64,000 bases of DNA from an uncultured Ectothiorhodospiraceae bacterium (GTDB lineage Bacteria > Pseudomonadota > Gammaproteobacteria > Nevskiales > Oceanococcaceae), in assembly GCA_937141935.1 (NCBI GenBank), contig CAKZQS010000018.1:1-64000 (forward strand), in the 5' to 3' direction. The notes under the pieces are model-generated. The model was not told where the DNA came from, made no database searches, and worked only from the letters and a program-made list of their open reading frames with translations. The position numbers were made by a program, and so were the translations under genes. Every line of letters begins with the position of its first letter. Positions within the stretch are counted from its first letter, which is position 1. This document shows, one piece after another, positions 1 through 64,000 of the stretch.

Positions 1-243
1 AACAACACTGAGTTTGAACCAGGTGATGACATCTTTGGCGAAATTCCGGGTTATCACGGCGGTTTTGCAGAGTATGTCTGCACTCATGGAAAAACAATGA
101 TGCAGAAACCAGCCGGACTAACCTTCGAGCAAGCCGCCGCCATCCCGCAAGCGGGTGTAATCGCCCTCCAGGGGATTCGTGATAAAGGACAGGTAGAACC
201 GGGGCAAAAGGTATTAATCAATGGTGCGGGTGGCAGTGCGGGT
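1..243 (+). CDS. Fragment of an MDR-family quinone oxidoreductase/alcohol dehydrogenase, cut at both ends
   Basis: Frame 1 is open from base 1 and reads as the middle of a medium-chain dehydrogenase/reductase: GGFAEYV, then PAGLTFEQAAAIPQAG, then the start of the nucleotide-binding fold, VLINGAGGSAG. Members of this family usually continue from there with TFAVQLAK or similar; here the sequence switches to an Ala-rich FimV-like linker without a stop. Base composition also differs: 28 of the first 60 bases are G or C, against 48 of 60 at 541-600. The piece lacks the start of the gene and the whole cofactor-binding half. It cannot be functional as it stands and probably comes from another molecule or organism. 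Confidence 0.7.
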
Positions 244-244
244 G
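224..244. other. Junction of unlike sequences with a 9-bp direct repeat
   Basis: The change from the lower-G+C dehydrogenase sequence to the G+C-rich FimV linker falls here. GTGCGGGTG occurs at 224-232 and again at 236-244, so a short repeat lies at the switch. The reading frame stays open across it. Such microhomology fits a misassembly or a template switch, though a true recombination event cannot be excluded from sequence alone. Confidence 0.55.
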
Positions 245-3027
245 CTCCGGCGGCCGCCGCCGCGGACACGGGCGATGCCGATCTGGTGCGCGGCAATGAG
301 CCGATTCTGCGCGGGGCCCCTGGCCTGCGTGGTGATGGCGCCGGCGTCAGCCGCGCCGCGCCGCGCAGCAGTGCGCGCCGCAGCGGCAACAGCTATGGCC
401 CGGTGCCGGCCGGCAGTGGCCTGTATTCGGTGGCCAAGGAGGTGCAGCCGGCCGGGCTGACGCTGAATCAGGTCGCGCTGAGCCTGTTCGAGGCCAACCC
501 CGCCGCCTTCGAGAACGGCAGCGCCAACAGCCTGCGCCGTGGCGCCACGCTGCAGGTGCCCACCGCCGAGCAGATGGCCGCCGTACCGCCGGCCCAGGCC
601 CAGCGTCGCATGCAGCAGGCGCTGGACGGTGCCACGCCCACGCGCCGCGCCGCCGGCGACGCGCGTGGTGACACGGGCCGTGACGCGGCGCGCGACGCCG
701 CTCGCGATGCAACGCGCGCCGGCGCCAACCCGGCAACCCCGGGCAGCAGCGGCAACCCCGCCAATCGGGACTTCGGTCGCGACAGCGGCAGCGCCAGTGA
801 CAGCCGCAGTGATAGCCGCAGTGACAGCCGCAGTGCCGCCGCCGACAGCGGCCGTTCGGGCACGCTGCCCACGGCGGGCAGCGGCAGCGACGCGCCGGCC
901 GCGGGCGATACGAGCCGGGGCAGCGAGGAAGACTTCGCCACCGCGCCGGACGCCTTTGACGACGCGCCCGACGCCTTCGACAGCGCGCCCGATGCCTTCG
1001 ACACGCCGACCGCGGGCGACAGCGCCGCTGCCGCTGGCGACGACGCCGGGGCCGGCGATGACGCCGGAGCGGGCTTCGGCGAAGAGGGCTTCGAAGAGGA
1101 CGGCTTCACCGACGAGGGCGATGTCGTCGTCAACGTGAACCAGGACGTCGACCAGTCCGAGCGCGCCGCGCCGGTGCGTCGCAGCGAAGGTGGCGGCGTG
1201 CCCGACACCGTCTTCGGGCTGCCGCTGTGGATGGTGGCCGCCGTCGTGGTTGTCATCGTGCTGTTGCTGCTGGCCGCGCTGCTGCGCCGCCGCGGCAAGC
1301 GCGGCGACGAGCCCGATGTGGTGATGGCCGCCCCGCCGAACGAAGGCGTGGGCAAGCCGCGCCCGGCCGACGAGGCCTTTGCCACGACGGCCACGACCGC
1401 CGCCGCCGTCGCCTCGACGCGCAGCGAGGACGAGGACGACACCTTCGACACGGTGACGCTGGATCAGGCGCCGCTGACCGAGGGCGAGTCGGATCGCGCG
1501 CCGGATGGCGACAGCGTGACCCGCGAGTTCGTCGCGGCCGACACCGTCGACCAGTCCGACACGCAGCCCGATGGCGTGGATCCGAGCCTGCTCGACACGA
1601 CGGCGATGGACGACACCCAGGCCGTGAGCCCGGCCGAGGACACGCCCACGCTGGCCGGCTTCGACACCGTGGACGGTGGCGAGGAGGAGGATCCCTTTGC
1701 GCTGGATGCCGAGAGCTCCAGCGACGATGCGGCCCTGACCGGCCACGACACGATCTCCATCGATATCAGCCAGGACGACCCGATCTCCGAGGCCGATTTC
1801 CACATGGCCTATGGCCTGTACGACGAGGCCGAGGCCACGCTGAAGTCGGCGCTGGAGAAGGAGCCGGAGCGGCTGGACCTGCGCGAGAAGCTGGCCGAAA
1901 CCTATTTCGCCGCCGGCAAGACCGAGGACTTCGAGGCGGTGGCCAAGGAGATCCACGAGCGCGACCCGAACTCGCAGGCCTGGGGCAATGTGGCGCTGCT
2001 GGGCAGCCAGCTGCTGCCGGATTCGCCGCTGTTCCAGGACGGCGCCAGCGGCGCCGCCGTGGACATGGACTTTGACACCGGCGACGGCGACGGCGGCGAT
2101 GCCGCCGAGCCGGGAGACAACTGGGCCGAGGAGCCGGTGGCGGCCGTCGAGCCGGAGCAGGCCGAGGAGCTCAAGGCCGACAGCGACGACAACAGCATCG
2201 ACTTTGATGCGGCGTCCGACCTGACGCCGCCTGGCGACAGCGACGGCAAGAGTGCCAGCGCCGGCACCGAGCCTGCCGCCGACCAGGGCAACGTCATCGA
2301 CTTCGACGACAGCCTGCTCACGAGCGATAGCGACAGCGGGGCTGGCGGCGGCGACGCCGCACCGGCGCAGGACCCGGCGGGCGGCGCGCCCGAGGATCAG
2401 CCGACCATGCAGCTGGATGTGGCCGACCTGGAGCTGCCCGACGCGCCGGCCGGCGACGATGCCGACAGCGGTCTGGAGTTCAGCGGCCCCAGCGCCGACG
2501 CGGCGGGGGACGACGACGAGCTGAGCCTGGACAGCCTGGACGACGACTTCGGCGACAGCGGCGACTCGGGCGAGGAGCTGACGCTGGAGGACCTGAGCGA
2601 CGACGGCGGCGACTTCGAACTGGGCGAGCTGGACACCGACGGCGACAGCGGCGAGGACCTGTCCTCGGAGGAGCTGTCGGGCGGCGACTTCACGCTGGAC
2701 GAAGAGGGCGCCGGCGACGCGCCGCTGGACGACCAGACCATCGACATGGGCGATGAGACGCTGGCCGCCACGGATCCCGAGGAAGACGCGGCGCTGCAGA
2801 GCCTGCAGGACGAGGCCGCCGGCAGCCAGACCATCGACTTCGACGAGTTCGAAGCCGAGGACACGGTGTCCGAGGGCGATGACATGTCCGGCAAGCTGGA
2901 CCTGGCGCGGGCCTACATCGACATGAGCGAGATCGACATGGCGCGCTCGCTGCTCGATGAGGTCGCGGCCCGCGGCAACGAAGACCAGCAGACCGAAGCC
3001 CGCGCGATGTTGGAGAGCCTGGGCTGA
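244..3027 (+). CDS. fimV: FimV-like peptidoglycan-binding pilus assembly protein, N-terminus missing
   Basis: FimV is an inner-membrane hub of type IV pili and polar organisation. In order are seen: the LysM-like FimV core (YGPVPAGSGLYSVAKEV through the GATLQVP motif, 394-561), a long Ala/Asp/Ser-rich linker, one membrane span (about 1219-1284) followed by Arg/Lys-rich residues, a helical TPR-like stretch (about 1789-2040), a very acidic region, and the conserved FimV C-terminal domain (2887-3024, with KLDLARAYIDM and GDDMSG). The signal peptide and N-terminal domain are absent because the frame runs into the dehydrogenase fragment at about 240. Position upstream of truA and the trp genes matches Pseudomonas. 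Identity is secure; the start is not in the window. Confidence 0.88.
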   Translation, partial: APAAAAADTGDADLVRGNEPILRGAPGLRGDGAGVSRAAPRSSARRSGNSYGPVPAGSGLYSVAKEVQPAGLTLNQVALSLFEANPAAFENGSANSLRRGATLQVPTAEQMAAVPPAQAQRRMQQALDGATPTRRAAGDARGDTGRDAARDAARDATRAGANPATPGSSGNPANRDFGRDSGSASDSRSDSRSDSRSAAADSGRSGTLPTAGSGSDAPAAGDTSRGSEEDFATAPDAFDDAPDAFDSAPDAFDTPTAGDSAAAAGDDAGAGDDAGAGFGEEGFEEDGFTDEGDVVVNVNQDVDQSERAAPVRRSEGGGVPDTVFGLPLWMVAAVVVVIVLLLLAALLRRRGKRGDEPDVVMAAPPNEGVGKPRPADEAFATTATTAAAVASTRSEDEDDTFDTVTLDQAPLTEGESDRAPDGDSVTREFVAADTVDQSDTQPDGVDPSLLDTTAMDDTQAVSPAEDTPTLAGFDTVDGGEEEDPFALDAESSSDDAALTGHDTISIDISQDDPISEADFHMAYGLYDEAEATLKSALEKEPERLDLREKLAETYFAAGKTEDFEAVAKEIHERDPNSQAWGNVALLGSQLLPDSPLFQDGASGAAVDMDFDTGDGDGGDAAEPGDNWAEEPVAAVEPEQAEELKADSDDNSIDFDAASDLTPPGDSDGKSASAGTEPAADQGNVIDFDDSLLTSDSDSGAGGGDAAPAQDPAGGAPEDQPTMQLDVADLELPDAPAGDDADSGLEFSGPSADAAGDDDELSLDSLDDDFGDSGDSGEELTLEDLSDDGGDFELGELDTDGDSGEDLSSEELSGGDFTLDEEGAGDAPLDDQTIDMGDETLAATDPEEDAALQSLQDEAAGSQTIDFDEFEAEDTVSEGDDMSGKLDLARAYIDMSEIDMARSLLDEVAARGNEDQQTEARAMLESLG
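796..1005 (+). repeat. Degenerate tandem repeats inside the fimV linker
   Basis: Two in-frame repeat tracts are visible. A 12-bp unit AGTGACAGCCGC recurs at 796-807, 808-819 (one change) and 820-831, encoding Ser-Asp-Ser-Arg. A 21-bp unit encoding Ala-Pro-Asp-Ala-Phe-Asp-X occurs three times at 943-963, 964-984 and 985-1005. Both lie between the LysM-like core and the membrane span, a region that varies in length among FimV proteins. Confidence 0.75.
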
Positions 3028-3200
3028 TTGCAAGCACGCTGGCCGGGCCCCGGCCCGGCCTCGTCGGCTGCCTCAACATCCTGCTGACGGCGGCGCTCTC
3101 GGCGCTGCTGCCCGCGGCCGGCCTGGCCCTGCTGCTGGCCGGCTGGTCGCTGTATGCGCTGCGCGGTGGTCGGCCGCTGTGGCGGGTCATCGCGGGCCGG

Positions 3201-3764
3201 GTGCAGGCGCTGCGCTGGTTCCTGCTGGCGCTGCTGATCCTGCACGGCGCGGGCCTGTGGTGGGCCCCCGCCGGCGCCCGGCTGCCGATTGCCCTGGAGG
3301 CGGCGCGCCAGCTGGGGGTGCTGATCACCCTGGTGGTCGCCGTCACGGCGGTGCTGGAGCCGCTGACGGTGGCCCAGCGCATCCGCGCCTTCAGCGCCCT
3401 GCTGACGCCGCTGCGCCCTCTGGGCCTTGCGCCGGAGCGGGTGGGCCGCATGCTGGCCTCGGCGCTGGAGGATGCGCAGGGCCTGCGCGAGCAGCTGCAG
3501 CAGGCGCGCCGCAGTGCCGCGACGGAGGCTGGCGAGCGGCAGGCCGGCGGCACCGAGCAGGCAGCCGGCGCGCGCCCCGGCGCCCTGGCGCAGGCCATCG
3601 ACCGCGTCGCGACGCTGTGCCTGGAGATCGAGCGCATGCCGCAGCCGCCCGCAGCGGCGCCGGAGGCGGCGCCGGGCCCGGCGCAACCGCCGCGCAACTG
3701 GCTGGCCACGTTGCCCCTGTTGCTGCTGCTGGGCTGGGTGCTCGGGGGTGGGCTGCATGGCTGA
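3201..3764 (+). CDS. EcfT/CbiQ-like inner-membrane protein of unknown role
   Basis: From GTG 3201 the protein has 187 residues: a hydrophobic N-terminus, a second hydrophobic stretch (LGVLITLVVAVTAVL), a cytoplasmic-type helix with LTPLRPLGLAPERVGRMLASALE, which resembles the coupling segment of EcfT/CbiQ transport proteins, a low-complexity Ala/Gln part and a C-terminal span ending LLLLLGWVLGGGLHG. The frame stays open and strongly hydrophobic back to 3027, right behind the fimV stop (LVGCLNILLTAALSALLPAAG at 3060 on), but contains no ATG, GTG or TTG there; the true start may be a rare codon (ATT 3027 or CTG 3024, behind GGAGAG at 3012). It overlaps truA by 8 bases. The family assignment is tentative. 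Confidence 0.6.
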   Translation: MQALRWFLLALLILHGAGLWWAPAGARLPIALEAARQLGVLITLVVAVTAVLEPLTVAQRIRAFSALLTPLRPLGLAPERVGRMLASALEDAQGLREQLQQARRSAATEAGERQAGGTEQAAGARPGALAQAIDRVATLCLEIERMPQPPAAAPEAAPGPAQPPRNWLATLPLLLLLGWVLGGGLHG

Positions 3765-4596
3765 GAGCGAGCCGACCCGCGCGGCGCGCGGCGACCAGGC
3801 CGGCGGCGAGATGCAGACGCTGGCGGCCTATGTGGAATATGACGGCCGCGGCTTCGTGGGCTGGCAGGCCCAGCACGGCCTGCGCAGCGTGCAGGGCGAG
3901 GTGGAGCGCGCGCTGGGCGTGATCGCCAACGAGACGGTGCGGCTGCGCTGTGCCGGGCGCACCGATGCCGGCGTGCACGCCACCGGCCAGGTGGTGCACT
4001 GGCAAACCACCGCGCAGCGCACGGCGCGCAGCTGGATGCTGGGCACCAACGCCAACCTGCCGCCCGATGTCAGCCTGTACTGGGTGGGCCGCGTGGCCGA
4101 TGATTTCGATGCCCGCTTCCGCGCCGTGTCGCGCCGCTACCGCTACCTGATACTGAACACGCCGGCGCGCTCGGCGCTGCATGCGGGCCGCTGCCTGTAT
4201 GAGCCCCGGCCCCTGGCGCTGGCGCCCATGCAGCAGGCCGCCGCAAGGCTGGTGGGCGAGCGCGATTTCAGCGCCTTTCGCGGGCGCGACTGCCAGGCGC
4301 GCAGCCCGGTCAAGCGGGTGCATTCGCTGGAGCTGGCCCGCGCCGGCGCCTGGATCACGCTGGACATCCACGCCGGCGGTTTCCTGCACAACATGGTGCG
4401 CAACATCGTCGGCACGCTGATCGAGGTGGGGCGGGGCGCCCGCCCCCCCGAATGGATCGACGCGGTGCTGGCCAGCGGCCGCCGCGAGCGCGCCGGGCCC
4501 ACCGTCGCGCCCGGCGGGCTGTACTTCCTTGGGGCAGAATACGAGGATCATTTCGGCTTGCCGCCCTTCCGGCGCCTGCCTCTGCCCCTGGAGTAG
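3757..4596 (+). CDS. truA: tRNA pseudouridine(38-40) synthase TruA
   Basis: TruA isomerises uridines 38, 39 and 40 in the anticodon stem-loop of many tRNAs. The 279-residue product begins MAESEPTRAARGD and has the usual N-terminal strand (AYVEYDGRGFVGWQ), the catalytic motif GRTDAGVHATGQV with Asp at residue 70, the RRYRYLI segment, and the C-terminal motif FLHNMVRNIVGTLIEVG. The start ATG 3757 overlaps the upstream stop (ATGGCTGA); longer in-frame extensions upstream have no TruA character. Its place between fimV and trpF is the common one in pseudomonads, and trpF follows after six bases. Confidence 0.96.
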   Translation: MAESEPTRAARGDQAGGEMQTLAAYVEYDGRGFVGWQAQHGLRSVQGEVERALGVIANETVRLRCAGRTDAGVHATGQVVHWQTTAQRTARSWMLGTNANLPPDVSLYWVGRVADDFDARFRAVSRRYRYLILNTPARSALHAGRCLYEPRPLALAPMQQAAARLVGERDFSAFRGRDCQARSPVKRVHSLELARAGAWITLDIHAGGFLHNMVRNIVGTLIEVGRGARPPEWIDAVLASGRRERAGPTVAPGGLYFLGAEYEDHFGLPPFRRLPLPLE

Positions 4597-4602
4597 CCCG
4601 CG

Positions 4603-5261
4603 ATGAGCCGCACCCGCATCAAGTTCTGCGGCCTGCGCTCGCCCGCCGACATCGAGGCCGCCGCCAATGCCGGCGCCGATGCCGTGGGCTTTGTGTTCCA
4701 CCCCGCCAGCAAACGCCATGTGCAGGCCGCCGACGTGGCCGCCTGGTGGCGCGATGCGCCGCCCTTTCTGGCCTCGGTGTTCCTGTTCATGGATGCATCC
4801 GCCGAGGCGGTGGACGCCGTATTGCAACAGGTGCAACCCGATTACCTGCAGTTTCACGGCGACGAAAGCCCGAACTTCTGCGCCGGTTTTGGCCGCCCCT
4901 GGATCAAGGCCCTGCCCATGGGCGACCCCGCGCGCGGCCGCGCGATGGCCGCCGCGCACCATGCCGCGGCCGCGCTGCTGGCCGACAGCCACGGCGGCGC
5001 CCAGCGCAGCGGCGGCAGCGGGCACGCCTTCGACTGGGGCCAGCTCGCGGGCCTGCCGCCGCGGCTGATTGTGGCCGGTGGCCTCGACGCCAGCCGCGTC
5101 GGCGCGCTGATTCGCGCCCATCGCCCCTGGGGCGTGGACGTCAGCAGCGGCATCGAGGACACCCCGGGCCGCAAGTCAGCCCTTAGAATGGAAGCCTTCG
5201 CCGCCGCGGTCCGCGAGGCCGACGCCGCATCTCCCCCGCCCACCGAGGACCCCCCATCGCC

Positions 5262-5265
<4 letters not shown>
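4603..5265 (+). CDS. trpF: Phosphoribosylanthranilate isomerase
   Basis: TrpF carries out the Amadori rearrangement of phosphoribosylanthranilate to CdRP in tryptophan synthesis. The protein has 220 residues, close to the family norm. The active-site cysteine is in KFCGL (Cys9) and the catalytic aspartate in AGGLDASRV; the phosphate-binding end is [16 protein letters not shown]. The last four bases overlap trpB (ATGA), so the two are probably translationally coupled. As in pseudomonads, trpF is separate from trpC, and trpC, trpD and trpE are not in the window. Confidence 0.96.
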
Positions 5266-6469
<1,204 letters not shown>

Positions 6470-6473
<4 letters not shown>

Positions 6474-7288
6474 GCCGTCTGCAGCAACGCCTGGAACACT
6501 GCGCGGCCGAGGGCCGCGCCGCGCTGATTCCGTACCTGACCGGCGGTGACCCGGAGCCGGCGGCGACGCCGGCGCTGATGCATGCGCTGGTGGAGGGTGG
6601 GGCGGACATCCTGGAACTGGGCGTGCCCTTCACCGACCCCATGGCCGATGGCCCGACAATTCAACTCGCCTGCGAGCGCGCGCTGGCCGCCGGCACCACC
6701 GTCACCCATGTGCTGGACGCCGTGCGCGCCTTCCGTGAGCGCGATGCCGACACGCCGGTGGTGCTGATGGGCTACCTGAACCCGATGATCCGCAGCAGTG
6801 CCGAGCGCTTCTGCGCCGATGCGGCAGACGCGGGCGTGGATGGCGTGCTGGCTGTCGACCTGACGGTGGAGGAGGCCGACACGCTGCAGCCGGCGCTGCA
6901 GGCGCAGGGCCTGGACTGCATCTTTTTGCTGGCGCCGACCACCAGCCCCGAGCGGGCGCGGCGCATGTCCGAGACCGGCAGCGGCTATCTGTATTACGTC
7001 TCGCTGAAGGGTGTGACCGGCAGCGCCGCGCTGGATGCGCAGGCCGTGGCCGACAAGCTTGCGTCGCTGCGGGAGGTCGTGACCCTGCCGCTGGCCGTGG
7101 GCTTTGGCATCCGCGACGCCGCGGACGCCGAGAAGGTGGCCGCCAGCGCCGATGGCGTCGTGGTGGGCAGCGCCCTGGTCGAGCTGATCGCCAAGGCCGG
7201 CCGCGGTGATGACACGCTGCCGGCCACCTTGCGCGACGCCGCCGCCAAGCTGCGTCAGGGTGTGGAGGCCGCGCGGGCTCGCCGATGA
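6470..7288 (+). CDS. trpA: Tryptophan synthase alpha subunit
   Basis: TrpA cleaves indole-3-glycerol phosphate and channels indole to TrpB. The GTG start at 6470 overlaps the trpB TGA by four bases and gives 272 residues. The two catalytic residues fall at the textbook numbers: Glu49 in [11 protein letters not shown] and Asp60 in [12 protein letters not shown] at the N-terminus and [11 protein letters not shown] plus VVVGSALVE (phosphate binding) near the C-terminus are also present. The frame is open far upstream within trpB, but that part is only a shadow. Confidence 0.96.
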
Positions 7289-8166
7289 GCTGGCTCGAGA
7301 AAATCATGCCCTCGCGCATCGGCACGGCCCAGGAGGGCCGGCACAGCGTGCCCGAGGGCCTGTGGGCCAAGTGCCGCAGCTGCAGCGCGATGCTTTACCG
7401 CGCCGAGCTGGAGCGGGCCAGCGAGGTCTGCCCCAAATGCGGCGCGCACCACCCGATCAGCGCCCGACGCCGCGTGGACTTGTTGCTGGACGAGAGCGGC
7501 CGCGAAGAGCTGGCCGAGGGGCTGCGCGCCTCCGACCCGCTGAAGTTTCGCGACCTGAAGAAATACCGCGACCGCCTGACCGCGGCCGAAAAGAGCAGCC
7601 GCGAGAAGGAGGCCCTGCTGGTCTTTCGCGGCAGCATCAGCGGCCAGCCGGTGGTGCTGGCCGTGTTCGAGTTCGGCTTTATCGGCGGCTCGATGGGCAG
7701 CGTGGTGGGCGAGAAGTTCGTGCGCGCCGTGCGCGCGGCCATCGAGGACAACCGCCCCTTCGTCTGCATCAGCGCCTCCGGCGGCGCGCGCATGCAGGAG
7801 GCGCTGTATTCGCTGATGCAGATGGCCAAGGTCAGCGCCGCGCTGGGCCTGCTGGCCCAGGCCGGGCTGCCCTATATCTCGGTGATGACCGATTCGACCA
7901 TGGGCGGCGTCAGCGCCAGCCTGGCCATGCTGGGCGACATTCACATCGCCGAGCCCGGCGCGCTGATCGGCTTTGCCGGCCCGCGGGTCATCGAGCAGAC
8001 CGTGCGCCAGAAGCTGCCGGAGGGTTTCCAGCGCGCCGAGTTCTTGCTGGAGCACGGCCATATCGACATGATCTGCGACCGCCGCGAGCTGCGCGCCACG
8101 CTGGCCCGTTTGCTCGGCATGCTGATGCACCGGCCTGCCGGAGACGCGAGCACCCCGCAGGCGTGA
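7285..8166 (+). CDS. accD: Acetyl-CoA carboxylase carboxyltransferase subunit beta
   Basis: AccD is one half of the carboxyltransferase that makes malonyl-CoA; AccA, its partner, is not in the window. The 293 residues begin with the four-cysteine zinc finger (Cys30, Cys33, Cys49, Cys52) and continue with the crotonase-type fold, including [18 protein letters not shown] and the glycine-rich [13 protein letters not shown]. The start overlaps the trpA stop (ATGA). Its place between trpA and folC is standard in gammaproteobacteria. Confidence 0.97.
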
Positions 8167-9446
8167 GCCCGGGCAGCGTTGCCGACTGGCTGGACTACCA
8201 GCAGCGGCTGCACCCGCAGGGCATCGCGCTGGGCCTGGAGCGCGTCAGCCAGGTCTGGCAACGACTGGCCGCCGAGCGGCCGCCGCTGCCGCGCGTCATC
8301 AGCGTCGCCGGCACCAATGGCAAGGGCAGCTGCGTGCACGCGCTGGCGGCCCTGGCCGCGGCGGCGGGCAAACGCTGCGGGCGCTACACCTCGCCGCACC
8401 TGTACCGCTACAACGAGCGCATCGTGGTCGATGGCCAGCCCATCGACGACGCGGCTCTGTGTGCCGCCTTTGCGGCCGTCGAGCAGGCCCGCGGGGACAT
8501 CGCACTGACCTTCTTCGAGTTCGGCACCCTGGCCGCGCTGTGGCACTTCGCCGGCGCCGGCCTGGACCTGGTGCTGCTGGAGGTCGGCCTGGGGGGGCGG
8601 CTGGATGCCACCAACATCATTGACGCCGACGTCGCGGTGCTGCTGGCCATCGGCCGCGACCACGAGGCCTGGCTGGGCTCGGAGCTCGCCGGCATTGCGG
8701 CGGAAAAGGCCGGCATTACCCGCGCCGGGCGCCCGGCCATCGTGGGCGATGCCGGCGGCGCCGCGCTGTATGCGCCGGCGCTGGCGCGGCGCGGCGTGCA
8801 GGCTACGGTTTGCGGCCAGGATTATCAGCTGCAGGTTGGCGGCGCCGGCCCGGGCCGCCTGGCGGTGGCCATGCAGGGGCCGCACTGCGACGCCGGGCTG
8901 CGCTGGGAGCAGTCGGACACGCTGCTGCCGGCCAATCTGGCCGCGGCGGTGCAGGCCTGGCAGATGCTGGACTGGGGCCCGGCGCCGACTGCCGCATTGG
9001 CGCAGCTCGCCGTGCCCGGCCGCTGTGAGCGCCGGCGCATCGCCGAGGGCGAGCTGATACTGGACGTGGCCCATAACGGCCCGGCCGCGCAGCGGCTGGC
9101 CGACTGGCTCGCCGCGCAGCCGCCGGCGGAGCAGGCGCTGGTGATCGGCGTGCTGGCGGACAAGTCGGCGGCGGACATCGTGGCGCCGTTGGCGGCGCAG
9201 ATGGCCCGCATCGAGGCCTGCGACCTGCCGCCACCGCGCGGCGCCGCGGCCAAGACGCTGCTGGCGGCCGTGCCCGTCCATTGCCAGCCGCCCGGCGCTG
9301 CGGCGGCGGGGCCGGTGCTGCGGGCGCACGCCGGCCCGGCGGCAGCGCTGGCGGCGGCCCGCGAGTGGGCCGCCACCGTCGCGGGGCCGGCGCGCATTAT
9401 CATTTGCGGCTCGTTTCAGACGCTGAGTGGGGCGGATCTTGACTGA
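8163..9446 (+). CDS. folC: Bifunctional dihydrofolate synthase/folylpolyglutamate synthase
   Basis: FolC joins dihydropteroate to glutamate and extends the polyglutamate tail of folates. GTG 8163, overlapping the accD stop by four bases, gives 427 residues. The P-loop GTNGKGS is at 50-56, followed by the [15 protein letters not shown] segment; [11 protein letters not shown] and the C-terminal domain motif [13 protein letters not shown] are clear. The frame is open upstream through accD, but only the part from 8163 is homologous to FolC. The 3' end overlaps the SPOR gene. Confidence 0.95.
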
Positions 9447-9963
9447 GGGGCGCAAGCAGAGGCTGGTCGGCAGTGCGGTATTCGCCCTGCTGGCGCTGAT
9501 ACTGCTGCCGTGGATGTTCTCCGACCCGGTGGACCCACGCAGCACGATCCGCAGCCGTTTCGCGGCGGAGCAGGCGCCGTTGCGGCCGGCCGTCGCGGCG
9601 CAGCCCGAGGCCACGGCCGCGCCGCGCACGAGCCCGGCCATCGCGGCCGCGCGGCCCACGCCGACGGTCGAAGCCCGTGCCGCCGTCGACCGCGCATCGC
9701 CCAGCCCGGCGCCCGTGGCGCCCGCGCCCAGCCGCGACTGGCGGCTGCAGCTGGCCAGCTATGTCAGCGAGGCCCCGGCGCGCGCCTTCATGGCAAAGCT
9801 GCGCAAGGCCGGGCACAGCCCGCACCTGGAAACCGACCGCAGCGGCGCGCGCACCGTGTACCGCGTGCGGCTGCTGTTTCGCGCCCCGCAGGACGAGGCG
9901 CAGGCGCTGCAGGCCGCGCTGAACCGCGAATACCGCATCCAGTCGGTGCTCAGCGCCCGATGA
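9427..9963 (+). CDS. dedD: SPOR-domain cell-division protein, DedD-like
   Basis: SPOR proteins bind denuded septal peptidoglycan. After a short cytoplasmic start ([10 protein letters not shown]) comes one membrane span (AVFALLALILLPWMF), an Ala/Pro-rich periplasmic linker and a C-terminal SPOR domain (WRLQLASYVSEAPARAFMAKLRKAG, then RVRLLFRAPQDEAQAL). GTG 9427 gives 178 residues; TTG 9439 would give [11 protein letters not shown], closer to the family start, and a shorter overlap with folC. The folC-dedD-cvpA-purF order matches E. coli and Pseudomonas. Confidence 0.88.
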   Translation: MGRILTEGRKQRLVGSAVFALLALILLPWMFSDPVDPRSTIRSRFAAEQAPLRPAVAAQPEATAAPRTSPAIAAARPTPTVEARAAVDRASPSPAPVAPAPSRDWRLQLASYVSEAPARAFMAKLRKAGHSPHLETDRSGARTVYRVRLLFRAPQDEAQALQAALNREYRIQSVLSAR

Positions 9964-10011
9964 TTCGGGTGCCGCGCAGGCAGTATCGGGCCGGGCAGGG
10001 CGGCGCTGCGG

Positions 10012-10017
10012 TAAAAT
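10012..10017 (+). promoter_or_regulatory. cvpA: Candidate -10 element before cvpA
   Basis: TAAAAT, five of six matches to TATAAT, stands 29 bases before the cvpA start in the only gap (82 bases) between folC/dedD and cvpA-purF. No good -35 hexamer is seen at the expected distance, so this is a weak call. Confidence 0.35.
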
Positions 10018-10045
10018 GTCAGGTCGATGACTATCGTGTGGCGCC

Positions 10046-10621
10046 GTGATCGAGGGATTGGTCTGGGCTGACTACCTGCTCGCCGGGGTGCTGCTGATCT
10101 CCCTGTTGATCGGCCTGTTCCGCGGCTTCGTCAAGGAAGTCTTCTCGCTGGCCTCGTGGATTTTTGCCGTGTGGGCCGCGTTGCAGCTGGGCCCGGCTGT
10201 GGCCGAGCGCTGGCTGGCCAGCCTGGAGTCGCCCACCATGCGCATGGGCGCCGCCTATGCGGGCGTGTTCCTGGTGGTGCTGATCTGTGGCGCGATCCTG
10301 GCGCACATGGTCACGCTGCTGGTGAACCGCACCCACCTGCAGGGCACCGACCGCAGCCTGGGCCTGGTGTTTGGCCTGCTGCGCGGCGCGGTGATTGCGA
10401 CCGGCCTGATCCTGCTGGCGCGCATCACGCCGCTGCCGCAGGAATCCTGGTGGCGCGAATCGGCGCTGATTCCGCATTTCGAACGCCTGGCCGACTGGAC
10501 GGCCCGGCAATTGCCTGAGGGCTGGGTTCCCGAGGCCCCCCCGGCGATAGACGCCGCCGGCATGCTCGATGGCCGCCCGGCCAACCCCGCTCCCGCCCCT
10601 CCCGAACCGCAGGAATCCTGA
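10046..10621 (+). CDS. cvpA: CvpA family inner-membrane protein
   Basis: CvpA is a small membrane protein first known from colicin V export and linked to envelope homeostasis; its biochemical activity is unsettled. The 191-residue product begins at GTG 10046 and has four hydrophobic spans, starting [29 protein letters not shown], which is the family signature. A Pro/Glu-rich cytoplasmic tail follows. purF begins two bases after the stop, the same pairing as in E. coli, so co-transcription is very likely. Confidence 0.93.
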
Positions 10622-10623
10622 CA

Positions 10624-12138
10624 ATGTGTGGCATCGTCGGCATGGTCGCCCACAGCGCCGTGAACCAATCCATCTACGACGCGCTGACGGTGCTGCAGCA
10701 CCGCGGCCAGGATGCCGCGGGCATCACCACCTGGGACGCGGGCGAGCTCTTCCTGCGCAAGGACAACGGCTTGGTCCGCGACGTCTTCACCAAGGAGCAC
10801 ATGCTGCGGCTGAAGGGCTCGGCCGGCATCGGCCATGTGCGCTACCCCACGGCGGGCTGCACCTCCTCGGCCGAGGCCCAGCCGCTGTATGTCAATTCGC
10901 CTTACGGCATCGCGCTGGCGCATAACGGCAACCTGACCAATGCTGCGGCGCTGCGCCAGCAGCTGTTTGTGGAGGACCGCCGGCACCTGAACACCAGCTC
11001 GGATTCCGAGGTGCTGCTGAACGTGCTGGCCACCGAGCTGGCCGACGTGGGCGGGCTGACGGTGGAAGAAGACGCCGTGTTCGAGGCCGTGCGCCGCCTG
11101 GGCGAGCGCTGCCGCGGCGCCTACGCCTGCGTGGCGCTGATCAACGGCTTTGGCGTGGTGGCCTTCCGCGACCCCATGGGCATCCGCCCGGTGGTCTACG
11201 GCCGCCGTGACAGCGAGCAGGGCCCGGAATACATGCTGGCCTCGGAGTCGGTGGCGCTGGACACGGCCGGCTTCGAGCTGATCGGTGATATCGCCCCTGG
11301 CGAGGCGGTGGCCATCCGCTTCGACGGCCGCCTGAGCCGCCGCCAGTGCATCACCCCCGGGCCCTACCGCCCCTGCCTGTTCGAGCATGTGTACCTGGCG
11401 CGGCCGGACTCGGTCATGGACGACATTTACGTCTACAAGGCGCGGCTGCGCATGGGCTCGCAGCTGGCCCGCAAGATCGAGCGCGAATGGGCCGACCACG
11501 ACATCGACGTGGTGATTCCGATTCCGGATACCAGCCGCACCGCGGCCATGCAGCTGGCCAGCGACCTGGGCGTGAAGTACCGCGAGGGCTTCATCAAGAA
11601 CCGCTACATCGGTCGCACCTTCATCATGCCGGGCCAGGCGCTGCGGCGGAAATCGGTGCGCCAGAAGCTCAACCCCATCGACATCGAGTTCGCCGGCAAG
11701 AACGTGCTGCTGGTGGATGATTCCATCGTGCGTGGCACCACCTCGCAGGAGATCATCCAGATGGCGCGCGACGCCGGCGCCCGGCGCGTGTATTTCGCCT
11801 CGGCGGCGCCGCCGGTGCGCTACCCCAATGTCTACGGCATCGACATGCCCTCGGCCGCCGAGCTGGTGGCCAACGGCCGCAGCGTGGACGAGATCGCGCA
11901 GGTGCTGGGCGCCGATCGCCTGATCTACCAGGATCTGGATGCGCTGAAGGACGCCGTGCGCCATAACCAGGCGCATGTGGAGGACTTCGAGGACTCGGTG
12001 TTCTCCGGCCATTACGTCACGGCCGACATCGACCGCGACTACCTGAGCCAGCTGGAGCTGTTCCGCAGCGACGCGGCGCGCACCGAGGGCGATTCGCCGG
12101 CCAAGCAGGTGGGCCTGCACAACGTCGGGACCGGCTGA
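10624..12138 (+). CDS. purF: Amidophosphoribosyltransferase
   Basis: PurF makes phosphoribosylamine from PRPP and glutamine, the first step of purine synthesis. The mature N-terminus would be Cys2 (MCGIVGMV), the glutaminase nucleophile, and the glutaminase domain contains [11 protein letters not shown] and GHVRYPTAG. The PRPP-binding loop [13 protein letters not shown] is at about residues 362-374. The 504 residues are of normal length and there is no propeptide. The last base of the stop is the first base of the metZ start, so the two genes are coupled. Confidence 0.97.
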
Positions 12139-13361
12139 TGGCCGACTCCGGGGGCGGCCCCAAGCCGCAGGCGGGCGAGGCGGCGACCTGGGGCGTACAG
12201 ACCCAGGGCATCCGCGCGGCCGATTGGCGCAGCGATGTGGGCGAGCATTCGGCGGCGATCTACGCCACCTCCTCCTTCACCTTCGCCAGCGCGGAGGAGG
12301 CCGCCGCGCGCTTTGCCGGCGAGTCGGAGGGGCCGATCTACTCGCGCTTCACCAACCCCACCGTCAGCGCCTTCGAGGCGCGGCTGGCGGCGCTGGAGGG
12401 CGGCACGCACTGCGTGGCCACGGCCTCCGGCATGGCCGCCATCATGAGCACCTGTTTTGCGCTGCTCAGTGCCGGCGATCACCTGCTGGCCGCGGAAGGC
12501 CTGTTCGGCTCGACCACCGGTTTTCTGTGCAACCACCTCGCGCGCTTCGGCATCGACATCACGCTGGTCGACCCCGCCGACACGCAGGCCTGGGAACAGG
12601 CCATGCGCCCGCAAACGCGCATGCTGCTGGTGGAGAGCCCGACCAATCCGCTCTGTGAGCTGGCCGACATCGCCGCGCTGGCGCGGATCGCGCACGAGGG
12701 CGGCGCCACGCTGGTGGTCGACAACTGCTTCTGCACGCCGGCGCTGCAAAAGCCGCTGGCGCTGGGCGCCGATCTGGTCATCCACTCGGCCACCAAGTTC
12801 CTGGACGGTCAGGGGCGCTGCGTGGGCGGCGCCGTGGTCGGCGATGCCCAGCGCGTGGGTGAGCAGGTCTTTGGCTTTATGCGCAGCGCCGGGCCCTGTC
12901 TGTCGCCCTTCAACGCCTGGGTGTTCCTGAAGGGCCTGGAAACGCTGGATTTGCGCATGCGCGCGCACAGCGCCAGTGCCGCGCATCTGGCCGCCTGGCT
13001 GGAGCGCCAGCCCGGCGTGGAGCGGGTGTATTACACCGGGCTGGAGTCGCATCCGCAGCATGCGCTGGCCTGCCGCCAGCAGAGCGGCCACGGCGCCATT
13101 GTGGCCTTCGAGCTGGAGGGCGGCAGCGCGCGCGCCTTCCGCTTCGTCAACGCGCTGCGGCTGGCCTCGATTACCGCCAACCTGGGCGATACGCGTACCA
13201 CCGTGACCCACCCGGCCAGCACCACGCATTACCGCATTGGCGCTCAGGCGCGGGCGCAGGCGGGGATCTCGGATTCGCTGCTGCGGCTGTCGATAGGCCT
13301 GGAAGACGTGGCCGACCTCGAGGCGGATCTGGATCAGGCCCTGGCCGCCAGCCAGGCGTGA
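12138..13361 (+). CDS. metZ: O-succinylhomoserine sulfhydrylase
   Basis: This Cys/Met-metabolism PLP enzyme makes homocysteine directly from O-succinylhomoserine and sulfide. Seen are YSRFTNPTV, the GTHCVATASGMAAI segment and IHSATKFLDGQG, whose Lys220 forms the Schiff base. The 407 residues and the position directly after purF match metZ of Pseudomonas rather than metB, but cystathionine gamma-synthase cannot be excluded by motif alone. The stop overlaps the next start by four bases. Confidence 0.93.
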   Translation: MADSGGGPKPQAGEAATWGVQTQGIRAADWRSDVGEHSAAIYATSSFTFASAEEAAARFAGESEGPIYSRFTNPTVSAFEARLAALEGGTHCVATASGMAAIMSTCFALLSAGDHLLAAEGLFGSTTGFLCNHLARFGIDITLVDPADTQAWEQAMRPQTRMLLVESPTNPLCELADIAALARIAHEGGATLVVDNCFCTPALQKPLALGADLVIHSATKFLDGQGRCVGGAVVGDAQRVGEQVFGFMRSAGPCLSPFNAWVFLKGLETLDLRMRAHSASAAHLAAWLERQPGVERVYYTGLESHPQHALACRQQSGHGAIVAFELEGGSARAFRFVNALRLASITANLGDTRTTVTHPASTTHYRIGAQARAQAGISDSLLRLSIGLEDVADLEADLDQALAASQA

Positions 13362-14137
13362 GCATCGCCGCGCTGCAGGCCGCCTGGGCGGCCCGCGACC
13401 CGCAGGAGAAATGCGCCCGGGTGCAGGCGCTGCCGCCGGCGCTTGATCTCGCCGCGGAGGCGCCCCCCACGGCGCTGGGCCGCCCGGGTCGGCCCGCGCA
13501 GCCCGCGTTACTGCCGCCGCACCAAGTGCCGCGCCGCCGGCTGGGCAGCGCGACGGGTCGCGTGGCCCTGCTGCACGCCATCGCCCACATCGAGTTCAAC
13601 GCCATCAACCTCGCGCTGGACGCGGTGCTGCGCTTCGGGTCGCGGATGCCCGCGGATTTCGCCGCGGACTGGCTCAGCGTGGCCCGCGACGAGGCGCGCC
13701 ACTACACCATGCTGCGCGCGCGGCTTAAGGTGCATGGCGCCGACTATGGCGAGCTGCCCGCGCATGACGGGCTCTGGGAGGCTGCCGAAAAAACCGCCGA
13801 CGACGTGCTGGCGCGCATGGCGCTGGTGCCGCGCGTGCTCGAGGCCCGCGGCCTGGACGTAACGCCCGGCATGATCGCGCGCCTGGAGGCCGTCGACGCC
13901 CAGGCCGAGGCCGACTGCCTGCGCGTGATCCTGGCCGAGGAGGTGCGCCACGTCGAGATCGGCACCCGCTGGTTCGACTGGCTGTGCCAGCGCCGCGGCC
14001 TGGAGCGCGTGGCCACCTTCCATGCGCTGCTCGCCGAGCACGCCCCCGGCGCCCGCCATGCCGGCCCGCACAACCATGCCGCCCGCGCCGAGGCGGGTTT
14101 TCTGCGCGTGGAATACCTGCCCGAAGGGGTGGACTAG
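13358..14137 (+). CDS. DUF455 ferritin-like protein
   Basis: The 259-residue protein (GTG start inside the metZ stop) matches the DUF455 family of ferritin-like four-helix proteins of unknown reaction. Conserved acid/histidine pairs are visible in AHIEFNAINLALD, ARDEARHYTMLR and EEVRHVEIGTRWFDW, the spacing expected for a di-metal centre. It may end the long plus-strand operon: its stop overlaps the convergent lpxH stop by four bases. A role in metal-dependent oxidation is inference. Confidence 0.85.
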   Translation: MSIAALQAAWAARDPQEKCARVQALPPALDLAAEAPPTALGRPGRPAQPALLPPHQVPRRRLGSATGRVALLHAIAHIEFNAINLALDAVLRFGSRMPADFAADWLSVARDEARHYTMLRARLKVHGADYGELPAHDGLWEAAEKTADDVLARMALVPRVLEARGLDVTPGMIARLEAVDAQAEADCLRVILAEEVRHVEIGTRWFDWLCQRRGLERVATFHALLAEHAPGARHAGPHNHAARAEAGFLRVEYLPEGVD

Positions 14138-14862
14138 GGCCGCCAGCCCGCCAGGGTGCGAAAGCTGAAGTCCTCGTCGCACTGCTGCAGCCAGCCATGG
14201 CTGCCGGGCTCGCCGGGGCGCCAGTCGGGCAGCACGTAGCGCAGGCCGCGGCGATGCGCGTGGCGTGCGGGGCGGTGGGTGTGGCCGTGGACCAGCACGT
14301 CGGCCCGCTCGCGCCGCAGCGCGCGCTCGGCGGCGCGCGGGTCGGCGTCGGTGATCGCCTGGACCTCCGCGCGCTGGCCCCGCTCGGCGCTGCGCGCACG
14401 GATGCGCGCGGCCAGGTTGGCCCGCCAGCCGCGCGGGCTGTGCAGGAATAGCCACTGCAGCCAGCGCTGGCGCACCAGGCGGCGGTAGCGCTGGTACTCG
14501 CGGTCGGCGGTGCACAGGCTGTCGCCGTGCAACAGCAGCACGCGCGGCCGGCCGGGCAGGCGCACCGGCTCGCGGTGCAGCCGCAGGCCGGCGGCGCGCG
14601 CAAAGGCGGCGCCGCAGAGAAAATCCCGATTGCCGGGCAGGAAATGCACGGCCGCGGTTTCGCTCAGCCGGGCCAGGGCCTCGATCTCCCGCGGGTAGGT
14701 TTCCAGCCCCACGTCGTCGCCGACCCAGTATTCGAAGAGGTCGCCGAGAATCCAGACTTCATCGGCCTCGGCGGCCGGGCCGCGGCACCAGCGCGCGAAG
14801 GCCCGCGACAGGGCCGGGTGCTCCGGCCCCAGGTGCAGATCGGACAGGTACAGCCGCTGCAC
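14134..14862 (-). CDS. lpxH: UDP-2,3-diacylglucosamine diphosphatase
   Basis: LpxH hydrolyses UDP-2,3-diacylglucosamine to lipid X in lipid A synthesis, at the inner face of the membrane. The 242-residue metallophosphoesterase has the metal ligands in YLSDLHLG (Asp8, His10), ILGDLFEYW (Asp41), LPGNRDF and a C-terminal VHGHTHRPA. It lies eight bases behind the cyclophilin gene, as in many gammaproteobacteria. Presence of lpxH shows a normal lipopolysaccharide outer membrane. Confidence 0.96.
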   Translation of the reverse strand: MQRLYLSDLHLGPEHPALSRAFARWCRGPAAEADEVWILGDLFEYWVGDDVGLETYPREIEALARLSETAAVHFLPGNRDFLCGAAFARAAGLRLHREPVRLPGRPRVLLLHGDSLCTADREYQRYRRLVRQRWLQWLFLHSPRGWRANLAARIRARSAERGQRAEVQAITDADPRAAERALRRERADVLVHGHTHRPARHAHRRGLRYVLPDWRPGEPGSHGWLQQCDEDFSFRTLAGWRP

Positions 14863-14870
14863 GCGCGGGC

Positions 14871-15539
14871 TCAGTCGCTGGAGCCGGAGCCCTCGCTGGC
14901 CTCATCCGGGGCGGCGTCGCTGGCGGCCGCCGCCTGGTCCTCCGGTGCGGCGCCCGCGTCCGCCGCCGGCTTCTCGACGCGCTCGATGCCGCGGATCAGC
15001 ACCGTCTGCGTGGGCACGTCGCTGCGAAAAGGCCCATCCGCGCCGGTGGGGATCGCGGCGATGGCGTCGACGACGTCCATCCCTTCGGTCACCTGACCGA
15101 ACACGGCATAACCCCAGCCGCGCGTCGTTTCGCTGGTGTGGTCCAGATAGGGGTTGTCGGCGTGGTTGATGAAGAACTGGGCCGTGGCCGAATGCGGGTC
15201 GCGGGTGCGCGCCATCGCGATGCTGCCGCGCACGTTCTTCAGGCCGTTGTTGGCCTCGTTGCGCAGCGCGTCGCCGGTGGGCCGGCGGCTGTAGGCGGCG
15301 TCAAAACCGCCGCCCTGGATCATGAAGCCCGGGATCACGCGGTGGAAAATGGTGCCTTCGTAGTAGTCCTGCTCGACATAGCGCAGGAAGTTGGCAACGG
15401 TTTCCGGGGCCTTGGCCTCGTCGAGTTCAACGACGATGGGCCCGAGGCTGGTGTCGATGCGGATCGTGGGTTCGGCCATGGCAAGGGGGGACAGGGTCAG
15501 CAGGGCGGCGCTAGCCAGCGAGCGTAGCAGCGGGGTCAT
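14871..15539 (-). CDS. Periplasmic cyclophilin-type peptidyl-prolyl cis-trans isomerase
   Basis: The ATG at 15539 was chosen because it begins a clean signal peptide (MTPLLRSLASAALLTLSPLAMA, cleavage after AMA, residue 22); an upstream start at 15581 would put 14 basic residues before it. The cyclophilin core is complete: IFHRVIPGFMIQGG, ANNGLKNVRGSIAMAR, ATAQFFINHADN and GYAVFGQVTEGMDVVD. A 40-residue Ala/Asp/Glu-rich tail follows the domain and is not typical. The start lies inside the 3' end of dusA (29-base overlap). It is PpiA-like by location signal. Confidence 0.9.
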   Translation of the reverse strand: MTPLLRSLASAALLTLSPLAMAEPTIRIDTSLGPIVVELDEAKAPETVANFLRYVEQDYYEGTIFHRVIPGFMIQGGGFDAAYSRRPTGDALRNEANNGLKNVRGSIAMARTRDPHSATAQFFINHADNPYLDHTSETTRGWGYAVFGQVTEGMDVVDAIAAIPTGADGPFRSDVPTQTVLIRGIERVEKPAADAGAAPEDQAAAASDAAPDEASEGSGSSD

Positions 15540-16548
15540 CAATGGTCTCCAGTGCGCGGGGCAGGGCCGCCAGCGCTTCATCCAGCGCTTGCAGGCCTTC
15601 GCCCGGTGCGAGGGGTTGGGACAGGCGGCGGCGCCAGTGCTTGGCGCCGGGCTCGCCGTTGTACAGGCCGAGTATATGGCGGATCAGGTGGCGCGCGGGT
15701 CGGCCCGCCGCCTCGTGTGCGGCCAGCAGTGGCCGCAGCGCTTCGACCACGGCATCGCGGCTGGGTTGCGGCGCGGGCTGGCCAAAGAACTGCGGGTCGA
15801 CCTGGGCCAGCAGCCAGGGGTTCTGGTACGCGGCGCGGCCCAGCATCACGCCGTCGAGATGGCCGGCGGCCATCTCGGCCTGCGCCGTGGCGAGATCCGC
15901 CAGGCCGCCGTTGAGCACGATGCGCAGCTGCGGGAAGGCCGCCTTCAGGGCGCGGACCCGGCCGTAGTCCAGTGGCGGCACCTCGCGGTTCTGCTTGGGC
16001 GACAGGCCCTGCAGCCAGGCCTTGCGCGCATGCACCAGCACCGTGCCGCAGCCCGCCTCGGCAATCGCCTCGACGAAGTGCAGCAGCCGCTCCTGGCAGT
16101 CCACATCATCCACGCCCAGCCGGCACTTGACCGTGACCGGCAGGGACACGGCCGCGTGCATGGCCGCCACGCCCTCTGCAACCCGCTCGGGCTCCTTCAT
16201 CAGGCAGGCGCCAAAGCGGCCGTTCTGCACACGGTCGGAGGGGCAGCCGCAGTTGAGGTTGATCTCGTCATAGCCCCAGTCGGCGCCCATGCGGGCCGCA
16301 CGGGCCAGGTCGCTGGGCTCGCTGCCGCCAAGCTGCAGCGCCACCGGGTGTTCGCTGGCATCGAAGTCCAGGTGCCGGGCCGCGTCGCCATGCAGCAGCG
16401 CGCCGGTGGTCACCATCTCGGTGTACAGGCGCGCACGCCGGCTGAGCAGGCGGTGGAAGCGCCGACACTCGGAAGTCGTCCAGTCCAGCATGGGCGCTAC
16501 GCAGAAACGCCAGTCTGGAGAAGGGGTTGTGGCAATAATCTCAGACAA
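15511..16548 (-). CDS. dusA: tRNA dihydrouridine(20/20a) synthase
   Basis: DusA reduces U20 and U20a in tRNA using FMN. The fold is recognised from FCVAPMLDWTTSECRRF, the catalytic-cysteine motif NLNCGCPSDRVQNGRFGACLM, the VLVHARKAWLQGLSPKQNREVPPL segment typical of DusA, and LNGGL. No ATG suits the start. TTG 16548 gives MSEIIATTPSPDWRF and 345 residues, close to the family; the open frame further upstream (to 16704) reads Arg/Pro-rich and is not DusA-like. Start position is uncertain. Confidence 0.92.
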   Translation of the reverse strand: MSEIIATTPSPDWRFCVAPMLDWTTSECRRFHRLLSRRARLYTEMVTTGALLHGDAARHLDFDASEHPVALQLGGSEPSDLARAARMGADWGYDEINLNCGCPSDRVQNGRFGACLMKEPERVAEGVAAMHAAVSLPVTVKCRLGVDDVDCQERLLHFVEAIAEAGCGTVLVHARKAWLQGLSPKQNREVPPLDYGRVRALKAAFPQLRIVLNGGLADLATAQAEMAAGHLDGVMLGRAAYQNPWLLAQVDPQFFGQPAPQPSRDAVVEALRPLLAAHEAAGRPARHLIRHILGLYNGEPGAKHWRRRLSQPLAPGEGLQALDEALAALPRALETIDDPAATLAG

Positions 16549-16777
16549 GATCGAGAAATATGAATAATGAGAAAACGCTTCAGGACTCGCGCCCAAGCGG
16601 CTGTACCTACGAGAGAAAGACGAGGAGCCCCGCTTCCGCGGGCGCGGCGGGCCGGGGCGGGCTCGCGGCCGCCCGATGCAGGCCGATCCGGCTTGGCGCG
16701 CCATGCGGCGGCGCCTATTGTACGGAACCCGATTCCGCCCCCGAGCCGAGGCTGCTCATGTGGATGGTTCTGAGCCG
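16549..16777. other. Divergent intergenic region between dusA and the hydrolase gene
   Basis: These 229 bases separate dusA (-) from the hydrolase (+). The part next to dusA (16549-16580) is unusually A/T-rich for the window (AAATATGAATAATGAGAAAA) and may hold the dusA promoter. TATTGT at about 16717 could serve as a weak -10 for the plus-strand gene. No RNA gene or repeat is seen. Confidence 0.35.
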
Positions 16778-17602
16778 ATGTGGCCGATGCTGATTGCCGC
16801 CGGCCTGCTGCTGACGCTTGGCGCACTGGCCTGGAGTGCCCAGGGCCTGCTGCTGTATCCGGCGCCCGTGGCGACGCCGCCGACGGCCGCCGATGTGGCG
16901 CCCGCGCAACTGGTGGCGCTGCCGCCCAGCTATGCGCTGTACCTGCCGGCCCCCGGCGCCGCCGCGGACCGCCCGGCGCCGCTGATGATTTTTGCCCACG
17001 GCAACGCCGAAGCGGCGGTGCAATGGCTGCCCGAGGTCGAGGCGCTGCACGAGGCCGGGCTGAGCCTGCTGCTGCTGGAATACCCGGGCTATGCGGGCGC
17101 GGAGGGGCGGCCGGACCGGCGCAGCCTGCGCGCCGTGGCGCTGGCCGCTCACGACTGGGCGCGGGCGCAGCCGGCGGTGGACCCGGAGCGCATCGTGGCC
17201 TACGGGCGCTCGCTGGGTGGCGGCGTGGTGGCGGAGCTGGCGGCGGCGCGGCCCTTGGCGGCACTGGGGCTGGAGTCCAGTTTTGCCAGCCTGCCGCGGC
17301 TGGTCAGCGAGCTGGGCTGGCCGAGTTGGCTGCTGCGCGACCGCTTCGTGCCCGAGCAGGCCCTGGCGGACTTCGCCGCGCCGGTGCTGCTGATCCATGG
17401 GCGGCGCGACGAAGTGATTGGCATCGGCCATGCGCACAGCCTGCGGGCCATGCTGCCGCAGGCCCAGTTGCTGGAGCTGGATTGCGGCCACAACGACTGC
17501 CCACGGCCCTGGCCGGCCTGGCTCGCGCTCCTGGCCGAGGCCGGCGTGCTGCCTCTCGCGCCGCCAGACGCCGCATCGGCGGAGGGGAATGCGCGGCGGT
17601 GA
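16778..17602 (+). CDS. Membrane-anchored alpha/beta hydrolase
   Basis: From ATG 16778 the 274-residue protein has an N-terminal hydrophobic anchor (MLIAAGLLLTLGALAW) and an alpha/beta-hydrolase domain: oxyanion region FAHGNAE, nucleophile elbow AYGRSLGGG, acid LIHGRRDEVIG and histidine LDCGHNDCP. It resembles the BEM46/ABHD13-like hydrolases. The substrate cannot be told. An upstream in-frame start at 16676 is possible but adds an Arg-rich stretch. It is convergent with the PAS sensor gene. Confidence 0.82.
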   Translation: MWPMLIAAGLLLTLGALAWSAQGLLLYPAPVATPPTAADVAPAQLVALPPSYALYLPAPGAAADRPAPLMIFAHGNAEAAVQWLPEVEALHEAGLSLLLLEYPGYAGAEGRPDRRSLRAVALAAHDWARAQPAVDPERIVAYGRSLGGGVVAELAAARPLAALGLESSFASLPRLVSELGWPSWLLRDRFVPEQALADFAAPVLLIHGRRDEVIGIGHAHSLRAMLPQAQLLELDCGHNDCPRPWPAWLALLAEAGVLPLAPPDAASAEGNARR

Positions 17603-17635
17603 GTGTGCGCCCGGAATGGCGCGCGCCGGCGTCGC

Positions 17636-17677
17636 TGACCGGGCGTCATTGACCAGGCCTCGCTGACCAGGCCTCGC
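17636..17677. repeat. Three 14-bp tandem units in the hydrolase/PAS-sensor gap
   Basis: TGACCAGGCCTCGC occurs at 17650-17663 and 17664-17677, preceded by a degenerate copy TGACCGGGCGTCAT at 17636-17649. The repeat fills the gap between two convergent genes. Confidence 0.7.
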
Positions 17678-17694
17678 TGAGCTGGCGGCGTCGA

Positions 17695-19218
17695 TCAGGC
17701 GCTGCGGGCGCTGCTGCTTTCCGCCGGTTGGGCGCGCTCGGGCAGGCCCAGCGCCAGGATGAAGACGCCCTCCTGCGCCAGCACGCGGCTGTGCAGCCAG
17801 GTCATCTGCTCGGCGCTGGCATCCACGCAGCGCACCGGCCCGCTGTGCTCGTGCGTGCTGCGACGGCCCGAAATCAGGTCCACGAAGATGTGCGCCGCCT
17901 CGCGCGATTGGCGCGGGTCGTCGAGCAGGTCCAGAAAGTTCATGCGCCGCAGTTCAGATTCGCTGTAGCCGAGCAGGTGCCCGGTAAAGCGGTTCACCCG
18001 CATGATGCGCCCCTCGCCGGAGAGCATCAGGATCGCGATCGGCGCCGTCGACAGGATTTTTTCGTTGAGGTTCTGCGAGCGGCGCAGCTCGGCGACGTTT
18101 TCCGCCAGGGCCTTGTTGCGCCGGCTGACGGTCAGCTCCAGCGCCTCCAGCTGGTCGGCGAGGCTGACGGCCAGGCCTTCGAGCAGGTCGATTTCGGTGG
18201 GCCAGCGGCGGTGGCGGTGCTCGTGCCCGATCAGCGCCCGCGCCGGGTCATAGGCGCGGTCGGCCAGCAGTGGCAGCGCCCGGGCCAGCCGGCGCAACTG
18301 GTTCATGGGCCGGTTGAGAATCACATAACCCAGCACCAGCGTTACGGCCAGGGCCGTCAGGCTGGAGAGCAGCGTTTGCCGCAGCTCGGCCGCCGCATGG
18401 GCCAACCGGTCGCGCTCGTCCTCGACGATGACCACATAGCCCTCGCCAACGCCGCCAAAGCGCGACCAGGGCGTGCTGCTGGCGCGAAAGCCCGTGTCGG
18501 GCGGGGGCAGGGCGCGGCCCTGCTGCAGCGGCGCCAAGCCGTGTTCGGCGATCAGCCGTTGCAGGCGCTCGCGGTTGCGCGGCGCGTCGCTCAGGGCGGC
18601 CAGGCGCAGGCCGGGGCTGTCGGCGCGGCGGCCGTAGAGCGCGATGTCGGCGCCGGTCAGCGTGCTGAACTCCAGCACGACGTCGGCCATGCGGGTGGCC
18701 AGCACCATCAGGCGCTGCCGGCCCTGCGGCCCCAGGCTGGGCACCAGCGCGTATTGCGCGCAATAGGTCTGGCAGATCAGGAAGGTATCCGGCCGCTCCT
18801 CGCGCAGCGCGACGCGTACGCGCTCCTCGAGCTCGGCCGGGGGGCGCTCGGCCACATCCGAGCGGCCGGTCAGCAGCCAGCTGCCATCGGAATCCAGCAG
18901 GCCCAGCACCAGCAGGTCCAGCTCCAGCTGCAGCACCGCCCATTGCTGCTGCAGGGCCTCGCTTTGATCCAGCGCGTCCACCAGGTTGGGCACGATGGTG
19001 CCGATACGCTGCAGCCGGGTCGCCGAGCTTTCCAGCAGCCGTTCCAGCGCGCGCAGGTGCTGGGCGCGCTCGCTGGCGCGGGCGGCCTCCAGGGCCTGCT
19101 CGCGCTCATAGATCTGAAAGCTCAGCAGGCCGCCGTTGACCACCAGCAGCGCCAGCCCCAGCAGGGCCAGCATCTTCCATTTCAGGGAGACCCGGGAGCG
19201 GGGCGCCGTCGCCGTCAT
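17695..19218 (-). CDS. Transmembrane sensor with periplasmic domain and PAS domain, no output domain
   Basis: The 507 residues are laid out as a membrane span (15-33), a periplasmic sensing domain (about 34-283) with a Cys-Gln-Thr-Tyr-Cys motif (Cys149, Cys153), a second span (284-301), a helical linker (about 342-385) and a PAS domain (about 385-490; LSTAPIAILMLSGEGRIMRVN, HLLGYSESELRRMNF). The protein then stops: no histidine kinase, GGDEF, EAL or methyl-accepting part is present. It is the third gene of a minus-strand operon, four bases behind the barrel gene. It most likely signals through another protein; the GGDEF-EAL gene at 20954 is the obvious candidate. Confidence 0.8.
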   Translation of the reverse strand: MTATAPRSRVSLKWKMLALLGLALLVVNGGLLSFQIYEREQALEAARASERAQHLRALERLLESSATRLQRIGTIVPNLVDALDQSEALQQQWAVLQLELDLLVLGLLDSDGSWLLTGRSDVAERPPAELEERVRVALREERPDTFLICQTYCAQYALVPSLGPQGRQRLMVLATRMADVVLEFSTLTGADIALYGRRADSPGLRLAALSDAPRNRERLQRLIAEHGLAPLQQGRALPPPDTGFRASSTPWSRFGGVGEGYVVIVEDERDRLAHAAAELRQTLLSSLTALAVTLVLGYVILNRPMNQLRRLARALPLLADRAYDPARALIGHEHRHRRWPTEIDLLEGLAVSLADQLEALELTVSRRNKALAENVAELRRSQNLNEKILSTAPIAILMLSGEGRIMRVNRFTGHLLGYSESELRRMNFLDLLDDPRQSREAAHIFVDLISGRRSTHEHSGPVRCVDASAEQMTWLHSRVLAQEGVFILALGLPERAQPAESSSARSA

Positions 19219-19222
19219 GCGC

Positions 19223-20434
19223 CTAGAAGCGCCAGGCCGCCATCAGCGTCAGCGCCGACCAGTGGCGCTCGGCCGCGCCGCTGGCGTAGTCGGGGTTGTC
19301 CAGCGGGTTTACCCACAGCGCGCCGTCAACGATATGCACCTCGGCCCACACGCCCCACTGCGGGCGCGGGCTGTATTGCGCGCCCAGGGTGAAGTCGCGA
19401 CCGAAGAAGTAATGCCGCGGCAGGCCGGTTTCGCGGCTTTGGCGCTGGCCGCCGCGGTCCTGCAACTCGCGCTGGCGCTCGTCGTAGCGCGCCAGCAGCG
19501 ACCAGCGCTCGCTGAGCCGGTACACGCTTTGCAGGTAGAAGCCGACCGAATCCTGGTCGATCTGCGAACTGACGGCTGGGTGGCTGATCAGGTCGTCGAG
19601 GCGGATGCGCCGGCGCACGATTTCGGCCGTCCACGAGATGCGCTCCCGGTTGTGCTCGGCCGACAAAAACAGCTGGTCCAGGCGGAAGTCGCCGGCCATG
19701 TCGAAGACCTGTTCATCCTGCGGGCTGTAACGCAGGCCCGCGGTGCCCAGCGTCAGCGCGATGCGCCAGCGGCCGCCGCCGATGTCGTCGCCCAGGCGCA
19801 GCGTGGCGCCATCCTCGATGCGAAAGCGCCCGCGCGAGGGGTTGCGCAGGATCGAGATCGCCGCCGTGTCTTCCAGGCGCGAATCGACCAGCGCCTGCAG
19901 CTGCCAGTTCAGCGCGTGCGCGCCGGTGTAGAAGTCGCCATAGACCGAGGCGCCCCAGCTGGAGAAATAGCCAAAGGCGCGGGCGCCGTCGTTGTCCAGG
20001 TAGACCGACTGCGGCAGCAGCACGCTGGGCCGCGAGAAGATCGCGTCGCGCGAATCGTTGTAAAAGCCAAAGGGCAGCTTGAGCTTGCCGCCGCGCAAAC
20101 CCACCCGCTTGCGCGGGCCCTGGAACACGACGAAGTCGGCCAGCAGGTAGTCCAGCGTCAGGTCTTCCTCGGTCACCTCGCCCTGTTGCACCGAGGCCAC
20201 TTGCGCCGCCAGCAGGCCGCGGGGCGTTGGCCGCCAGGAGGCATTGAGGCCGATCTCGCGAAAATCGAAGCTGCCGCCGCCGTTCTGCGATTCGCCGTTG
20301 AGGTTATTGCCCTCGCTCAGCGTCCAGCCCTGCGCGGCAAAGCCATGCAGCTGCCATTCGCCGGCCAGGGCCGGCGCGGCCAGCAGGGCGCCGAGCAGCG
20401 CGGCGGCCAGCATGGACAGGGGTCTAGCGGACAT
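19223..20434 (-). CDS. Outer-membrane beta-barrel (porin-like) protein
   Basis: The ATG at 20434 gives a signal peptide (MSARPLSMLAAALLGALLAAPALA) and 403 residues ending in Phe (LTLMAAWRF), the usual C-terminal signal of outer-membrane barrels. The body alternates polar and hydrophobic residues, with GGKLKLPFGFYNDSRDAIFSRPSVLLPQSVY resembling the first strands of porin-like families. The start overlaps the 3' end of the PstS-like gene by 11 bases, so the two are coupled. The open frame continues upstream to 20794 but that part is the shadow of the neighbour. The substrate is unknown. Confidence 0.8.
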   Translation of the reverse strand: MSARPLSMLAAALLGALLAAPALAGEWQLHGFAAQGWTLSEGNNLNGESQNGGGSFDFREIGLNASWRPTPRGLLAAQVASVQQGEVTEEDLTLDYLLADFVVFQGPRKRVGLRGGKLKLPFGFYNDSRDAIFSRPSVLLPQSVYLDNDGARAFGYFSSWGASVYGDFYTGAHALNWQLQALVDSRLEDTAAISILRNPSRGRFRIEDGATLRLGDDIGGGRWRIALTLGTAGLRYSPQDEQVFDMAGDFRLDQLFLSAEHNRERISWTAEIVRRRIRLDDLISHPAVSSQIDQDSVGFYLQSVYRLSERWSLLARYDERQRELQDRGGQRQSRETGLPRHYFFGRDFTLGAQYSPRPQWGVWAEVHIVDGALWVNPLDNPDYASGAAERHWSALTLMAAWRF

Positions 20435-20876
20435 CGAGAATCCTTGCGGCGTGGGCTGCGGCCTCGGGCGCCGAGTCATCCGGAACATAGCCGATAGCGC
20501 CCGGCGTGGTGGCGACCTCCCGGCGCATCGCTTCGATGGACGGCACCCGGGTCGGGCGCTGGCCGGTGCCCGAATACACGAGGCGATCCCAGGATTGCTC
20601 CAGTTGGTAGGGGTAGGTGCGCAGCTGGGTGCGGCAGAACTGCGCATGCAGCGGGTGGTCCGCCTCCAGCACGAATACCCGCACCGGCTGGCCATCCGGC
20701 CAGATGCGGACGCGCATGCCGAAGATGCCGCGCAGCAGCGAGCGGCTGATGTCGTCCTGCGCCACGTCGGGGTGCACGATGACCTTCGCGGCATCCTCTT
20801 CGGCGAGCGCGGGCGCCGCCCACAGGGGCACGACCGCCAGTGCGGCAGCGAGCAGCCATGAGCTCCAGCGCTTCAT
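20424..20876 (-). CDS. Small periplasmic PstS-like substrate-binding-domain protein
   Basis: ATG 20876 gives a signal peptide (MKRWSSWLLAAALAVVPLWAAPALA) and 150 residues. The mature part has features of phosphate-type binding proteins: ISRSLLRGIFGMRVRIWPDG, QFCRTQLR, WDRLVYSGTGQRP and the C-terminal TTPGAIGYV. At about 125 mature residues it is only about half of a PstS, and there are no pst transporter genes nearby, so transport is unlikely. It heads the operon with the barrel and PAS sensor, which suggests a sensing or ligand-presenting role (inference). Confidence 0.75.
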   Translation of the reverse strand: MKRWSSWLLAAALAVVPLWAAPALAEEDAAKVIVHPDVAQDDISRSLLRGIFGMRVRIWPDGQPVRVFVLEADHPLHAQFCRTQLRTYPYQLEQSWDRLVYSGTGQRPTRVPSIEAMRREVATTPGAIGYVPDDSAPEAAAHAARILDVR

Positions 20877-20953
20877 CCCCCAAAGGTCTCCTCTGCATGG
20901 CCTCGCCGCGCAGGGCCTGCCGCCTGTGGCTGCGGCTCGGCTATGCTGCGGAC

Positions 20954-22684
20954 ATGGACGCAGGTCTGGATGATACGCGAGCGCAGGCCGCACTTCGACG
21001 GGCAGCGCTGGCGCACTACGCGGCGCGGGGTACGCGCGACGCGGTGCTGGTGCTCGACGAGCGGGATCAGGTGCGCTATGCCAATCGCCGCGCACGCCGC
21101 ATGGCCGGTGACGACGGGCTGGCGCTGGAAGGCCGTGAACTCGCCGCCATCGTGCCGGCCGGGGTGGACGGCCAGCGCCTGCTGGATGCGGTGTCGCTGG
21201 CGCGCGGGCAGGGCCGCAGCAGCCGTTTGCGCGTGGCCCGCGAGGGTCGTCGCGAGCTGCGCATTGCCGCGCACCCGATTCATGAGCCCGGCGCCCGCGG
21301 GGTGTTGCTGGTGGTGCGCACGCGGCGCGTGGCGCGTGTGGAAGGCGTGCCCACGGCCGCCGACCTCGACCCGCTGACCGGCCTGGTCAACCGCCGCGGC
21401 TTCGAGCGGGCGCTGGCGCGCCTGCTGCGCGACGTGGAGGAGCGCGGCGGCGAGCATGCGCTGTGCTACCTGGATCTGGACGACTTCAAGATCGTCAACG
21501 ACAGCTGCGGTCACGCGGCCGGCGATGCGCTGCTGCGGCAGCTGCCCGGCCTGCTGGACCCGGTTGTGCGCGAGGGCGACGTGATCGCGCGGCTGGGCGG
21601 CGACGAGTTTGGCGTGCTGCTGCGCAATTGCAGCCTGGAGAACGCAGGCCGTGTGGCCGAGGCGCTGCGCGATGCGGTGCGCGGCTTCCGCTTTGCCTGG
21701 CAGACGCGCACCTTCAGCATCGGCGTGGGCATAGGCGTCGTGGCCATCACCCAGGGCGCCGAGGATGCCGACACTCTGCTGCGCGATGCCGACACCGCCT
21801 GCTACACGGCCAAGGAGACCGGCCGCAACATCGTGCATGTGGCGCCGCCACGGCAGCTGGCGGTGGTGCGCAACCGCGGCGAGCGCCGCTGGGCCCAGCG
21901 GCTGCGCAGCGCGCTGGACGAGGACGAGGGCTTTGAGCTGCATTACCAGAGCCTGCATCGCCTGGGCCCCGGGCCCAGCACCGAAGGCGAGGCCCGCCAC
22001 CACGAGCTGCTGCTGCGGCTGCGTGATGCCGAGGGGCAGCCCATCCTGCCCGGCGCCTTTTTGTCCACGGCGGCGCGCCATGGGCTGATGCCGCAGCTCG
22101 ACCAGTGGGTGATCCGCCATGGGCTGACGCAGGTCGCACGGCTGCTGCGCGGGCCCGCGGCGGGGCATGTGTTCTCGCTGAACATCTCCGGTCGCTCGCT
22201 GGGCGAGGCCGATACGCTGGCCACCATCCGCGAGGTGCTGGTCGAGCAGGCCCTGGACCCGGCCGCAATCGCCTTCGAGGTGCAGGAGACCGCGGCCAGC
22301 CTGAACCTGGGCGCCGCGCTGCATTTCATGCGCGAGCTCAAGGCCCTGGGTTGCCGGCTGGTGCTGGATGATTTCGGCTCCGGCGTGTCCAGTTTTTCCT
22401 ACCTGAAGAACCTGCCGGTGGATCTGATCAAGATCGACGGCAGCATCGTGCAGGACCTGCTGGGCAGTCGCGTGGACGAGGCCATCGTGCGCGCCTGCAA
22501 CGATGTGGCCCATTGCCTGGGCATTGCCACGGTGGCCGAGTCGGTTGAAAGCGACGCCCAGCTCGCGCTGCTGCGCGACATGGGGCTGAACTACGCGCAG
22601 GGTTTTGTTTACGACCGGCCGCGGCCGCTGGCGGACTTCGCCGCGGCGCCGGAAGCGCCGCTGCTGTTGCAGACCTCGGCCTAG
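20954..22684 (+). CDS. PAS-GGDEF-EAL protein (cyclic-di-GMP turnover)
   Basis: ATG 20954 gives 576 residues. An N-terminal PAS-like domain (VLVLDERDQVRYANRRARRM) precedes a GGDEF domain with the intact motif at 215-219 (RLGGDEFG) and an RxxD inhibitory site at 206-209, so cyclase activity with product inhibition is plausible. In the EAL domain the motif reads Glu351-Leu-Leu; LNISG, DDFGSG, IKIDGSIV and AESVES are kept, so phosphodiesterase activity is possible. There is no membrane span. The gene is divergent from the PstS-like/barrel/PAS operon, and its start is 77 bases from that operon's first start codon. Confidence 0.9.
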   Translation: MDAGLDDTRAQAALRRAALAHYAARGTRDAVLVLDERDQVRYANRRARRMAGDDGLALEGRELAAIVPAGVDGQRLLDAVSLARGQGRSSRLRVAREGRRELRIAAHPIHEPGARGVLLVVRTRRVARVEGVPTAADLDPLTGLVNRRGFERALARLLRDVEERGGEHALCYLDLDDFKIVNDSCGHAAGDALLRQLPGLLDPVVREGDVIARLGGDEFGVLLRNCSLENAGRVAEALRDAVRGFRFAWQTRTFSIGVGIGVVAITQGAEDADTLLRDADTACYTAKETGRNIVHVAPPRQLAVVRNRGERRWAQRLRSALDEDEGFELHYQSLHRLGPGPSTEGEARHHELLLRLRDAEGQPILPGAFLSTAARHGLMPQLDQWVIRHGLTQVARLLRGPAAGHVFSLNISGRSLGEADTLATIREVLVEQALDPAAIAFEVQETAASLNLGAALHFMRELKALGCRLVLDDFGSGVSSFSYLKNLPVDLIKIDGSIVQDLLGSRVDEAIVRACNDVAHCLGIATVAESVESDAQLALLRDMGLNYAQGFVYDRPRPLADFAAAPEAPLLLQTSA

Positions 22685-22721
22685 CGCAAGCCGCGGCCGC
22701 GCGGGGTCACGGGGCGCCGGA

Positions 22722-23495
22722 CTAGAGCCCGCCGCCGGCGATAAAGCCGCCGTCCACCGTCAGCGTGGTGCCGTTGGCATAGGCGCTGGCCGGCGCGGCG
22801 AAGTACAGCACCGCCGGGGCGATCTCCTCGGGCTCGGCATAGCGCTGCGCCGGGATGTGCGGCAGCATTTTTTCCAGCAGCGCCTCGTTGCGGGTCAGCG
22901 CGGAGGCGAACTTGGTGTCGGTCAGGCCCGGCAGCACCGCATTGCAGCGGATGCCAAAGCCGGCGCACTCCTTGGCGAAGACCTGCGTCATGTTGATGAC
23001 GGCCGCCTTGGTGATCGAGTAAATGCCCTGGTGCATGCCCGGCTTGAGGCCATTGATCGAGGCGATGTTGACGATGCTGCCGCCGCCCTGCGCCTTCATC
23101 TGTCGGCCGGCGAGCTGGCTGAGCACGAAGTAGCCGCGCAGGTTGACCTGCAGCGTCTTGTCGATGGCCTCCAGCGGCGTGTCGAGCACGTTGCCGAAGA
23201 AGGGGTTGGCGGCGGCGTTGTTGACCAGCACGTCCAGCCGGCCGCGCGCTGCCACGATGTCCTGTACCAGCGTCTCCATGGCCTCAATGTCGCCGGCGTG
23301 GCAGGCCATGGCGGTGGCTTCGCCGCCGTCCTCGCGGATGGCCCGGGCCACGGTTTCGCAGGCCTCCTGGCGGCGGCTGGATACGATGACATGCGCGCCG
23401 TGCGCCGCCAGCAGGCGGGCTGTGGCCTCGCCAATGCCGCGGGAAGAGCCGGTGACGAGCGCGGTTTGCCCGCGCAGATCAAACAGTGCGTCCAT
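22722..23495 (-). CDS. SDR family oxidoreductase
   Basis: A classical short-chain dehydrogenase of 257 residues: cofactor motif VTGSSRGIGEA, NNAAANPF, the catalytic serine in NIASINGL, and YSITKAA carrying the Tyr-x-x-x-Lys pair. The end, GTTLTVDGGFIAGGGL, is typical. Arg in SSRRQEA behind the second strand suggests NADP(H). It is convergent with the GGDEF-EAL gene with a 37-base gap. The substrate is not predictable; a role in lipid or terpenoid alcohol metabolism is only conjecture. Confidence 0.88.
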   Translation of the reverse strand: MDALFDLRGQTALVTGSSRGIGEATARLLAAHGAHVIVSSRRQEACETVARAIREDGGEATAMACHAGDIEAMETLVQDIVAARGRLDVLVNNAAANPFFGNVLDTPLEAIDKTLQVNLRGYFVLSQLAGRQMKAQGGGSIVNIASINGLKPGMHQGIYSITKAAVINMTQVFAKECAGFGIRCNAVLPGLTDTKFASALTRNEALLEKMLPHIPAQRYAEPEEIAPAVLYFAAPASAYANGTTLTVDGGFIAGGGL

Positions 23496-23538
23496 GGGGT
23501 GTCCTGTGCGTGAAGAGGGGCGCGCCGAGCCCGTCGGG

Positions 23539-23606
23539 GCCGGTCAGCCGGACCGGCGGGGCGTCGCCCGAGAAGGGGCGCCGGCGTCCGCGGGGACGCC
23601 GGCGCC
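23539..23606 (-). terminator. Two hairpins downstream of the repeat-rich membrane protein gene
   Basis: A perfect 13-bp stem with a 4-base loop (GGCGCCGGCGTCC / GGACGCCGGCGCC) lies at 23577-23606, and a 7-bp stem (GCCGGTC / GACCGGC) at 23539-23557. They follow the stop of the minus-strand gene at 23633. There is only CCCCTTCTC rather than a U-run after the main stem, so termination strength is uncertain. Confidence 0.5.
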
Positions 23607-23632
23607 GCTGTGGTCGCTGCGGCGAGGCGGCC

Positions 23633-24643
23633 TTAGTTGACGATGGCCGGCCCGCTGCGAGTGCGCTCCAGGCTGCGGCCGCTGCGGCTGGGCAGGCCCT
23701 GCTGCAGCTCCAGCGTGTATTCGCCGGGGCGCAGGTCGCCGATGTAGATCAGGTTCGGGTTCTGGCCCGACTTCCAGGTGCCCTGCACGGTGCGGCCGCG
23801 CGGGTCGGTGAGGCGGATGAAGGGCTGTGCGCTGCGTGGGTCGATCGGGTCGGCGAACAGGATCGCCAGCCCGTGGGCGGCCACCGAGCTGTCCAGCGGG
23901 CCGACGAAGCGGACGGTCAGCTCGTCGCCGCCCTGCGTGTCCACCCACCAGGCGCGCAGCGCCGAAGTCGAACGCCGCGGCGCGGCGGTCGGCTCGGCAG
24001 TGGGCTCGGCCTTGCGGGTCGGCGCGGCCGTGGGCTCGCTGCGCGCCGTGGCCGCGGGCTTGGGCTGCGCGCTGGGTTTGGCTGTCGGTTCGGCCGTGGG
24101 CTCCGGCGTCGGTTCCGGGGTGGGCTCCGGAGTCGGTTCCGGAGTCGGCTCGGGTGTGGGCTCGGCGGTGGGCCGCGGCGTGTCCGCGTCCGCGTCGCTC
24201 TGCGCGGCCGCGGCGGCCGATTCGGCCAGCGCATCGGCGTATTCGGGGTCGGCCTCGTCATCCGGCGCGGCGTCGCCGGCGGCCATGTCGGTGTCGGCGC
24301 CGGGATCGGTATTGGGATCGGTATCGGCATCCGGGTCGGCGGCCGGATCAGCATCCGCGTCAGAGCCCGCACTGGCGGGAGGCGGCAGGCTCGAGCTGGG
24401 GGCCAGAGCCGTGCGGGGCAATGCCCGCACGGTGTCCATGGCCTCGATGCCCCGGACGGAGTTCGACGAATACAGATCCTGCAAGCTGGTTTCGGTATCC
24501 GAACCCTTTTGCGTATCCGCATCGCCAAGGACCAGCCCGAGTCCGAAGTAGGTAGCCGCCGCGACCAGCGCGATGGCGACCGCCGTCAGAATCAGGCCGC
24601 TCCAGTTCGTCGGGACAACAGTATCTCCCCCAGCAGCTGCCAT
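23633..24643 (-). CDS. Membrane-anchored protein with Pro-Glu-Thr repeats and an Ig-like C-terminal domain
   Basis: The 336-residue protein has one membrane span (15-38), an Asp/Ala-rich stretch, a tract of repeated Glu-Pro-Thr-Pro units and a C-terminal domain of about 95 residues beginning ALRAWWVD. That domain ([44 protein letters not shown]) looks like the first macroglobulin/Ig-like domain of bacterial alpha-2-macroglobulins, standing alone. The tract probably spans the periplasm as a stiff spacer. The function is not known; no partner gene is obvious. The domain assignment is from pattern only. Confidence 0.7.
24099..24177 (-). repeat. 12-bp tandem repeat encoding Glu-Pro-Thr-Pro
   Basis: On the minus strand the coding sequence repeats a 12-base unit encoding Thr-Pro-Glu-Pro or Thr-Ala-Glu-Pro about seven times. 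Third positions vary, so the repeat is under protein-level selection or is old. Confidence 0.75.
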
Positions 24644-24744
24644 TGAGTCCTCCTTGGGCAGTTATAGTCACCGGCGCCCCAGTGCAGTGCGCCGCTGGGG
24701 ACTATGGTCGAAGCCCCAAAGCGCGTCAAACCGGGCCCTTCCCC

Positions 24745-24750
24745 TACAAT
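24745..24750 (+). promoter_or_regulatory. ribA: Candidate -10 element of ribA
   Basis: TACAAT matches the sigma-70 -10 consensus at five of six positions and stands 28 bases before the GTG start of ribA, in the divergent gap 24644-24777. No clear -35 hexamer is seen at 16-18 bases upstream. Confidence 0.4.
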
Positions 24751-24777
24751 GGGCGGATTCCCCACGCCGCTATCGCC

Positions 24778-25383
24778 GTGCCCGCGACGCCCCCGCCCGT
24801 CTTTCAGGCCCAGAGCCTGCTGCCCACGCCCCACGGCGTGTTCGACATGCAGGTCCATGTGGATGCGCAGGGCCAGGAGCATGTGGCGCTGAGCAAGGGG
24901 CGCTGGGAGGAGGGCGAGCCGGTGCTGCTGCGGCTGCATTCGGAATGCCTGACCGGCGATGCCTTCGGCAGCCTGCGCTGCGACTGCGGCGAGCAGCTGC
25001 AGGCTGCGCTGCAGCAGATCGCCAAGGAAGGCCGCGGGATCCTGCTGTACCTGCGCCAGGAGGGTCGTGGCATCGGCCTGACCAACAAGATCCGCGCCTA
25101 TGCGCTGCAGGATCAGGGCGCCGATACCGTCGAGGCCAATGAGCAGTTGGGCTTTGCCGCCGATCACCGCCAGTACCACACCGCGCTGGAGATGCTGCGG
25201 GCATTGGGCGTGCGCCGTGTCCGCCTGCTGACCAACAACCCGCGCAAGATCAACGCGCTGGAAGAGGGCGGCATCGAGATCTGCGAGCGCCTGCCGCTCA
25301 GCGGCTATGCCAACCCCTACAACACCGCCTACCTGTCGACCAAGGCGCGCAAGCTCGGCCACCTCTTCGAGCAGGGCGAATAA
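24778..25383 (+). CDS. ribA: GTP cyclohydrolase II
   Basis: RibA opens GTP to start riboflavin synthesis. From GTG 24778 the product has 201 residues, the normal length of stand-alone RibA; a farther start at 24643 would add 45 residues with no family match. The zinc ligands are Cys57, Cys68 and Cys70 ([20 protein letters not shown]), followed by [17 protein letters not shown] and LTNNPRKI. It is not fused to ribB. pyrD follows after 30 bases. Confidence 0.96.
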
Positions 25384-25413
25384 CACGCCGCGGCGCGGCC
25401 GCAAGGATCAGCG

Positions 25414-26430
25414 ATGCTCTATCACCTGGGGCGCAAGGCCCTGTTCCAGCTCGATGCCGAAACGGCGCACTTCGCCACGGTGCAGATGCTCAAGCGCGCC
25501 CCGCGGTTGCAGGGGGCGCTGCTGGGCCAGCGCCTGCAGGCCCCGCGCGAGGTCATGGGCCTGCGATTCCCCAACCCGGTCGGCGTGGCCGCCGGCCTGG
25601 ACAAGAACGGCGAGGCGATCGAGGGGCTGTTTGCGCTGGGCTTTGGCTTTGTCGAGGTGGGCACGGTCACGCCGCGGCCGCAGGCGGGCAACCCGCGGCC
25701 GCGCGTCTTTCGCCTGGAGGCCGATGAGGCCATCGTCAATCGCCTGGGTTTCAACAACGAGGGGGTCGATGCGCTGTGCCGGCGCGTCGAGCGCCTGCGC
25801 CGCCGGCCGGGCCCGCTGGGCATCAATATCGGCAAGAACGCCGACACGCCCATCGAGAGCGCGGTGGACGACTACCTGCTGGCGCTGGAAAAGGTCTACG
25901 CGCTGGCCGACTACGTGACCTGCAACATCAGCTCGCCCAACACCAAAAACCTGCGCGATCTGCAGTCGCCGGAGGCGCTGGAGCGCTTCGTGGGCACGCT
26001 GGTCGAGCGCGCCGAGCAGCTGGCCGGGCGCCATGGCAAGCGGCCGCTGGCGGTCAAGATCGCGCCGGACAACAGCCCGGAGCAGCTGCAGGCCATCGCG
26101 CGGGTGCTGGGCGCCAGCGGCGTGGATGCGGTGATTGCCACCAACACCACCGTCAGCCGCCCGCCCGACCTGCGCGACAGCGCCCAGGCGGGGGAGAGCG
26201 GCGGGTTGTCCGGCCGCCCGCTGTGCCGGTTGGCCGAGAGCCAGCTGGCCCAGCTGCGCGCGCAGCTGGACCGCCGCGTCGCGATCATCGGTGTGGGCGG
26301 CATCCACGACGAGGCCAGCGCCGCGCGCCGCTATGCGGCCGGCGCCGATCTGCTGCAGGTCTACACCGGCTTCGTCTACCGCGGCCCGGCGCTGCTGCGG
26401 GAGGCCGTGCGCGCCGCGCGCGCGGGCTGA
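25414..26430 (+). CDS. pyrD: Dihydroorotate dehydrogenase (quinone), class 2
   Basis: PyrD oxidises dihydroorotate to orotate and passes electrons to quinones at the inner membrane. The 338 residues include the N-terminal membrane-associating helices found only in class 2 (LFQLDAETAHFATVQMLK), AAGLDKNGEAIEGLF, the catalytic-serine motif NISSPNT (171-177), and the FMN phosphate site near GVGGIHDEASA. Its length and N-terminus rule out class 1. A strong hairpin follows 12 bases after the stop. Confidence 0.97.
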   Translation: MLYHLGRKALFQLDAETAHFATVQMLKRAPRLQGALLGQRLQAPREVMGLRFPNPVGVAAGLDKNGEAIEGLFALGFGFVEVGTVTPRPQAGNPRPRVFRLEADEAIVNRLGFNNEGVDALCRRVERLRRRPGPLGINIGKNADTPIESAVDDYLLALEKVYALADYVTCNISSPNTKNLRDLQSPEALERFVGTLVERAEQLAGRHGKRPLAVKIAPDNSPEQLQAIARVLGASGVDAVIATNTTVSRPPDLRDSAQAGESGGLSGRPLCRLAESQLAQLRAQLDRRVAIIGVGGIHDEASAARRYAAGADLLQVYTGFVYRGPALLREAVRAARAG

Positions 26431-26435
26431 GGCGC

Positions 26436-26472
26436 AAAAAAAACGCGCCGCGGCATGCACCGCGGCGCGTTT
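26436..26472 (-). terminator. Intrinsic terminator between pyrD and the SCP2 gene
   Basis: A perfect 13-bp stem (AAACGCGCCGCGG / CCGCGGCGCGTTT, 26441-26472, loop CATGCA) is preceded by an eight-A run. Read on the minus strand this is a G+C-rich hairpin followed by a U-run, a strong Rho-independent terminator for the gene at 26510-26827. On the plus strand only three U follow, so it may also slow transcription from pyrD. Confidence 0.85.
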
Positions 26473-26509
26473 GGACATCCGGGCGGGGCCGCTGGCCCCG
26501 GCGCGTTGC

Positions 26510-26827
26510 TCAGGCGGCGCGGTTGATGTCGAAGATCGAGCCCAGGCGCTGGGCGAACATCATGTCGCCTTCCAGCTGCACCTTGCCCGTCATGAAGGCG
26601 GTCATGCCGTCCAGTTCTCCGGTCAGCAGGTCGCGCATATCGTCGTCGGCCATCGTGATCGTCACGGTCGGGTCCGAGGCGGTGCCATCTGTAACCGTCG
26701 CGGCGCCATCGGCGATGGTCACGTAGCGCGGCGTGCTCGCGTTGAACTGCACCACGGCGTCGACGCCGGCGGCACCGTCGGGGTCCACGGCCGACGGCAT
26801 CTTCTCGAAGATCTCATCCAGGGTCAT
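26510..26827 (-). CDS. SCP2 sterol-binding domain protein
   Basis: ATG 26827 (MTLDEIFEKMPSAVDPD) gives 105 residues that consist of one SCP2-type lipid-binding domain: VVQFNAS, YVTIADGAATV, VTITMADDDMRDLLTGEL and TAFMTGKVQLEGDMMFAQRLGSIF. Such proteins bind sterols, fatty acids or acyl-CoAs. Upstream in-frame starts add an Arg-rich stretch and are rejected. It is divergent from a serine hydrolase and close to the atu cluster, so carriage of isoprenoid or acyl-CoA ligands is a reasonable guess. Confidence 0.9.
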   Translation of the reverse strand: MTLDEIFEKMPSAVDPDGAAGVDAVVQFNASTPRYVTIADGAATVTDGTASDPTVTITMADDDMRDLLTGELDGMTAFMTGKVQLEGDMMFAQRLGSIFDINRAA

Positions 26828-27008
26828 AGCCTTTCTCGCTTGGTAGTTGCTCGGGCCGCCACTGCGGCGACGAGCGCGAGTGTAGCCCTGACCGTCGCCG
26901 CGCGCCAAGTTGCGGTAAGGATGATTGTTTGCTGCAACGCAAGGTCAAGCGCGGTGCTATCTTTGCCCGCTGGCCGGACCCTGTTCCGGAGACAGCACAA
27001 GGGTAAGA

Positions 27009-28313
27009 ATGATTTCCAATCCACTGCGGCGCCACTACGAGCGCAATACGGTGGCGGTGCCGGAGGACCTGCAGGCCATCCAGCGTCGCGACGAGCGTGA
27101 GGTCGGCGGCCGCGAGGGCCTGCTGGAGCCGATCTGGGCGGCCGCCGAGGATCTGTACCGCAGCGGCTACCACCCGGGCGTGGGCCTGTGCATCCGCCAG
27201 GGCGGCGAGCTGCTGCTGAACCGCACCATTGGCCATGCCCGCGGCCACGGGCCGGGCGAAGAGGGCCCGGGCGCGCCGCTGGAGCTGGACACGCCGATCA
27301 GCCTGTTTTCGTCCTCGAAGGCCATTACGGCGCTGCTGGTGCACCAGTTGGCGGCCGAGGGCCACCTGTCGCTGCACGACCCGGTCTGCGAGTACATCCC
27401 GGAGTTCGCCGCGCAGGGCAAGCACCGCACGACGGTGGAGCAGGTGCTGGCGCATCAGGCCGGCATCCCCAGTTTCCCCACGGAATTCGGCATCGAGCAC
27501 GCCAGCGATTGGGATGCGGTGATCGACGTGCTCTGCCGCATGCCGCCGATTGCCAAGGCGGGGCGCATGACCGCCTACCACGCGATTACCGGGGGCTTTG
27601 TGCTCGGCGAGGTCGCCCAGCGCGCCACCGGCGAGGCGCTGCCGGACATCCTTGACCGCGTGCTGCGCACGCCGCTGGGGCTCAAGGATTTCCGCTACGG
27701 CGTGCGGCCCGAGGACAACGACCGCGTCGCGCTGAACTATTTCACCGGGCCGCCGCTGCCGGCGCCGCTGGCCTGGATGGCCAAGAAGGCGCTGGGGATC
27801 CCCTTCGAAGAGGCCTGCGCGGTTTCCAATGAAACGGTCTTCCTGAACAACGTCATTCCCGCCGGCAACATCTACGGCAGCGCCGAGGAGGCCTGCCGCG
27901 TGTTCGCGATGCTGGGCAACGGCGGCCGCTGGGAGGGGCGGCAGGTGATGGCGGAGGACACCGTGCGCACGCTGGCCGCGCCCTTTGGGCGGATCCGCTA
28001 TGACCGCATGCTGCGCATCCCGATCCGCTACAGCCGCGGTTTCATGCTCGGCCACCCGGTGCTGAGCCTGTACGGCCCGCGCAACCCGCTGGCCTTTGGC
28101 CACCTGGGCTTTTTGAACATCCTGTGCTGGGCCGACCCCGAGCGCGACATCGCCGTGTCGCTGCTGACCACCGGCAAGGCCGCGGTGGGCCCGCACCTGG
28201 CGCCGCTGAGCCGCCTGCTGGCCCTGATCAACGGCGGCTTCGCCCAGCGCCCGGCACGCGACCTGCCGGCCTGGACGGCCGGCTTGCCGCGGGGGCTGGC
28301 GGCCGCCTGGTAG
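27009..28313 (+). CDS. Serine hydrolase of the beta-lactamase/esterase family
   Basis: ATG 27009 follows AGGGTAAG and gives 434 residues. The nucleophile motif SxxK is Ser101-Ser-Ser-Lys104 (LFSSSKAI), and YHAITGGFVLGEVAQ fits the Tyr motif. The third motif reads FGHLGF, so an esterase of the EstB type is more likely than a true beta-lactamase. There is no signal peptide, which argues for a cytoplasmic enzyme. It stands 102 bases before atuA. A role in hydrolysing terpenyl esters is inference. Confidence 0.85.
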   Translation: MISNPLRRHYERNTVAVPEDLQAIQRRDEREVGGREGLLEPIWAAAEDLYRSGYHPGVGLCIRQGGELLLNRTIGHARGHGPGEEGPGAPLELDTPISLFSSSKAITALLVHQLAAEGHLSLHDPVCEYIPEFAAQGKHRTTVEQVLAHQAGIPSFPTEFGIEHASDWDAVIDVLCRMPPIAKAGRMTAYHAITGGFVLGEVAQRATGEALPDILDRVLRTPLGLKDFRYGVRPEDNDRVALNYFTGPPLPAPLAWMAKKALGIPFEEACAVSNETVFLNNVIPAGNIYGSAEEACRVFAMLGNGGRWEGRQVMAEDTVRTLAAPFGRIRYDRMLRIPIRYSRGFMLGHPVLSLYGPRNPLAFGHLGFLNILCWADPERDIAVSLLTTGKAAVGPHLAPLSRLLALINGGFAQRPARDLPAWTAGLPRGLAAAW

Positions 28314-28343
28314 GTGGATCGGCAACGGTAATCCCCCTTACAC

Positions 28344-28368
28344 CCGGCCGAAAACGTATAGTGGCCGG
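28344..28368 (+). promoter_or_regulatory. atuA: Candidate atuA promoter within an inverted repeat
   Basis: TATAGT (28357-28362; five of six to the -10 consensus) lies 52 bases before atuA, flanked by CCGGCC at 28344-28349 and GGCCGG at 28363-28368. TTACAC at 28338 is too close (13 bases) to be a normal -35. The flanking inverted repeat could bind a regulator, but such G+C palindromes also arise by chance here. Confidence 0.35.
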
Positions 28369-28414
28369 CAGCGAAAACGCGCCCGATTCGGGGCCCGCGG
28401 AGGAAGACGACCGC

Positions 28415-30199
28415 ATGAGCAAAACCGTTCGCATAGGCTGTGCCTCGGCATTCTGGGGCGATACCCAGACGGCAGCCCAGCAGCTGGTAGACCAGGGAAA
28501 TATCGATTACCTCGTCTTCGATTACCTGGCCGAAGTGACGCTGTCGATCATGCTGCGCCAGCGCATGAAGAACCCGCAGGCCGGCTACGCCCGCGACTTC
28601 ATCGACCCGGTCATGAAGCCGCTGTTGCCCAAGCTCAAGGAGCGCGGCATCCGCGTGCTGTCCAATGCCGGCGGCCTGAACCCGCTGGCCTGCCGCGAGG
28701 CGCTGCTGGCGGTGGCGGCGGAGCAGGGCATCGAGCTAAAGGTGGCCGTGGTGCTTGGCGACGATGTGCTGCCGATGCAAAAGTCGCTGCGCGAGGCCGA
28801 TGCGCGGGAGATGTTCTCCGGCGCGCCGCTGCCCAAGACGCTGGTGACAATGAATGCCTACCTGGGTGCCCCCGGGCTGGTGGCCGCGCTGGATGCCGGC
28901 GCCGATGTCGTGATTACCGGGCGCATCGTCGATTCGGCCGTGACGCTGGCCCCGCTGGTGCACGAGTTCGGCTGGGCCTGGGATGACTACGACCGCCTGG
29001 CCGCGGGCGGCATCGCCGGCCACATCATCGAGTGTGGCGCGCAATGCACCGGCGGCAACTTCACCGACTGGGAGTCGGTGCCCGGTTTCGAGAACATGGG
29101 TTTCCCGGTCATCGAATGCACGGAGGACGGCGGCTTTACGGTGACCAAGCCGGCGGACACCGGCGGGCTGGTTACGCCCTTCACTGTTGGCGAGCAGATG
29201 CTCTATGAGATCGGCGACCCCGGCGCCTACCTGCTGCCCGATGTCACCTGCGATTTTCGCGAGGTCGAGCTGACCCAGGTGGGCCCGGACCGCGTGGCCG
29301 TCAGCGGATGCAAGGGGCGGGCGCCCAGCAGCAGCTACAAGGTCTCGGCGCTGTATCCGGACCAGTTTCGCGTGACCGCCACGCTGCTGGTCGGCGGCAT
29401 CGACGCCGTGGCCAAGGCCGAGCGGGCCGCCGAGGCGATACTGAACAAGGTGCGCGGCATCATCGCGGCGCAGGGCTTTGCGGATTTCTCCGAGGTCAAC
29501 GTCGAGTGCCTGGGCAGCGAGTCGATCTATGGCCCGCATGCCCGCCGCCGCGACACCCGCGAGGTGGTGCTGAAGATCGCCGCCAAGCACGCGCAACAAA
29601 AGCCGCTGGAGATCCTGACCCGCGAGATTCCGCAGGCGGCTACCGGCATGGTGCCCGGCATCACCGGCTACTTCGGCGGCCGCGCCAGTGTGGTGCCCAT
29701 CCCGCGGCTGTACTCGACGCTGGTGCCCAAGGAGCAGGTGCCGGTGCAGATGCAGATCGGCGACGCGCCGCAGCCGGTCCCAATCCCGGGTGGCGACGAT
29801 GCGGCCGCGCTGCGCGTGCCGGAGGCGGGGCACCACCCCAGCGAGCCGCAGGCCGAGGGCGCGCTGACCCGCGTGCCGCTGATTCGGCTGGCCGTGGCCC
29901 GCAGTGGCGACAAGGGCGACAAGGGCAACATCGGTGTGATGGCGCGCAAACCCGAGTACTGGCCCTGGATCGCCCGCGCGCTGAGCGCCGAGGCCGTGCG
30001 CGAGCACTTCGCCTACCTGCTGGCCGAGGGCGCGCCGGTGCAGCGCTTCGAGCTGCCGGGCACGCACAGCCTGAACTTTTTGCTGGACGCGGCCCTGGGC
30101 GGCGGTGGGGTGGCCTCGTTGCGCATCGACCCGCAGGGCAAATGCCTGGCGCAGATGCTGCTCGAATACCCCGTCGAGGTGCCCGAGGCGCTGCTGTAG
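28415..30199 (+). CDS. atuA: Acyclic terpene utilisation protein AtuA
   Basis: AtuA is required for growth on citronellol and geraniol in Pseudomonas but its reaction is unknown. The 594-residue product begins MSKTVRIGCASAFWGDT and shows the AtuA-family core (YLVFDYLAEVTLSIM, VLSNAGGLNP, GADVVITGRIVDSA, CTGGNFTDWE) plus a C-terminal extra domain (LAVARSGDKGDKGNIGVMAR) also found in the family. ATG 28415 lies behind GGAGGAAG. It heads the cluster. The presence of AtuA is the main reason for calling this locus atu rather than the related leucine (liu) pathway. Confidence 0.93.
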   Translation: MSKTVRIGCASAFWGDTQTAAQQLVDQGNIDYLVFDYLAEVTLSIMLRQRMKNPQAGYARDFIDPVMKPLLPKLKERGIRVLSNAGGLNPLACREALLAVAAEQGIELKVAVVLGDDVLPMQKSLREADAREMFSGAPLPKTLVTMNAYLGAPGLVAALDAGADVVITGRIVDSAVTLAPLVHEFGWAWDDYDRLAAGGIAGHIIECGAQCTGGNFTDWESVPGFENMGFPVIECTEDGGFTVTKPADTGGLVTPFTVGEQMLYEIGDPGAYLLPDVTCDFREVELTQVGPDRVAVSGCKGRAPSSSYKVSALYPDQFRVTATLLVGGIDAVAKAERAAEAILNKVRGIIAAQGFADFSEVNVECLGSESIYGPHARRRDTREVVLKIAAKHAQQKPLEILTREIPQAATGMVPGITGYFGGRASVVPIPRLYSTLVPKEQVPVQMQIGDAPQPVPIPGGDDAAALRVPEAGHHPSEPQAEGALTRVPLIRLAVARSGDKGDKGNIGVMARKPEYWPWIARALSAEAVREHFAYLLAEGAPVQRFELPGTHSLNFLLDAALGGGGVASLRIDPQGKCLAQMLLEYPVEVPEALL

Positions 30200-30257
30200 A
30201 CGCGGCTCCGGGCGCTGCGTTGCGCCGGCCGCGGCGCTTCACAAAGCACTTTAAAGA

Positions 30258-30280
30258 AACGACTTGAAACGACTTCAAGT
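30258..30280 (+). promoter_or_regulatory. Candidate operator before the first acyl-CoA dehydrogenase gene
   Basis: In the 104-base gap after atuA, ACTTGAA (30262-30268) and TTCAAGT (30274-30280) form a perfect 7-bp inverted repeat with a 5-base spacer. Overlapping it, AAACGACTT occurs twice (30258-30266, 30268-30276). The A/T-rich setting (TTTAAAG just upstream) is unlike the surrounding sequence. This is the layout of a dimeric repressor site. No regulator gene is in the window. Confidence 0.45.
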
Positions 30281-30303
30281 TATCGCTGCAAGAGGCTGAA
30301 ATA

Positions 30304-31464
<1,161 letters not shown>

Positions 31465-31496
31465 GGCTTTGGCCTTTGATTCTGGCGGGGTGTATT

Positions 31497-31694
31497 AACC
31501 ACAGATTTCGCAGATTTCGCAGATTTTTCTAAGACATGGGTTTGAGTGCGTACATGACGGTGGGTGTGGGCTTGATGTCGGGCTCCAGGCACTGTTGGAG
31601 TGGCCTGTTTGCAGCGCCTAAGCACGTTTCACACACGGCAGACGGTTCCTGTGCCACCCCGAACCCATCTGTGAAATCTGCGAAATCTGTGGTT
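31497..31694. repeat. Composite inverted-repeat element, copy 1
   Basis: The left end AACCACAGATTTCGCAGATT (from 31497) is matched in reverse complement by the right end AATCTGCGAAATCTGTGGTT (up to 31694); each arm extends to about 28 bases and is itself made of CAGATTT(C/T) repeats. The 140-base interior has no gene. Together with flanks it fills the 262-base gap 31465-31726. Both arms are strikingly A/T-rich for this genome. It is similar to the element at 34297-34461 and is probably a dispersed or non-autonomous mobile repeat. Confidence 0.8.
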
Positions 31695-31726
31695 CCCGTC
31701 TTCTCTCTTGCAACCTCCCCAAACTG

Positions 31727-32617
31727 ATGCCCAAACAGTACGACTCCATATTTCGCCCTGGGCTGTTTGCGGGGCAGTCGATCATCGTGACCGGTGGGGG
31801 CAGCGGCATTGGGCGTTGCACGGCGCATGAGCTGGCGCACCTGGGCGCGCATGTGATTCTGATCGGGCGCAAGCAGGCCAAGCTGGACACGGTGCAGGCC
31901 GAGATCGCCGAGGACGGCGGCCGGGCCAGCACGGCCACGCTGGATATCCGCATCGAGGACGACGTCAAGCGCGTCATCGGCGAGTTGCTGGCCGCGCACG
32001 GGCCGATTCAGGGCCTGGTCAACAATGCCGGCGGGCAGTTCCCGGCGCCGCTGGTGGCCATCAACCAGAAGGGCTGGGAGACGGTGGTGCGCACCAACCT
32101 GACCGGCGGCTTTCTGATGAGCCGCGAGCTCTTCCTGCAGGGCATGCGCAGCAGCGGCGGGGCCATCGTCAACATCGTGGCCGACATGTACGGCGGCATG
32201 CCGATGATGGGCCACAGCGGCGCGGCCCGGGCCGGCATGGTCAATTTCACCGAGACGGCGGCCGTGGAATGGGCCAGCGCGGGGGTGCGGGTCAATGCCG
32301 TGGCGCCGGGCTGGATCGCCTCCTCGGGCCTGGACACCTACACCGACCCCAACATCCGCGCCACGCTGCCCAAGGTGCGCCAGGCGGTGCCGCTCAAGCG
32401 CCTGGCCGAAGAGGCCGAGGTGGCGGCGGCCATCAACTTCCTGCTCAGCCCCGCGGCGGCCTACCTGACCGGCGTGACGCTGCGTGTGGACGGCGGCAGT
32501 ACGCTGAACAGCCGCATGTTCCCGCTGCCCGACCACCAGCGCTCGGAGGCCTACACGGGCTTCCACCGCGCAGTGCGGCCGCGCATCCTCGACAATCCCC
32601 CCGAAGACGCGGCCTGA
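31727..32617 (+). CDS. SDR/PECR-type enoyl-CoA reductase-like protein, AtuB candidate
   Basis: The 296 residues form a short-chain dehydrogenase fold: VTGGGSGIGRCTA, NNAGGQFPAPL, IVNIVADMYGGMPMMGHSGAARAGM, RVNAVAPGWI. At the normal Tyr-x-x-x-Lys position it has His-Ser-Gly-Ala-Ala-Arg. This is the pattern of the peroxisomal trans-2-enoyl-CoA reductase and dienoyl-CoA reductase branch rather than of alcohol dehydrogenases. Position between atuA and the carboxylase beta gene matches atuB of Pseudomonas, but the active site argues for a CoA-ester substrate. It starts 33 bases behind repeat copy 1. Confidence 0.85.
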   Translation: MPKQYDSIFRPGLFAGQSIIVTGGGSGIGRCTAHELAHLGAHVILIGRKQAKLDTVQAEIAEDGGRASTATLDIRIEDDVKRVIGELLAAHGPIQGLVNNAGGQFPAPLVAINQKGWETVVRTNLTGGFLMSRELFLQGMRSSGGAIVNIVADMYGGMPMMGHSGAARAGMVNFTETAAVEWASAGVRVNAVAPGWIASSGLDTYTDPNIRATLPKVRQAVPLKRLAEEAEVAAAINFLLSPAAAYLTGVTLRVDGGSTLNSRMFPLPDHQRSEAYTGFHRAVRPRILDNPPEDAA

Positions 32618-32642
32618 CGCCCGCGCCCGGAGACACAGCACG

Positions 32643-34259
<1,617 letters not shown>

Positions 34260-34296
34260 GGCGCGGCGGCGTTATTTGTAGCGCTTTGGTTAGAGA

Positions 34297-34461
34297 AACC
34301 ACAGATTTCGCGGATTTCACAGATTGCAAAGAAACACTGGGGCAGGGTGCGAGGGACAGGCCTGTCGCTTCAGCCATTCTCCAGCGCGGCAACATGCGCC
34401 GGCGGTTCGAGAGCGGCGCACGCCACCCAAAAAATCTGTGCAATCTGCGAAATCTGTGGTT
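34297..34461. repeat. Composite inverted-repeat element, copy 2
   Basis: The left arm AACCACAGATTTCGCGGATT (34297-34325 in full) is matched in reverse complement by AATCTGCGAAATCTGTGGTT at the right end (34433-34461). The arms are near-identical to those of copy 1; the interior is shorter (about 107 bases) and largely different, with a possible shared ACAGGCC block. It lies in the 257-base gap 34260-34516 between atuC and atuD. No coding capacity or transposase is seen. Confidence 0.8.
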
Positions 34462-34516
34462 CCCGGTTTTTATGGACAAGTGTTAAGCCGGCAGCGCTGC
34501 CGGACGAGGCAATGAG

Positions 34517-35683
<1,167 letters not shown>

Positions 35684-35685
35684 GA

Positions 35686-36507
35686 ATGGCCGACCTGCCC
35701 CAAACCGAACACCTCGCGCTGAGCCTGGAGCAAGGCGTGCTGCATCTGACCTTCAACCGGCCCGAGGCGCGCAACGCGATGTCGCTGGCCATGCTCGAGG
35801 AGATGCAGGCGACTTTTGCCGCCATCGCCGAGGACCGCGAGGTGCGTGTGGTCGTGCTGCGCGGCGCGGGCGGGCACTTTTGTGCCGGCGGCGACATCAA
35901 GGACATGGCCCGGGCCCGTGGCGTGCCGCTGTCCGACACCCAGGACGCCGTGGCGGACTACAGCCGCGCCTTCGGCCGCATGATTCATACAGTGGATGCC
36001 GCGCCGCAGGCCGTCGTGGCCATCCTCGAAGGTGCCGTGCTCGGCGGCGGTTTTGGCGTGGCCTGCGTGACCGACGTGGCCATTGCCGCGCCGGACTGCA
36101 AGTTCGGCCTGCCGGAAACCGGGCTGGGCATTACCCCGGCGCAGATCGCGCCCGCCGTGGTGCAGCGCATCGGCCTGACCCAGGCGCGCCGGCTGGGCGT
36201 GTGCGGGGGGCGCTTCGACGGCCGTGAGGCGCAGCGCCTGGGGCTGGTGCATTTTGTCGAGGAGGGCGAGGAGGCCATCCAGCAGCGGCTGGCCGAGGTT
36301 GTGGCCCAGGTGCGCCGCTGCGCCCCGCAGGCGGTGGCCGACACCAAGACGCTGATGCGCCAGTGCGGCCTGCGCACGCCCGAACAGAACATCGATACCG
36401 CCGCCCGCGTGTTCGCCGCGGGGATTCGGGGTGATGAGGGACAGGAAGGCACCCGCGCCTTCATCGAAAAACGCCTGCCGCGCTGGGCGCAGGTCGACCA
36501 AGGCTAA
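35686..36507 (+). CDS. atuE: Isohexenylglutaconyl-CoA hydratase-like enoyl-CoA hydratase
   Basis: ATG 35686 gives 273 residues of crotonase fold: LTFNRPEARNAMS, GAGGHFCAGGDIKDMARARG (oxyanion hole), VAILEGAVLGGGFGVACVTDVAIA, KFGLPETGLGI and GGRFDGREAQRLGLVHFV. In the atu pathway the hydratase adds water to isohexenylglutaconyl-CoA, the product of geranyl-CoA carboxylase. Methylglutaconyl-CoA hydratase (LiuC) is a near relative and cannot be excluded by motif; the setting decides. atuF follows after four bases. Confidence 0.88.
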   Translation: MADLPQTEHLALSLEQGVLHLTFNRPEARNAMSLAMLEEMQATFAAIAEDREVRVVVLRGAGGHFCAGGDIKDMARARGVPLSDTQDAVADYSRAFGRMIHTVDAAPQAVVAILEGAVLGGGFGVACVTDVAIAAPDCKFGLPETGLGITPAQIAPAVVQRIGLTQARRLGVCGGRFDGREAQRLGLVHFVEEGEEAIQQRLAEVVAQVRRCAPQAVADTKTLMRQCGLRTPEQNIDTAARVFAAGIRGDEGQEGTRAFIEKRLPRWAQVDQG

Positions 36508-36511
36508 ACGC

Positions 36512-38503
36512 ATGAAAAACATCTCCAAGGTGCTGGTGGCCAACCGCGGCGAGATCGCCGTTCGGGTCATCCAGGGGGTCCAGAAGCTCGGCCTGAAGGC
36601 GGTGGCCGTCTTCTCCGAGGCCGACGCCCAGGCGCGTCACGTGCAGGTGGCCGACGAGGCTTATCCCATTGGCGCCTCGCCGGCCAACCAGTCCTACCTG
36701 CGCCAGGAGCGCATCATCGAAGTCGCGCGCAATGCCGGCGCCGATGCGATCCACCCCGGCTATGGCTTTCTGGCGGAGAACGCCGACTTTGCCCGCGCCT
36801 GCGCGCAGGCCGGCATCCGCTTCATCGGCCCCAGCGCCGAGGCCATCGACCTGATGGGCAACAAGCGCGCGGCGAAGGTGCGCATGATCGAGGCCGGCGT
36901 GCCCTGCGTGCCGGGCTACGAGGGCCAGGATCAGGACGACGCCACGCTGATCGAGCACGCCGAAAAGATCGGCTGCCCGATCATGATCAAGGCGGCGGCC
37001 GGTGGCGGCGGGCGCGGCATGCGCCTGTGTGAATCCCCCGACCAACTCGCCACCTTGATCCGCAGCGCGCGGGCCGAGGCCGAGAGCGCCTTCGGCTCCG
37101 GCGAACTGATCCTGGAGAAGGCGGTGGTCGGCGCCCGCCACGTCGAGATTCAGGTCTTTGGCGACAGCCAGGGGCAGGTGGTGCACCTCTTCGAGCGCGA
37201 TTGCTCGATTCAGCGCCGCCACCAGAAAGTGGTCGAGGAAAGCCCCTCGCCGGCGGTCGACGCCGACCTGCGGGCGCGCATGGGCGAGGCGGCGGTCAAG
37301 GCGGCGGCGGCCATCGACTATGTCGGCGCCGGCACCGTCGAGTTCCTGCTGGGCGCCGACAAGGCCTTCTACTTTCTGGAGATGAACACCCGCCTGCAGG
37401 TCGAGCACCCGGTCACCGAGATGGTCACCGGCCAGGACCTGGTCGAATGGCAGCTGCGCGTGGCCGACGGCGAGCCGCTGCCCTGCACGCAGGACGAGCT
37501 GGGCCAGCGCGGGCATGCCATCGAGGTGCGCCTGTGCGCCGAGGACCCGCGCCAGGACTACCTGCCGCAGACGGGGCCGATCCTGCGCTGGGAGCTGCCG
37601 GGCGGGGAGGGCGTGCGCGTCGACCACGGCCTGCTCGAGGGCGGCGCCCTGAGCCCCTATTACGACTCGATGGTGGCCAAGGTGATCGCCCATGGCCCCA
37701 CCCGCGACGCCGCGCGGCTGAAGCTGCGCCGGGCGCTGCACGGCCTGCGCCTGCACGGGGTGACCAGCAACCAGGATTATCTGGATGCGATCCTCGGCGA
37801 GCAGGATTTCATCGCCGGCGATTTCCACACCGGCTATGTCGGCAGCCACTTCCCGCAGGAGGCCCTGGCCGAATGGGGGCCGCGCCCGGTCGATTATGCC
37901 GTGGCCGCGCTGGTGCTGTGGTGGGATGACGCGCACCAGCTCTACAGCGGCGCGGATTTCGGCAGCGACAGCAGCGGCTGGCGCAGCGCCAACCCCATCG
38001 CCGACGAGATCAAGTTGCGCTGGGAAGGCCGCGACACGGCCGTGCACCTGCTGCACGAAGGCGACCGCCATTGCCGGGTTGAGGTCGAGGGCGAGGTCTT
38101 CCAGCTGACCGCGGGCGATTGCGACGGCCGGGTGCGTCAGCTGGTCTGGGACAACAGCCGCCGCAGCGCCGCCTACACGCGCAATCGCGAGGCGGTGTGG
38201 CTGAGCTTTGAGCACCGCACCTGGTGCTTCGAGGACGTCAGCTACGAGGCCGAGCGGCCGGCGGCGCCCGGCTCGGACGGCCGCATCGTGGCCCACAGCG
38301 ATGGGCGCATCGTGGACATCCGCGTGGCCGTCGGGGAAGATGTGGCCGAGGGCGCAACCATCGTCAGCCTGGAGGCCATGAAGATGGAATTCCAACTCAC
38401 GACACCGGTACCGGCAACGGTGCGCGAGATTCATGTGCAGGCGGGGGATCAGGTGGCCAACCGGCAGTTGCTGGTGACACTGGAGCCCCGGGCGGACGAC
38501 TAG
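36512..38503 (+). CDS. atuF: Geranyl-CoA carboxylase alpha subunit (biotin carboxylase and biotin carrier)
   Basis: The 663-residue protein starts ISKVLVANRGEIAVRVIQG after MKN. In order it has the biotin carboxylase domain (HPGYGFLAENADFA, ATP-binding KAAAGGGGRGMR, RDCSIQRRHQKVVEE, FLEMNTRLQVEHPVTEM), a variable middle and the biotinyl domain with Lys624 in EAMKMEF. It pairs with the beta subunit at 32643. All core pathway genes from atuC to atuF run in one direction with small gaps, apart from the repeat element, so they are probably one transcript. Confidence 0.92.
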   Translation: MKNISKVLVANRGEIAVRVIQGVQKLGLKAVAVFSEADAQARHVQVADEAYPIGASPANQSYLRQERIIEVARNAGADAIHPGYGFLAENADFARACAQAGIRFIGPSAEAIDLMGNKRAAKVRMIEAGVPCVPGYEGQDQDDATLIEHAEKIGCPIMIKAAAGGGGRGMRLCESPDQLATLIRSARAEAESAFGSGELILEKAVVGARHVEIQVFGDSQGQVVHLFERDCSIQRRHQKVVEESPSPAVDADLRARMGEAAVKAAAAIDYVGAGTVEFLLGADKAFYFLEMNTRLQVEHPVTEMVTGQDLVEWQLRVADGEPLPCTQDELGQRGHAIEVRLCAEDPRQDYLPQTGPILRWELPGGEGVRVDHGLLEGGALSPYYDSMVAKVIAHGPTRDAARLKLRRALHGLRLHGVTSNQDYLDAILGEQDFIAGDFHTGYVGSHFPQEALAEWGPRPVDYAVAALVLWWDDAHQLYSGADFGSDSSGWRSANPIADEIKLRWEGRDTAVHLLHEGDRHCRVEVEGEVFQLTAGDCDGRVRQLVWDNSRRSAAYTRNREAVWLSFEHRTWCFEDVSYEAERPAAPGSDGRIVAHSDGRIVDIRVAVGEDVAEGATIVSLEAMKMEFQLTTPVPATVREIHVQAGDQVANRQLLVTLEPRADD

Positions 38504-38514
38504 CGCCCAGCGCC

Positions 38515-40058
<1,544 letters not shown>

Positions 40059-40065
40059 GCCGCGC

Positions 40066-40677
40066 ATGTTCCGCGAACGCGGTTTTCTGTTCCTGCTGCT
40101 CACCCGCAGCGAGCTGCGCGCCCGGCGCCTGCTCGCCGGCGTGCGCGAGCAGCTGCGGCCCGAAGATCGCGCCGTGATCGCCCATCGCTACACCACCGAA
40201 CTGCGCGTGCGGCCCTATGCCGTGGGCCTGGGCGAGGAGGAGTTCGCGATGCGCGAGGACTTTGGCTGCTTTGCCTGCGACTGGGAGGCCCGCGGCCAGC
40301 GCCACGCCATCGGGGTCGAGATCGACCGCTGGCTTGATGGCGGCCTGAACGTGCTGCTGCATGCCCAGCGCCAGGCCCTGGGGCCGGCGCGAAGGCGTTA
40401 TGGCGCCGCGCTGCGCGTGGTCTGCGCCCCGGTGCCCTCCGGGGCCACCGACTGGGGCCAGCTGGTGGCCTCCTGGCGCGGCCGCGCCGGGCAGTTGCCG
40501 CTGGCGCTGGAGCTGGATGCCGAGCCCATCGACGCCGCCGCCGAGGCGGCGCTGCTGCTCGATGAAAGCCTGGCTCCGGCCACCCGCCAGCTGGGCGAGG
40601 CCCTGCGCCAGCAAACGCCGCCGCTTGGCGGCGAGGAAGCCCGCCCGACGCCGGGGGAGGTCCATGTCCTCGTCTGA
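40066..40677 (+). CDS. Hypothetical protein, 203 residues
   Basis: ATG 40066 follows the glnB stop by seven bases. The protein (MFRERGFLFLLLTRSELRAR) has no signal peptide or membrane span and no domain that I recognise. It contains a small cysteine pair (FGCFACDWEARG) and a basic N-terminal helix. Codon use and frame are like those of neighbours, and the next gene overlaps it by 14 bases with a good ribosome-binding site, so it is very likely translated. Confidence 0.7.
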   Translation: MFRERGFLFLLLTRSELRARRLLAGVREQLRPEDRAVIAHRYTTELRVRPYAVGLGEEEFAMREDFGCFACDWEARGQRHAIGVEIDRWLDGGLNVLLHAQRQALGPARRRYGAALRVVCAPVPSGATDWGQLVASWRGRAGQLPLALELDAEPIDAAAEAALLLDESLAPATRQLGEALRQQTPPLGGEEARPTPGEVHVLV

Positions 40678-40969
40678 GAGCCTGCCGGCACGGCGCCGCC
40701 GCCGGGACCCGCTGGAGGTGCGGCTGACCGTGGTCGTCAACTTCGGCGAGGAGGAGGAAGACCGCGTTACCGTGATCGAAGACCGCAAGATCTGGCTCGT
40801 TGGCAGCCTGTTCGCCTATCGCGACCGGGTCGGCAAGCTGGCGCTGGCCACGCTGATCCGCGCCGCCCTGATGCAGCCCAAGGTGGCGGCGAAGATACTG
40901 CCCGGCCTGAGCTCGCTGGCGCAGCGTGCGGCCGGTAGCGCCCGCGCATCCCGTGCCCGCACGCCATGA
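40664..40969 (+). CDS. Small hypothetical protein, 101 residues
   Basis: ATG 40664 stands behind GGGGGAGG, a strong ribosome-binding site inside the previous gene. The product starts with an Arg cluster (RRRRRDP), followed by EVRLTVVVNFGEEEEDRVTVIEDRKIWLVG and an Ala-rich helix. No domain is recognised. Overlap with the preceding gene suggests the two products are made together. Confidence 0.65.
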   Translation: MSSSESLPARRRRRDPLEVRLTVVVNFGEEEEDRVTVIEDRKIWLVGSLFAYRDRVGKLALATLIRAALMQPKVAAKILPGLSSLAQRAAGSARASRARTP

Positions 40970-40991
40970 GAGCCCGCCAGAGCCCGAAGCG

Positions 40992-41276
40992 ATGATGATC
41001 CTGCGTTTGTTGTTGGCCGTTACCGGTAGCGGCATGGCCATCGTATTGGCCGTCGTGATGCTGATCTATGCGATCTACCTGCCCGGCAAGCCCGAGCTGG
41101 CCCGGCAGTTGCCCTTGCTGACCGTCACCACCGCGATCTTCACGCTGTGGGGCCTGTTTGCGGGCCTGGCGAGCCTGGCCCGGATCCGCGGCTGGCCCCG
41201 TGCCTGGCTCTGGGATGGCCTGCTGCTGCTGCTGTTCCCGCTCAGCCTGATGTTTCTGTGGCGCGCCTATTCATGA
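40992..41276 (+). CDS. Small inner-membrane protein, 94 residues
   Basis: Start at ATG 40992 or 40995. The protein is almost wholly hydrophobic, with about three spans: LLLAVTGSGMAIVLAVVMLIYAIY, LLTVTTAIFTLWGLFAGLASL and LWDGLLLLLFPLSLMFLW. The stop overlaps the start of the membrane hydrolase by four bases (ATGA), so the pair is probably a functional unit. Confidence 0.7.
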   Translation: MMILRLLLAVTGSGMAIVLAVVMLIYAIYLPGKPELARQLPLLTVTTAIFTLWGLFAGLASLARIRGWPRAWLWDGLLLLLFPLSLMFLWRAYS

Positions 41277-42724
41277 GTCAGGCGCCGCAAAGCCGACCGG
41301 CCGCCGTGGATTTCCTGCCGCAGCGCCCGCCGATTCGCCACTGGGAAGCGCTGACCGGTATCGCGCTGGGCTGGGTGCTGGTGGTGCTGGGCCTGGGCGG
41401 CGGCTGGCCGCTGGCCATCTTCTGCCTGCCGCTGGCGACGCTGCTGCTGGCCGCCGCGACCGGGCTGCTGCTGTGGCCGGGCGACGGCCGCCTGGTCGAG
41501 TTCCTGACGCTCGGCGCCGGCCTGAGCCTGCTGCCACTGCTGGTCGCGCTGGGCCTGGGCGCCTTCGCCGCGGCCGGCCTGCTGGCGGCGGCGGCCGTGG
41601 CCACCTGGCTGGCCGCCGGGCGCATCAGCCTGGAAACGCTGCCACGGGTGCGTGGGGCGCCACGGGTCAAGACCAGCACACGGGCCGCGGCCCGCATCGG
41701 CGGCGACCAGGCCCTGCTGGCGTGGTTCAAGCTGATCCTGCGTCCGCCGCGGGCCCAGGCGCGGCAGGCCATGCTGCGCGCGGTCGAGCTGTGGGAGGCA
41801 CGCCTGGCACAGACCTCTGACCTGCTCGCCTACCACCCGCGGCCGCCGGATTTGCTGAAGGTCGAGTCCCGCGAGCGCCGCGTGCTCGGCCAGGACGTGC
41901 GCCACATCCGCTGGGAATCGGGCTTTGTGCCGGACCCGGGGCTGCCGGGCGGGGACTACTGGGAGCGCCACCGGCGCAACCACCACGCCCATGCCTGGAT
42001 CCTGGAGCACGGCGGCAAGCCGCGGCCCTGGGTGCTGACCATTCACGGCTACCGCATGGGCACGCCCTGGCTGGACCTGCGCGCCTTCGAGCCGGCCCTG
42101 CTGCACCAGAAGTACGGCCTCAATGTCGCCTCGGTGGTGCTGCCGCTGCATGGGCCGCGGCGCAGCGGCCGGCTGTCCGGCGCGCACTTCCTGGAAGGGC
42201 ACTTTTCGGACTTTATCCATGCCGAGCGGCAAAGCCAGTGGGATATCCGCCGCCTGCTGAGCTGGCTGCGGCTGAACCGGCATGCGCCGGCCATTGGCGT
42301 CTACGGGCTGAGCCTAGGCGGCTACAACGCGGCGCTGCTGGCCGGGCTCGACGATGAGCTGGCCTGCGTGGTGGCCGGCATCCCGGTGTTCGACATGGCG
42401 CGCACGATGTGGCGGCACATGCCGCCGGCCGAGCAGGCGCTGATGCGCGCCGATGGGCTCAGCGAGGAGCGCGTGCGCGAGATCCTGTGGCCGGTCAGCC
42501 CGGGCAGCTTCGCGCCGCAACTGCCGCCCGAGCGCCTGGGCATCTTTGCCGGTGCCATTGATACGCTGGTATGGCCGGATGAGGCCCTGCGCCTGGCGGC
42601 GCACTGGGGTGGCATCTCGCCGCAGTGGTTCCCGGGCGCCCACCTGACATTCGCTGGCACGGCCGCGCAGCGCGCCTGCCTGTATTCCACATTTGCCGCC
42701 GGAGGGCTGCTTGAAAAATCCTGA
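41273..42724 (+). CDS. Membrane-bound alpha/beta hydrolase
   Basis: The 483-residue protein has three or four N-terminal hydrophobic spans (about residues 28-115) and a C-terminal alpha/beta-hydrolase domain with VLTIHGYRMGTPW, nucleophile motif VYGLSLGGYNAAL, the acid in GAIDTLVWPDE and His in FPGAHLTFAG. The combination of a multi-span N-terminus and hydrolase is uncommon. The substrate is unknown; a lipid or lipid-linked ester is a fair guess. Its 3' end overlaps the pepN start. Confidence 0.8.
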   Translation: MSQAPQSRPAAVDFLPQRPPIRHWEALTGIALGWVLVVLGLGGGWPLAIFCLPLATLLLAAATGLLLWPGDGRLVEFLTLGAGLSLLPLLVALGLGAFAAAGLLAAAAVATWLAAGRISLETLPRVRGAPRVKTSTRAAARIGGDQALLAWFKLILRPPRAQARQAMLRAVELWEARLAQTSDLLAYHPRPPDLLKVESRERRVLGQDVRHIRWESGFVPDPGLPGGDYWERHRRNHHAHAWILEHGGKPRPWVLTIHGYRMGTPWLDLRAFEPALLHQKYGLNVASVVLPLHGPRRSGRLSGAHFLEGHFSDFIHAERQSQWDIRRLLSWLRLNRHAPAIGVYGLSLGGYNAALLAGLDDELACVVAGIPVFDMARTMWRHMPPAEQALMRADGLSEERVREILWPVSPGSFAPQLPPERLGIFAGAIDTLVWPDEALRLAAHWGGISPQWFPGAHLTFAGTAAQRACLYSTFAAGGLLEKS

Positions 42725-45359
42725 GGCCGTCCACGACGGCCGCGTACTGCGAGAGGACTACCAACCGCCGGCCTGGCTGGTGGAATCGGTGGAGCTGGAA
42801 TTCGACCTGCGCGCGCCGCGTGGCGAGGACGGCGGCCACAGCGTCGACGTGCTCTGCCGGCAGCGCCTGCGTTCCCGCGATGGCCGCTCCGGGCCGCTGC
42901 GCCTGGACGGGCGCGAGCTGGAGCTGCGCCGCCTGCGCATCGACGGCGACGAGCCCACCGCAGGCAGTTGGCGGCTGACGCCGGATGCTCTGGAGTTCGA
43001 CGACTTCCCGGCGGCGGCCACGCTGGAAACCGTGGCGCGCCTGAATCCCTTCGCCAATGCCAGCCTGGAGGGCCTGTACGGCTCGGAGGGGCTGCTGTGC
43101 ACCCAGTGCGAAGCCCATGGCTTCTCGCGCATCACCTGGTTCATGGATCGCCCGGATGTGCTCAGCACCTACCGGGTCGAAATCCTCGCGGATGCCACGC
43201 GCTACCCGGTGCTGCTCAGCAATGGCAACCGCCTGGCGCTGGAGCAGGAGGGCGACAGCCTGCGCGCGGTGTGGGAAGACCCGCACCCCAAGCCCTGCTA
43301 CCTCTTCGCGCTGGTGGCCGGCGACCTGGCCTGCGTGCGCGACAGCCATCGCACGCCCTCGGGCCGCGACGTCGCCATCGAGTTCTGGTGCGACTACGGC
43401 CTGGAAGACCAGCTCGCCCATGCGGTGGACTCGCTGAAGAACGCGATGGCCTTTGACGAATCCGTCTACGGCCGCGAATACGATCTGGACCTGTACATGG
43501 TCGTCGTCGCCCGCGCCTTCAACATGGGCGCGATGGAAAACAAGGGCCTGAACATCTTCAACCCCAAGTGCGTGCTGGCCCACCCGCGCACCGCCACCGA
43601 CGAGGACCACGTCGTGGTCGAGGCCGTGGTGGCGCATGAGTACCTGCACAACTGGACCGGCAACCGCATCACCTGCCGCGACTGGTTCCAGCTGGCCCTG
43701 AAGGAGGGGCTCACAGTCTTCCGCGAGCAGGTCTTCTCGGCCGCGCATGCCGGCGGCAGCGCGCAGCGCATCAACGAGGTGCGGCTGCTCAAGAGCCGCC
43801 AGTTCGTCGAGGACGCCGGCCCGCTGTCGCACCCGGTGCGGCCCGTGTCCTACGTGGACATGAACAACTTCTACACGCTGACCGTGTACGAGAAGGGCGC
43901 CGAGCTGGTGCGCGTGCTGGCCGCCCTGGTGGGCGAGGCCGGCTTCACCGCCGGGCTGCAGCGCTACTTCGAGCGCCACGATGGCGACGCCGCCACGATC
44001 GAAGACTTCCTGGATTGCTTTGCCGACCCGCAGGGCGCCCCGGTACGCGAGTCGATGCTGCGCTGGTATGACCAGCCCGGCACGCCGCGGGTGCAATGGG
44101 CCGGCGCGGCCACCGACGCGCGCCACTACAGGCTGGAGCTGACCCAGCTGGCACCGGCCAACTGGGCCGGCCCCGCGGACTTCGCGCCGGTGCCGATCCC
44201 GCTGCGGGTTGCGTTGCTCGACGACGAGGGTCTGGTGCCGCTGGCCGACGGTGGCAGCGAAGCGGCGCTGACCCTGGCGGAGTCGCGTGGCGACTACACG
44301 CTGGAGGCCGCGCGGCCCTTCGTGGGCGAGCCGGTGGCCGTGGCCGGGGGCGCCTTCCCGGCGCCGGTGGTGCACCTGCAGCCGCAGCAGGCTACGGCGC
44401 TGCGCCTCGCGGCACGCGCCGCACCCGACCCGGTGAGCCGCTGGGAAGCCCAGCAGAAACGTTATCTGGCGGCCATCGAGGGCGCACTGGCCGGCCAGCC
44501 CTTGCCCGATTTCGCCGACCTGCGCGAGGGCTGCGGCGCCGATGCCGACCCGGCCGTGCTGGCCGAGATGCTGACGCCATCCGCGCCCGCCGCGCTGCTG
44601 GCGCAGGCCGAGGCGGGCGACCCGCTGGCGATTGTGGCCGCCCATGAAGCCGTCGAGGACGCGCTGGCGCACAGTCTGTGGCAGCAGCCGGCGCTGCTGG
44701 AGCCCTGGCTGGCGGCCGCCGAGCGGCCCTGGCGCTTCAATGCCGATGACGTGGGCCGCCGGCGCCTGGGGCTGCGGCTGCTGCAGCTGGGTTTGCGCGC
44801 CGGCGTCGCGGGGCTGGATACCCGCGCCGAGGGCTGGCTGGCCGAGGGCGACAACCTCAGCCTGCGCTTTGGCGCGCTGGCGGCGCTGGCCGAGGTGGAG
44901 CACCCGCGCCTGCAGGACGCGCTGGAGGCCTTTGAGGCGCGCCACGCCCGCGATGAACTGGTGCTCGACCGGGCCTGGGCGCTGCGCGCCCGGCATGCGG
45001 GCGCGGCCGGCCTGGAGGCGCTGCTGGCGCGGCCCGGCTTCGACCGCCGCTCGCCCAACCGCGTGCGGGCCGTGCTGGACACGCTGGCCCGGGCCAACCT
45101 GCGCGCCTTCTATGCCGAGGACGGTCAGGCGCAGGCCTTGTGGGCGCGTGAGCTGGTCGCCATCGACGCGCTGAACCCCCAACTCGCCGCGCGCCTGGTC
45201 GGCGCCGCCGAGACCATGGATCGGCTGGCCGAGCCCTGGCAGGGGCGCTTGCGGGCGACCCTGGCCGAGTTGCGCTCGCGCGCGCGCTCGGCGGCCGTGC
45301 ACGAGCAGCTGCGCCGCCTGCTGGGTGAATCGGGCGCGGGTGGCGGGGCCGCTGGATAA
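42711..45359 (+). CDS. pepN: Aminopeptidase N (M1 family)
   Basis: PepN is the main broad-specificity cytoplasmic aminopeptidase of gammaproteobacteria. The start is taken as TTG 42711, because GGAGGG (42701-42706) lies at the right distance; TTG 42693 is possible. The 882-residue product shows the substrate motif GAMENKGLN and the zinc site HEYLHNW (His309, Glu310, His313) with Glu332 in KEGLT, plus FRDQ-like FREQVF. Length and layout match E. coli PepN. A hairpin follows the stop. Confidence 0.95.
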   Translation: MKNPEAVHDGRVLREDYQPPAWLVESVELEFDLRAPRGEDGGHSVDVLCRQRLRSRDGRSGPLRLDGRELELRRLRIDGDEPTAGSWRLTPDALEFDDFPAAATLETVARLNPFANASLEGLYGSEGLLCTQCEAHGFSRITWFMDRPDVLSTYRVEILADATRYPVLLSNGNRLALEQEGDSLRAVWEDPHPKPCYLFALVAGDLACVRDSHRTPSGRDVAIEFWCDYGLEDQLAHAVDSLKNAMAFDESVYGREYDLDLYMVVVARAFNMGAMENKGLNIFNPKCVLAHPRTATDEDHVVVEAVVAHEYLHNWTGNRITCRDWFQLALKEGLTVFREQVFSAAHAGGSAQRINEVRLLKSRQFVEDAGPLSHPVRPVSYVDMNNFYTLTVYEKGAELVRVLAALVGEAGFTAGLQRYFERHDGDAATIEDFLDCFADPQGAPVRESMLRWYDQPGTPRVQWAGAATDARHYRLELTQLAPANWAGPADFAPVPIPLRVALLDDEGLVPLADGGSEAALTLAESRGDYTLEAARPFVGEPVAVAGGAFPAPVVHLQPQQATALRLAARAAPDPVSRWEAQQKRYLAAIEGALAGQPLPDFADLREGCGADADPAVLAEMLTPSAPAALLAQAEAGDPLAIVAAHEAVEDALAHSLWQQPALLEPWLAAAERPWRFNADDVGRRRLGLRLLQLGLRAGVAGLDTRAEGWLAEGDNLSLRFGALAALAEVEHPRLQDALEAFEARHARDELVLDRAWALRARHAGAAGLEALLARPGFDRRSPNRVRAVLDTLARANLRAFYAEDGQAQALWARELVAIDALNPQLAARLVGAAETMDRLAEPWQGRLRATLAELRSRARSAAVHEQLRRLLGESGAGGGAAG

Positions 45360-45383
45360 GCCCCGTCGGGTGGCGGCGGCCGG

Positions 45384-45410
45384 CCGCGGGCCCGGTGTGC
45401 CGGGCCGCGG
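45384..45410 (+). terminator. G+C-rich hairpin after pepN
   Basis: CCGCGGGCCCGG and CCGGGCCGCGG pair with one unpaired base around a TGTG loop. No U-run follows, so this is only a likely terminator; it stands just before the phoB control region. Confidence 0.45.
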
Positions 45411-45413
45411 GCG

Positions 45414-45446
45414 TAGTCATCGTAGTGTCATCATGGCGTCACAGGA
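45414..45446 (+). promoter_or_regulatory. phoB: Pho box before phoB
   Basis: Three 7-base units with the core GTCA(T/C) recur at exact 11-base steps: TAGTCAT (45414), GTGTCAT (45425) and GCGTCAC (45436), each followed by four bases. This is the architecture of PhoB-binding sites (CTGTCAT plus four, in direct repeat). GATATT at 45445 could be the -10 element. It would make phoB autoregulated under phosphate starvation, as in E. coli. Confidence 0.65.
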
Positions 45447-45467
45447 TATTGCCGAGTCCTTTCGCCG

Positions 45468-46175
45468 ATGACCCACATGTACGGCCGACATATCCTGATC
45501 GTCGAAGACGAAGAGCCGATCCGCAACCTGGTCCGCTTCGCGCTGGAGCGCGAGGACTATCAGGTGCTGGAGGCCGGCACGGCCCAGGAGGGGCGGCTGG
45601 CCATCGCCGACGTGCGCCCCGACCTGATCCTGATGGACTGGATGCTGCCCGGCGTCAGCGGGCTCGATTTTGCCCGCGAGCTCAAGTCCAGCGAGGCCTT
45701 CTGCGATATCCCGATCATCATGCTCACGGCGCGTGGTGAGGAGGAGGACAAGGTCCGCGGCCTGTACGCCGGCTGCGACGACTACATGACCAAGCCTTTC
45801 TCGGCCGCCGAGCTGGTGGCCCGTATCCATGCGGTGCTGCGGCGCAGCCACGTGGGCGGCCTGGATGCGCCGATTGAGGTCGGGGACATCTCGGTCGACG
45901 TCGCCGCGCAGCGGGTCAGCATCAAGGGCACGCCGCTGTCGCTGGGGCCCACCGAATATCGCCTGCTGCATTTTTTCTGCACCCACCCCGAGCGGGCCTA
46001 CACCCGCGAGCAGGTGCTGGACCGGGTCTGGGGGCAGAACGTCTACGTCGAGGAGCGCACGGTCGACGTGCATATCCGCCGGCTGCGCAAGGCGCTGGCG
46101 CCCTTTGGCTGCGATGCGCTGATCCAGACGGTGCGCGGCACCGGCTACCGCTTCTCGACCCGCCCGGCGGCCTGA
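45468..46175 (+). CDS. phoB: Phosphate regulon response regulator PhoB
   Basis: An OmpR/PhoB-type regulator of 235 residues. The receiver has ILIVEDEEPIRNLV, the phosphoacceptor Asp57 (LILMDWMLPG), Thr in MLTARGEEEDK and Lys in YMTKPFSAAEL; the winged-helix DNA-binding part ends RVWGQNVYVEERTVDVHIRRLRKAL and GTGYRFS. The receiver-effector pair is nearest to PhoB. ATG 45477 (MYGRHILIVEDE) would fit the family length better than ATG 45468. The usual partner gene phoR does not follow. Confidence 0.92.
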   Translation: MTHMYGRHILIVEDEEPIRNLVRFALEREDYQVLEAGTAQEGRLAIADVRPDLILMDWMLPGVSGLDFARELKSSEAFCDIPIIMLTARGEEEDKVRGLYAGCDDYMTKPFSAAELVARIHAVLRRSHVGGLDAPIEVGDISVDVAAQRVSIKGTPLSLGPTEYRLLHFFCTHPERAYTREQVLDRVWGQNVYVEERTVDVHIRRLRKALAPFGCDALIQTVRGTGYRFSTRPAA

Positions 46176-46187
46176 TCGGGCAGGGCC

Positions 46188-46210
46188 GGCGCGGCTGCGG
46201 CCGCGCCTTT
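46188..46210 (+). terminator. Terminator hairpin after phoB
   Basis: GGCGCGG (46188-46194) and CCGCGCC (46201-46207) form a 7-bp stem with a six-base loop followed by TTT. It separates phoB from mrcB; a TACACT hexamer at 46246-46251 may start a new transcript. Confidence 0.55.
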
Positions 46211-46257
46211 GGTCACGGCCGTCTTCGGCGCTGTCTGCGGGCGGCTACACTGCGCCC

Positions 46258-48510
46258 GTGAAACGCCGAATCCTGATGCTGGCGCTGCTGCTGGGCGCGC
46301 TGGCCTTCCTCGCCTTTACCGTGCTGATCTACCACAGCGACCGGACTGTGCGGCAGCGCTTTTCCTCGGCCCGCTGGGTGGCGCCGGCGCAAGTCTATGC
46401 CGCGCCTCAGGAGCTGTACTCCGGCGCACCGCTGTCGGCCGACGCGCTGGAGGCGGCGCTGCTGCGGCTGGGCTATCGCGAGCGCGAGGCGGACCCCGAG
46501 GGGCCCGGCGAGTATCAGCGCAGCGGCCAGGGCCTGCACCTGTGGCGGCGCGCCTTTGTGCTGGGCGACCAGCGCGAGCCGGAGCTGCAGTTGCAGACCC
46601 GCCACGCCGGTGGCGCACTAAGCACGCTGCGGGCCCACGGCGGCGGCAGCCTGGCGCTGGAGCGGCTGGAGCCCGAGCGCATCGGCTCCTTGTATCCCGC
46701 ACAGGGCGAAGACCGTGAGCTGCTGCAGCTGGAGGACTGGCCGCCGGGGCTGCTCGAGGGCCTGCTGGCCGTGGAGGACCAGCGCTTCTACCGCCACCCC
46801 GGCGTCGACCCGCAGGGCCTGGCGCGCGCCTTTGTGCGCAACATGCGGGCGGGGCGCGTCGTCGAGGGCGGGTCCACGCTGACCCAGCAGCTGGTCAAGA
46901 ACCTGTTCCTGAGCAACGAGCGCAGCCTGCCACGCAAGGCCCGCGAGGCCGTGATGGCGTTGCTGCTGGAATGGCATTTCGACAAGCAGGCGATACTCGA
47001 GGCCTACGGCAACGAGGTCTACCTGGGCCAGGACGGGCAGCGCGCGATCCACGGCTTTGGTCTGGGCAGCCGCTTCTGGTTCTCCAAGCCCCTGGCCGAA
47101 CTCAACACGGCCGAGCTGGCGCTGCTGGTGGGCATGGTCAAGGGCCCCTCGGCCTTCAACCCGGTGCGCAACCCCGAATCCGCCACCGCGCGGCGCAATG
47201 TGGTGCTGCGTGTCTGGCACGAGCAGGGTCTGATCGACTCGCAGCAGCTCGCCGAGGCGGAGGCCGCCGAGCTGGGCATCGTGCAGGGCGGCCGCCAGCG
47301 GCATACGACGACCGCCTTTCTCGATCTGGTGCGGCGCGAGCTGCGTCGCGACTTTCCCGAACAGGCGTTGACCTACGACGGGCTGCAGATCCACACCCAC
47401 CTCGACCCCCAGCTCCAGGCCCTGGCCGAGGAGGCGGTGCGCGAGACGGTGCCCGCGCTGCGCGAGCGCGGCGGCGAGGGGCTGCAGGCGGCGCTGGTGG
47501 CCACCGGTGTGGCGGATGGGCGCATCAAGGCCCTGGTGGGCTCGGCCGAGCCGGGCCGGGCCGGCTTCAACCACGCCCTGGATGCGCGCCGGCAGATCGG
47601 CTCGCTGGTGAAGCCGGCGGTGTACTACACCGCGCTGAGCCGGCCGCGCGACTACACGCTGGTCACCTCGCTGGTGGACAGCCCCTTCGAGATCACCCTG
47701 CCCAATGGCGATCGCTGGGCGCCGCGCAACTTCAGCGGCGAGTCGCATGGCGAGGTGCCGCTGTATCAGGCGCTGGCCAAGTCCTACAACCAGTCCACCG
47801 CGCGCTTGGCGCTGGAACTGGGCATCCCCGCCGTGGTGCGCACGCTGCGCGACATGGGCGTGCAGGGCGCGATTCCGGCCGTGCCGGCGCTCGCGCTGGG
47901 CGCGCTGGAGCTGTCGCCACTCGAAGTCGCCGGCGTGTACACCACGCTGGCCGCCGGCGGCTACCCCAGCCGTCTGCGGGCGATTGCCGGCGTCTACGAG
48001 GCCGACGGCGAGGCCCTGTTGCGCGACGAGCTGCGGCTGCAGCGCGGGCTGGATCGCAAGGTGGCGCACCTGGTGCACTGGGCGCTGGCGCGCACGCTGA
48101 TCGAAGGCACCGCGCGCAGCTCGCGGCAATATCTCAGCCCCACGCGGATGCTCGCCGGCAAGACCGGCACCTCCGATGGCCAGCGCGACGCCTGGTTCGC
48201 CGGTTATGGCGGCAGCCTGCAGGCCACCGTCTGGGTGGGGCAGGGGGACAACCGCAAGATGGATCTGACGGGTGCCAGCGGCGCCATGCCGATCTGGGCC
48301 CGCTTCATGGAGGCGGCGCAGGCCGAAGCCATCGCCTTGCGCAGCCCGCCGGGCGTGGTGCTGCAAACGGTCGACCCCGACAGCGGCCTGCCCGCCGACA
48401 AGGGCTGCCGTACACTGTTGCCGGTGCCCTTTGTCGAGGGCAGCGTCCCCGAGCGCCGTGCGCCCTGTGCCCGCACCCGCAGCCGCTCCTGGTTTGACGG
48501 ATTGTTCTGA
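46258..48510 (+). CDS. mrcB: Penicillin-binding protein 1B (bifunctional peptidoglycan synthase)
   Basis: The 750-residue protein (GTG start) has a membrane anchor at 4-25, the UB2H-like region, the glycosyltransferase domain (VEDQRFYRHPGVDP with the catalytic Glu, then GGSTLTQQLVKNLFL, EVYLGQDG) and the transpeptidase with SxxK in IGSLVKPAVYY, SxN in SYNQST and KTG in AGKTGTSDG. The length and the UB2H part favour PBP1B over 1A. The lipoprotein gene begins on the last base of the stop; it could be an activator such as LpoB in role, but is not LpoB by sequence. Confidence 0.95.
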   Translation: MKRRILMLALLLGALAFLAFTVLIYHSDRTVRQRFSSARWVAPAQVYAAPQELYSGAPLSADALEAALLRLGYREREADPEGPGEYQRSGQGLHLWRRAFVLGDQREPELQLQTRHAGGALSTLRAHGGGSLALERLEPERIGSLYPAQGEDRELLQLEDWPPGLLEGLLAVEDQRFYRHPGVDPQGLARAFVRNMRAGRVVEGGSTLTQQLVKNLFLSNERSLPRKAREAVMALLLEWHFDKQAILEAYGNEVYLGQDGQRAIHGFGLGSRFWFSKPLAELNTAELALLVGMVKGPSAFNPVRNPESATARRNVVLRVWHEQGLIDSQQLAEAEAAELGIVQGGRQRHTTTAFLDLVRRELRRDFPEQALTYDGLQIHTHLDPQLQALAEEAVRETVPALRERGGEGLQAALVATGVADGRIKALVGSAEPGRAGFNHALDARRQIGSLVKPAVYYTALSRPRDYTLVTSLVDSPFEITLPNGDRWAPRNFSGESHGEVPLYQALAKSYNQSTARLALELGIPAVVRTLRDMGVQGAIPAVPALALGALELSPLEVAGVYTTLAAGGYPSRLRAIAGVYEADGEALLRDELRLQRGLDRKVAHLVHWALARTLIEGTARSSRQYLSPTRMLAGKTGTSDGQRDAWFAGYGGSLQATVWVGQGDNRKMDLTGASGAMPIWARFMEAAQAEAIALRSPPGVVLQTVDPDSGLPADKGCRTLLPVPFVEGSVPERRAPCARTRSRSWFDGLF

Positions 48511-49061
48511 TGCTCAAAATTGCCGCCCTGCCGACCCTCCTGGCCCTGAGTCTGCTGCTCGGTGGCTGCGCCACCTCATCCAACTCCGGCCCCTCCTGGC
48601 CCTGGCCGGACGAGCCCAGTTCCGACTCCGGTCGCTATGGCGACCGCGGCGACGCACCGCCGCCACCGCGCGACTCCGGCCCGGGCGAGATGCGCCGCGC
48701 CGAGGAGCTGCCGCCGGCCGAACAGATGCTCGTGGCCAGCAACGACGCCGGCCAGAGCCTGCTCGACGACGCCCGTGGCGCCCGCGCCGGCGGCGACGCC
48801 GGTCGCGCCGCCAGCCTGCTCGAGCGCGGCATCTCCATCGCGCCGCGCGATGCGGTGCTGTGGTACGAGCTGGCCGAGACCCGGCGCCAGCAAGGCCGCT
48901 TGGACGACGCCGAAACCCTGGCCCTGCGCGCCTTGGAGTACGCCTGGGAAGGCGAGGCCGTCAACGCCTACAGCTGGGCCCTGATCGCCGACGTGCGCGA
49001 GGCCCGTGGCGACACGCAGGGTGCCGCCCGTGCGCGGGAGAAGGCGACGCTGCGGCTGTAG
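48510..49061 (+). CDS. TPR-containing lipoprotein
   Basis: A lipoprotein signal (MLKIAALPTLLALSLLLGGC) sets the lipid-bearing Cys at residue 20. After a Pro/Ser-rich linker come about two TPR units (AASLLERGISIAPRDAVLWYELAETRRQQGRLDDAETLALRALEYA). It overlaps mrcB by one base, so translation is coupled. Given that PBP1A/1B enzymes are activated by outer-membrane lipoproteins with TPR-type helices (LpoA), a role as a PBP1B partner is an attractive but unproved idea. Confidence 0.82.
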   Translation: MLKIAALPTLLALSLLLGGCATSSNSGPSWPWPDEPSSDSGRYGDRGDAPPPPRDSGPGEMRRAEELPPAEQMLVASNDAGQSLLDDARGARAGGDAGRAASLLERGISIAPRDAVLWYELAETRRQQGRLDDAETLALRALEYAWEGEAVNAYSWALIADVREARGDTQGAARAREKATLRL

Positions 49062-49162
49062 CGCCGTGGCCTGGGCCCACCCCGATCTGGCGGCCTGCCA
49101 GCACGCCGAGGCCCCACGGGGCCTGCTGACGCCACGCCCCCCTGCCAAGGACCACTAGCGTC

Positions 49163-51079
49163 GTGCACGACGATCCCGTCGCCGACTTCGGGCCGGAGGG
49201 CCCGCTCGCCCGGCAACTCCCGCACTACCGCCCCCGCGAGGGCCAGCTGCAGATGGCGGCCGACGTGGCCGACGCGCTGTGGCAGCAGTCGGCGTTGGTC
49301 GCCGAGGCGGGCACCGGCGTCGGCAAGACCTATGCCTACCTGGTCCCGCTGCTGCGCGATGGGCGCCGCGCCATCGTGGCCACGCACACCCGCAGCCTGC
49401 AGGATCAGCTGTACTTTCAGGACCTGCCACGGCTGCAGGCCGCGCTGGGCACGCGCGCGGCCGTCGCCTTGCTGAAGGGCCGCGGCAACTACTACTGCCA
49501 CCAGCGCGCCGAGACCGCGCGACCGCGCGACCGCGGCGACGGCGCCGTGCTCGCGGCCTTGCGGCAGTGGGTGGCGCAGCACGAGTCCGGAGACCTGGAT
49601 CAGTTCGACGGCCTGCCGGCCGACTGGCCGCTGAAAAGCCAGGTCACGTCCACGGTCGACAACTGCCTGGGTCATGACTGCCCATTTATCGAGCAGTGCT
49701 GCGTTTACCGGGCCCGCGCGCAGGCGGCCAAGGCGCAGGTCGTCGTGGCCAACCACCACTTGCTGGCCGCCGACCTGGCGCTGAAGGATCGCGGCTTCGG
49801 TGATTTGCTCGCGCGCGCCGCGGCGGTGGTTGTCGACGAGGCGCACAAGTGGCCGGAGGTACTGGGCCTGTTTTTTGGCTTTGTCGTCTCCAGCTACCAG
49901 CTGCACGAGATCTATGCCGACTGGCAGGCCCTGGAGCTGCCCTGGGGCGAACTGGAGGCGCCGTTGCTGGCGGTTCTGGATGCCAGCGCCGAACTGCAGC
50001 GCGCCGTGCCCAGCCAGCCCGAGCGCCTGGACCGCAGCCAGGCGCTGGAGGACGCGGCCTTTGCCGAACGACTGCGGGGCCTGCAGGCCGCGCTGGACGA
50101 GGTCGCCCAGCGGGCGAGCCGGGCGGCCCAGGGGCCGGCGCAGAGCGCGCTGGCCGCCCGCCTGATGCAGGTCTACGAGGCCTGTGCCAACTGGGAAACG
50201 GCGGCCGCCGAGGCGGCCATCTGCTGGGCCCAACGCAGCCGGCGCGGCTACACGCTGCACAGCCTGCCGCTGGACGTCAGCCGGCTCAGCCAGGCCGGCT
50301 TCGCCGCGCAGCAGGCCAGCTGGGTCTTCGTCTCCGCCACGCTGTCGCTGGGCGGGGACTTTGGCTATTTCGTCGAGCGCCTGGGCCTGCAGGAGGCGCA
50401 TTGCGCCCGCTACCCCAGCCCCTTCGAACACCATCGCCAGGGCCGGCTGTACGTGCCGCGTGGCCCGGGCGCCCCCGGCTATGGCCTGGCGCATACCCAG
50501 GCCGTCATCGCGCAGGCGCTGCCGTTGATCGACGTGGCCGGCGGTGGCAGCTTCGTGCTTTGCACCTCGCGCCGCGCCGTGGAAGAGGCGGCGCGGCTGC
50601 TGCGCGAGGCGCGCCCGGCACTGCGGGTGCTGGTCCAGGGCGAGGAGGCCAATGGCCTGCTGCTGGAGCGCTTTCGCCGCGACGGCGCCGCGGTGCTGGT
50701 CGGCTCGGCCAGCTTCTGGGAGGGCGTGGACGTGCCCGGCGACGCGCTGCGGCTGGTGGTCATCGACCGCTTGCCCTTCGCGCCGCAAAACGACCCGGTC
50801 TATGCCGCCAGGCGGCGGCTGGTCGAGGCGCGGGGGCTGTCCGCCTTCATGCGCGTGGACCTGCCACCGGCCGCCGTGGCGCTGCAGCAGGCGGTGGGCC
50901 GGCTGATCCGCAGCGAGGCCGATCACGGCGTGGTCATGCTGGGCGACCGCCGGCTGCTCAGCAAGGGCTATGGGCGCACGCTGCGCGCCAGCCTGCCGGC
51001 CTTTCCGCTGATCGAGGACGAGACCCGCGCCGTGGATTTTCTGCGTGACACGGCCGGTGGGGCGGCCATCAGTGCCTGA
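49163..51079 (+). CDS. yoaA: DinG/YoaA-family Fe-S DNA helicase
   Basis: An XPD-like superfamily-2 helicase of 638 residues (GTG start). Walker A is EAGTGVGKTYAYL; the DEAH box is VVVDEAHKWPE; motif III reads VSATLS; the C-terminal motif QQAVGRLIR is the usual one. Between motifs Ia and II lies the cysteine set of the Fe-S cluster (NYYC, NCLGHDC, QCC). The length is that of YoaA rather than the longer DinG. YoaA acts in DNA damage tolerance. tsaB overlaps its end. Confidence 0.9.
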   Translation: MHDDPVADFGPEGPLARQLPHYRPREGQLQMAADVADALWQQSALVAEAGTGVGKTYAYLVPLLRDGRRAIVATHTRSLQDQLYFQDLPRLQAALGTRAAVALLKGRGNYYCHQRAETARPRDRGDGAVLAALRQWVAQHESGDLDQFDGLPADWPLKSQVTSTVDNCLGHDCPFIEQCCVYRARAQAAKAQVVVANHHLLAADLALKDRGFGDLLARAAAVVVDEAHKWPEVLGLFFGFVVSSYQLHEIYADWQALELPWGELEAPLLAVLDASAELQRAVPSQPERLDRSQALEDAAFAERLRGLQAALDEVAQRASRAAQGPAQSALAARLMQVYEACANWETAAAEAAICWAQRSRRGYTLHSLPLDVSRLSQAGFAAQQASWVFVSATLSLGGDFGYFVERLGLQEAHCARYPSPFEHHRQGRLYVPRGPGAPGYGLAHTQAVIAQALPLIDVAGGGSFVLCTSRRAVEEAARLLREARPALRVLVQGEEANGLLLERFRRDGAAVLVGSASFWEGVDVPGDALRLVVIDRLPFAPQNDPVYAARRRLVEARGLSAFMRVDLPPAAVALQQAVGRLIRSEADHGVVMLGDRRLLSKGYGRTLRASLPAFPLIEDETRAVDFLRDTAGGAAISA

Positions 51080-51773
51080 GCGCGAGGTCGTACTCGGTAT
51101 CGAGACCGCCAACGGGCGCAGTTCGCTGTGCCTGAGTGCGGGCGGCGCCGTGCTGGCAGAGGCGCAATGCGAGCGGCGCGACGCACTGGGCTGGCTGCGT
51201 GGCAGCGTGCCGCAACTGCTGGCCCAGGCCGGGGTGGCCGGCAGCGAGCTGGCGGCGTTGGCCGTGAGCCATGGCCCCGGAGCGCTGACCGGCGTGCGGG
51301 TGGGCGTGGCCTATGCCCAGGGGCTGGCCCTGGCCTGGCGGCGGCCGCTGGTGGGCATCAACACCCTGCATGCGCTGGCATGGTCGGCGTGGCAGGCGGC
51401 GGGCGATGTGGCCGTACCGCTATCGGTGGCGCTGGATGCCCGCATGGGCGAGATTTACGAGTGGCATGGCGCCGCGCTGCCGCCGGCCAACGACGAGCCC
51501 GGCGACCGCCTGGCCGCCCCGCAGCCGCCGGCCGGCATTGCGCTCTATGCCGGGCCCGGCTGGGAGGCTTATGCCGAGCAGTTGCCGGCGCAGTCCACCT
51601 TGCTGCCCGGCCTGCTGCCGCAGGCGCAGGCCGTGTCGGTTCTGGGGGCGCAGGCCCACGCGGCCGGCCTGAGCGCCCCGCCTGCGGATCTGGCCATCCG
51701 CTACCTGCGCGAACAGGTGGCGCAGGTACCCCGGCGGGTCAGCGCCGGCGGCCGCGCCAGCCCGGGCGGCTGA
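51072..51773 (+). CDS. tsaB: tRNA threonylcarbamoyladenosine biosynthesis protein TsaB
   Basis: TsaB supports TsaD in forming t6A37 in ANN-decoding tRNAs. GTG 51072 ([17 protein letters not shown]), inside the helicase stop region, gives 233 residues; an earlier GTG at 51045 adds nine residues with no family match. The actin-like start ETANG, the signature [21 protein letters not shown] and [14 protein letters not shown] are clear. The yoaA-tsaB neighbourhood is the same in E. coli. Confidence 0.94.
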
Positions 51774-51895
51774 ACAGCGGCCAGTGCCGGGTCACCGATG
51801 GCCGGGCCGGCGCTCGCCGTGCCAGGGATCACCCGCCCACCGAATCGCGCCGCAGGCTGTGCGAGACTGCGCTTTTGCCCGCGAAGGAGGCCGCG

Positions 51896-52414
51896 ATGCT
51901 CTACCACCTCGAAGGACCCAAGCCCGAAGCCGATGCCAGCGCCTGGGTGGCGCCGAACGCCACGGTGATCGGCGATGTGCACCTGCAGGCCGAGTCCAGC
52001 GTCTGGTTCAACGTGGTGATCCGCGGCGATAACGACCGCATCACCATCGGCGCCCGCAGCAACGTGCAGGACGGCAGCGTGCTGCACACCGATGGCGGCA
52101 TCCGCCTGAACGTGGGCGAGGGCGTCACCATCGGCCACCAGGCCATGCTGCATGGCTGCACCATCGGCGACAACACGCTGGTGGGGATTCAGGCGGTCAT
52201 CCTGAACCGCGCGGTCATCGGCCGCGATTGCCTGATTGGCGCCGGCGCGTTGATCCCCGAAGGCAAGGTGATCCCCGATGGCTCGCTGGTGATGGGCAGC
52301 CCCGGCAAGGTGGTGCGTGAGCTCAACCCGCAGGAGCGGCAGATGCTGCAGTTGTCGGCGGCGCACTACGTCCACAACGCGCAGCGCTACCGCGACAAGC
52401 TGGCGCCGGCTTAG
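51896..52414 (+). CDS. Gamma-class carbonic anhydrase-like protein
   Basis: A 172-residue left-handed beta-helix protein starting behind GAAGGAGG. Hexapeptide repeats run through it ([55 protein letters not shown]). The metal-binding histidines of the gamma class are present in VLHTDGG and IGHQAMLHG. Relatives (YrdA, PaaY) bind zinc; activity varies. [11 protein letters not shown] is the usual end. Confidence 0.92.
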
Positions 52415-52448
52415 GCCGCCGCCGGCGGGAAATCATCAGTAACAGCCT

Positions 52449-52469
52449 CGGCCCGCCTCTGGCGGGCCG
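52449..52469. terminator. Bidirectional hairpin between convergent genes
   Basis: CGGCCCGCC / GGCGGGCCG form a perfect 9-bp stem with a TCT loop, in the 107-base gap between the carbonic anhydrase (+) and rsmJ (-) stops. No U-run is seen on either side. Confidence 0.55.
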
Positions 52470-52521
52470 GGGTCTCACACACTCTCAGCCAGCCTTCGCG
52501 GGCCACGATTCCAAACCGGCC

Positions 52522-53253
52522 CTAGTGCGCTTCTGGCGGCCGCAGATACACGGCCCAGCGCACGCGGCCGCCGTCGAAAGCGACATCGGGGGGCGCCAGC
52601 TCGACCCGCGCGCCGCGGGGCGGGCGCTTGACCGCCAGGCGGGCGGGCGGTTGTGCGCGCAGCGCGGCGAAGGTCGCCGCCACGTCGGCATCCTCGCCGA
52701 CCAGTTCGCGCAGGCGTTGCAGCTCCAGGCTGGGGGCGGCGCCGTGGGCCGCCGTGGGGTACATCGGGTCGTAGAGCACGGCGTCCACGCTGGACCACTC
52801 GGCCGGGCCGGCGCTGCCGGCGCGGATGCGCAGCGCGCCGCGCAGCTGCGGCGCGTCGCGCTCGCCGGCCTCGGCCAGCAGCGCGGCCAGCAGCGGCTGG
52901 CGTTCATAGGCCAGCACCTCCATCCCCAGCCCGGCACAGGTCGCGGCATCGCGGCCCAGGCCCGCGGTCAGGTCGAGCACCCGCCAGGGCGGCTTGCGAA
53001 AGCCCAGCGCCCGCGGCAGCAGCCCGCGCCGGCCCTGGGCGATGCGCCGCCGCACCTCGGCGCCGGCCAGCTCAATGCGCAGCGGGCGCTGGCGCGGGGC
53101 CCGCGCGTCGCGCAGCTCCGCTACGCCATCGGCGCCGCGCGTTAGAATCCAGGGCGAGTCGGCCGCCTCCGCGCACACCGCGCGCAGCGCATCGCCCGGC
53201 TCCAGCTCCAGCCGCAACCGGGGAACCACCGTTCCCGCATCCGAGCCTGTCAT
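52522..53253 (-). CDS. rsmJ: 16S rRNA (guanine1516-N2)-methyltransferase
   Basis: RsmJ methylates G1516 of 16S rRNA using SAM. The ATG at 53253 gives 243 residues, the family length. The SAM site is VLDLTAGLGRDAATCAGLG, followed by LAYERQPLLAALL, the catalytic YDPMYP and the C-terminal AVKRPPRGAR. An open frame upstream to 53871 is only the shadow of tal. The start codon overlaps the tal start on the other strand. Confidence 0.92.
   Translation of the reverse strand: MTGSDAGTVVPRLRLELEPGDALRAVCAEAADSPWILTRGADGVAELRDARAPRQRPLRIELAGAEVRRRIAQGRRGLLPRALGFRKPPWRVLDLTAGLGRDAATCAGLGMEVLAYERQPLLAALLAEAGERDAPQLRGALRIRAGSAGPAEWSSVDAVLYDPMYPTAAHGAAPSLELQRLRELVGEDADVAATFAALRAQPPARLAVKRPPRGARVELAPPDVAFDGGRVRWAVYLRPPEAH
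53143..53148 (+). promoter_or_regulatory. tal: Candidate -10 element of tal inside rsmJ
   Basis: TAGAAT, five of six to the -10 consensus, stands 104 bases before the tal start and inside the rsmJ coding region, where a tal promoter must lie because there is no intergenic space. No -35 element is convincing. Confidence 0.3.
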
Positions 53254-54184
53254 GTCTAGTGCACTCGACCAACTCCGTTCGCTGTCCACCATTGTCGTCG
53301 ACAGCGGCGATCTCGACGCAATCGCCCGGGCCCGCCCGGTCGATGCCACCACCAACCCCAGCCTGATCCTGAAGGCCGTCGAATCCGAGAACGCCGTCGT
53401 CGCACAGTGGATCGAGGAGGTGCGCGGGGCGACCACGGACGTCGATCGCCGCCGCTGGATGCTGGGCGCGCGCTTCGCCAGCCGCATCCAGGACGACGTG
53501 GAGCGCTGGGTTTCGCTGGAGGCGGACGCGACGCTGTCCTTCGACACCGCGGCGACCATCGCCTGTGCCGAAACGCTGCTGGACGAGGTGGCCAGCGCCG
53601 GCGGCGACCCGCGGCGCATCCTGATCAAGATCGCGGCGACCTGGGAGGGCATCCGCGCCGCCCAGGTGCTGGAGTCGCGCGGCATCGCCTGCAACCTGAC
53701 GCTGATTTTCTCCCGCGCGCAGGCCCAGCTTTGTGCCGCCGGCGGCATCACGCTGATCTCGCCCTTTGTCGGCCGCATCAGCGACTGGCACCGCGCCCAG
53801 GGCGCGCAGTTCGACAACGCCGAGGACGATCCCGGCGTGGCTTCGGTGCGCGGCATCGACGCCTGGTGCAAGGCGCATGGCTACGGCACCCTGGTGATGG
53901 GTGCGAGCTTTCGCAACACCGGGCAGATCCTGGCGCTGGCCGGCTGTGATGCGCTGACCATCGCCCCGGATCTGCTGCAACAACTGGCCGACAGCGAGCA
54001 GGCCGTGGAACCGGGCATCCAGCGCCATGGCCTGAGCGCCGTCGAGCTGGCCGAGACGCCGCCCGACGCCAGTGCCTACGCGCTGGCCATCGCCGAGGAT
54101 GCGATGGCCGCCGAGAAGCTGACCGAGGGGATTCGCCGCTTTGCCGCCGACCAGCGCGCGCTGGAGGCGCGCCTGCAGGGCTGA
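53252..54184 (+). CDS. tal: Transaldolase
   Basis: Transaldolase moves dihydroxyacetone units in the pentose phosphate pathway. The 310-residue protein has the Schiff-base Lys126 in ILIKIAATWEG, VDATTNPSLILKA near the N-terminus, NLTLIFSRAQAQ, LISPFVGRISDW and MGASFRNTGQI. The start ATG is part of CATG shared with rsmJ. The NUDIX gene starts directly after the stop. Confidence 0.95.
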   Translation: MSSALDQLRSLSTIVVDSGDLDAIARARPVDATTNPSLILKAVESENAVVAQWIEEVRGATTDVDRRRWMLGARFASRIQDDVERWVSLEADATLSFDTAATIACAETLLDEVASAGGDPRRILIKIAATWEGIRAAQVLESRGIACNLTLIFSRAQAQLCAAGGITLISPFVGRISDWHRAQGAQFDNAEDDPGVASVRGIDAWCKAHGYGTLVMGASFRNTGQILALAGCDALTIAPDLLQQLADSEQAVEPGIQRHGLSAVELAETPPDASAYALAIAEDAMAAEKLTEGIRRFAADQRALEARLQG

Positions 54185-54835
54185 GTGAGCACGCTGCGGC
54201 ACCTGCCCAACTCGCGCCTGGCGGACACGCTCGAGGCCTGCCTGCTGCCGCTGGAGGGGGAGGGCACCCGGGACATGGTGTCGCTGGGTTTGTCCGGTGC
54301 GGTCGAGACGCTGCTGGGCCGTGGCTGGCAGGCCAAGTTGCGCCCGGCCTCGGTGCTCGTGGGCGTGCGCCGCGTGTGGCCGGAGCCACGCGTGATCTTC
54401 ACGGTGCGCACGCGGCAGCTGCGCGCCCACGCCGGGCAGATCAGCTTTCCCGGTGGGCGGGCCGACCCCGGTGACCGTTTTCCCCTGGGCACCGCGCTGC
54501 GCGAGGCCGAGGAGGAGGTCGGCCTGCGGGCGGCGCAGATCCTCGCCCTGGGCTGCCTGGAGGACTACCCCACGGTCTCGCGCTACCGCGTGACGCCGGT
54601 GGTGGCCTGGGTCGAGGAGGATGCGCACACCCAGGCGCAGGAGTCCGAGGTCGCCGAAATCTTCGAAGTGCCGCTGCGTGGCCTGCTGGAGCCGGCCCGC
54701 TACACGCGCACCTGGATGGCCAAGATCGGCCTGCCGGTCTATGAGTACCACCACGGCCCCTACCGCATCTGGGGCGCGACGGCCGGCATGCTGTGGAATT
54801 TGCAGGAGCGCTTTCATGCAACGCTGGCCGCCTGA
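54185..54835 (+). CDS. NUDIX hydrolase, CoA pyrophosphatase (NudL-like)
   Basis: The 216 residues contain the NUDIX box GGRADPGDRFPLGTALREAEEEVGL in two parts (the Glu-rich REAEEEVG helix is intact; the first acid is Asp). The preceding AHAGQISFPGG is the mark of the CoA-pyrophosphatase group. GTG 54185 follows the tal stop immediately. The end overlaps the MazG-like gene by 20 bases. Confidence 0.88.
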   Translation: MSTLRHLPNSRLADTLEACLLPLEGEGTRDMVSLGLSGAVETLLGRGWQAKLRPASVLVGVRRVWPEPRVIFTVRTRQLRAHAGQISFPGGRADPGDRFPLGTALREAEEEVGLRAAQILALGCLEDYPTVSRYRVTPVVAWVEEDAHTQAQESEVAEIFEVPLRGLLEPARYTRTWMAKIGLPVYEYHHGPYRIWGATAGMLWNLQERFHATLAA

Positions 54836-55235
54836 GCCCCGCCCCGGGCCCCATGCCGAGAACGGGGCCGACACGCTGCAGCGCGCCCAGCAGCAGCAGG
54901 CGGACGCCGCGGCGCTGGGCTTTGACTGGCCGGAGCCGGCGCCGATCTGGGCCAAGCTGCGCGAGGAGCTGGCCGAGCTGGAGGAGGCCATCGCCGCGCA
55001 GGATGCGGGCGCCATGCGCCATGAGCTGGGCGACGTGCTGTACACCGTGGTCAACCTGGGGCGTGCGCTGGGCGTGCCGGCGCAGCAGGCCTTGGCCGAC
55101 ACCTGCGCGCGCTTCGATGCCCGCCTGCGTCACGTCCAGGGCCAGCTCGATGCGGCAGGGCAGGGCTGGCAGGACCTCGGCCTGGATGAACTGGAGGCCT
55201 GCTGGCAGCGGGCCAAGCGCGAGGGCGGGCTCTAG
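54816..55235 (+). CDS. Half-size MazG-like nucleotide pyrophosphohydrolase
   Basis: The 139-residue protein carries a single MazG fold: FDWPEPAPIWAKLREELAELEEA provides the EExxE metal motif and ELGDVLYTVVNLGRALG the ExxD part. Full MazG has two such domains (about 260 residues); this corresponds to the C-terminal catalytic one. It may hydrolyse damaged nucleotides. It sits behind the NUDIX gene, a fitting house-cleaning pair, and is convergent with mepA with three bases between the stops. Confidence 0.85.
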   Translation: MQRWPPEPRPGPHAENGADTLQRAQQQQADAAALGFDWPEPAPIWAKLREELAELEEAIAAQDAGAMRHELGDVLYTVVNLGRALGVPAQQALADTCARFDARLRHVQGQLDAAGQGWQDLGLDELEACWQRAKREGGL

Positions 55236-55238
55236 GCG

Positions 55239-56180
55239 CTAGCCGGCACCGTCCAGCAGCAGCTGGCAGCGCTCGGGCAGGGGCGGCGTAGGTGGCGGCG
55301 ACGGCGGTGGGTCCGGCCGTGGCTGCGGTGGCTTGCGCATCTGCACGAACCATTCGTCGAGTTCCTCGCCACAGCCCTCGCCGGGCGGCGGCGGGGCCTG
55401 GTCGGCGCAATCCACGCTGCCGGGCGGGCACTGCAGGCGCAGATGGAAGTGGGCGTCGTGGCCCCACCAGGGGCGCACCTTCTCCAGCCAGTCGCGGGAG
55501 ACCTCCCAGCGGCGCTCGCACAAATCCTTCTTGATCGCCGGGTGTACAAAGATGCGCGCCACGCGGTCGTCCTGCGCGGCCAGCCGGATCAGTTCGGCAT
55601 GCTTCCAGGCGAAGTCCTCGGTGACGACCAGCGCCTTGCGGTCGACAAAGAGCCTGGCGGCCACATCGCTGTAGCCCATGCGCTTGGCCTTGGGCAGCCT
55701 GGGGGCATCCAGCCGCAGCCAGATGTCGGCATCCAGGCCGGACTGGTGGCTGCGGTGGCCGCTGGCGAAACGGCCGCCCCGCGGCATCGACATATCCGCC
55801 ACCAGCATCGTGCCCAGCCCGCGCTCGGCCACCCGCGCGCCCAGTTCGGTAATGGTCTCGACGAGCCAGGGGTGGCCGTAGTTGCGCTTGCGCGCCAGCC
55901 GCACCGCCTGGTAGCCCGGCCCGGAATCCGGCAAGGCCTGGGCCCCGAGCACACAGCCATTGGTGAACTTGCCGATGGCCTCGGGCTGCCTATCCGGCGT
56001 GGGCTCGCCGAAGCGTTGCCAAGGCGTGGCCTGGGCCGGCGCTCCCAGTAGGGCGCCCGCGGCGAGGGCGAAGACGGTCAGCGCCCTCGGGGCACGCGCT
56101 GTGGCTAGCGCAAGGCTGGCCCGTGGATTCGGGCGCGTCGCGGGCAGGGCGGTCGCGGACGGCTGCGGCATCATGCCCAC
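55239..56180 (-). CDS. mepA: Penicillin-insensitive murein endopeptidase MepA
   Basis: MepA is a LAS metallopeptidase that cuts D-Ala-mDAP cross-links in the periplasm. The 313 residues begin with a long Ala-rich signal sequence ending APAQA. The zinc residues are in GRFASGHRSHQSGLDADIW and WWGHDAHFHLRLQCPPGS. IFVHPAIKKDLC is also typical. A Pro-rich tail (PPQPRPDPPPSPPP) before the last residues is longer than usual. The start may lie at an internal Met a few codons in. Confidence 0.92.
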   Translation of the reverse strand: MGMMPQPSATALPATRPNPRASLALATARAPRALTVFALAAGALLGAPAQATPWQRFGEPTPDRQPEAIGKFTNGCVLGAQALPDSGPGYQAVRLARKRNYGHPWLVETITELGARVAERGLGTMLVADMSMPRGGRFASGHRSHQSGLDADIWLRLDAPRLPKAKRMGYSDVAARLFVDRKALVVTEDFAWKHAELIRLAAQDDRVARIFVHPAIKKDLCERRWEVSRDWLEKVRPWWGHDAHFHLRLQCPPGSVDCADQAPPPPGEGCGEELDEWFVQMRKPPQPRPDPPPSPPPTPPLPERCQLLLDGAG

Positions 56181-56252
56181 AGCCTAGCGGCTTCTCGCGG
56201 GCATGGCGCCGCGGCCATGACCCACGGCATGCACCGCGGTGCGGGGCCGCAG

Positions 56253-56308
56253 GCGCTTCGGTTCCGGCGCTTCGGTTCCGGCGCTGCGGTTCAGGCGATG
56301 CGGTTGAG
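56253..56308. repeat. Four 14-bp tandem units running into the sthA 3' end
   Basis: GCGCTTCGGTTCCG occurs twice exactly (56253-56266, 56267-56280), followed by GCGCTGCGGTTCAG (56281-56294) and GCGATGCGGTTGAG (56295-56308). The last two units include the stop codon and final codons of sthA, so the tract probably grew outward from the gene end. Confidence 0.75.
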
Positions 56309-57688
56309 GCCGTTCAGCGCCGCCACCCGGTAAGCCTCGGCCATGGTCGGGTAGTTGAAGGTGGTGTTGACGAAGTACTCCAGCTCGGTGCCCGGCGGCT
56401 GGCAGGCCATCACGGCCTGGCCGATGTGCACGATTTCGCTGCTGCGGTCGCCAAAGCAGTGGATGCCGAGCACCTGCTGCGTTTCTATGTTGAACAGCAG
56501 CTTGAGCATGCCCACCGTCTCGCCGCTCATCTGCGCGCGGGCGAGGTACTTGAAGGAGGCATAGCCGGCCTCGAAGGGCACGCCCTCGGCCACCAGCTCC
56601 TGCTCGGTTTTGCCGACCGAGGAAATCTCGGGAATGGTGTAGATGCCGCTGGGCATCTGGCCGATCGAGGGGTTGTCGCGATCGGGGTTGAGCATGTGCG
56701 TGGCGGCGAAGCGGCCCTGGTCGTAGGCGCTGGAGGCCAGGGCCGGGAAGCCGATGATGTCGCCCACCGCGTAGATGTGCGGCACCGCCGTCTGGTAGCA
56801 GTCGTTGACCGCAAGCTGGCCGCGGCTGTTGGCCTCCAGGCCGATGGCTTCGAGGTTCATGCCGGCCGAGTTGCCGGTGCGCCCGTTGGCCCACAGCAGC
56901 GCGTCGGACTTGAGCCGGCGGCCGCTCTTCAAATGCAGCACCACATCGCGGGCGCGGGCCTCGACGTGCGAGAACTCCTCGTTGTGGCGGATGATCACGC
57001 CCTGGTCGCGCAGGTGGTAGGACAGCGCCTCGGTGATTTCCTCGTCCATGAAGGACAGCAGGCGGTTCTGGGTGTTGACTAGGTTCACCTTGATGCCGAG
57101 GTTGGCGAAGATCGAGGCGTATTCGCTGCCAATGACACCGGCGCCGTAGATCGTGATCGAGCGCGGCTCCTCGCGGTACTTGAGCACGCTGTCCGAATCC
57201 AGGATACGCGGGTGGTTAAAGTCCAGCCCCTCGGGGTGGTAGGGCCGCGAGCCGGTGGCGATCAGGATGTAGCGCGCCTTGATGCGCTGCGTGTCGGCGC
57301 CGTTCTGATTGATGATCAGCGTGTGTTCATCCTCGAAGCGCGCGCGGCCTTCGATGATGGGCACGTGGTTGCGCTCGTAGGCGCGGTGGCGCGAGGCCAC
57401 CTGCGACTCGATGACGGAGTTGGCCGAGTCCAGCAGCTGCGGGTAGCTGACCTGGATCTCCTTGCGCAGGTGGCGAATGAATCGGTTGTTGCGCGAGTCG
57501 TTGAGCTGTTTGACGGCGTAACGCAGCGCCTTGGAGGGGATCGTGCCCCAGTGCGTGCAGCCGCCGCCCACATCGACGTAGCGCTCGATGACCACCGTAT
57601 CCAGGTGGTTCTTGGCCGCCATCATCGCGGCCCCTTCGCCCGCCGGGCCACTGCCGATGACGGCCACATCCACCGAAGTCGTTCGCAT
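56291..57688 (-). CDS. sthA: Soluble pyridine nucleotide transhydrogenase
   Basis: SthA transfers hydride between NADPH and NAD+ as an FAD enzyme without membrane energy. The 465 residues have the FAD motif [15 protein letters not shown], the former disulfide site in the SthA form [16 protein letters not shown] (only one Cys, Thr and Gly at the other side), the NAD(P) fold [17 protein letters not shown], and [12 protein letters not shown]. The missing second Cys separates it from lipoamide dehydrogenase and glutathione reductase. Confidence 0.95.
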
Positions 57689-57745
57689 TGTTCTCCCTGT
57701 CGTAAATGGCGCGGCCGCCCGCGCGGCCGCGCCTGCGGGCCGGCG

Positions 57746-58435
57746 CTAGAAGCTAAAGCCGATGCCCAGGTAATCCAGATCCTCGGCCACGCGCGTGTAG
57801 CGCAGCTCGATGCGGCCATCCTCGCCGTAGCGATAGCCCAGGCCGGCGCCCCAGGCCGACTGGCTGCGGCCGTCTTCGACCAGCTCGGGGATGGTCGAGT
57901 CGAGGTAGCTGTAGCCCACGCGCGCCGAGGCAAAAAAGCGCGAGCTCCACTGCCGCGGCGTTTCCAGGCGCAGGTACACGCCCAGCGTGTTCACCAGCAG
58001 CTCGTCGCCGCTGCGCGTGCGCTGGCCGGAATCGCCGCCACCGCCGCCGCCGTCATTGCCGCCACCGCCGCCCCCACCGCCGAGGATGGGGTCGAGGATG
58101 CCACCGCCGCCGCCATCGCCGCCGCCGTCATTGCCGCCGCCGTCGAAGAGGCCGGCCGCGCCCTGGTTTTCGCCCGGGATGATCGTGCCGGAGATGTCGA
58201 ACTCCACGCCGACAAACTCGAAGTCGGGGAAGCGAAAGCCAAAGGTGTAGCCCAGGTTGAAGGCCGGGTCGAGGTTGTCGAAATCGGCCCGCGCCTGGGT
58301 GATGCGAAAGCTCGAATAGGTCGGGTCGTCCGGGTTCTTCTCGTCGTCATCATCGTCCTGCGCGGCCACCGGCAGGGCCAGGCCGGGCAGCAGCAGAACG
58401 GCCAGCAGGCCGCGGCGAAGGGTTTCGGGCGTCAT
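57746..58435 (-). CDS. Outer-membrane beta-barrel protein with Gly/Asp-rich insert
   Basis: A signal peptide (LLAVLLLPGLALPVAAQ) is followed by an Asp run, strands such as NLGYTFGFRFPDFEFVGVEFDISG, an insert of about 40 residues at 96-137 that is almost wholly Gly, Asp and Asn, then barrel strands (FFASARVGYSYLD, WGAGLGYRYGEDGRIELRYTRV) ending in Phe (LGIGFSF). This matches a small eight-strand barrel of the OmpA/porin-like kind, with the Gly/Asp segment in one loop. Its Gly-Gly-Asn-Asp runs suggest calcium binding (inference). It lies between sthA and parA. Confidence 0.8.
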   Translation of the reverse strand: MTPETLRRGLLAVLLLPGLALPVAAQDDDDDEKNPDDPTYSSFRITQARADFDNLDPAFNLGYTFGFRFPDFEFVGVEFDISGTIIPGENQGAAGLFDGGGNDGGGDGGGGGILDPILGGGGGGGGNDGGGGGGDSGQRTRSGDELLVNTLGVYLRLETPRQWSSRFFASARVGYSYLDSTIPELVEDGRSQSAWGAGLGYRYGEDGRIELRYTRVAEDLDYLGIGFSF

Positions 58436-58472
58436 GGTGTACTCCAGTACAGGCAGGGCGACGGCGGCCGCG

Positions 58473-59231
58473 CTAAGCGCGCAGGCTGTCGTAAAGCGCT
58501 TCGAACTGCGCCGTCAGTTTATGTCGTGGGGCGTAATGCGGCAGTGGCCGCTGAGCCTCGTGGGACTCCTTGACCTTGACCGAAGCGGCCAGCGGAGGTT
58601 CCCGAACCGGCAGGCCTTCCTCCTGCAAGGCGGCCAGCAACTCGCGCGGCAGGCGCGCCTGCGCGTTGAACTGGTTGACCACGATGCCCTCGACGTCCAG
58701 CGCCTCGTTGTGATCGGCCTGGATCTCGGCGATGTTCTCGAGCAGCGTGTACAGCGCCTGGCGGGCAAAGTCGTCGCAGTCGAAGGGGATCAGCACCCGG
58801 TCGGCCGCGATCAGCGCGGCCCGCGAATAGAAGTTGAGCGCCGGCGGGGTGTCGAAAAAGATCGCGTCGTAAACATGCAGCCGGTCCAGGGCCTGGCGCA
58901 GCTTGTGCACCTTTTGCCGCGCTTCGAGCTTGGGCGCCAAGTGCTCCAGTTCGGTGGAGGCCGGGACGATCGAGAGATTCTCGAAGCGCGTCGGCAGGAT
59001 GCAGCGCTCGAGCCCGGCATCGCCCAGACCGAAGCGCAGCGTGCCCTCGAAAAAGCGCGCGATATGCGCCTCACCGTCGGCCGGCGCGCCCAGGTAGCGG
59101 GTGGCATTGCCCTGCACATCCAGGTCGATGACCAGCGTGCGCAGGCCGCGCGCGGCGGCGATGGCGGCCAGGTTGCAGACGATGGTGGTCTTGCCGACCC
59201 CGCCTTTTTGGTTGAACACAACGCGACGCAT
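58473..59231 (-). CDS. ParA/MinD-family ATPase, orphan
   Basis: The 252-residue ATPase starts with the deviant Walker A FNQKGGVGKTTI, has DLDVQGNATRYLG (Walker A') and FFDTPPALNF (Walker B). No N-terminal DNA-binding domain and no parB gene is present next to it, so it is not the chromosome-partition parA, which normally lies near the origin with parB. Related orphans position chemotaxis arrays, carboxysomes or other large cargo. The cargo is unknown. Confidence 0.85.
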   Translation of the reverse strand: MRRVVFNQKGGVGKTTIVCNLAAIAAARGLRTLVIDLDVQGNATRYLGAPADGEAHIARFFEGTLRFGLGDAGLERCILPTRFENLSIVPASTELEHLAPKLEARQKVHKLRQALDRLHVYDAIFFDTPPALNFYSRAALIAADRVLIPFDCDDFARQALYTLLENIAEIQADHNEALDVEGIVVNQFNAQARLPRELLAALQEEGLPVREPPLAASVKVKESHEAQRPLPHYAPRHKLTAQFEALYDSLRA

Positions 59232-59322
59232 GCGTGAGCGGACCCCGGCCTAGGCGCGAAAAGCGCGCATGGTAGCGCAAGGCCGCGTGGCAAAGGCACA
59301 CTGGCGCGCCCTGAAAGGCCCT

Positions 59323-59688
59323 GTGAGCGCGCCCGTGACCGATTCCGCACGCCATTCCCAGACACCGCCCGACGCCGGCCGCGAAGCGGATGCGGAGCTG
59401 TACGCCAAGCTGCTGGGGGAAACCGCCCGCGTGAGCTGGGCCGAGATCGAGCGGCTGTTTGCCGCGGGCCATGTGCTTCGCGTCGCCGCCGGGCTGGATC
59501 TGATTGCGGTCGCCCAGGCCGTGGCCCGCGACGACGCCGCGCAACTCAAGCAGTGGATGCAGGGGGAGCAGGTGGGGCTGCTGGACGACACTCATGCCAC
59601 CCGCTGGGCCAGCGCGGAACCGCCGGAGCTCTGGGGCGTGGTCGTACGCCCTTGGGTGCTGGTGCAGGAGCGCGAAAGCGCCGATTGA
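59323..59688 (+). CDS. DUF2288 family protein
   Basis: The conserved part, AELYAKLLGETARVSWAEIERLFAAGHVLRVAAGLDLIAVAQAVA to WGVVVRPWVLVQE, fits the DUF2288 family of short cytoplasmic proteins with no known role. GTG 59323 gives 121 residues; GTG 59335 and 59269 are alternatives. It is divergent from parA with a 91-base gap. Confidence 0.78.
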   Translation: MSAPVTDSARHSQTPPDAGREADAELYAKLLGETARVSWAEIERLFAAGHVLRVAAGLDLIAVAQAVARDDAAQLKQWMQGEQVGLLDDTHATRWASAEPPELWGVVVRPWVLVQERESAD

Positions 59689-59840
59689 TCGCGCGGCCCC
59701 TCGGTACCAAGCGAATGACCGGTGCGCGCGTGCCCGAAAGGGTTCGCATGCGCCGGCGCCAAGGGCCGGCCTTGCAAACCTGCGGGCGGATCTCGCGCCG
59801 CTGCGCGGTGCCCTGCGTGGCGTGACCCTTGGTGGGGCCG

Positions 59841-59893
59841 GCCCGACACGACGTCCTGTCGTGGCGGGCCTCAATCCGCCGTCCTGGCGGGTT
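59841..59893. repeat. Twin hairpins with identical five-base loops
   Basis: Hairpin 1: stem CACGAC/GTCGTG extended past one mismatch by GCCCG/CGGGC, at 59841-59869. Hairpin 2: AATCCGCC/GGCGGGTT with one wobble, at 59873-59893. Both have the loop GTCCT, which on the minus strand is AGGAC, so a GGA is shown in each loop. They may be repeat-type (REP-like) units or protein-binding hairpins. Confidence 0.55.
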
Positions 59894-60015
59894 GTCCCCA
59901 GTCGGGCCCCGCCACTCCGGCGCGAGCCCTAACTGCCCGCCGGCTTGCAAGCCCGCCCCTGCCACACGCTGACGCGGCACAGCCCGAGGGCGCGGGACAT
60001 AGGAATCGAGAGCCC

Positions 60016-60043
60016 AAAAAAAAACGCCCCGCAGTGCGGGGCG
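60016..60043 (-). terminator. acnA: Rho-independent terminator of acnA
   Basis: CGCCCCGC (60025-60032) and GCGGGGCG (60036-60043) form an 8-bp stem with an AGT loop, preceded on the plus strand by nine A (60016-60024). On the minus strand it is a G+C-rich hairpin followed by nine U, 28 bases after the acnA stop. Confidence 0.9.
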
Positions 60044-60070
60044 CTTTCGTCGGACTTGGGGCTGGGGGGC

Positions 60071-62797
<2,727 letters not shown>

Positions 62798-63155
62798 GCG
62801 TCCTCTCCCTTGGGGGTACGTAGGTCCCGCGCCGCTGCGCCAGGCGGCGGCACGCCGTGAAAAGCAGACCATTATAGCCCGCGCGGCGGCCGGGCCCAGC
62901 CGCGAAACCCCCTAAGGAAACGCCGAACAAATCCTTCCGGGATGTGTCAGCGGACCGCGCGCGCGGCCGATGTCCGCACTCGCCTCAGGGGATCAATGAC
63001 TTGCGCGCTCAAGCACGGCGGGCATCAATGGCCGGCACGAGCGACGCGGAAACGTCCGCGTCGCTCTCAGGGCCCTCGCCCCGGGCGCCGCGCGGGGTGG
63101 ACGGGCCGTGGCGCCGTGGCGCGGTGGCGCGGTGGCTTGGGAGAGCGAGCAGGCC
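62798..63155. other. Intergenic region of 358 bases between mnmA and acnA
   Basis: Both neighbours are on the minus strand. A consensus -10 TATAAT (minus strand, 62876 to 62871) is placed about 75 bases before the acnA start, with no clear -35, and is the likely acnA promoter. Near mnmA there is a short GTGGCGC(C/G) repeat (about 63108-63137). No supported gene is seen. Confidence 0.55.
62871..62876 (-). promoter_or_regulatory. acnA: Consensus -10 hexamer of acnA
   Basis: The minus strand reads TATAAT, a perfect match, in an A/T-richer pocket upstream of acnA. The spacing leaves a leader of roughly 65 bases. At 17 bases upstream only CTGGGC is found, so an activator may be needed. Confidence 0.55.
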
Positions 63156-64000
63156 TCAGTCGGCGATCCTGGCCGCCTCAATCACGCCGCAGCCCAGGCA
63201 TTGCTCCTCGGCATAGAGCACCGCGAACTGGCCGGGCGCCGGCGCCCACACCGGCTGCGCGAATTCGAGCCGCGCCGGCGGCCCGGCGCGGTAGACGGCG
63301 GTCTGCGGGCGGTGGCGGTGGCGCACGCGCACGCCGTACTGGGCGCCGTCCTTCGGGGGCTCATTGACCCAATAGCACTGGCCCAGCGTCAGCCGGGTCG
63401 GATTCAGCCGCGCGTCGCCGCGGTCCTGGCTGACCACGAGCACATTGCGCGCGACGTCGCGATCCACCACATACCAGGGCGCCTCGGCATGGCCGCGCAC
63501 CCCGCCGATGCCCAACCCGCCGCGCTGGCCCAGGGTGTACAGGGCCACGCCATGGTGTTCGCCGATGACCTGGCCCTCGTCGGTTTCGATGGCGCCGGGC
63601 CGCACGGCGATCCAGTGCTGCAGGAACTCGCGCATGGGCCGCTCGCCGATGAAGCACACGCCGGTCGAATCGGGGCGCCGGTGGTTGACCAGGCCGCGCT
63701 CACGCGCCAGCGCGCGGACCTCGTTCTTTTCGTAGTCGCCCAGCGGGAACAGCACGTCGCGCAGCGCCGTACCCGGCGTGGCGGCCAGAAAATAGGTCTG
63801 GTCCTTATTGCTGTCGCGCGCGCGCAGCAGGCGGGTCCGGCCCTCGTGGGCCGCCAGGCGGGCGTAGTGCCCGGTGGCAATTGCCTCGGCTCCCAGTTGC
63901 TGCGCGTGGCGGGCGAACTCGCCGAACTTGATTTCGCGGTTGCAGAGCAGGTCGGGGGAGGGGGTGCGCCCGGCCTCGTATTCGGCCAGAAAGTCGGCGA
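63156..64000 (-). CDS. mnmA: tRNA 2-thiouridine(34) synthase MnmA, 5' part beyond the window
   Basis: MnmA thiolates U34 of Lys, Glu and Gln tRNAs. The frame is open to the window edge, so about 281 C-terminal residues are seen. Marks are LLCNREIKFGEF with the first catalytic Cys, ATGHYAR, SNKDQTYFLA, STGVCFIGERPMREFL with the second catalytic Cys, GQRGGLGIGG and YVVDRD. The N-terminal PP-loop lies outside. The C-terminal beta-barrel end (EEQCLGCGVIE) is complete. Confidence 0.96.
   Translation of the reverse strand, partial: ADFLAEYEAGRTPSPDLLCNREIKFGEFARHAQQLGAEAIATGHYARLAAHEGRTRLLRARDSNKDQTYFLAATPGTALRDVLFPLGDYEKNEVRALARERGLVNHRRPDSTGVCFIGERPMREFLQHWIAVRPGAIETDEGQVIGEHHGVALYTLGQRGGLGIGGVRGHAEAPWYVVDRDVARNVLVVSQDRGDARLNPTRLTLGQCYWVNEPPKDGAQYGVRVRHRHRPQTAVYRAGPPARLEFAQPVWAPAPGQFAVLYAEEQCLGCGVIEAARIAD

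What the first reader, a model, noticed from the sequence alone, without database searches (positions are those of the whole stretch)
17695..22684. A possible split signalling cassette: periplasmic binding protein, barrel, sensor and separate c-di-GMP enzyme
A coupled minus-strand operon encodes a half-size PstS-like protein, an outer-membrane barrel and a two-span PAS sensor with no output domain. Directly divergent is a soluble PAS-GGDEF-EAL protein with no sensor span. Together they make one complete path from outer membrane to c-di-GMP, with the sensor and output on different chains. I know of no described system with exactly this set.
Basis: inference. Interest (0 to 1): 0.65.

Follow-up and report, generated by a model that had tools for sequence, protein, structure and literature searches.

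The report
Output-less receptor with separate c-di-GMP enzyme
A widespread bacterial envelope sensor that normally carries its own signal-making enzyme has here lost it and sits beside a separate enzyme from another lineage, and a second bacterial family keeps the same arrangement, so a sensor may have been rewired from one protein to two.

Summary
A minus-strand operon encodes a half-size PstS-like protein (about one lobe, predicted), a predicted 16-strand porin-like barrel, and a two-span dCache_3-PAS protein with no output domain. A PAS-GGDEF-EAL enzyme without a span starts 77 nt away, divergently. The surroundings change its meaning. Half-PBP, barrel and dCache_3 receptor form a widespread cassette that I did not find described in the held literature. 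The receptor normally carries its output in cis: 63 of 68 named loci with a complete receptor ORF have GGDEF-EAL. In the window's order it is usually a hybrid histidine kinase (14 of 16 genomes with the receptor), 12 of 14 with a REC-EAL gene nearby. The output-less form with a divergent PAS-GGDEF-EAL was found in two genomes: the window and a groundwater MAG of another family in the order, which shares just these four genes, with different flanks. The output-less chains keep the PAS of the fused receptors, as conserved as in them. Their enzymes belong to a different lineage (AU test p=0.0055), so the output was recruited in trans, not split off. Best reading: the receptor's PAS regulates the neighbouring enzyme by contact, as IsmP does ImcA. 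No interaction has been shown.

The parts
20424..20876 (-). half-size PstS-like periplasmic protein, 150 aa, hydrophobic N-terminus that looks like a signal peptide
   Evidence: PBP_like_2 below cut-off; profile and predicted fold match about one lobe of PstS
19223..20434 (-). outer-membrane barrel, 403 aa, 16 predicted strands
   Evidence: homologous barrel in most cassettes fetched
17695..19218 (-). receptor chain without output: TM - dCache_3 - TM - linker/coiled coil - PAS - stop, 507 aa
   Evidence: the coiled coil is inferred by eye
17749..18063 (-). PAS domain of the receptor chain (about aa 386-490), homologous to the PAS region of fused dCache_3-GGDEF-EAL receptors
20954..22684 (+). 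PAS-GGDEF-EAL enzyme without membrane span, 576 aa from ATG 20954; GGDEF with RxxD motif, EAL motif residues present
20877..20953 (.). 77-nt divergent intergenic region between the two start codons; no sigma-70 consensus found

Best explanation
This is a rewired member of a widespread envelope cassette (half-PBP, porin-like barrel, dCache_3 receptor) whose recognised outputs are c-di-GMP enzymes, or kinases mostly with an EAL gene nearby. An ancestor of the window's lineage and of one other lineage lost the receptor's in-chain output right after the PAS and came to use a divergently encoded PAS-GGDEF-EAL enzyme of another lineage. Proposed mechanism: a solute enters through the barrel and meets the half-PBP; the half-PBP, loaded or empty, acts on the periplasmic dCache_3 domain; the change passes through the second span and the coiled coil to the PAS; the PAS binds the neighbouring enzyme (most likely its GGDEF) and shifts its synthase/phosphodiesterase balance. 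Shown by computation: gene set, folds, homology, a four-gene block kept in two families, retained PAS, separate origin of the enzyme. Inferred: that the two chains touch, that the enzyme is active, the direction of the effect, the order of signal flow, and that the half-PBP binds a ligand.
For: The same three genes with the output in cis: of 68 named loci with a complete receptor ORF, 63 carry GGDEF-EAL, 4 a kinase, 1 (L079) no output. In the class sample all 29 fetched loci other than the window's have GGDEF or GGDEF-EAL in cis; of the 9 places not fetched then, 6 (5 loci) also do, 1 runs off its contig and 2 are matches in other proteins without the receptor front half. One further relative ends in an HD_5 domain. 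In the order 14 of 16 have HisKA-HATPase-REC, 12 of these 14 with REC-EAL genes in the stretch. So c-di-GMP is the usual end point, and this locus supplies it through the neighbour. L079 has the same output-less receptor and divergent GGDEF-EAL; of 58 window genes against 16 on its contig only these four match as orthologues, with different flanks. Receptor PAS: among ORFs of the fetched loci, the 76 hits other than the window and L079 copies are all dCache_3 receptors with cis GGDEF or GGDEF-EAL. Its conservation relative to the periplasmic part equals that in fused receptors (54% against mean 53% for 271 pairs of similar divergence), so it appears to be under selection without a cis output. 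The two enzymes are sisters (100/99) and grouping them with 22 fused receptors is rejected (p-AU 0.0055). Precedent: the CHASE4-PAS part of IsmP alone inhibits the cyclase ImcA, by a proposed PAS-GGDEF contact (PMC10904736, passages read).
Against: No physical or functional link was tested; complexes cannot be predicted with these tools. Only two genomes have it, so the pairing rests on what looks like one ancestral event kept twice. The congener G001 lacks the receptor, so the block is in 1 of 4 genomes of the family and 2 of 85 of the order. L079's enzyme has a much longer N-terminus (PAS and GAF domains), and the window enzyme's PAS finds nothing but itself at E<0.01 among the fetched loci, L079 included, so a PAS-PAS contact is not supported; PAS-GGDEF contact remains possible. 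The window genome has nine other places similar to the enzyme, so another GGDEF/EAL protein could be the partner. The PAS search was against a set rich in cassettes; in whole genomes the receptor's PAS also weakly matches other PAS proteins (best 3.5e-7), and L079's PAS hits one kinase receptor too. In the careful enzyme tree the fused group itself has only 79/55 support. The R..SSGT loop of 1twy is aligned to non-matching residues in the half-PBP, so ligand binding is uncertain.
Confidence: 0.58

Rival explanations
1. Plain gene fission: one dCache_3-PAS-GGDEF-EAL receptor broke in two and the enzyme half was inverted.
For: The receptor chain ends just where the GGDEF linker starts in fused receptors, and the order of domains fits.
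Against: Both enzymes sit in a clade with 28 other PAS-GGDEF-EAL proteins of the order (100, quick tree); a clade with the fused receptors is rejected, p-AU 0.0055.
Confidence: 0.07
2. The output-less receptor works with a histidine kinase or other partner encoded elsewhere, and the neighbouring enzyme is only co-located or co-regulated.
For: 14 of 16 receptors in the order are kinases; the own genome has 50 places matching parts of a relative's hybrid kinase, the window receptor included, among them a kinase next to an ORF with REC- and GGDEF-EAL-like parts on contig C3.
Against: The chain lacks HisKA and carries a PAS closest to that of the cyclase-type receptors; it branches outside a group of 13 kinase receptors (99, quick tree), though two other kinase receptors (L043, L120) also lie outside that group; the enzyme gene is kept beside it in two families with different flanks.
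Confidence: 0.17
3. The receptor is a relict: output lost, remaining PAS drifting or acting as a passive dominant-negative, without signalling.
For: Rare arrangement; the congener has no copy.
Against: PAS and linker are as constrained as in fused receptors; intact ORFs in two families; both chains end in the same way (GLPE/GLPD then a short tail).
Confidence: 0.12
4. The cassette is a phosphate-uptake or phosphate-sensing unit (PstS plus OprP-like porin).
For: Half-PBP is closest to PstS; the barrel's Foldseek list includes OprP, ninth, at TM 0.56.
Against: One lobe only; the SSGT loop of 1twy is not matched in the half-PBP profile (its role in phosphate binding is recalled); OmpT and OmpC/F score as well as OprP; no transporter subunit recognised among the immediate neighbours that were scanned.
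Confidence: 0.06

Closest known systems
IsmP-ImcA of Pseudomonas aeruginosa (PMC10904736; passages read)
   Same: A transmembrane protein's sensor plus PAS part (CHASE4-PAS) is enough to control a diguanylate cyclase on another chain; the PAS is needed for the interaction.
   Different: IsmP still carries EAL and a degenerate GGDEF; ImcA is a six-span membrane protein; no half-PBP or barrel is mentioned in the passages seen; sensor is CHASE4, not dCache_3.
YfiBNR (TpbB) of P. aeruginosa (PMC4655355, PMC4887326: abstract starts in a search listing)
   Same: Outer membrane, periplasmic and inner-membrane parts together control c-di-GMP.
   Different: YfiB is a lipoprotein, not a 16-strand barrel; YfiR is not a PBP lobe (recalled); the cyclase is on the inner-membrane chain (recalled).
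NspS-MbaA of Vibrio cholerae (PMC5646818, PMC8079147: abstract starts)
   Same: A periplasmic binding protein works with a membrane receptor to set c-di-GMP (partly recalled).
   Different: NspS binds norspermidine and is full size (size recalled); no barrel (recalled); output in cis on MbaA (recalled).
H-NOX with partner cyclases such as SwH-NOX/SwDGC (review PMC8846402, passages read)
   Same: Sensor and c-di-GMP enzyme on separate chains, controlled through a partner protein.
   Different: Haem-based NO sensor; no envelope parts (recalled).
Fused dCache_3-GGDEF-EAL cassette (e.g. Nitrosomonas, Nitrosospira, Halomonadaceae loci)
   Same: Same half-PBP, barrel and receptor front half, in the same order.
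   Different: Output on the same chain, from another GGDEF-EAL lineage.

Membership tests
half-PBP / barrel / dCache_3 receptor cassette (defined here) | three adjacent same-strand genes: half-PBP, barrel, dCache_3 receptor | tested here: met
half-PBP / barrel / dCache_3 receptor cassette (defined here) | receptor carries a kinase or c-di-GMP output in cis | tested here: not met
   ORF ends after PAS; the 92 nt to the next, convergent gene leave no room for an output domain
half-PBP / barrel / dCache_3 receptor cassette (defined here) | receptor front half homologous over periplasmic domain, linker and PAS | tested here: met
two-component system | HisKA/HATPase in the sensor, REC in the output | tested here: not met
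PstS phosphate-binding protein | two lobes with ligand cleft | tested here: not met
   150 aa, about one lobe in the model
PstS phosphate-binding protein | SGT-type phosphate-binding loop | tested here: not met
   profile alignment to 1twy; the loop's function is recalled
IsmP-ImcA type trans regulation | sensor-PAS chain binds and regulates the enzyme | not testable with these tools
   no complex prediction or bench work
GGDEF-EAL enzyme | GGDEF motif, RxxD site, EAL catalytic motifs | tested here: met
   GGDEF with REGD, ELLLR, NIS, DDFGSG, IKID, ESVE; activity not tested; roles of the motifs recalled; one pattern sought (ExT) was not matched
YfiBNR | YfiR and YfiB homologues | tested here: not met
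   no such Pfam or NCBIfam hit for the half-PBP or barrel

The most novel reading that the evidence does not exclude
A transmembrane c-di-GMP receptor switched from cis to trans signalling in evolution: it dropped its own GGDEF-EAL, kept its PAS as a docking and control surface, and took over an unrelated PAS-GGDEF-EAL enzyme with no phosphorelay. The wider half-PBP/porin/dCache_3 cassette, common in ammonia oxidisers, is an undescribed class of outer-membrane-to-c-di-GMP sensing whose front end has been plugged into at least five outputs (GGDEF-EAL, GGDEF, HD domain of HD-GYP type, kinase with REC-EAL, trans PAS-GGDEF-EAL).
Probability: 0.42. Interest if true: 0.72.

Novelty: new variant of a known kind. 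Interest (0 to 1): 0.56.

Why it matters
How c-di-GMP enzymes, of which a cell may have dozens, are matched to particular sensors is a long-standing question. Here one conserved sensor front end is joined to different outputs in different lineages, including a natural change from an in-chain enzyme to a separate one. Comparing the fused and the output-less receptors would show directly which PAS surface carries specificity. The wider cassette is frequent in ammonia-oxidising bacteria (43 of the 80 kept record titles name a Nitroso- taxon); three literature searches aimed at them found no description of it.

Tried and rejected
Gene fission was my first idea after seeing the fused receptors; rejected it. 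A sensor derived from the kinase receptors of the same order was the next idea; the PAS hits and the quick receptor tree (the careful search did not finish) speak against it, but the tree is unresolved inside the non-kinase side. A PAS-PAS contact between receptor and enzyme: the two PAS domains show no useful similarity (best E 0.056, to L079's enzyme) and the enzyme's PAS is poorly conserved, so I do not claim it. Phosphate sensing was considered and not supported. Promoter and terminator consensus in the divergent region: none. NCBIfam gave no name for half-PBP or barrel. Profile of the receptor against the PDB: no hit; profile of the barrel: no useful hit. G354 (L203/L244), a shorter receptor, looked like a second kind of split but is a truncated GGDEF followed by a separate EAL ORF, so I left it out.

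Limits of counts. One search used one peptide pattern and kept 80 of 206 relatives. Of those 80, 12 were not counted as complete receptors: 7 had no receptor ORF found, 5 were cut by contig ends. Domain calls in cassettes come from profiles I built from small sets of sequences, without a PAS profile: Pfam found a PAS in 2 of 4 fused receptors scanned (L098, L094 yes; L150, L078 no), while 61 of the 63 fused named receptors have over 100 residues between front half and GGDEF and the region aligns. In one search two duplicate rows were removed; four long-branch rows were dropped and 22 of 64 fused rows used. Background enzymes for the trees were mostly the enzyme's own best hits in the order, which favours finding close kin there, though not the test against the fused group; 98 of 106 receptors after removing near copies. 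Searches trained the gene caller with one of 12 genes out of frame by one base; fixed. The caller's start for the enzyme (21044) is later than mine (20954). L119 and L206 have broken receptor ORFs and were counted by their longest ORF.

Not found in print rests on searches of an open-access library only.
Full report
What is there. The window carries four coupled genes. On the minus strand: a half-size PstS-like protein (20424-20876), a barrel (19223-20434) and a dCache_3-PAS protein (17695-19218); divergently, a PAS-GGDEF-EAL enzyme (20954-22684). Pfam supports dCache_3 and PAS in the sensor and PAS, GGDEF and EAL in the enzyme; PBP_like_2 in the small protein is below its cut-off. With a 73-row alignment the small protein's profile hits PstS structures and its model (pLDDT 91) covers only part of PstS (best matches TM 0.61-0.64 by its own length, 0.36-0.39 by theirs). 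The barrel has 16 predicted strands (pLDDT 91) and matches OmpT, OmpC/F and OprP. The sensor has two hydrophobic spans, the enzyme none.

The wider cassette. A search of the genome collection (84,980 species by its description) with the small protein's alignment gave 206 relatives, of which 80 were kept. Among these, 68 have a complete receptor ORF: 63 are front half plus GGDEF-EAL in one chain, 61 of them with a PAS-sized stretch between, 4 are kinases, 1 has no output (L079). By record title 43 of the 80 are Nitroso- taxa (Nitrosomonas, Nitrosospira, Nitrosovibrio, Nitrosomonadales and the like); others include Halomonadaceae, Chromatiaceae, Thioalkalivibrio and Methylocaldum. In the window's order, 16 of 85 genomes have the receptor: 14 are HisKA-HATPase-REC kinases (Hpt also found in 5 of the 6 of them scanned) and 2 are output-less. 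Twelve of the 14 kinase cassettes have REC-EAL genes in the stretch; G005 and G075 do not. In a class sample 35 of 369 genomes have a match, 39 places in all. The 29 places fetched first, other than the window's, all carry GGDEF or GGDEF-EAL in cis; of the other nine, six (five loci) do too, one runs off its contig and two are matches in other proteins without the receptor front half. In a phylum sample, at a stricter threshold, 12 of 398 match; the one examined there ends in an HD_5 domain. The recognised outputs are therefore c-di-GMP enzymes, or kinases mostly with EAL genes nearby.

The output-less form. L079 (a groundwater gammaproteobacterial MAG, apparently the same contig as G065:C60; the group codes put it in the window's order but another family) has half-PBP, barrel, a 515-aa dCache_3-PAS protein and a divergent 1124-aa protein with PAS, GAF, GGDEF and EAL domains. 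Of 58 window genes and 16 genes on that contig, only these four pair up as orthologues (46%, 48%, 57% and 57% identity); a fifth hit is a GGDEF cross-match. The flanks differ: ubiE, SCP2 and ABC1 genes in L079, an alpha/beta hydrolase and an SDR gene in the window. The congener G001 has only a half-PBP and barrel, like a second, unlinked pair in the window's own genome, with a kinase gene convergent to both pairs.

Where the parts come from. The receptor's PAS is closest to that of the fused receptors: among ORFs of the fetched loci, leaving out the window and L079 copies, all 76 hits are dCache_3 receptors with cis GGDEF or GGDEF-EAL; L079's PAS also hits one kinase receptor. That set is rich in cassettes; in whole genomes other PAS proteins match too, more weakly. 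Aligned, both output-less chains stop just after the last PAS strand, where fused receptors read on into the GGDEF linker. The two receptors are sisters (98) and lie apart from 13 kinase receptors (99), in a quick tree; two more kinase receptors fall outside that group. For the periplasmic part they are 37% identical, for the PAS 54%; fused receptors with similar periplasmic divergence average 53% in the PAS (271 pairs). The PAS is thus as constrained as when it has an output attached. The enzymes are sisters (100/99) within a clade of PAS-GGDEF-EAL proteins of the order (100, quick tree); in eight of these scanned Pfam names no membrane sensor domain. Placing them with the fused receptors is rejected (p-AU 0.0055), although the fused group itself has only 79/55 support in that tree. 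So the receptor lost its output and the enzyme came from elsewhere.

How it probably works. In P. aeruginosa the CHASE4-PAS part of IsmP alone inhibits the cyclase ImcA, by a proposed PAS-GGDEF contact (PMC10904736, passages read). Our receptor chain has exactly that shape: periplasmic sensor, spans, PAS, end. The simplest mechanism is direct control of the neighbouring enzyme by this PAS. The enzyme has GGDEF, RxxD and EAL motifs and could be bifunctional. What enters through the barrel and what the half-PBP does are unknown; the residues aligned to the SSGT loop of PstS 1twy do not match it, so phosphate is not the favoured signal. Ten places in the genome, the enzyme included, resemble it; with some 3,200 genes (extrapolated from 58 genes per 64 kb) a chance neighbour on either side has a probability near 0.6%, my estimate.

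Known or new. In ten literature searches I found no description of the cassette, but the library is open-access only. Sensor and cyclase on separate chains are known (IsmP-ImcA; H-NOX partners, PMC8846402, passages); envelope-spanning control is known (YfiBNR, abstract starts). New, as far as I could see, are this set of parts and the change of one receptor family from cis to trans output. I rate it a new variant of a known kind. The functional link itself is not shown.

Noticed in passing
L031 (G000:C14, 93800-105874), genes 7875-9532 and 9662-11536: The window's genome has a second half-PBP and barrel pair, with a convergent 624-aa histidine kinase whose sensor part is not recognised as the dCache_3 receptor family; the congener G001 has a similar pair (L040).
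   Followed up: partly
L257, 1429-3261: A cassette from outside the class whose dCache_3 receptor ends in an HD_5 domain with an HD-GYP-like sequence: yet another c-di-GMP type of output on the same front end.
   Followed up: yes
L044-L050, L052-L054, L056, L057, L059, L060, L063: A second, wider group in the order: half-PBP-like gene beside a secreted-looking protein of about 320-370 aa (called in most), with a divergent histidine kinase and a REC protein that looks NtrC-like by eye.
   Followed up: partly
L058, L061, L064, L066: Half-PBP-like gene followed by a two-span GGDEF protein (L061: HAMP-PAS-GGDEF), beside a larger ORF: another c-di-GMP pairing of this small protein family.
   Followed up: partly
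L065, 5694-12232: Three half-PBP-like genes close together in one genome (G057:C11) between secreted-looking proteins, with no GGDEF or EAL gene detected in the part of the stretch shown.
   Followed up: no
L134, 2539-6236; L260, 8641-10956: Tandem duplications of half-PBP and barrel; L134 has no receptor gene found in the stretch, L260 has a receptor with GGDEF-EAL next to the second pair.
   Followed up: no
L077-L156, Nitrosomonadaceae loci: The fused cassette is strikingly frequent in ammonia-oxidising bacteria (43 of 80 kept titles name a Nitroso- taxon).
   Followed up: partly
45468-48510: A response regulator and a large membrane kinase-like gene that look like PhoB and PhoR by eye (not scanned); about 25 kb from the PstS-like gene.
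   Followed up: no
23633-24643: A 336-aa protein with an N-terminal hydrophobic stretch, a long proline/threonine/glutamate-rich repeat (Pfam PT repeat) and a C-terminal part of unknown kind.
   Followed up: no
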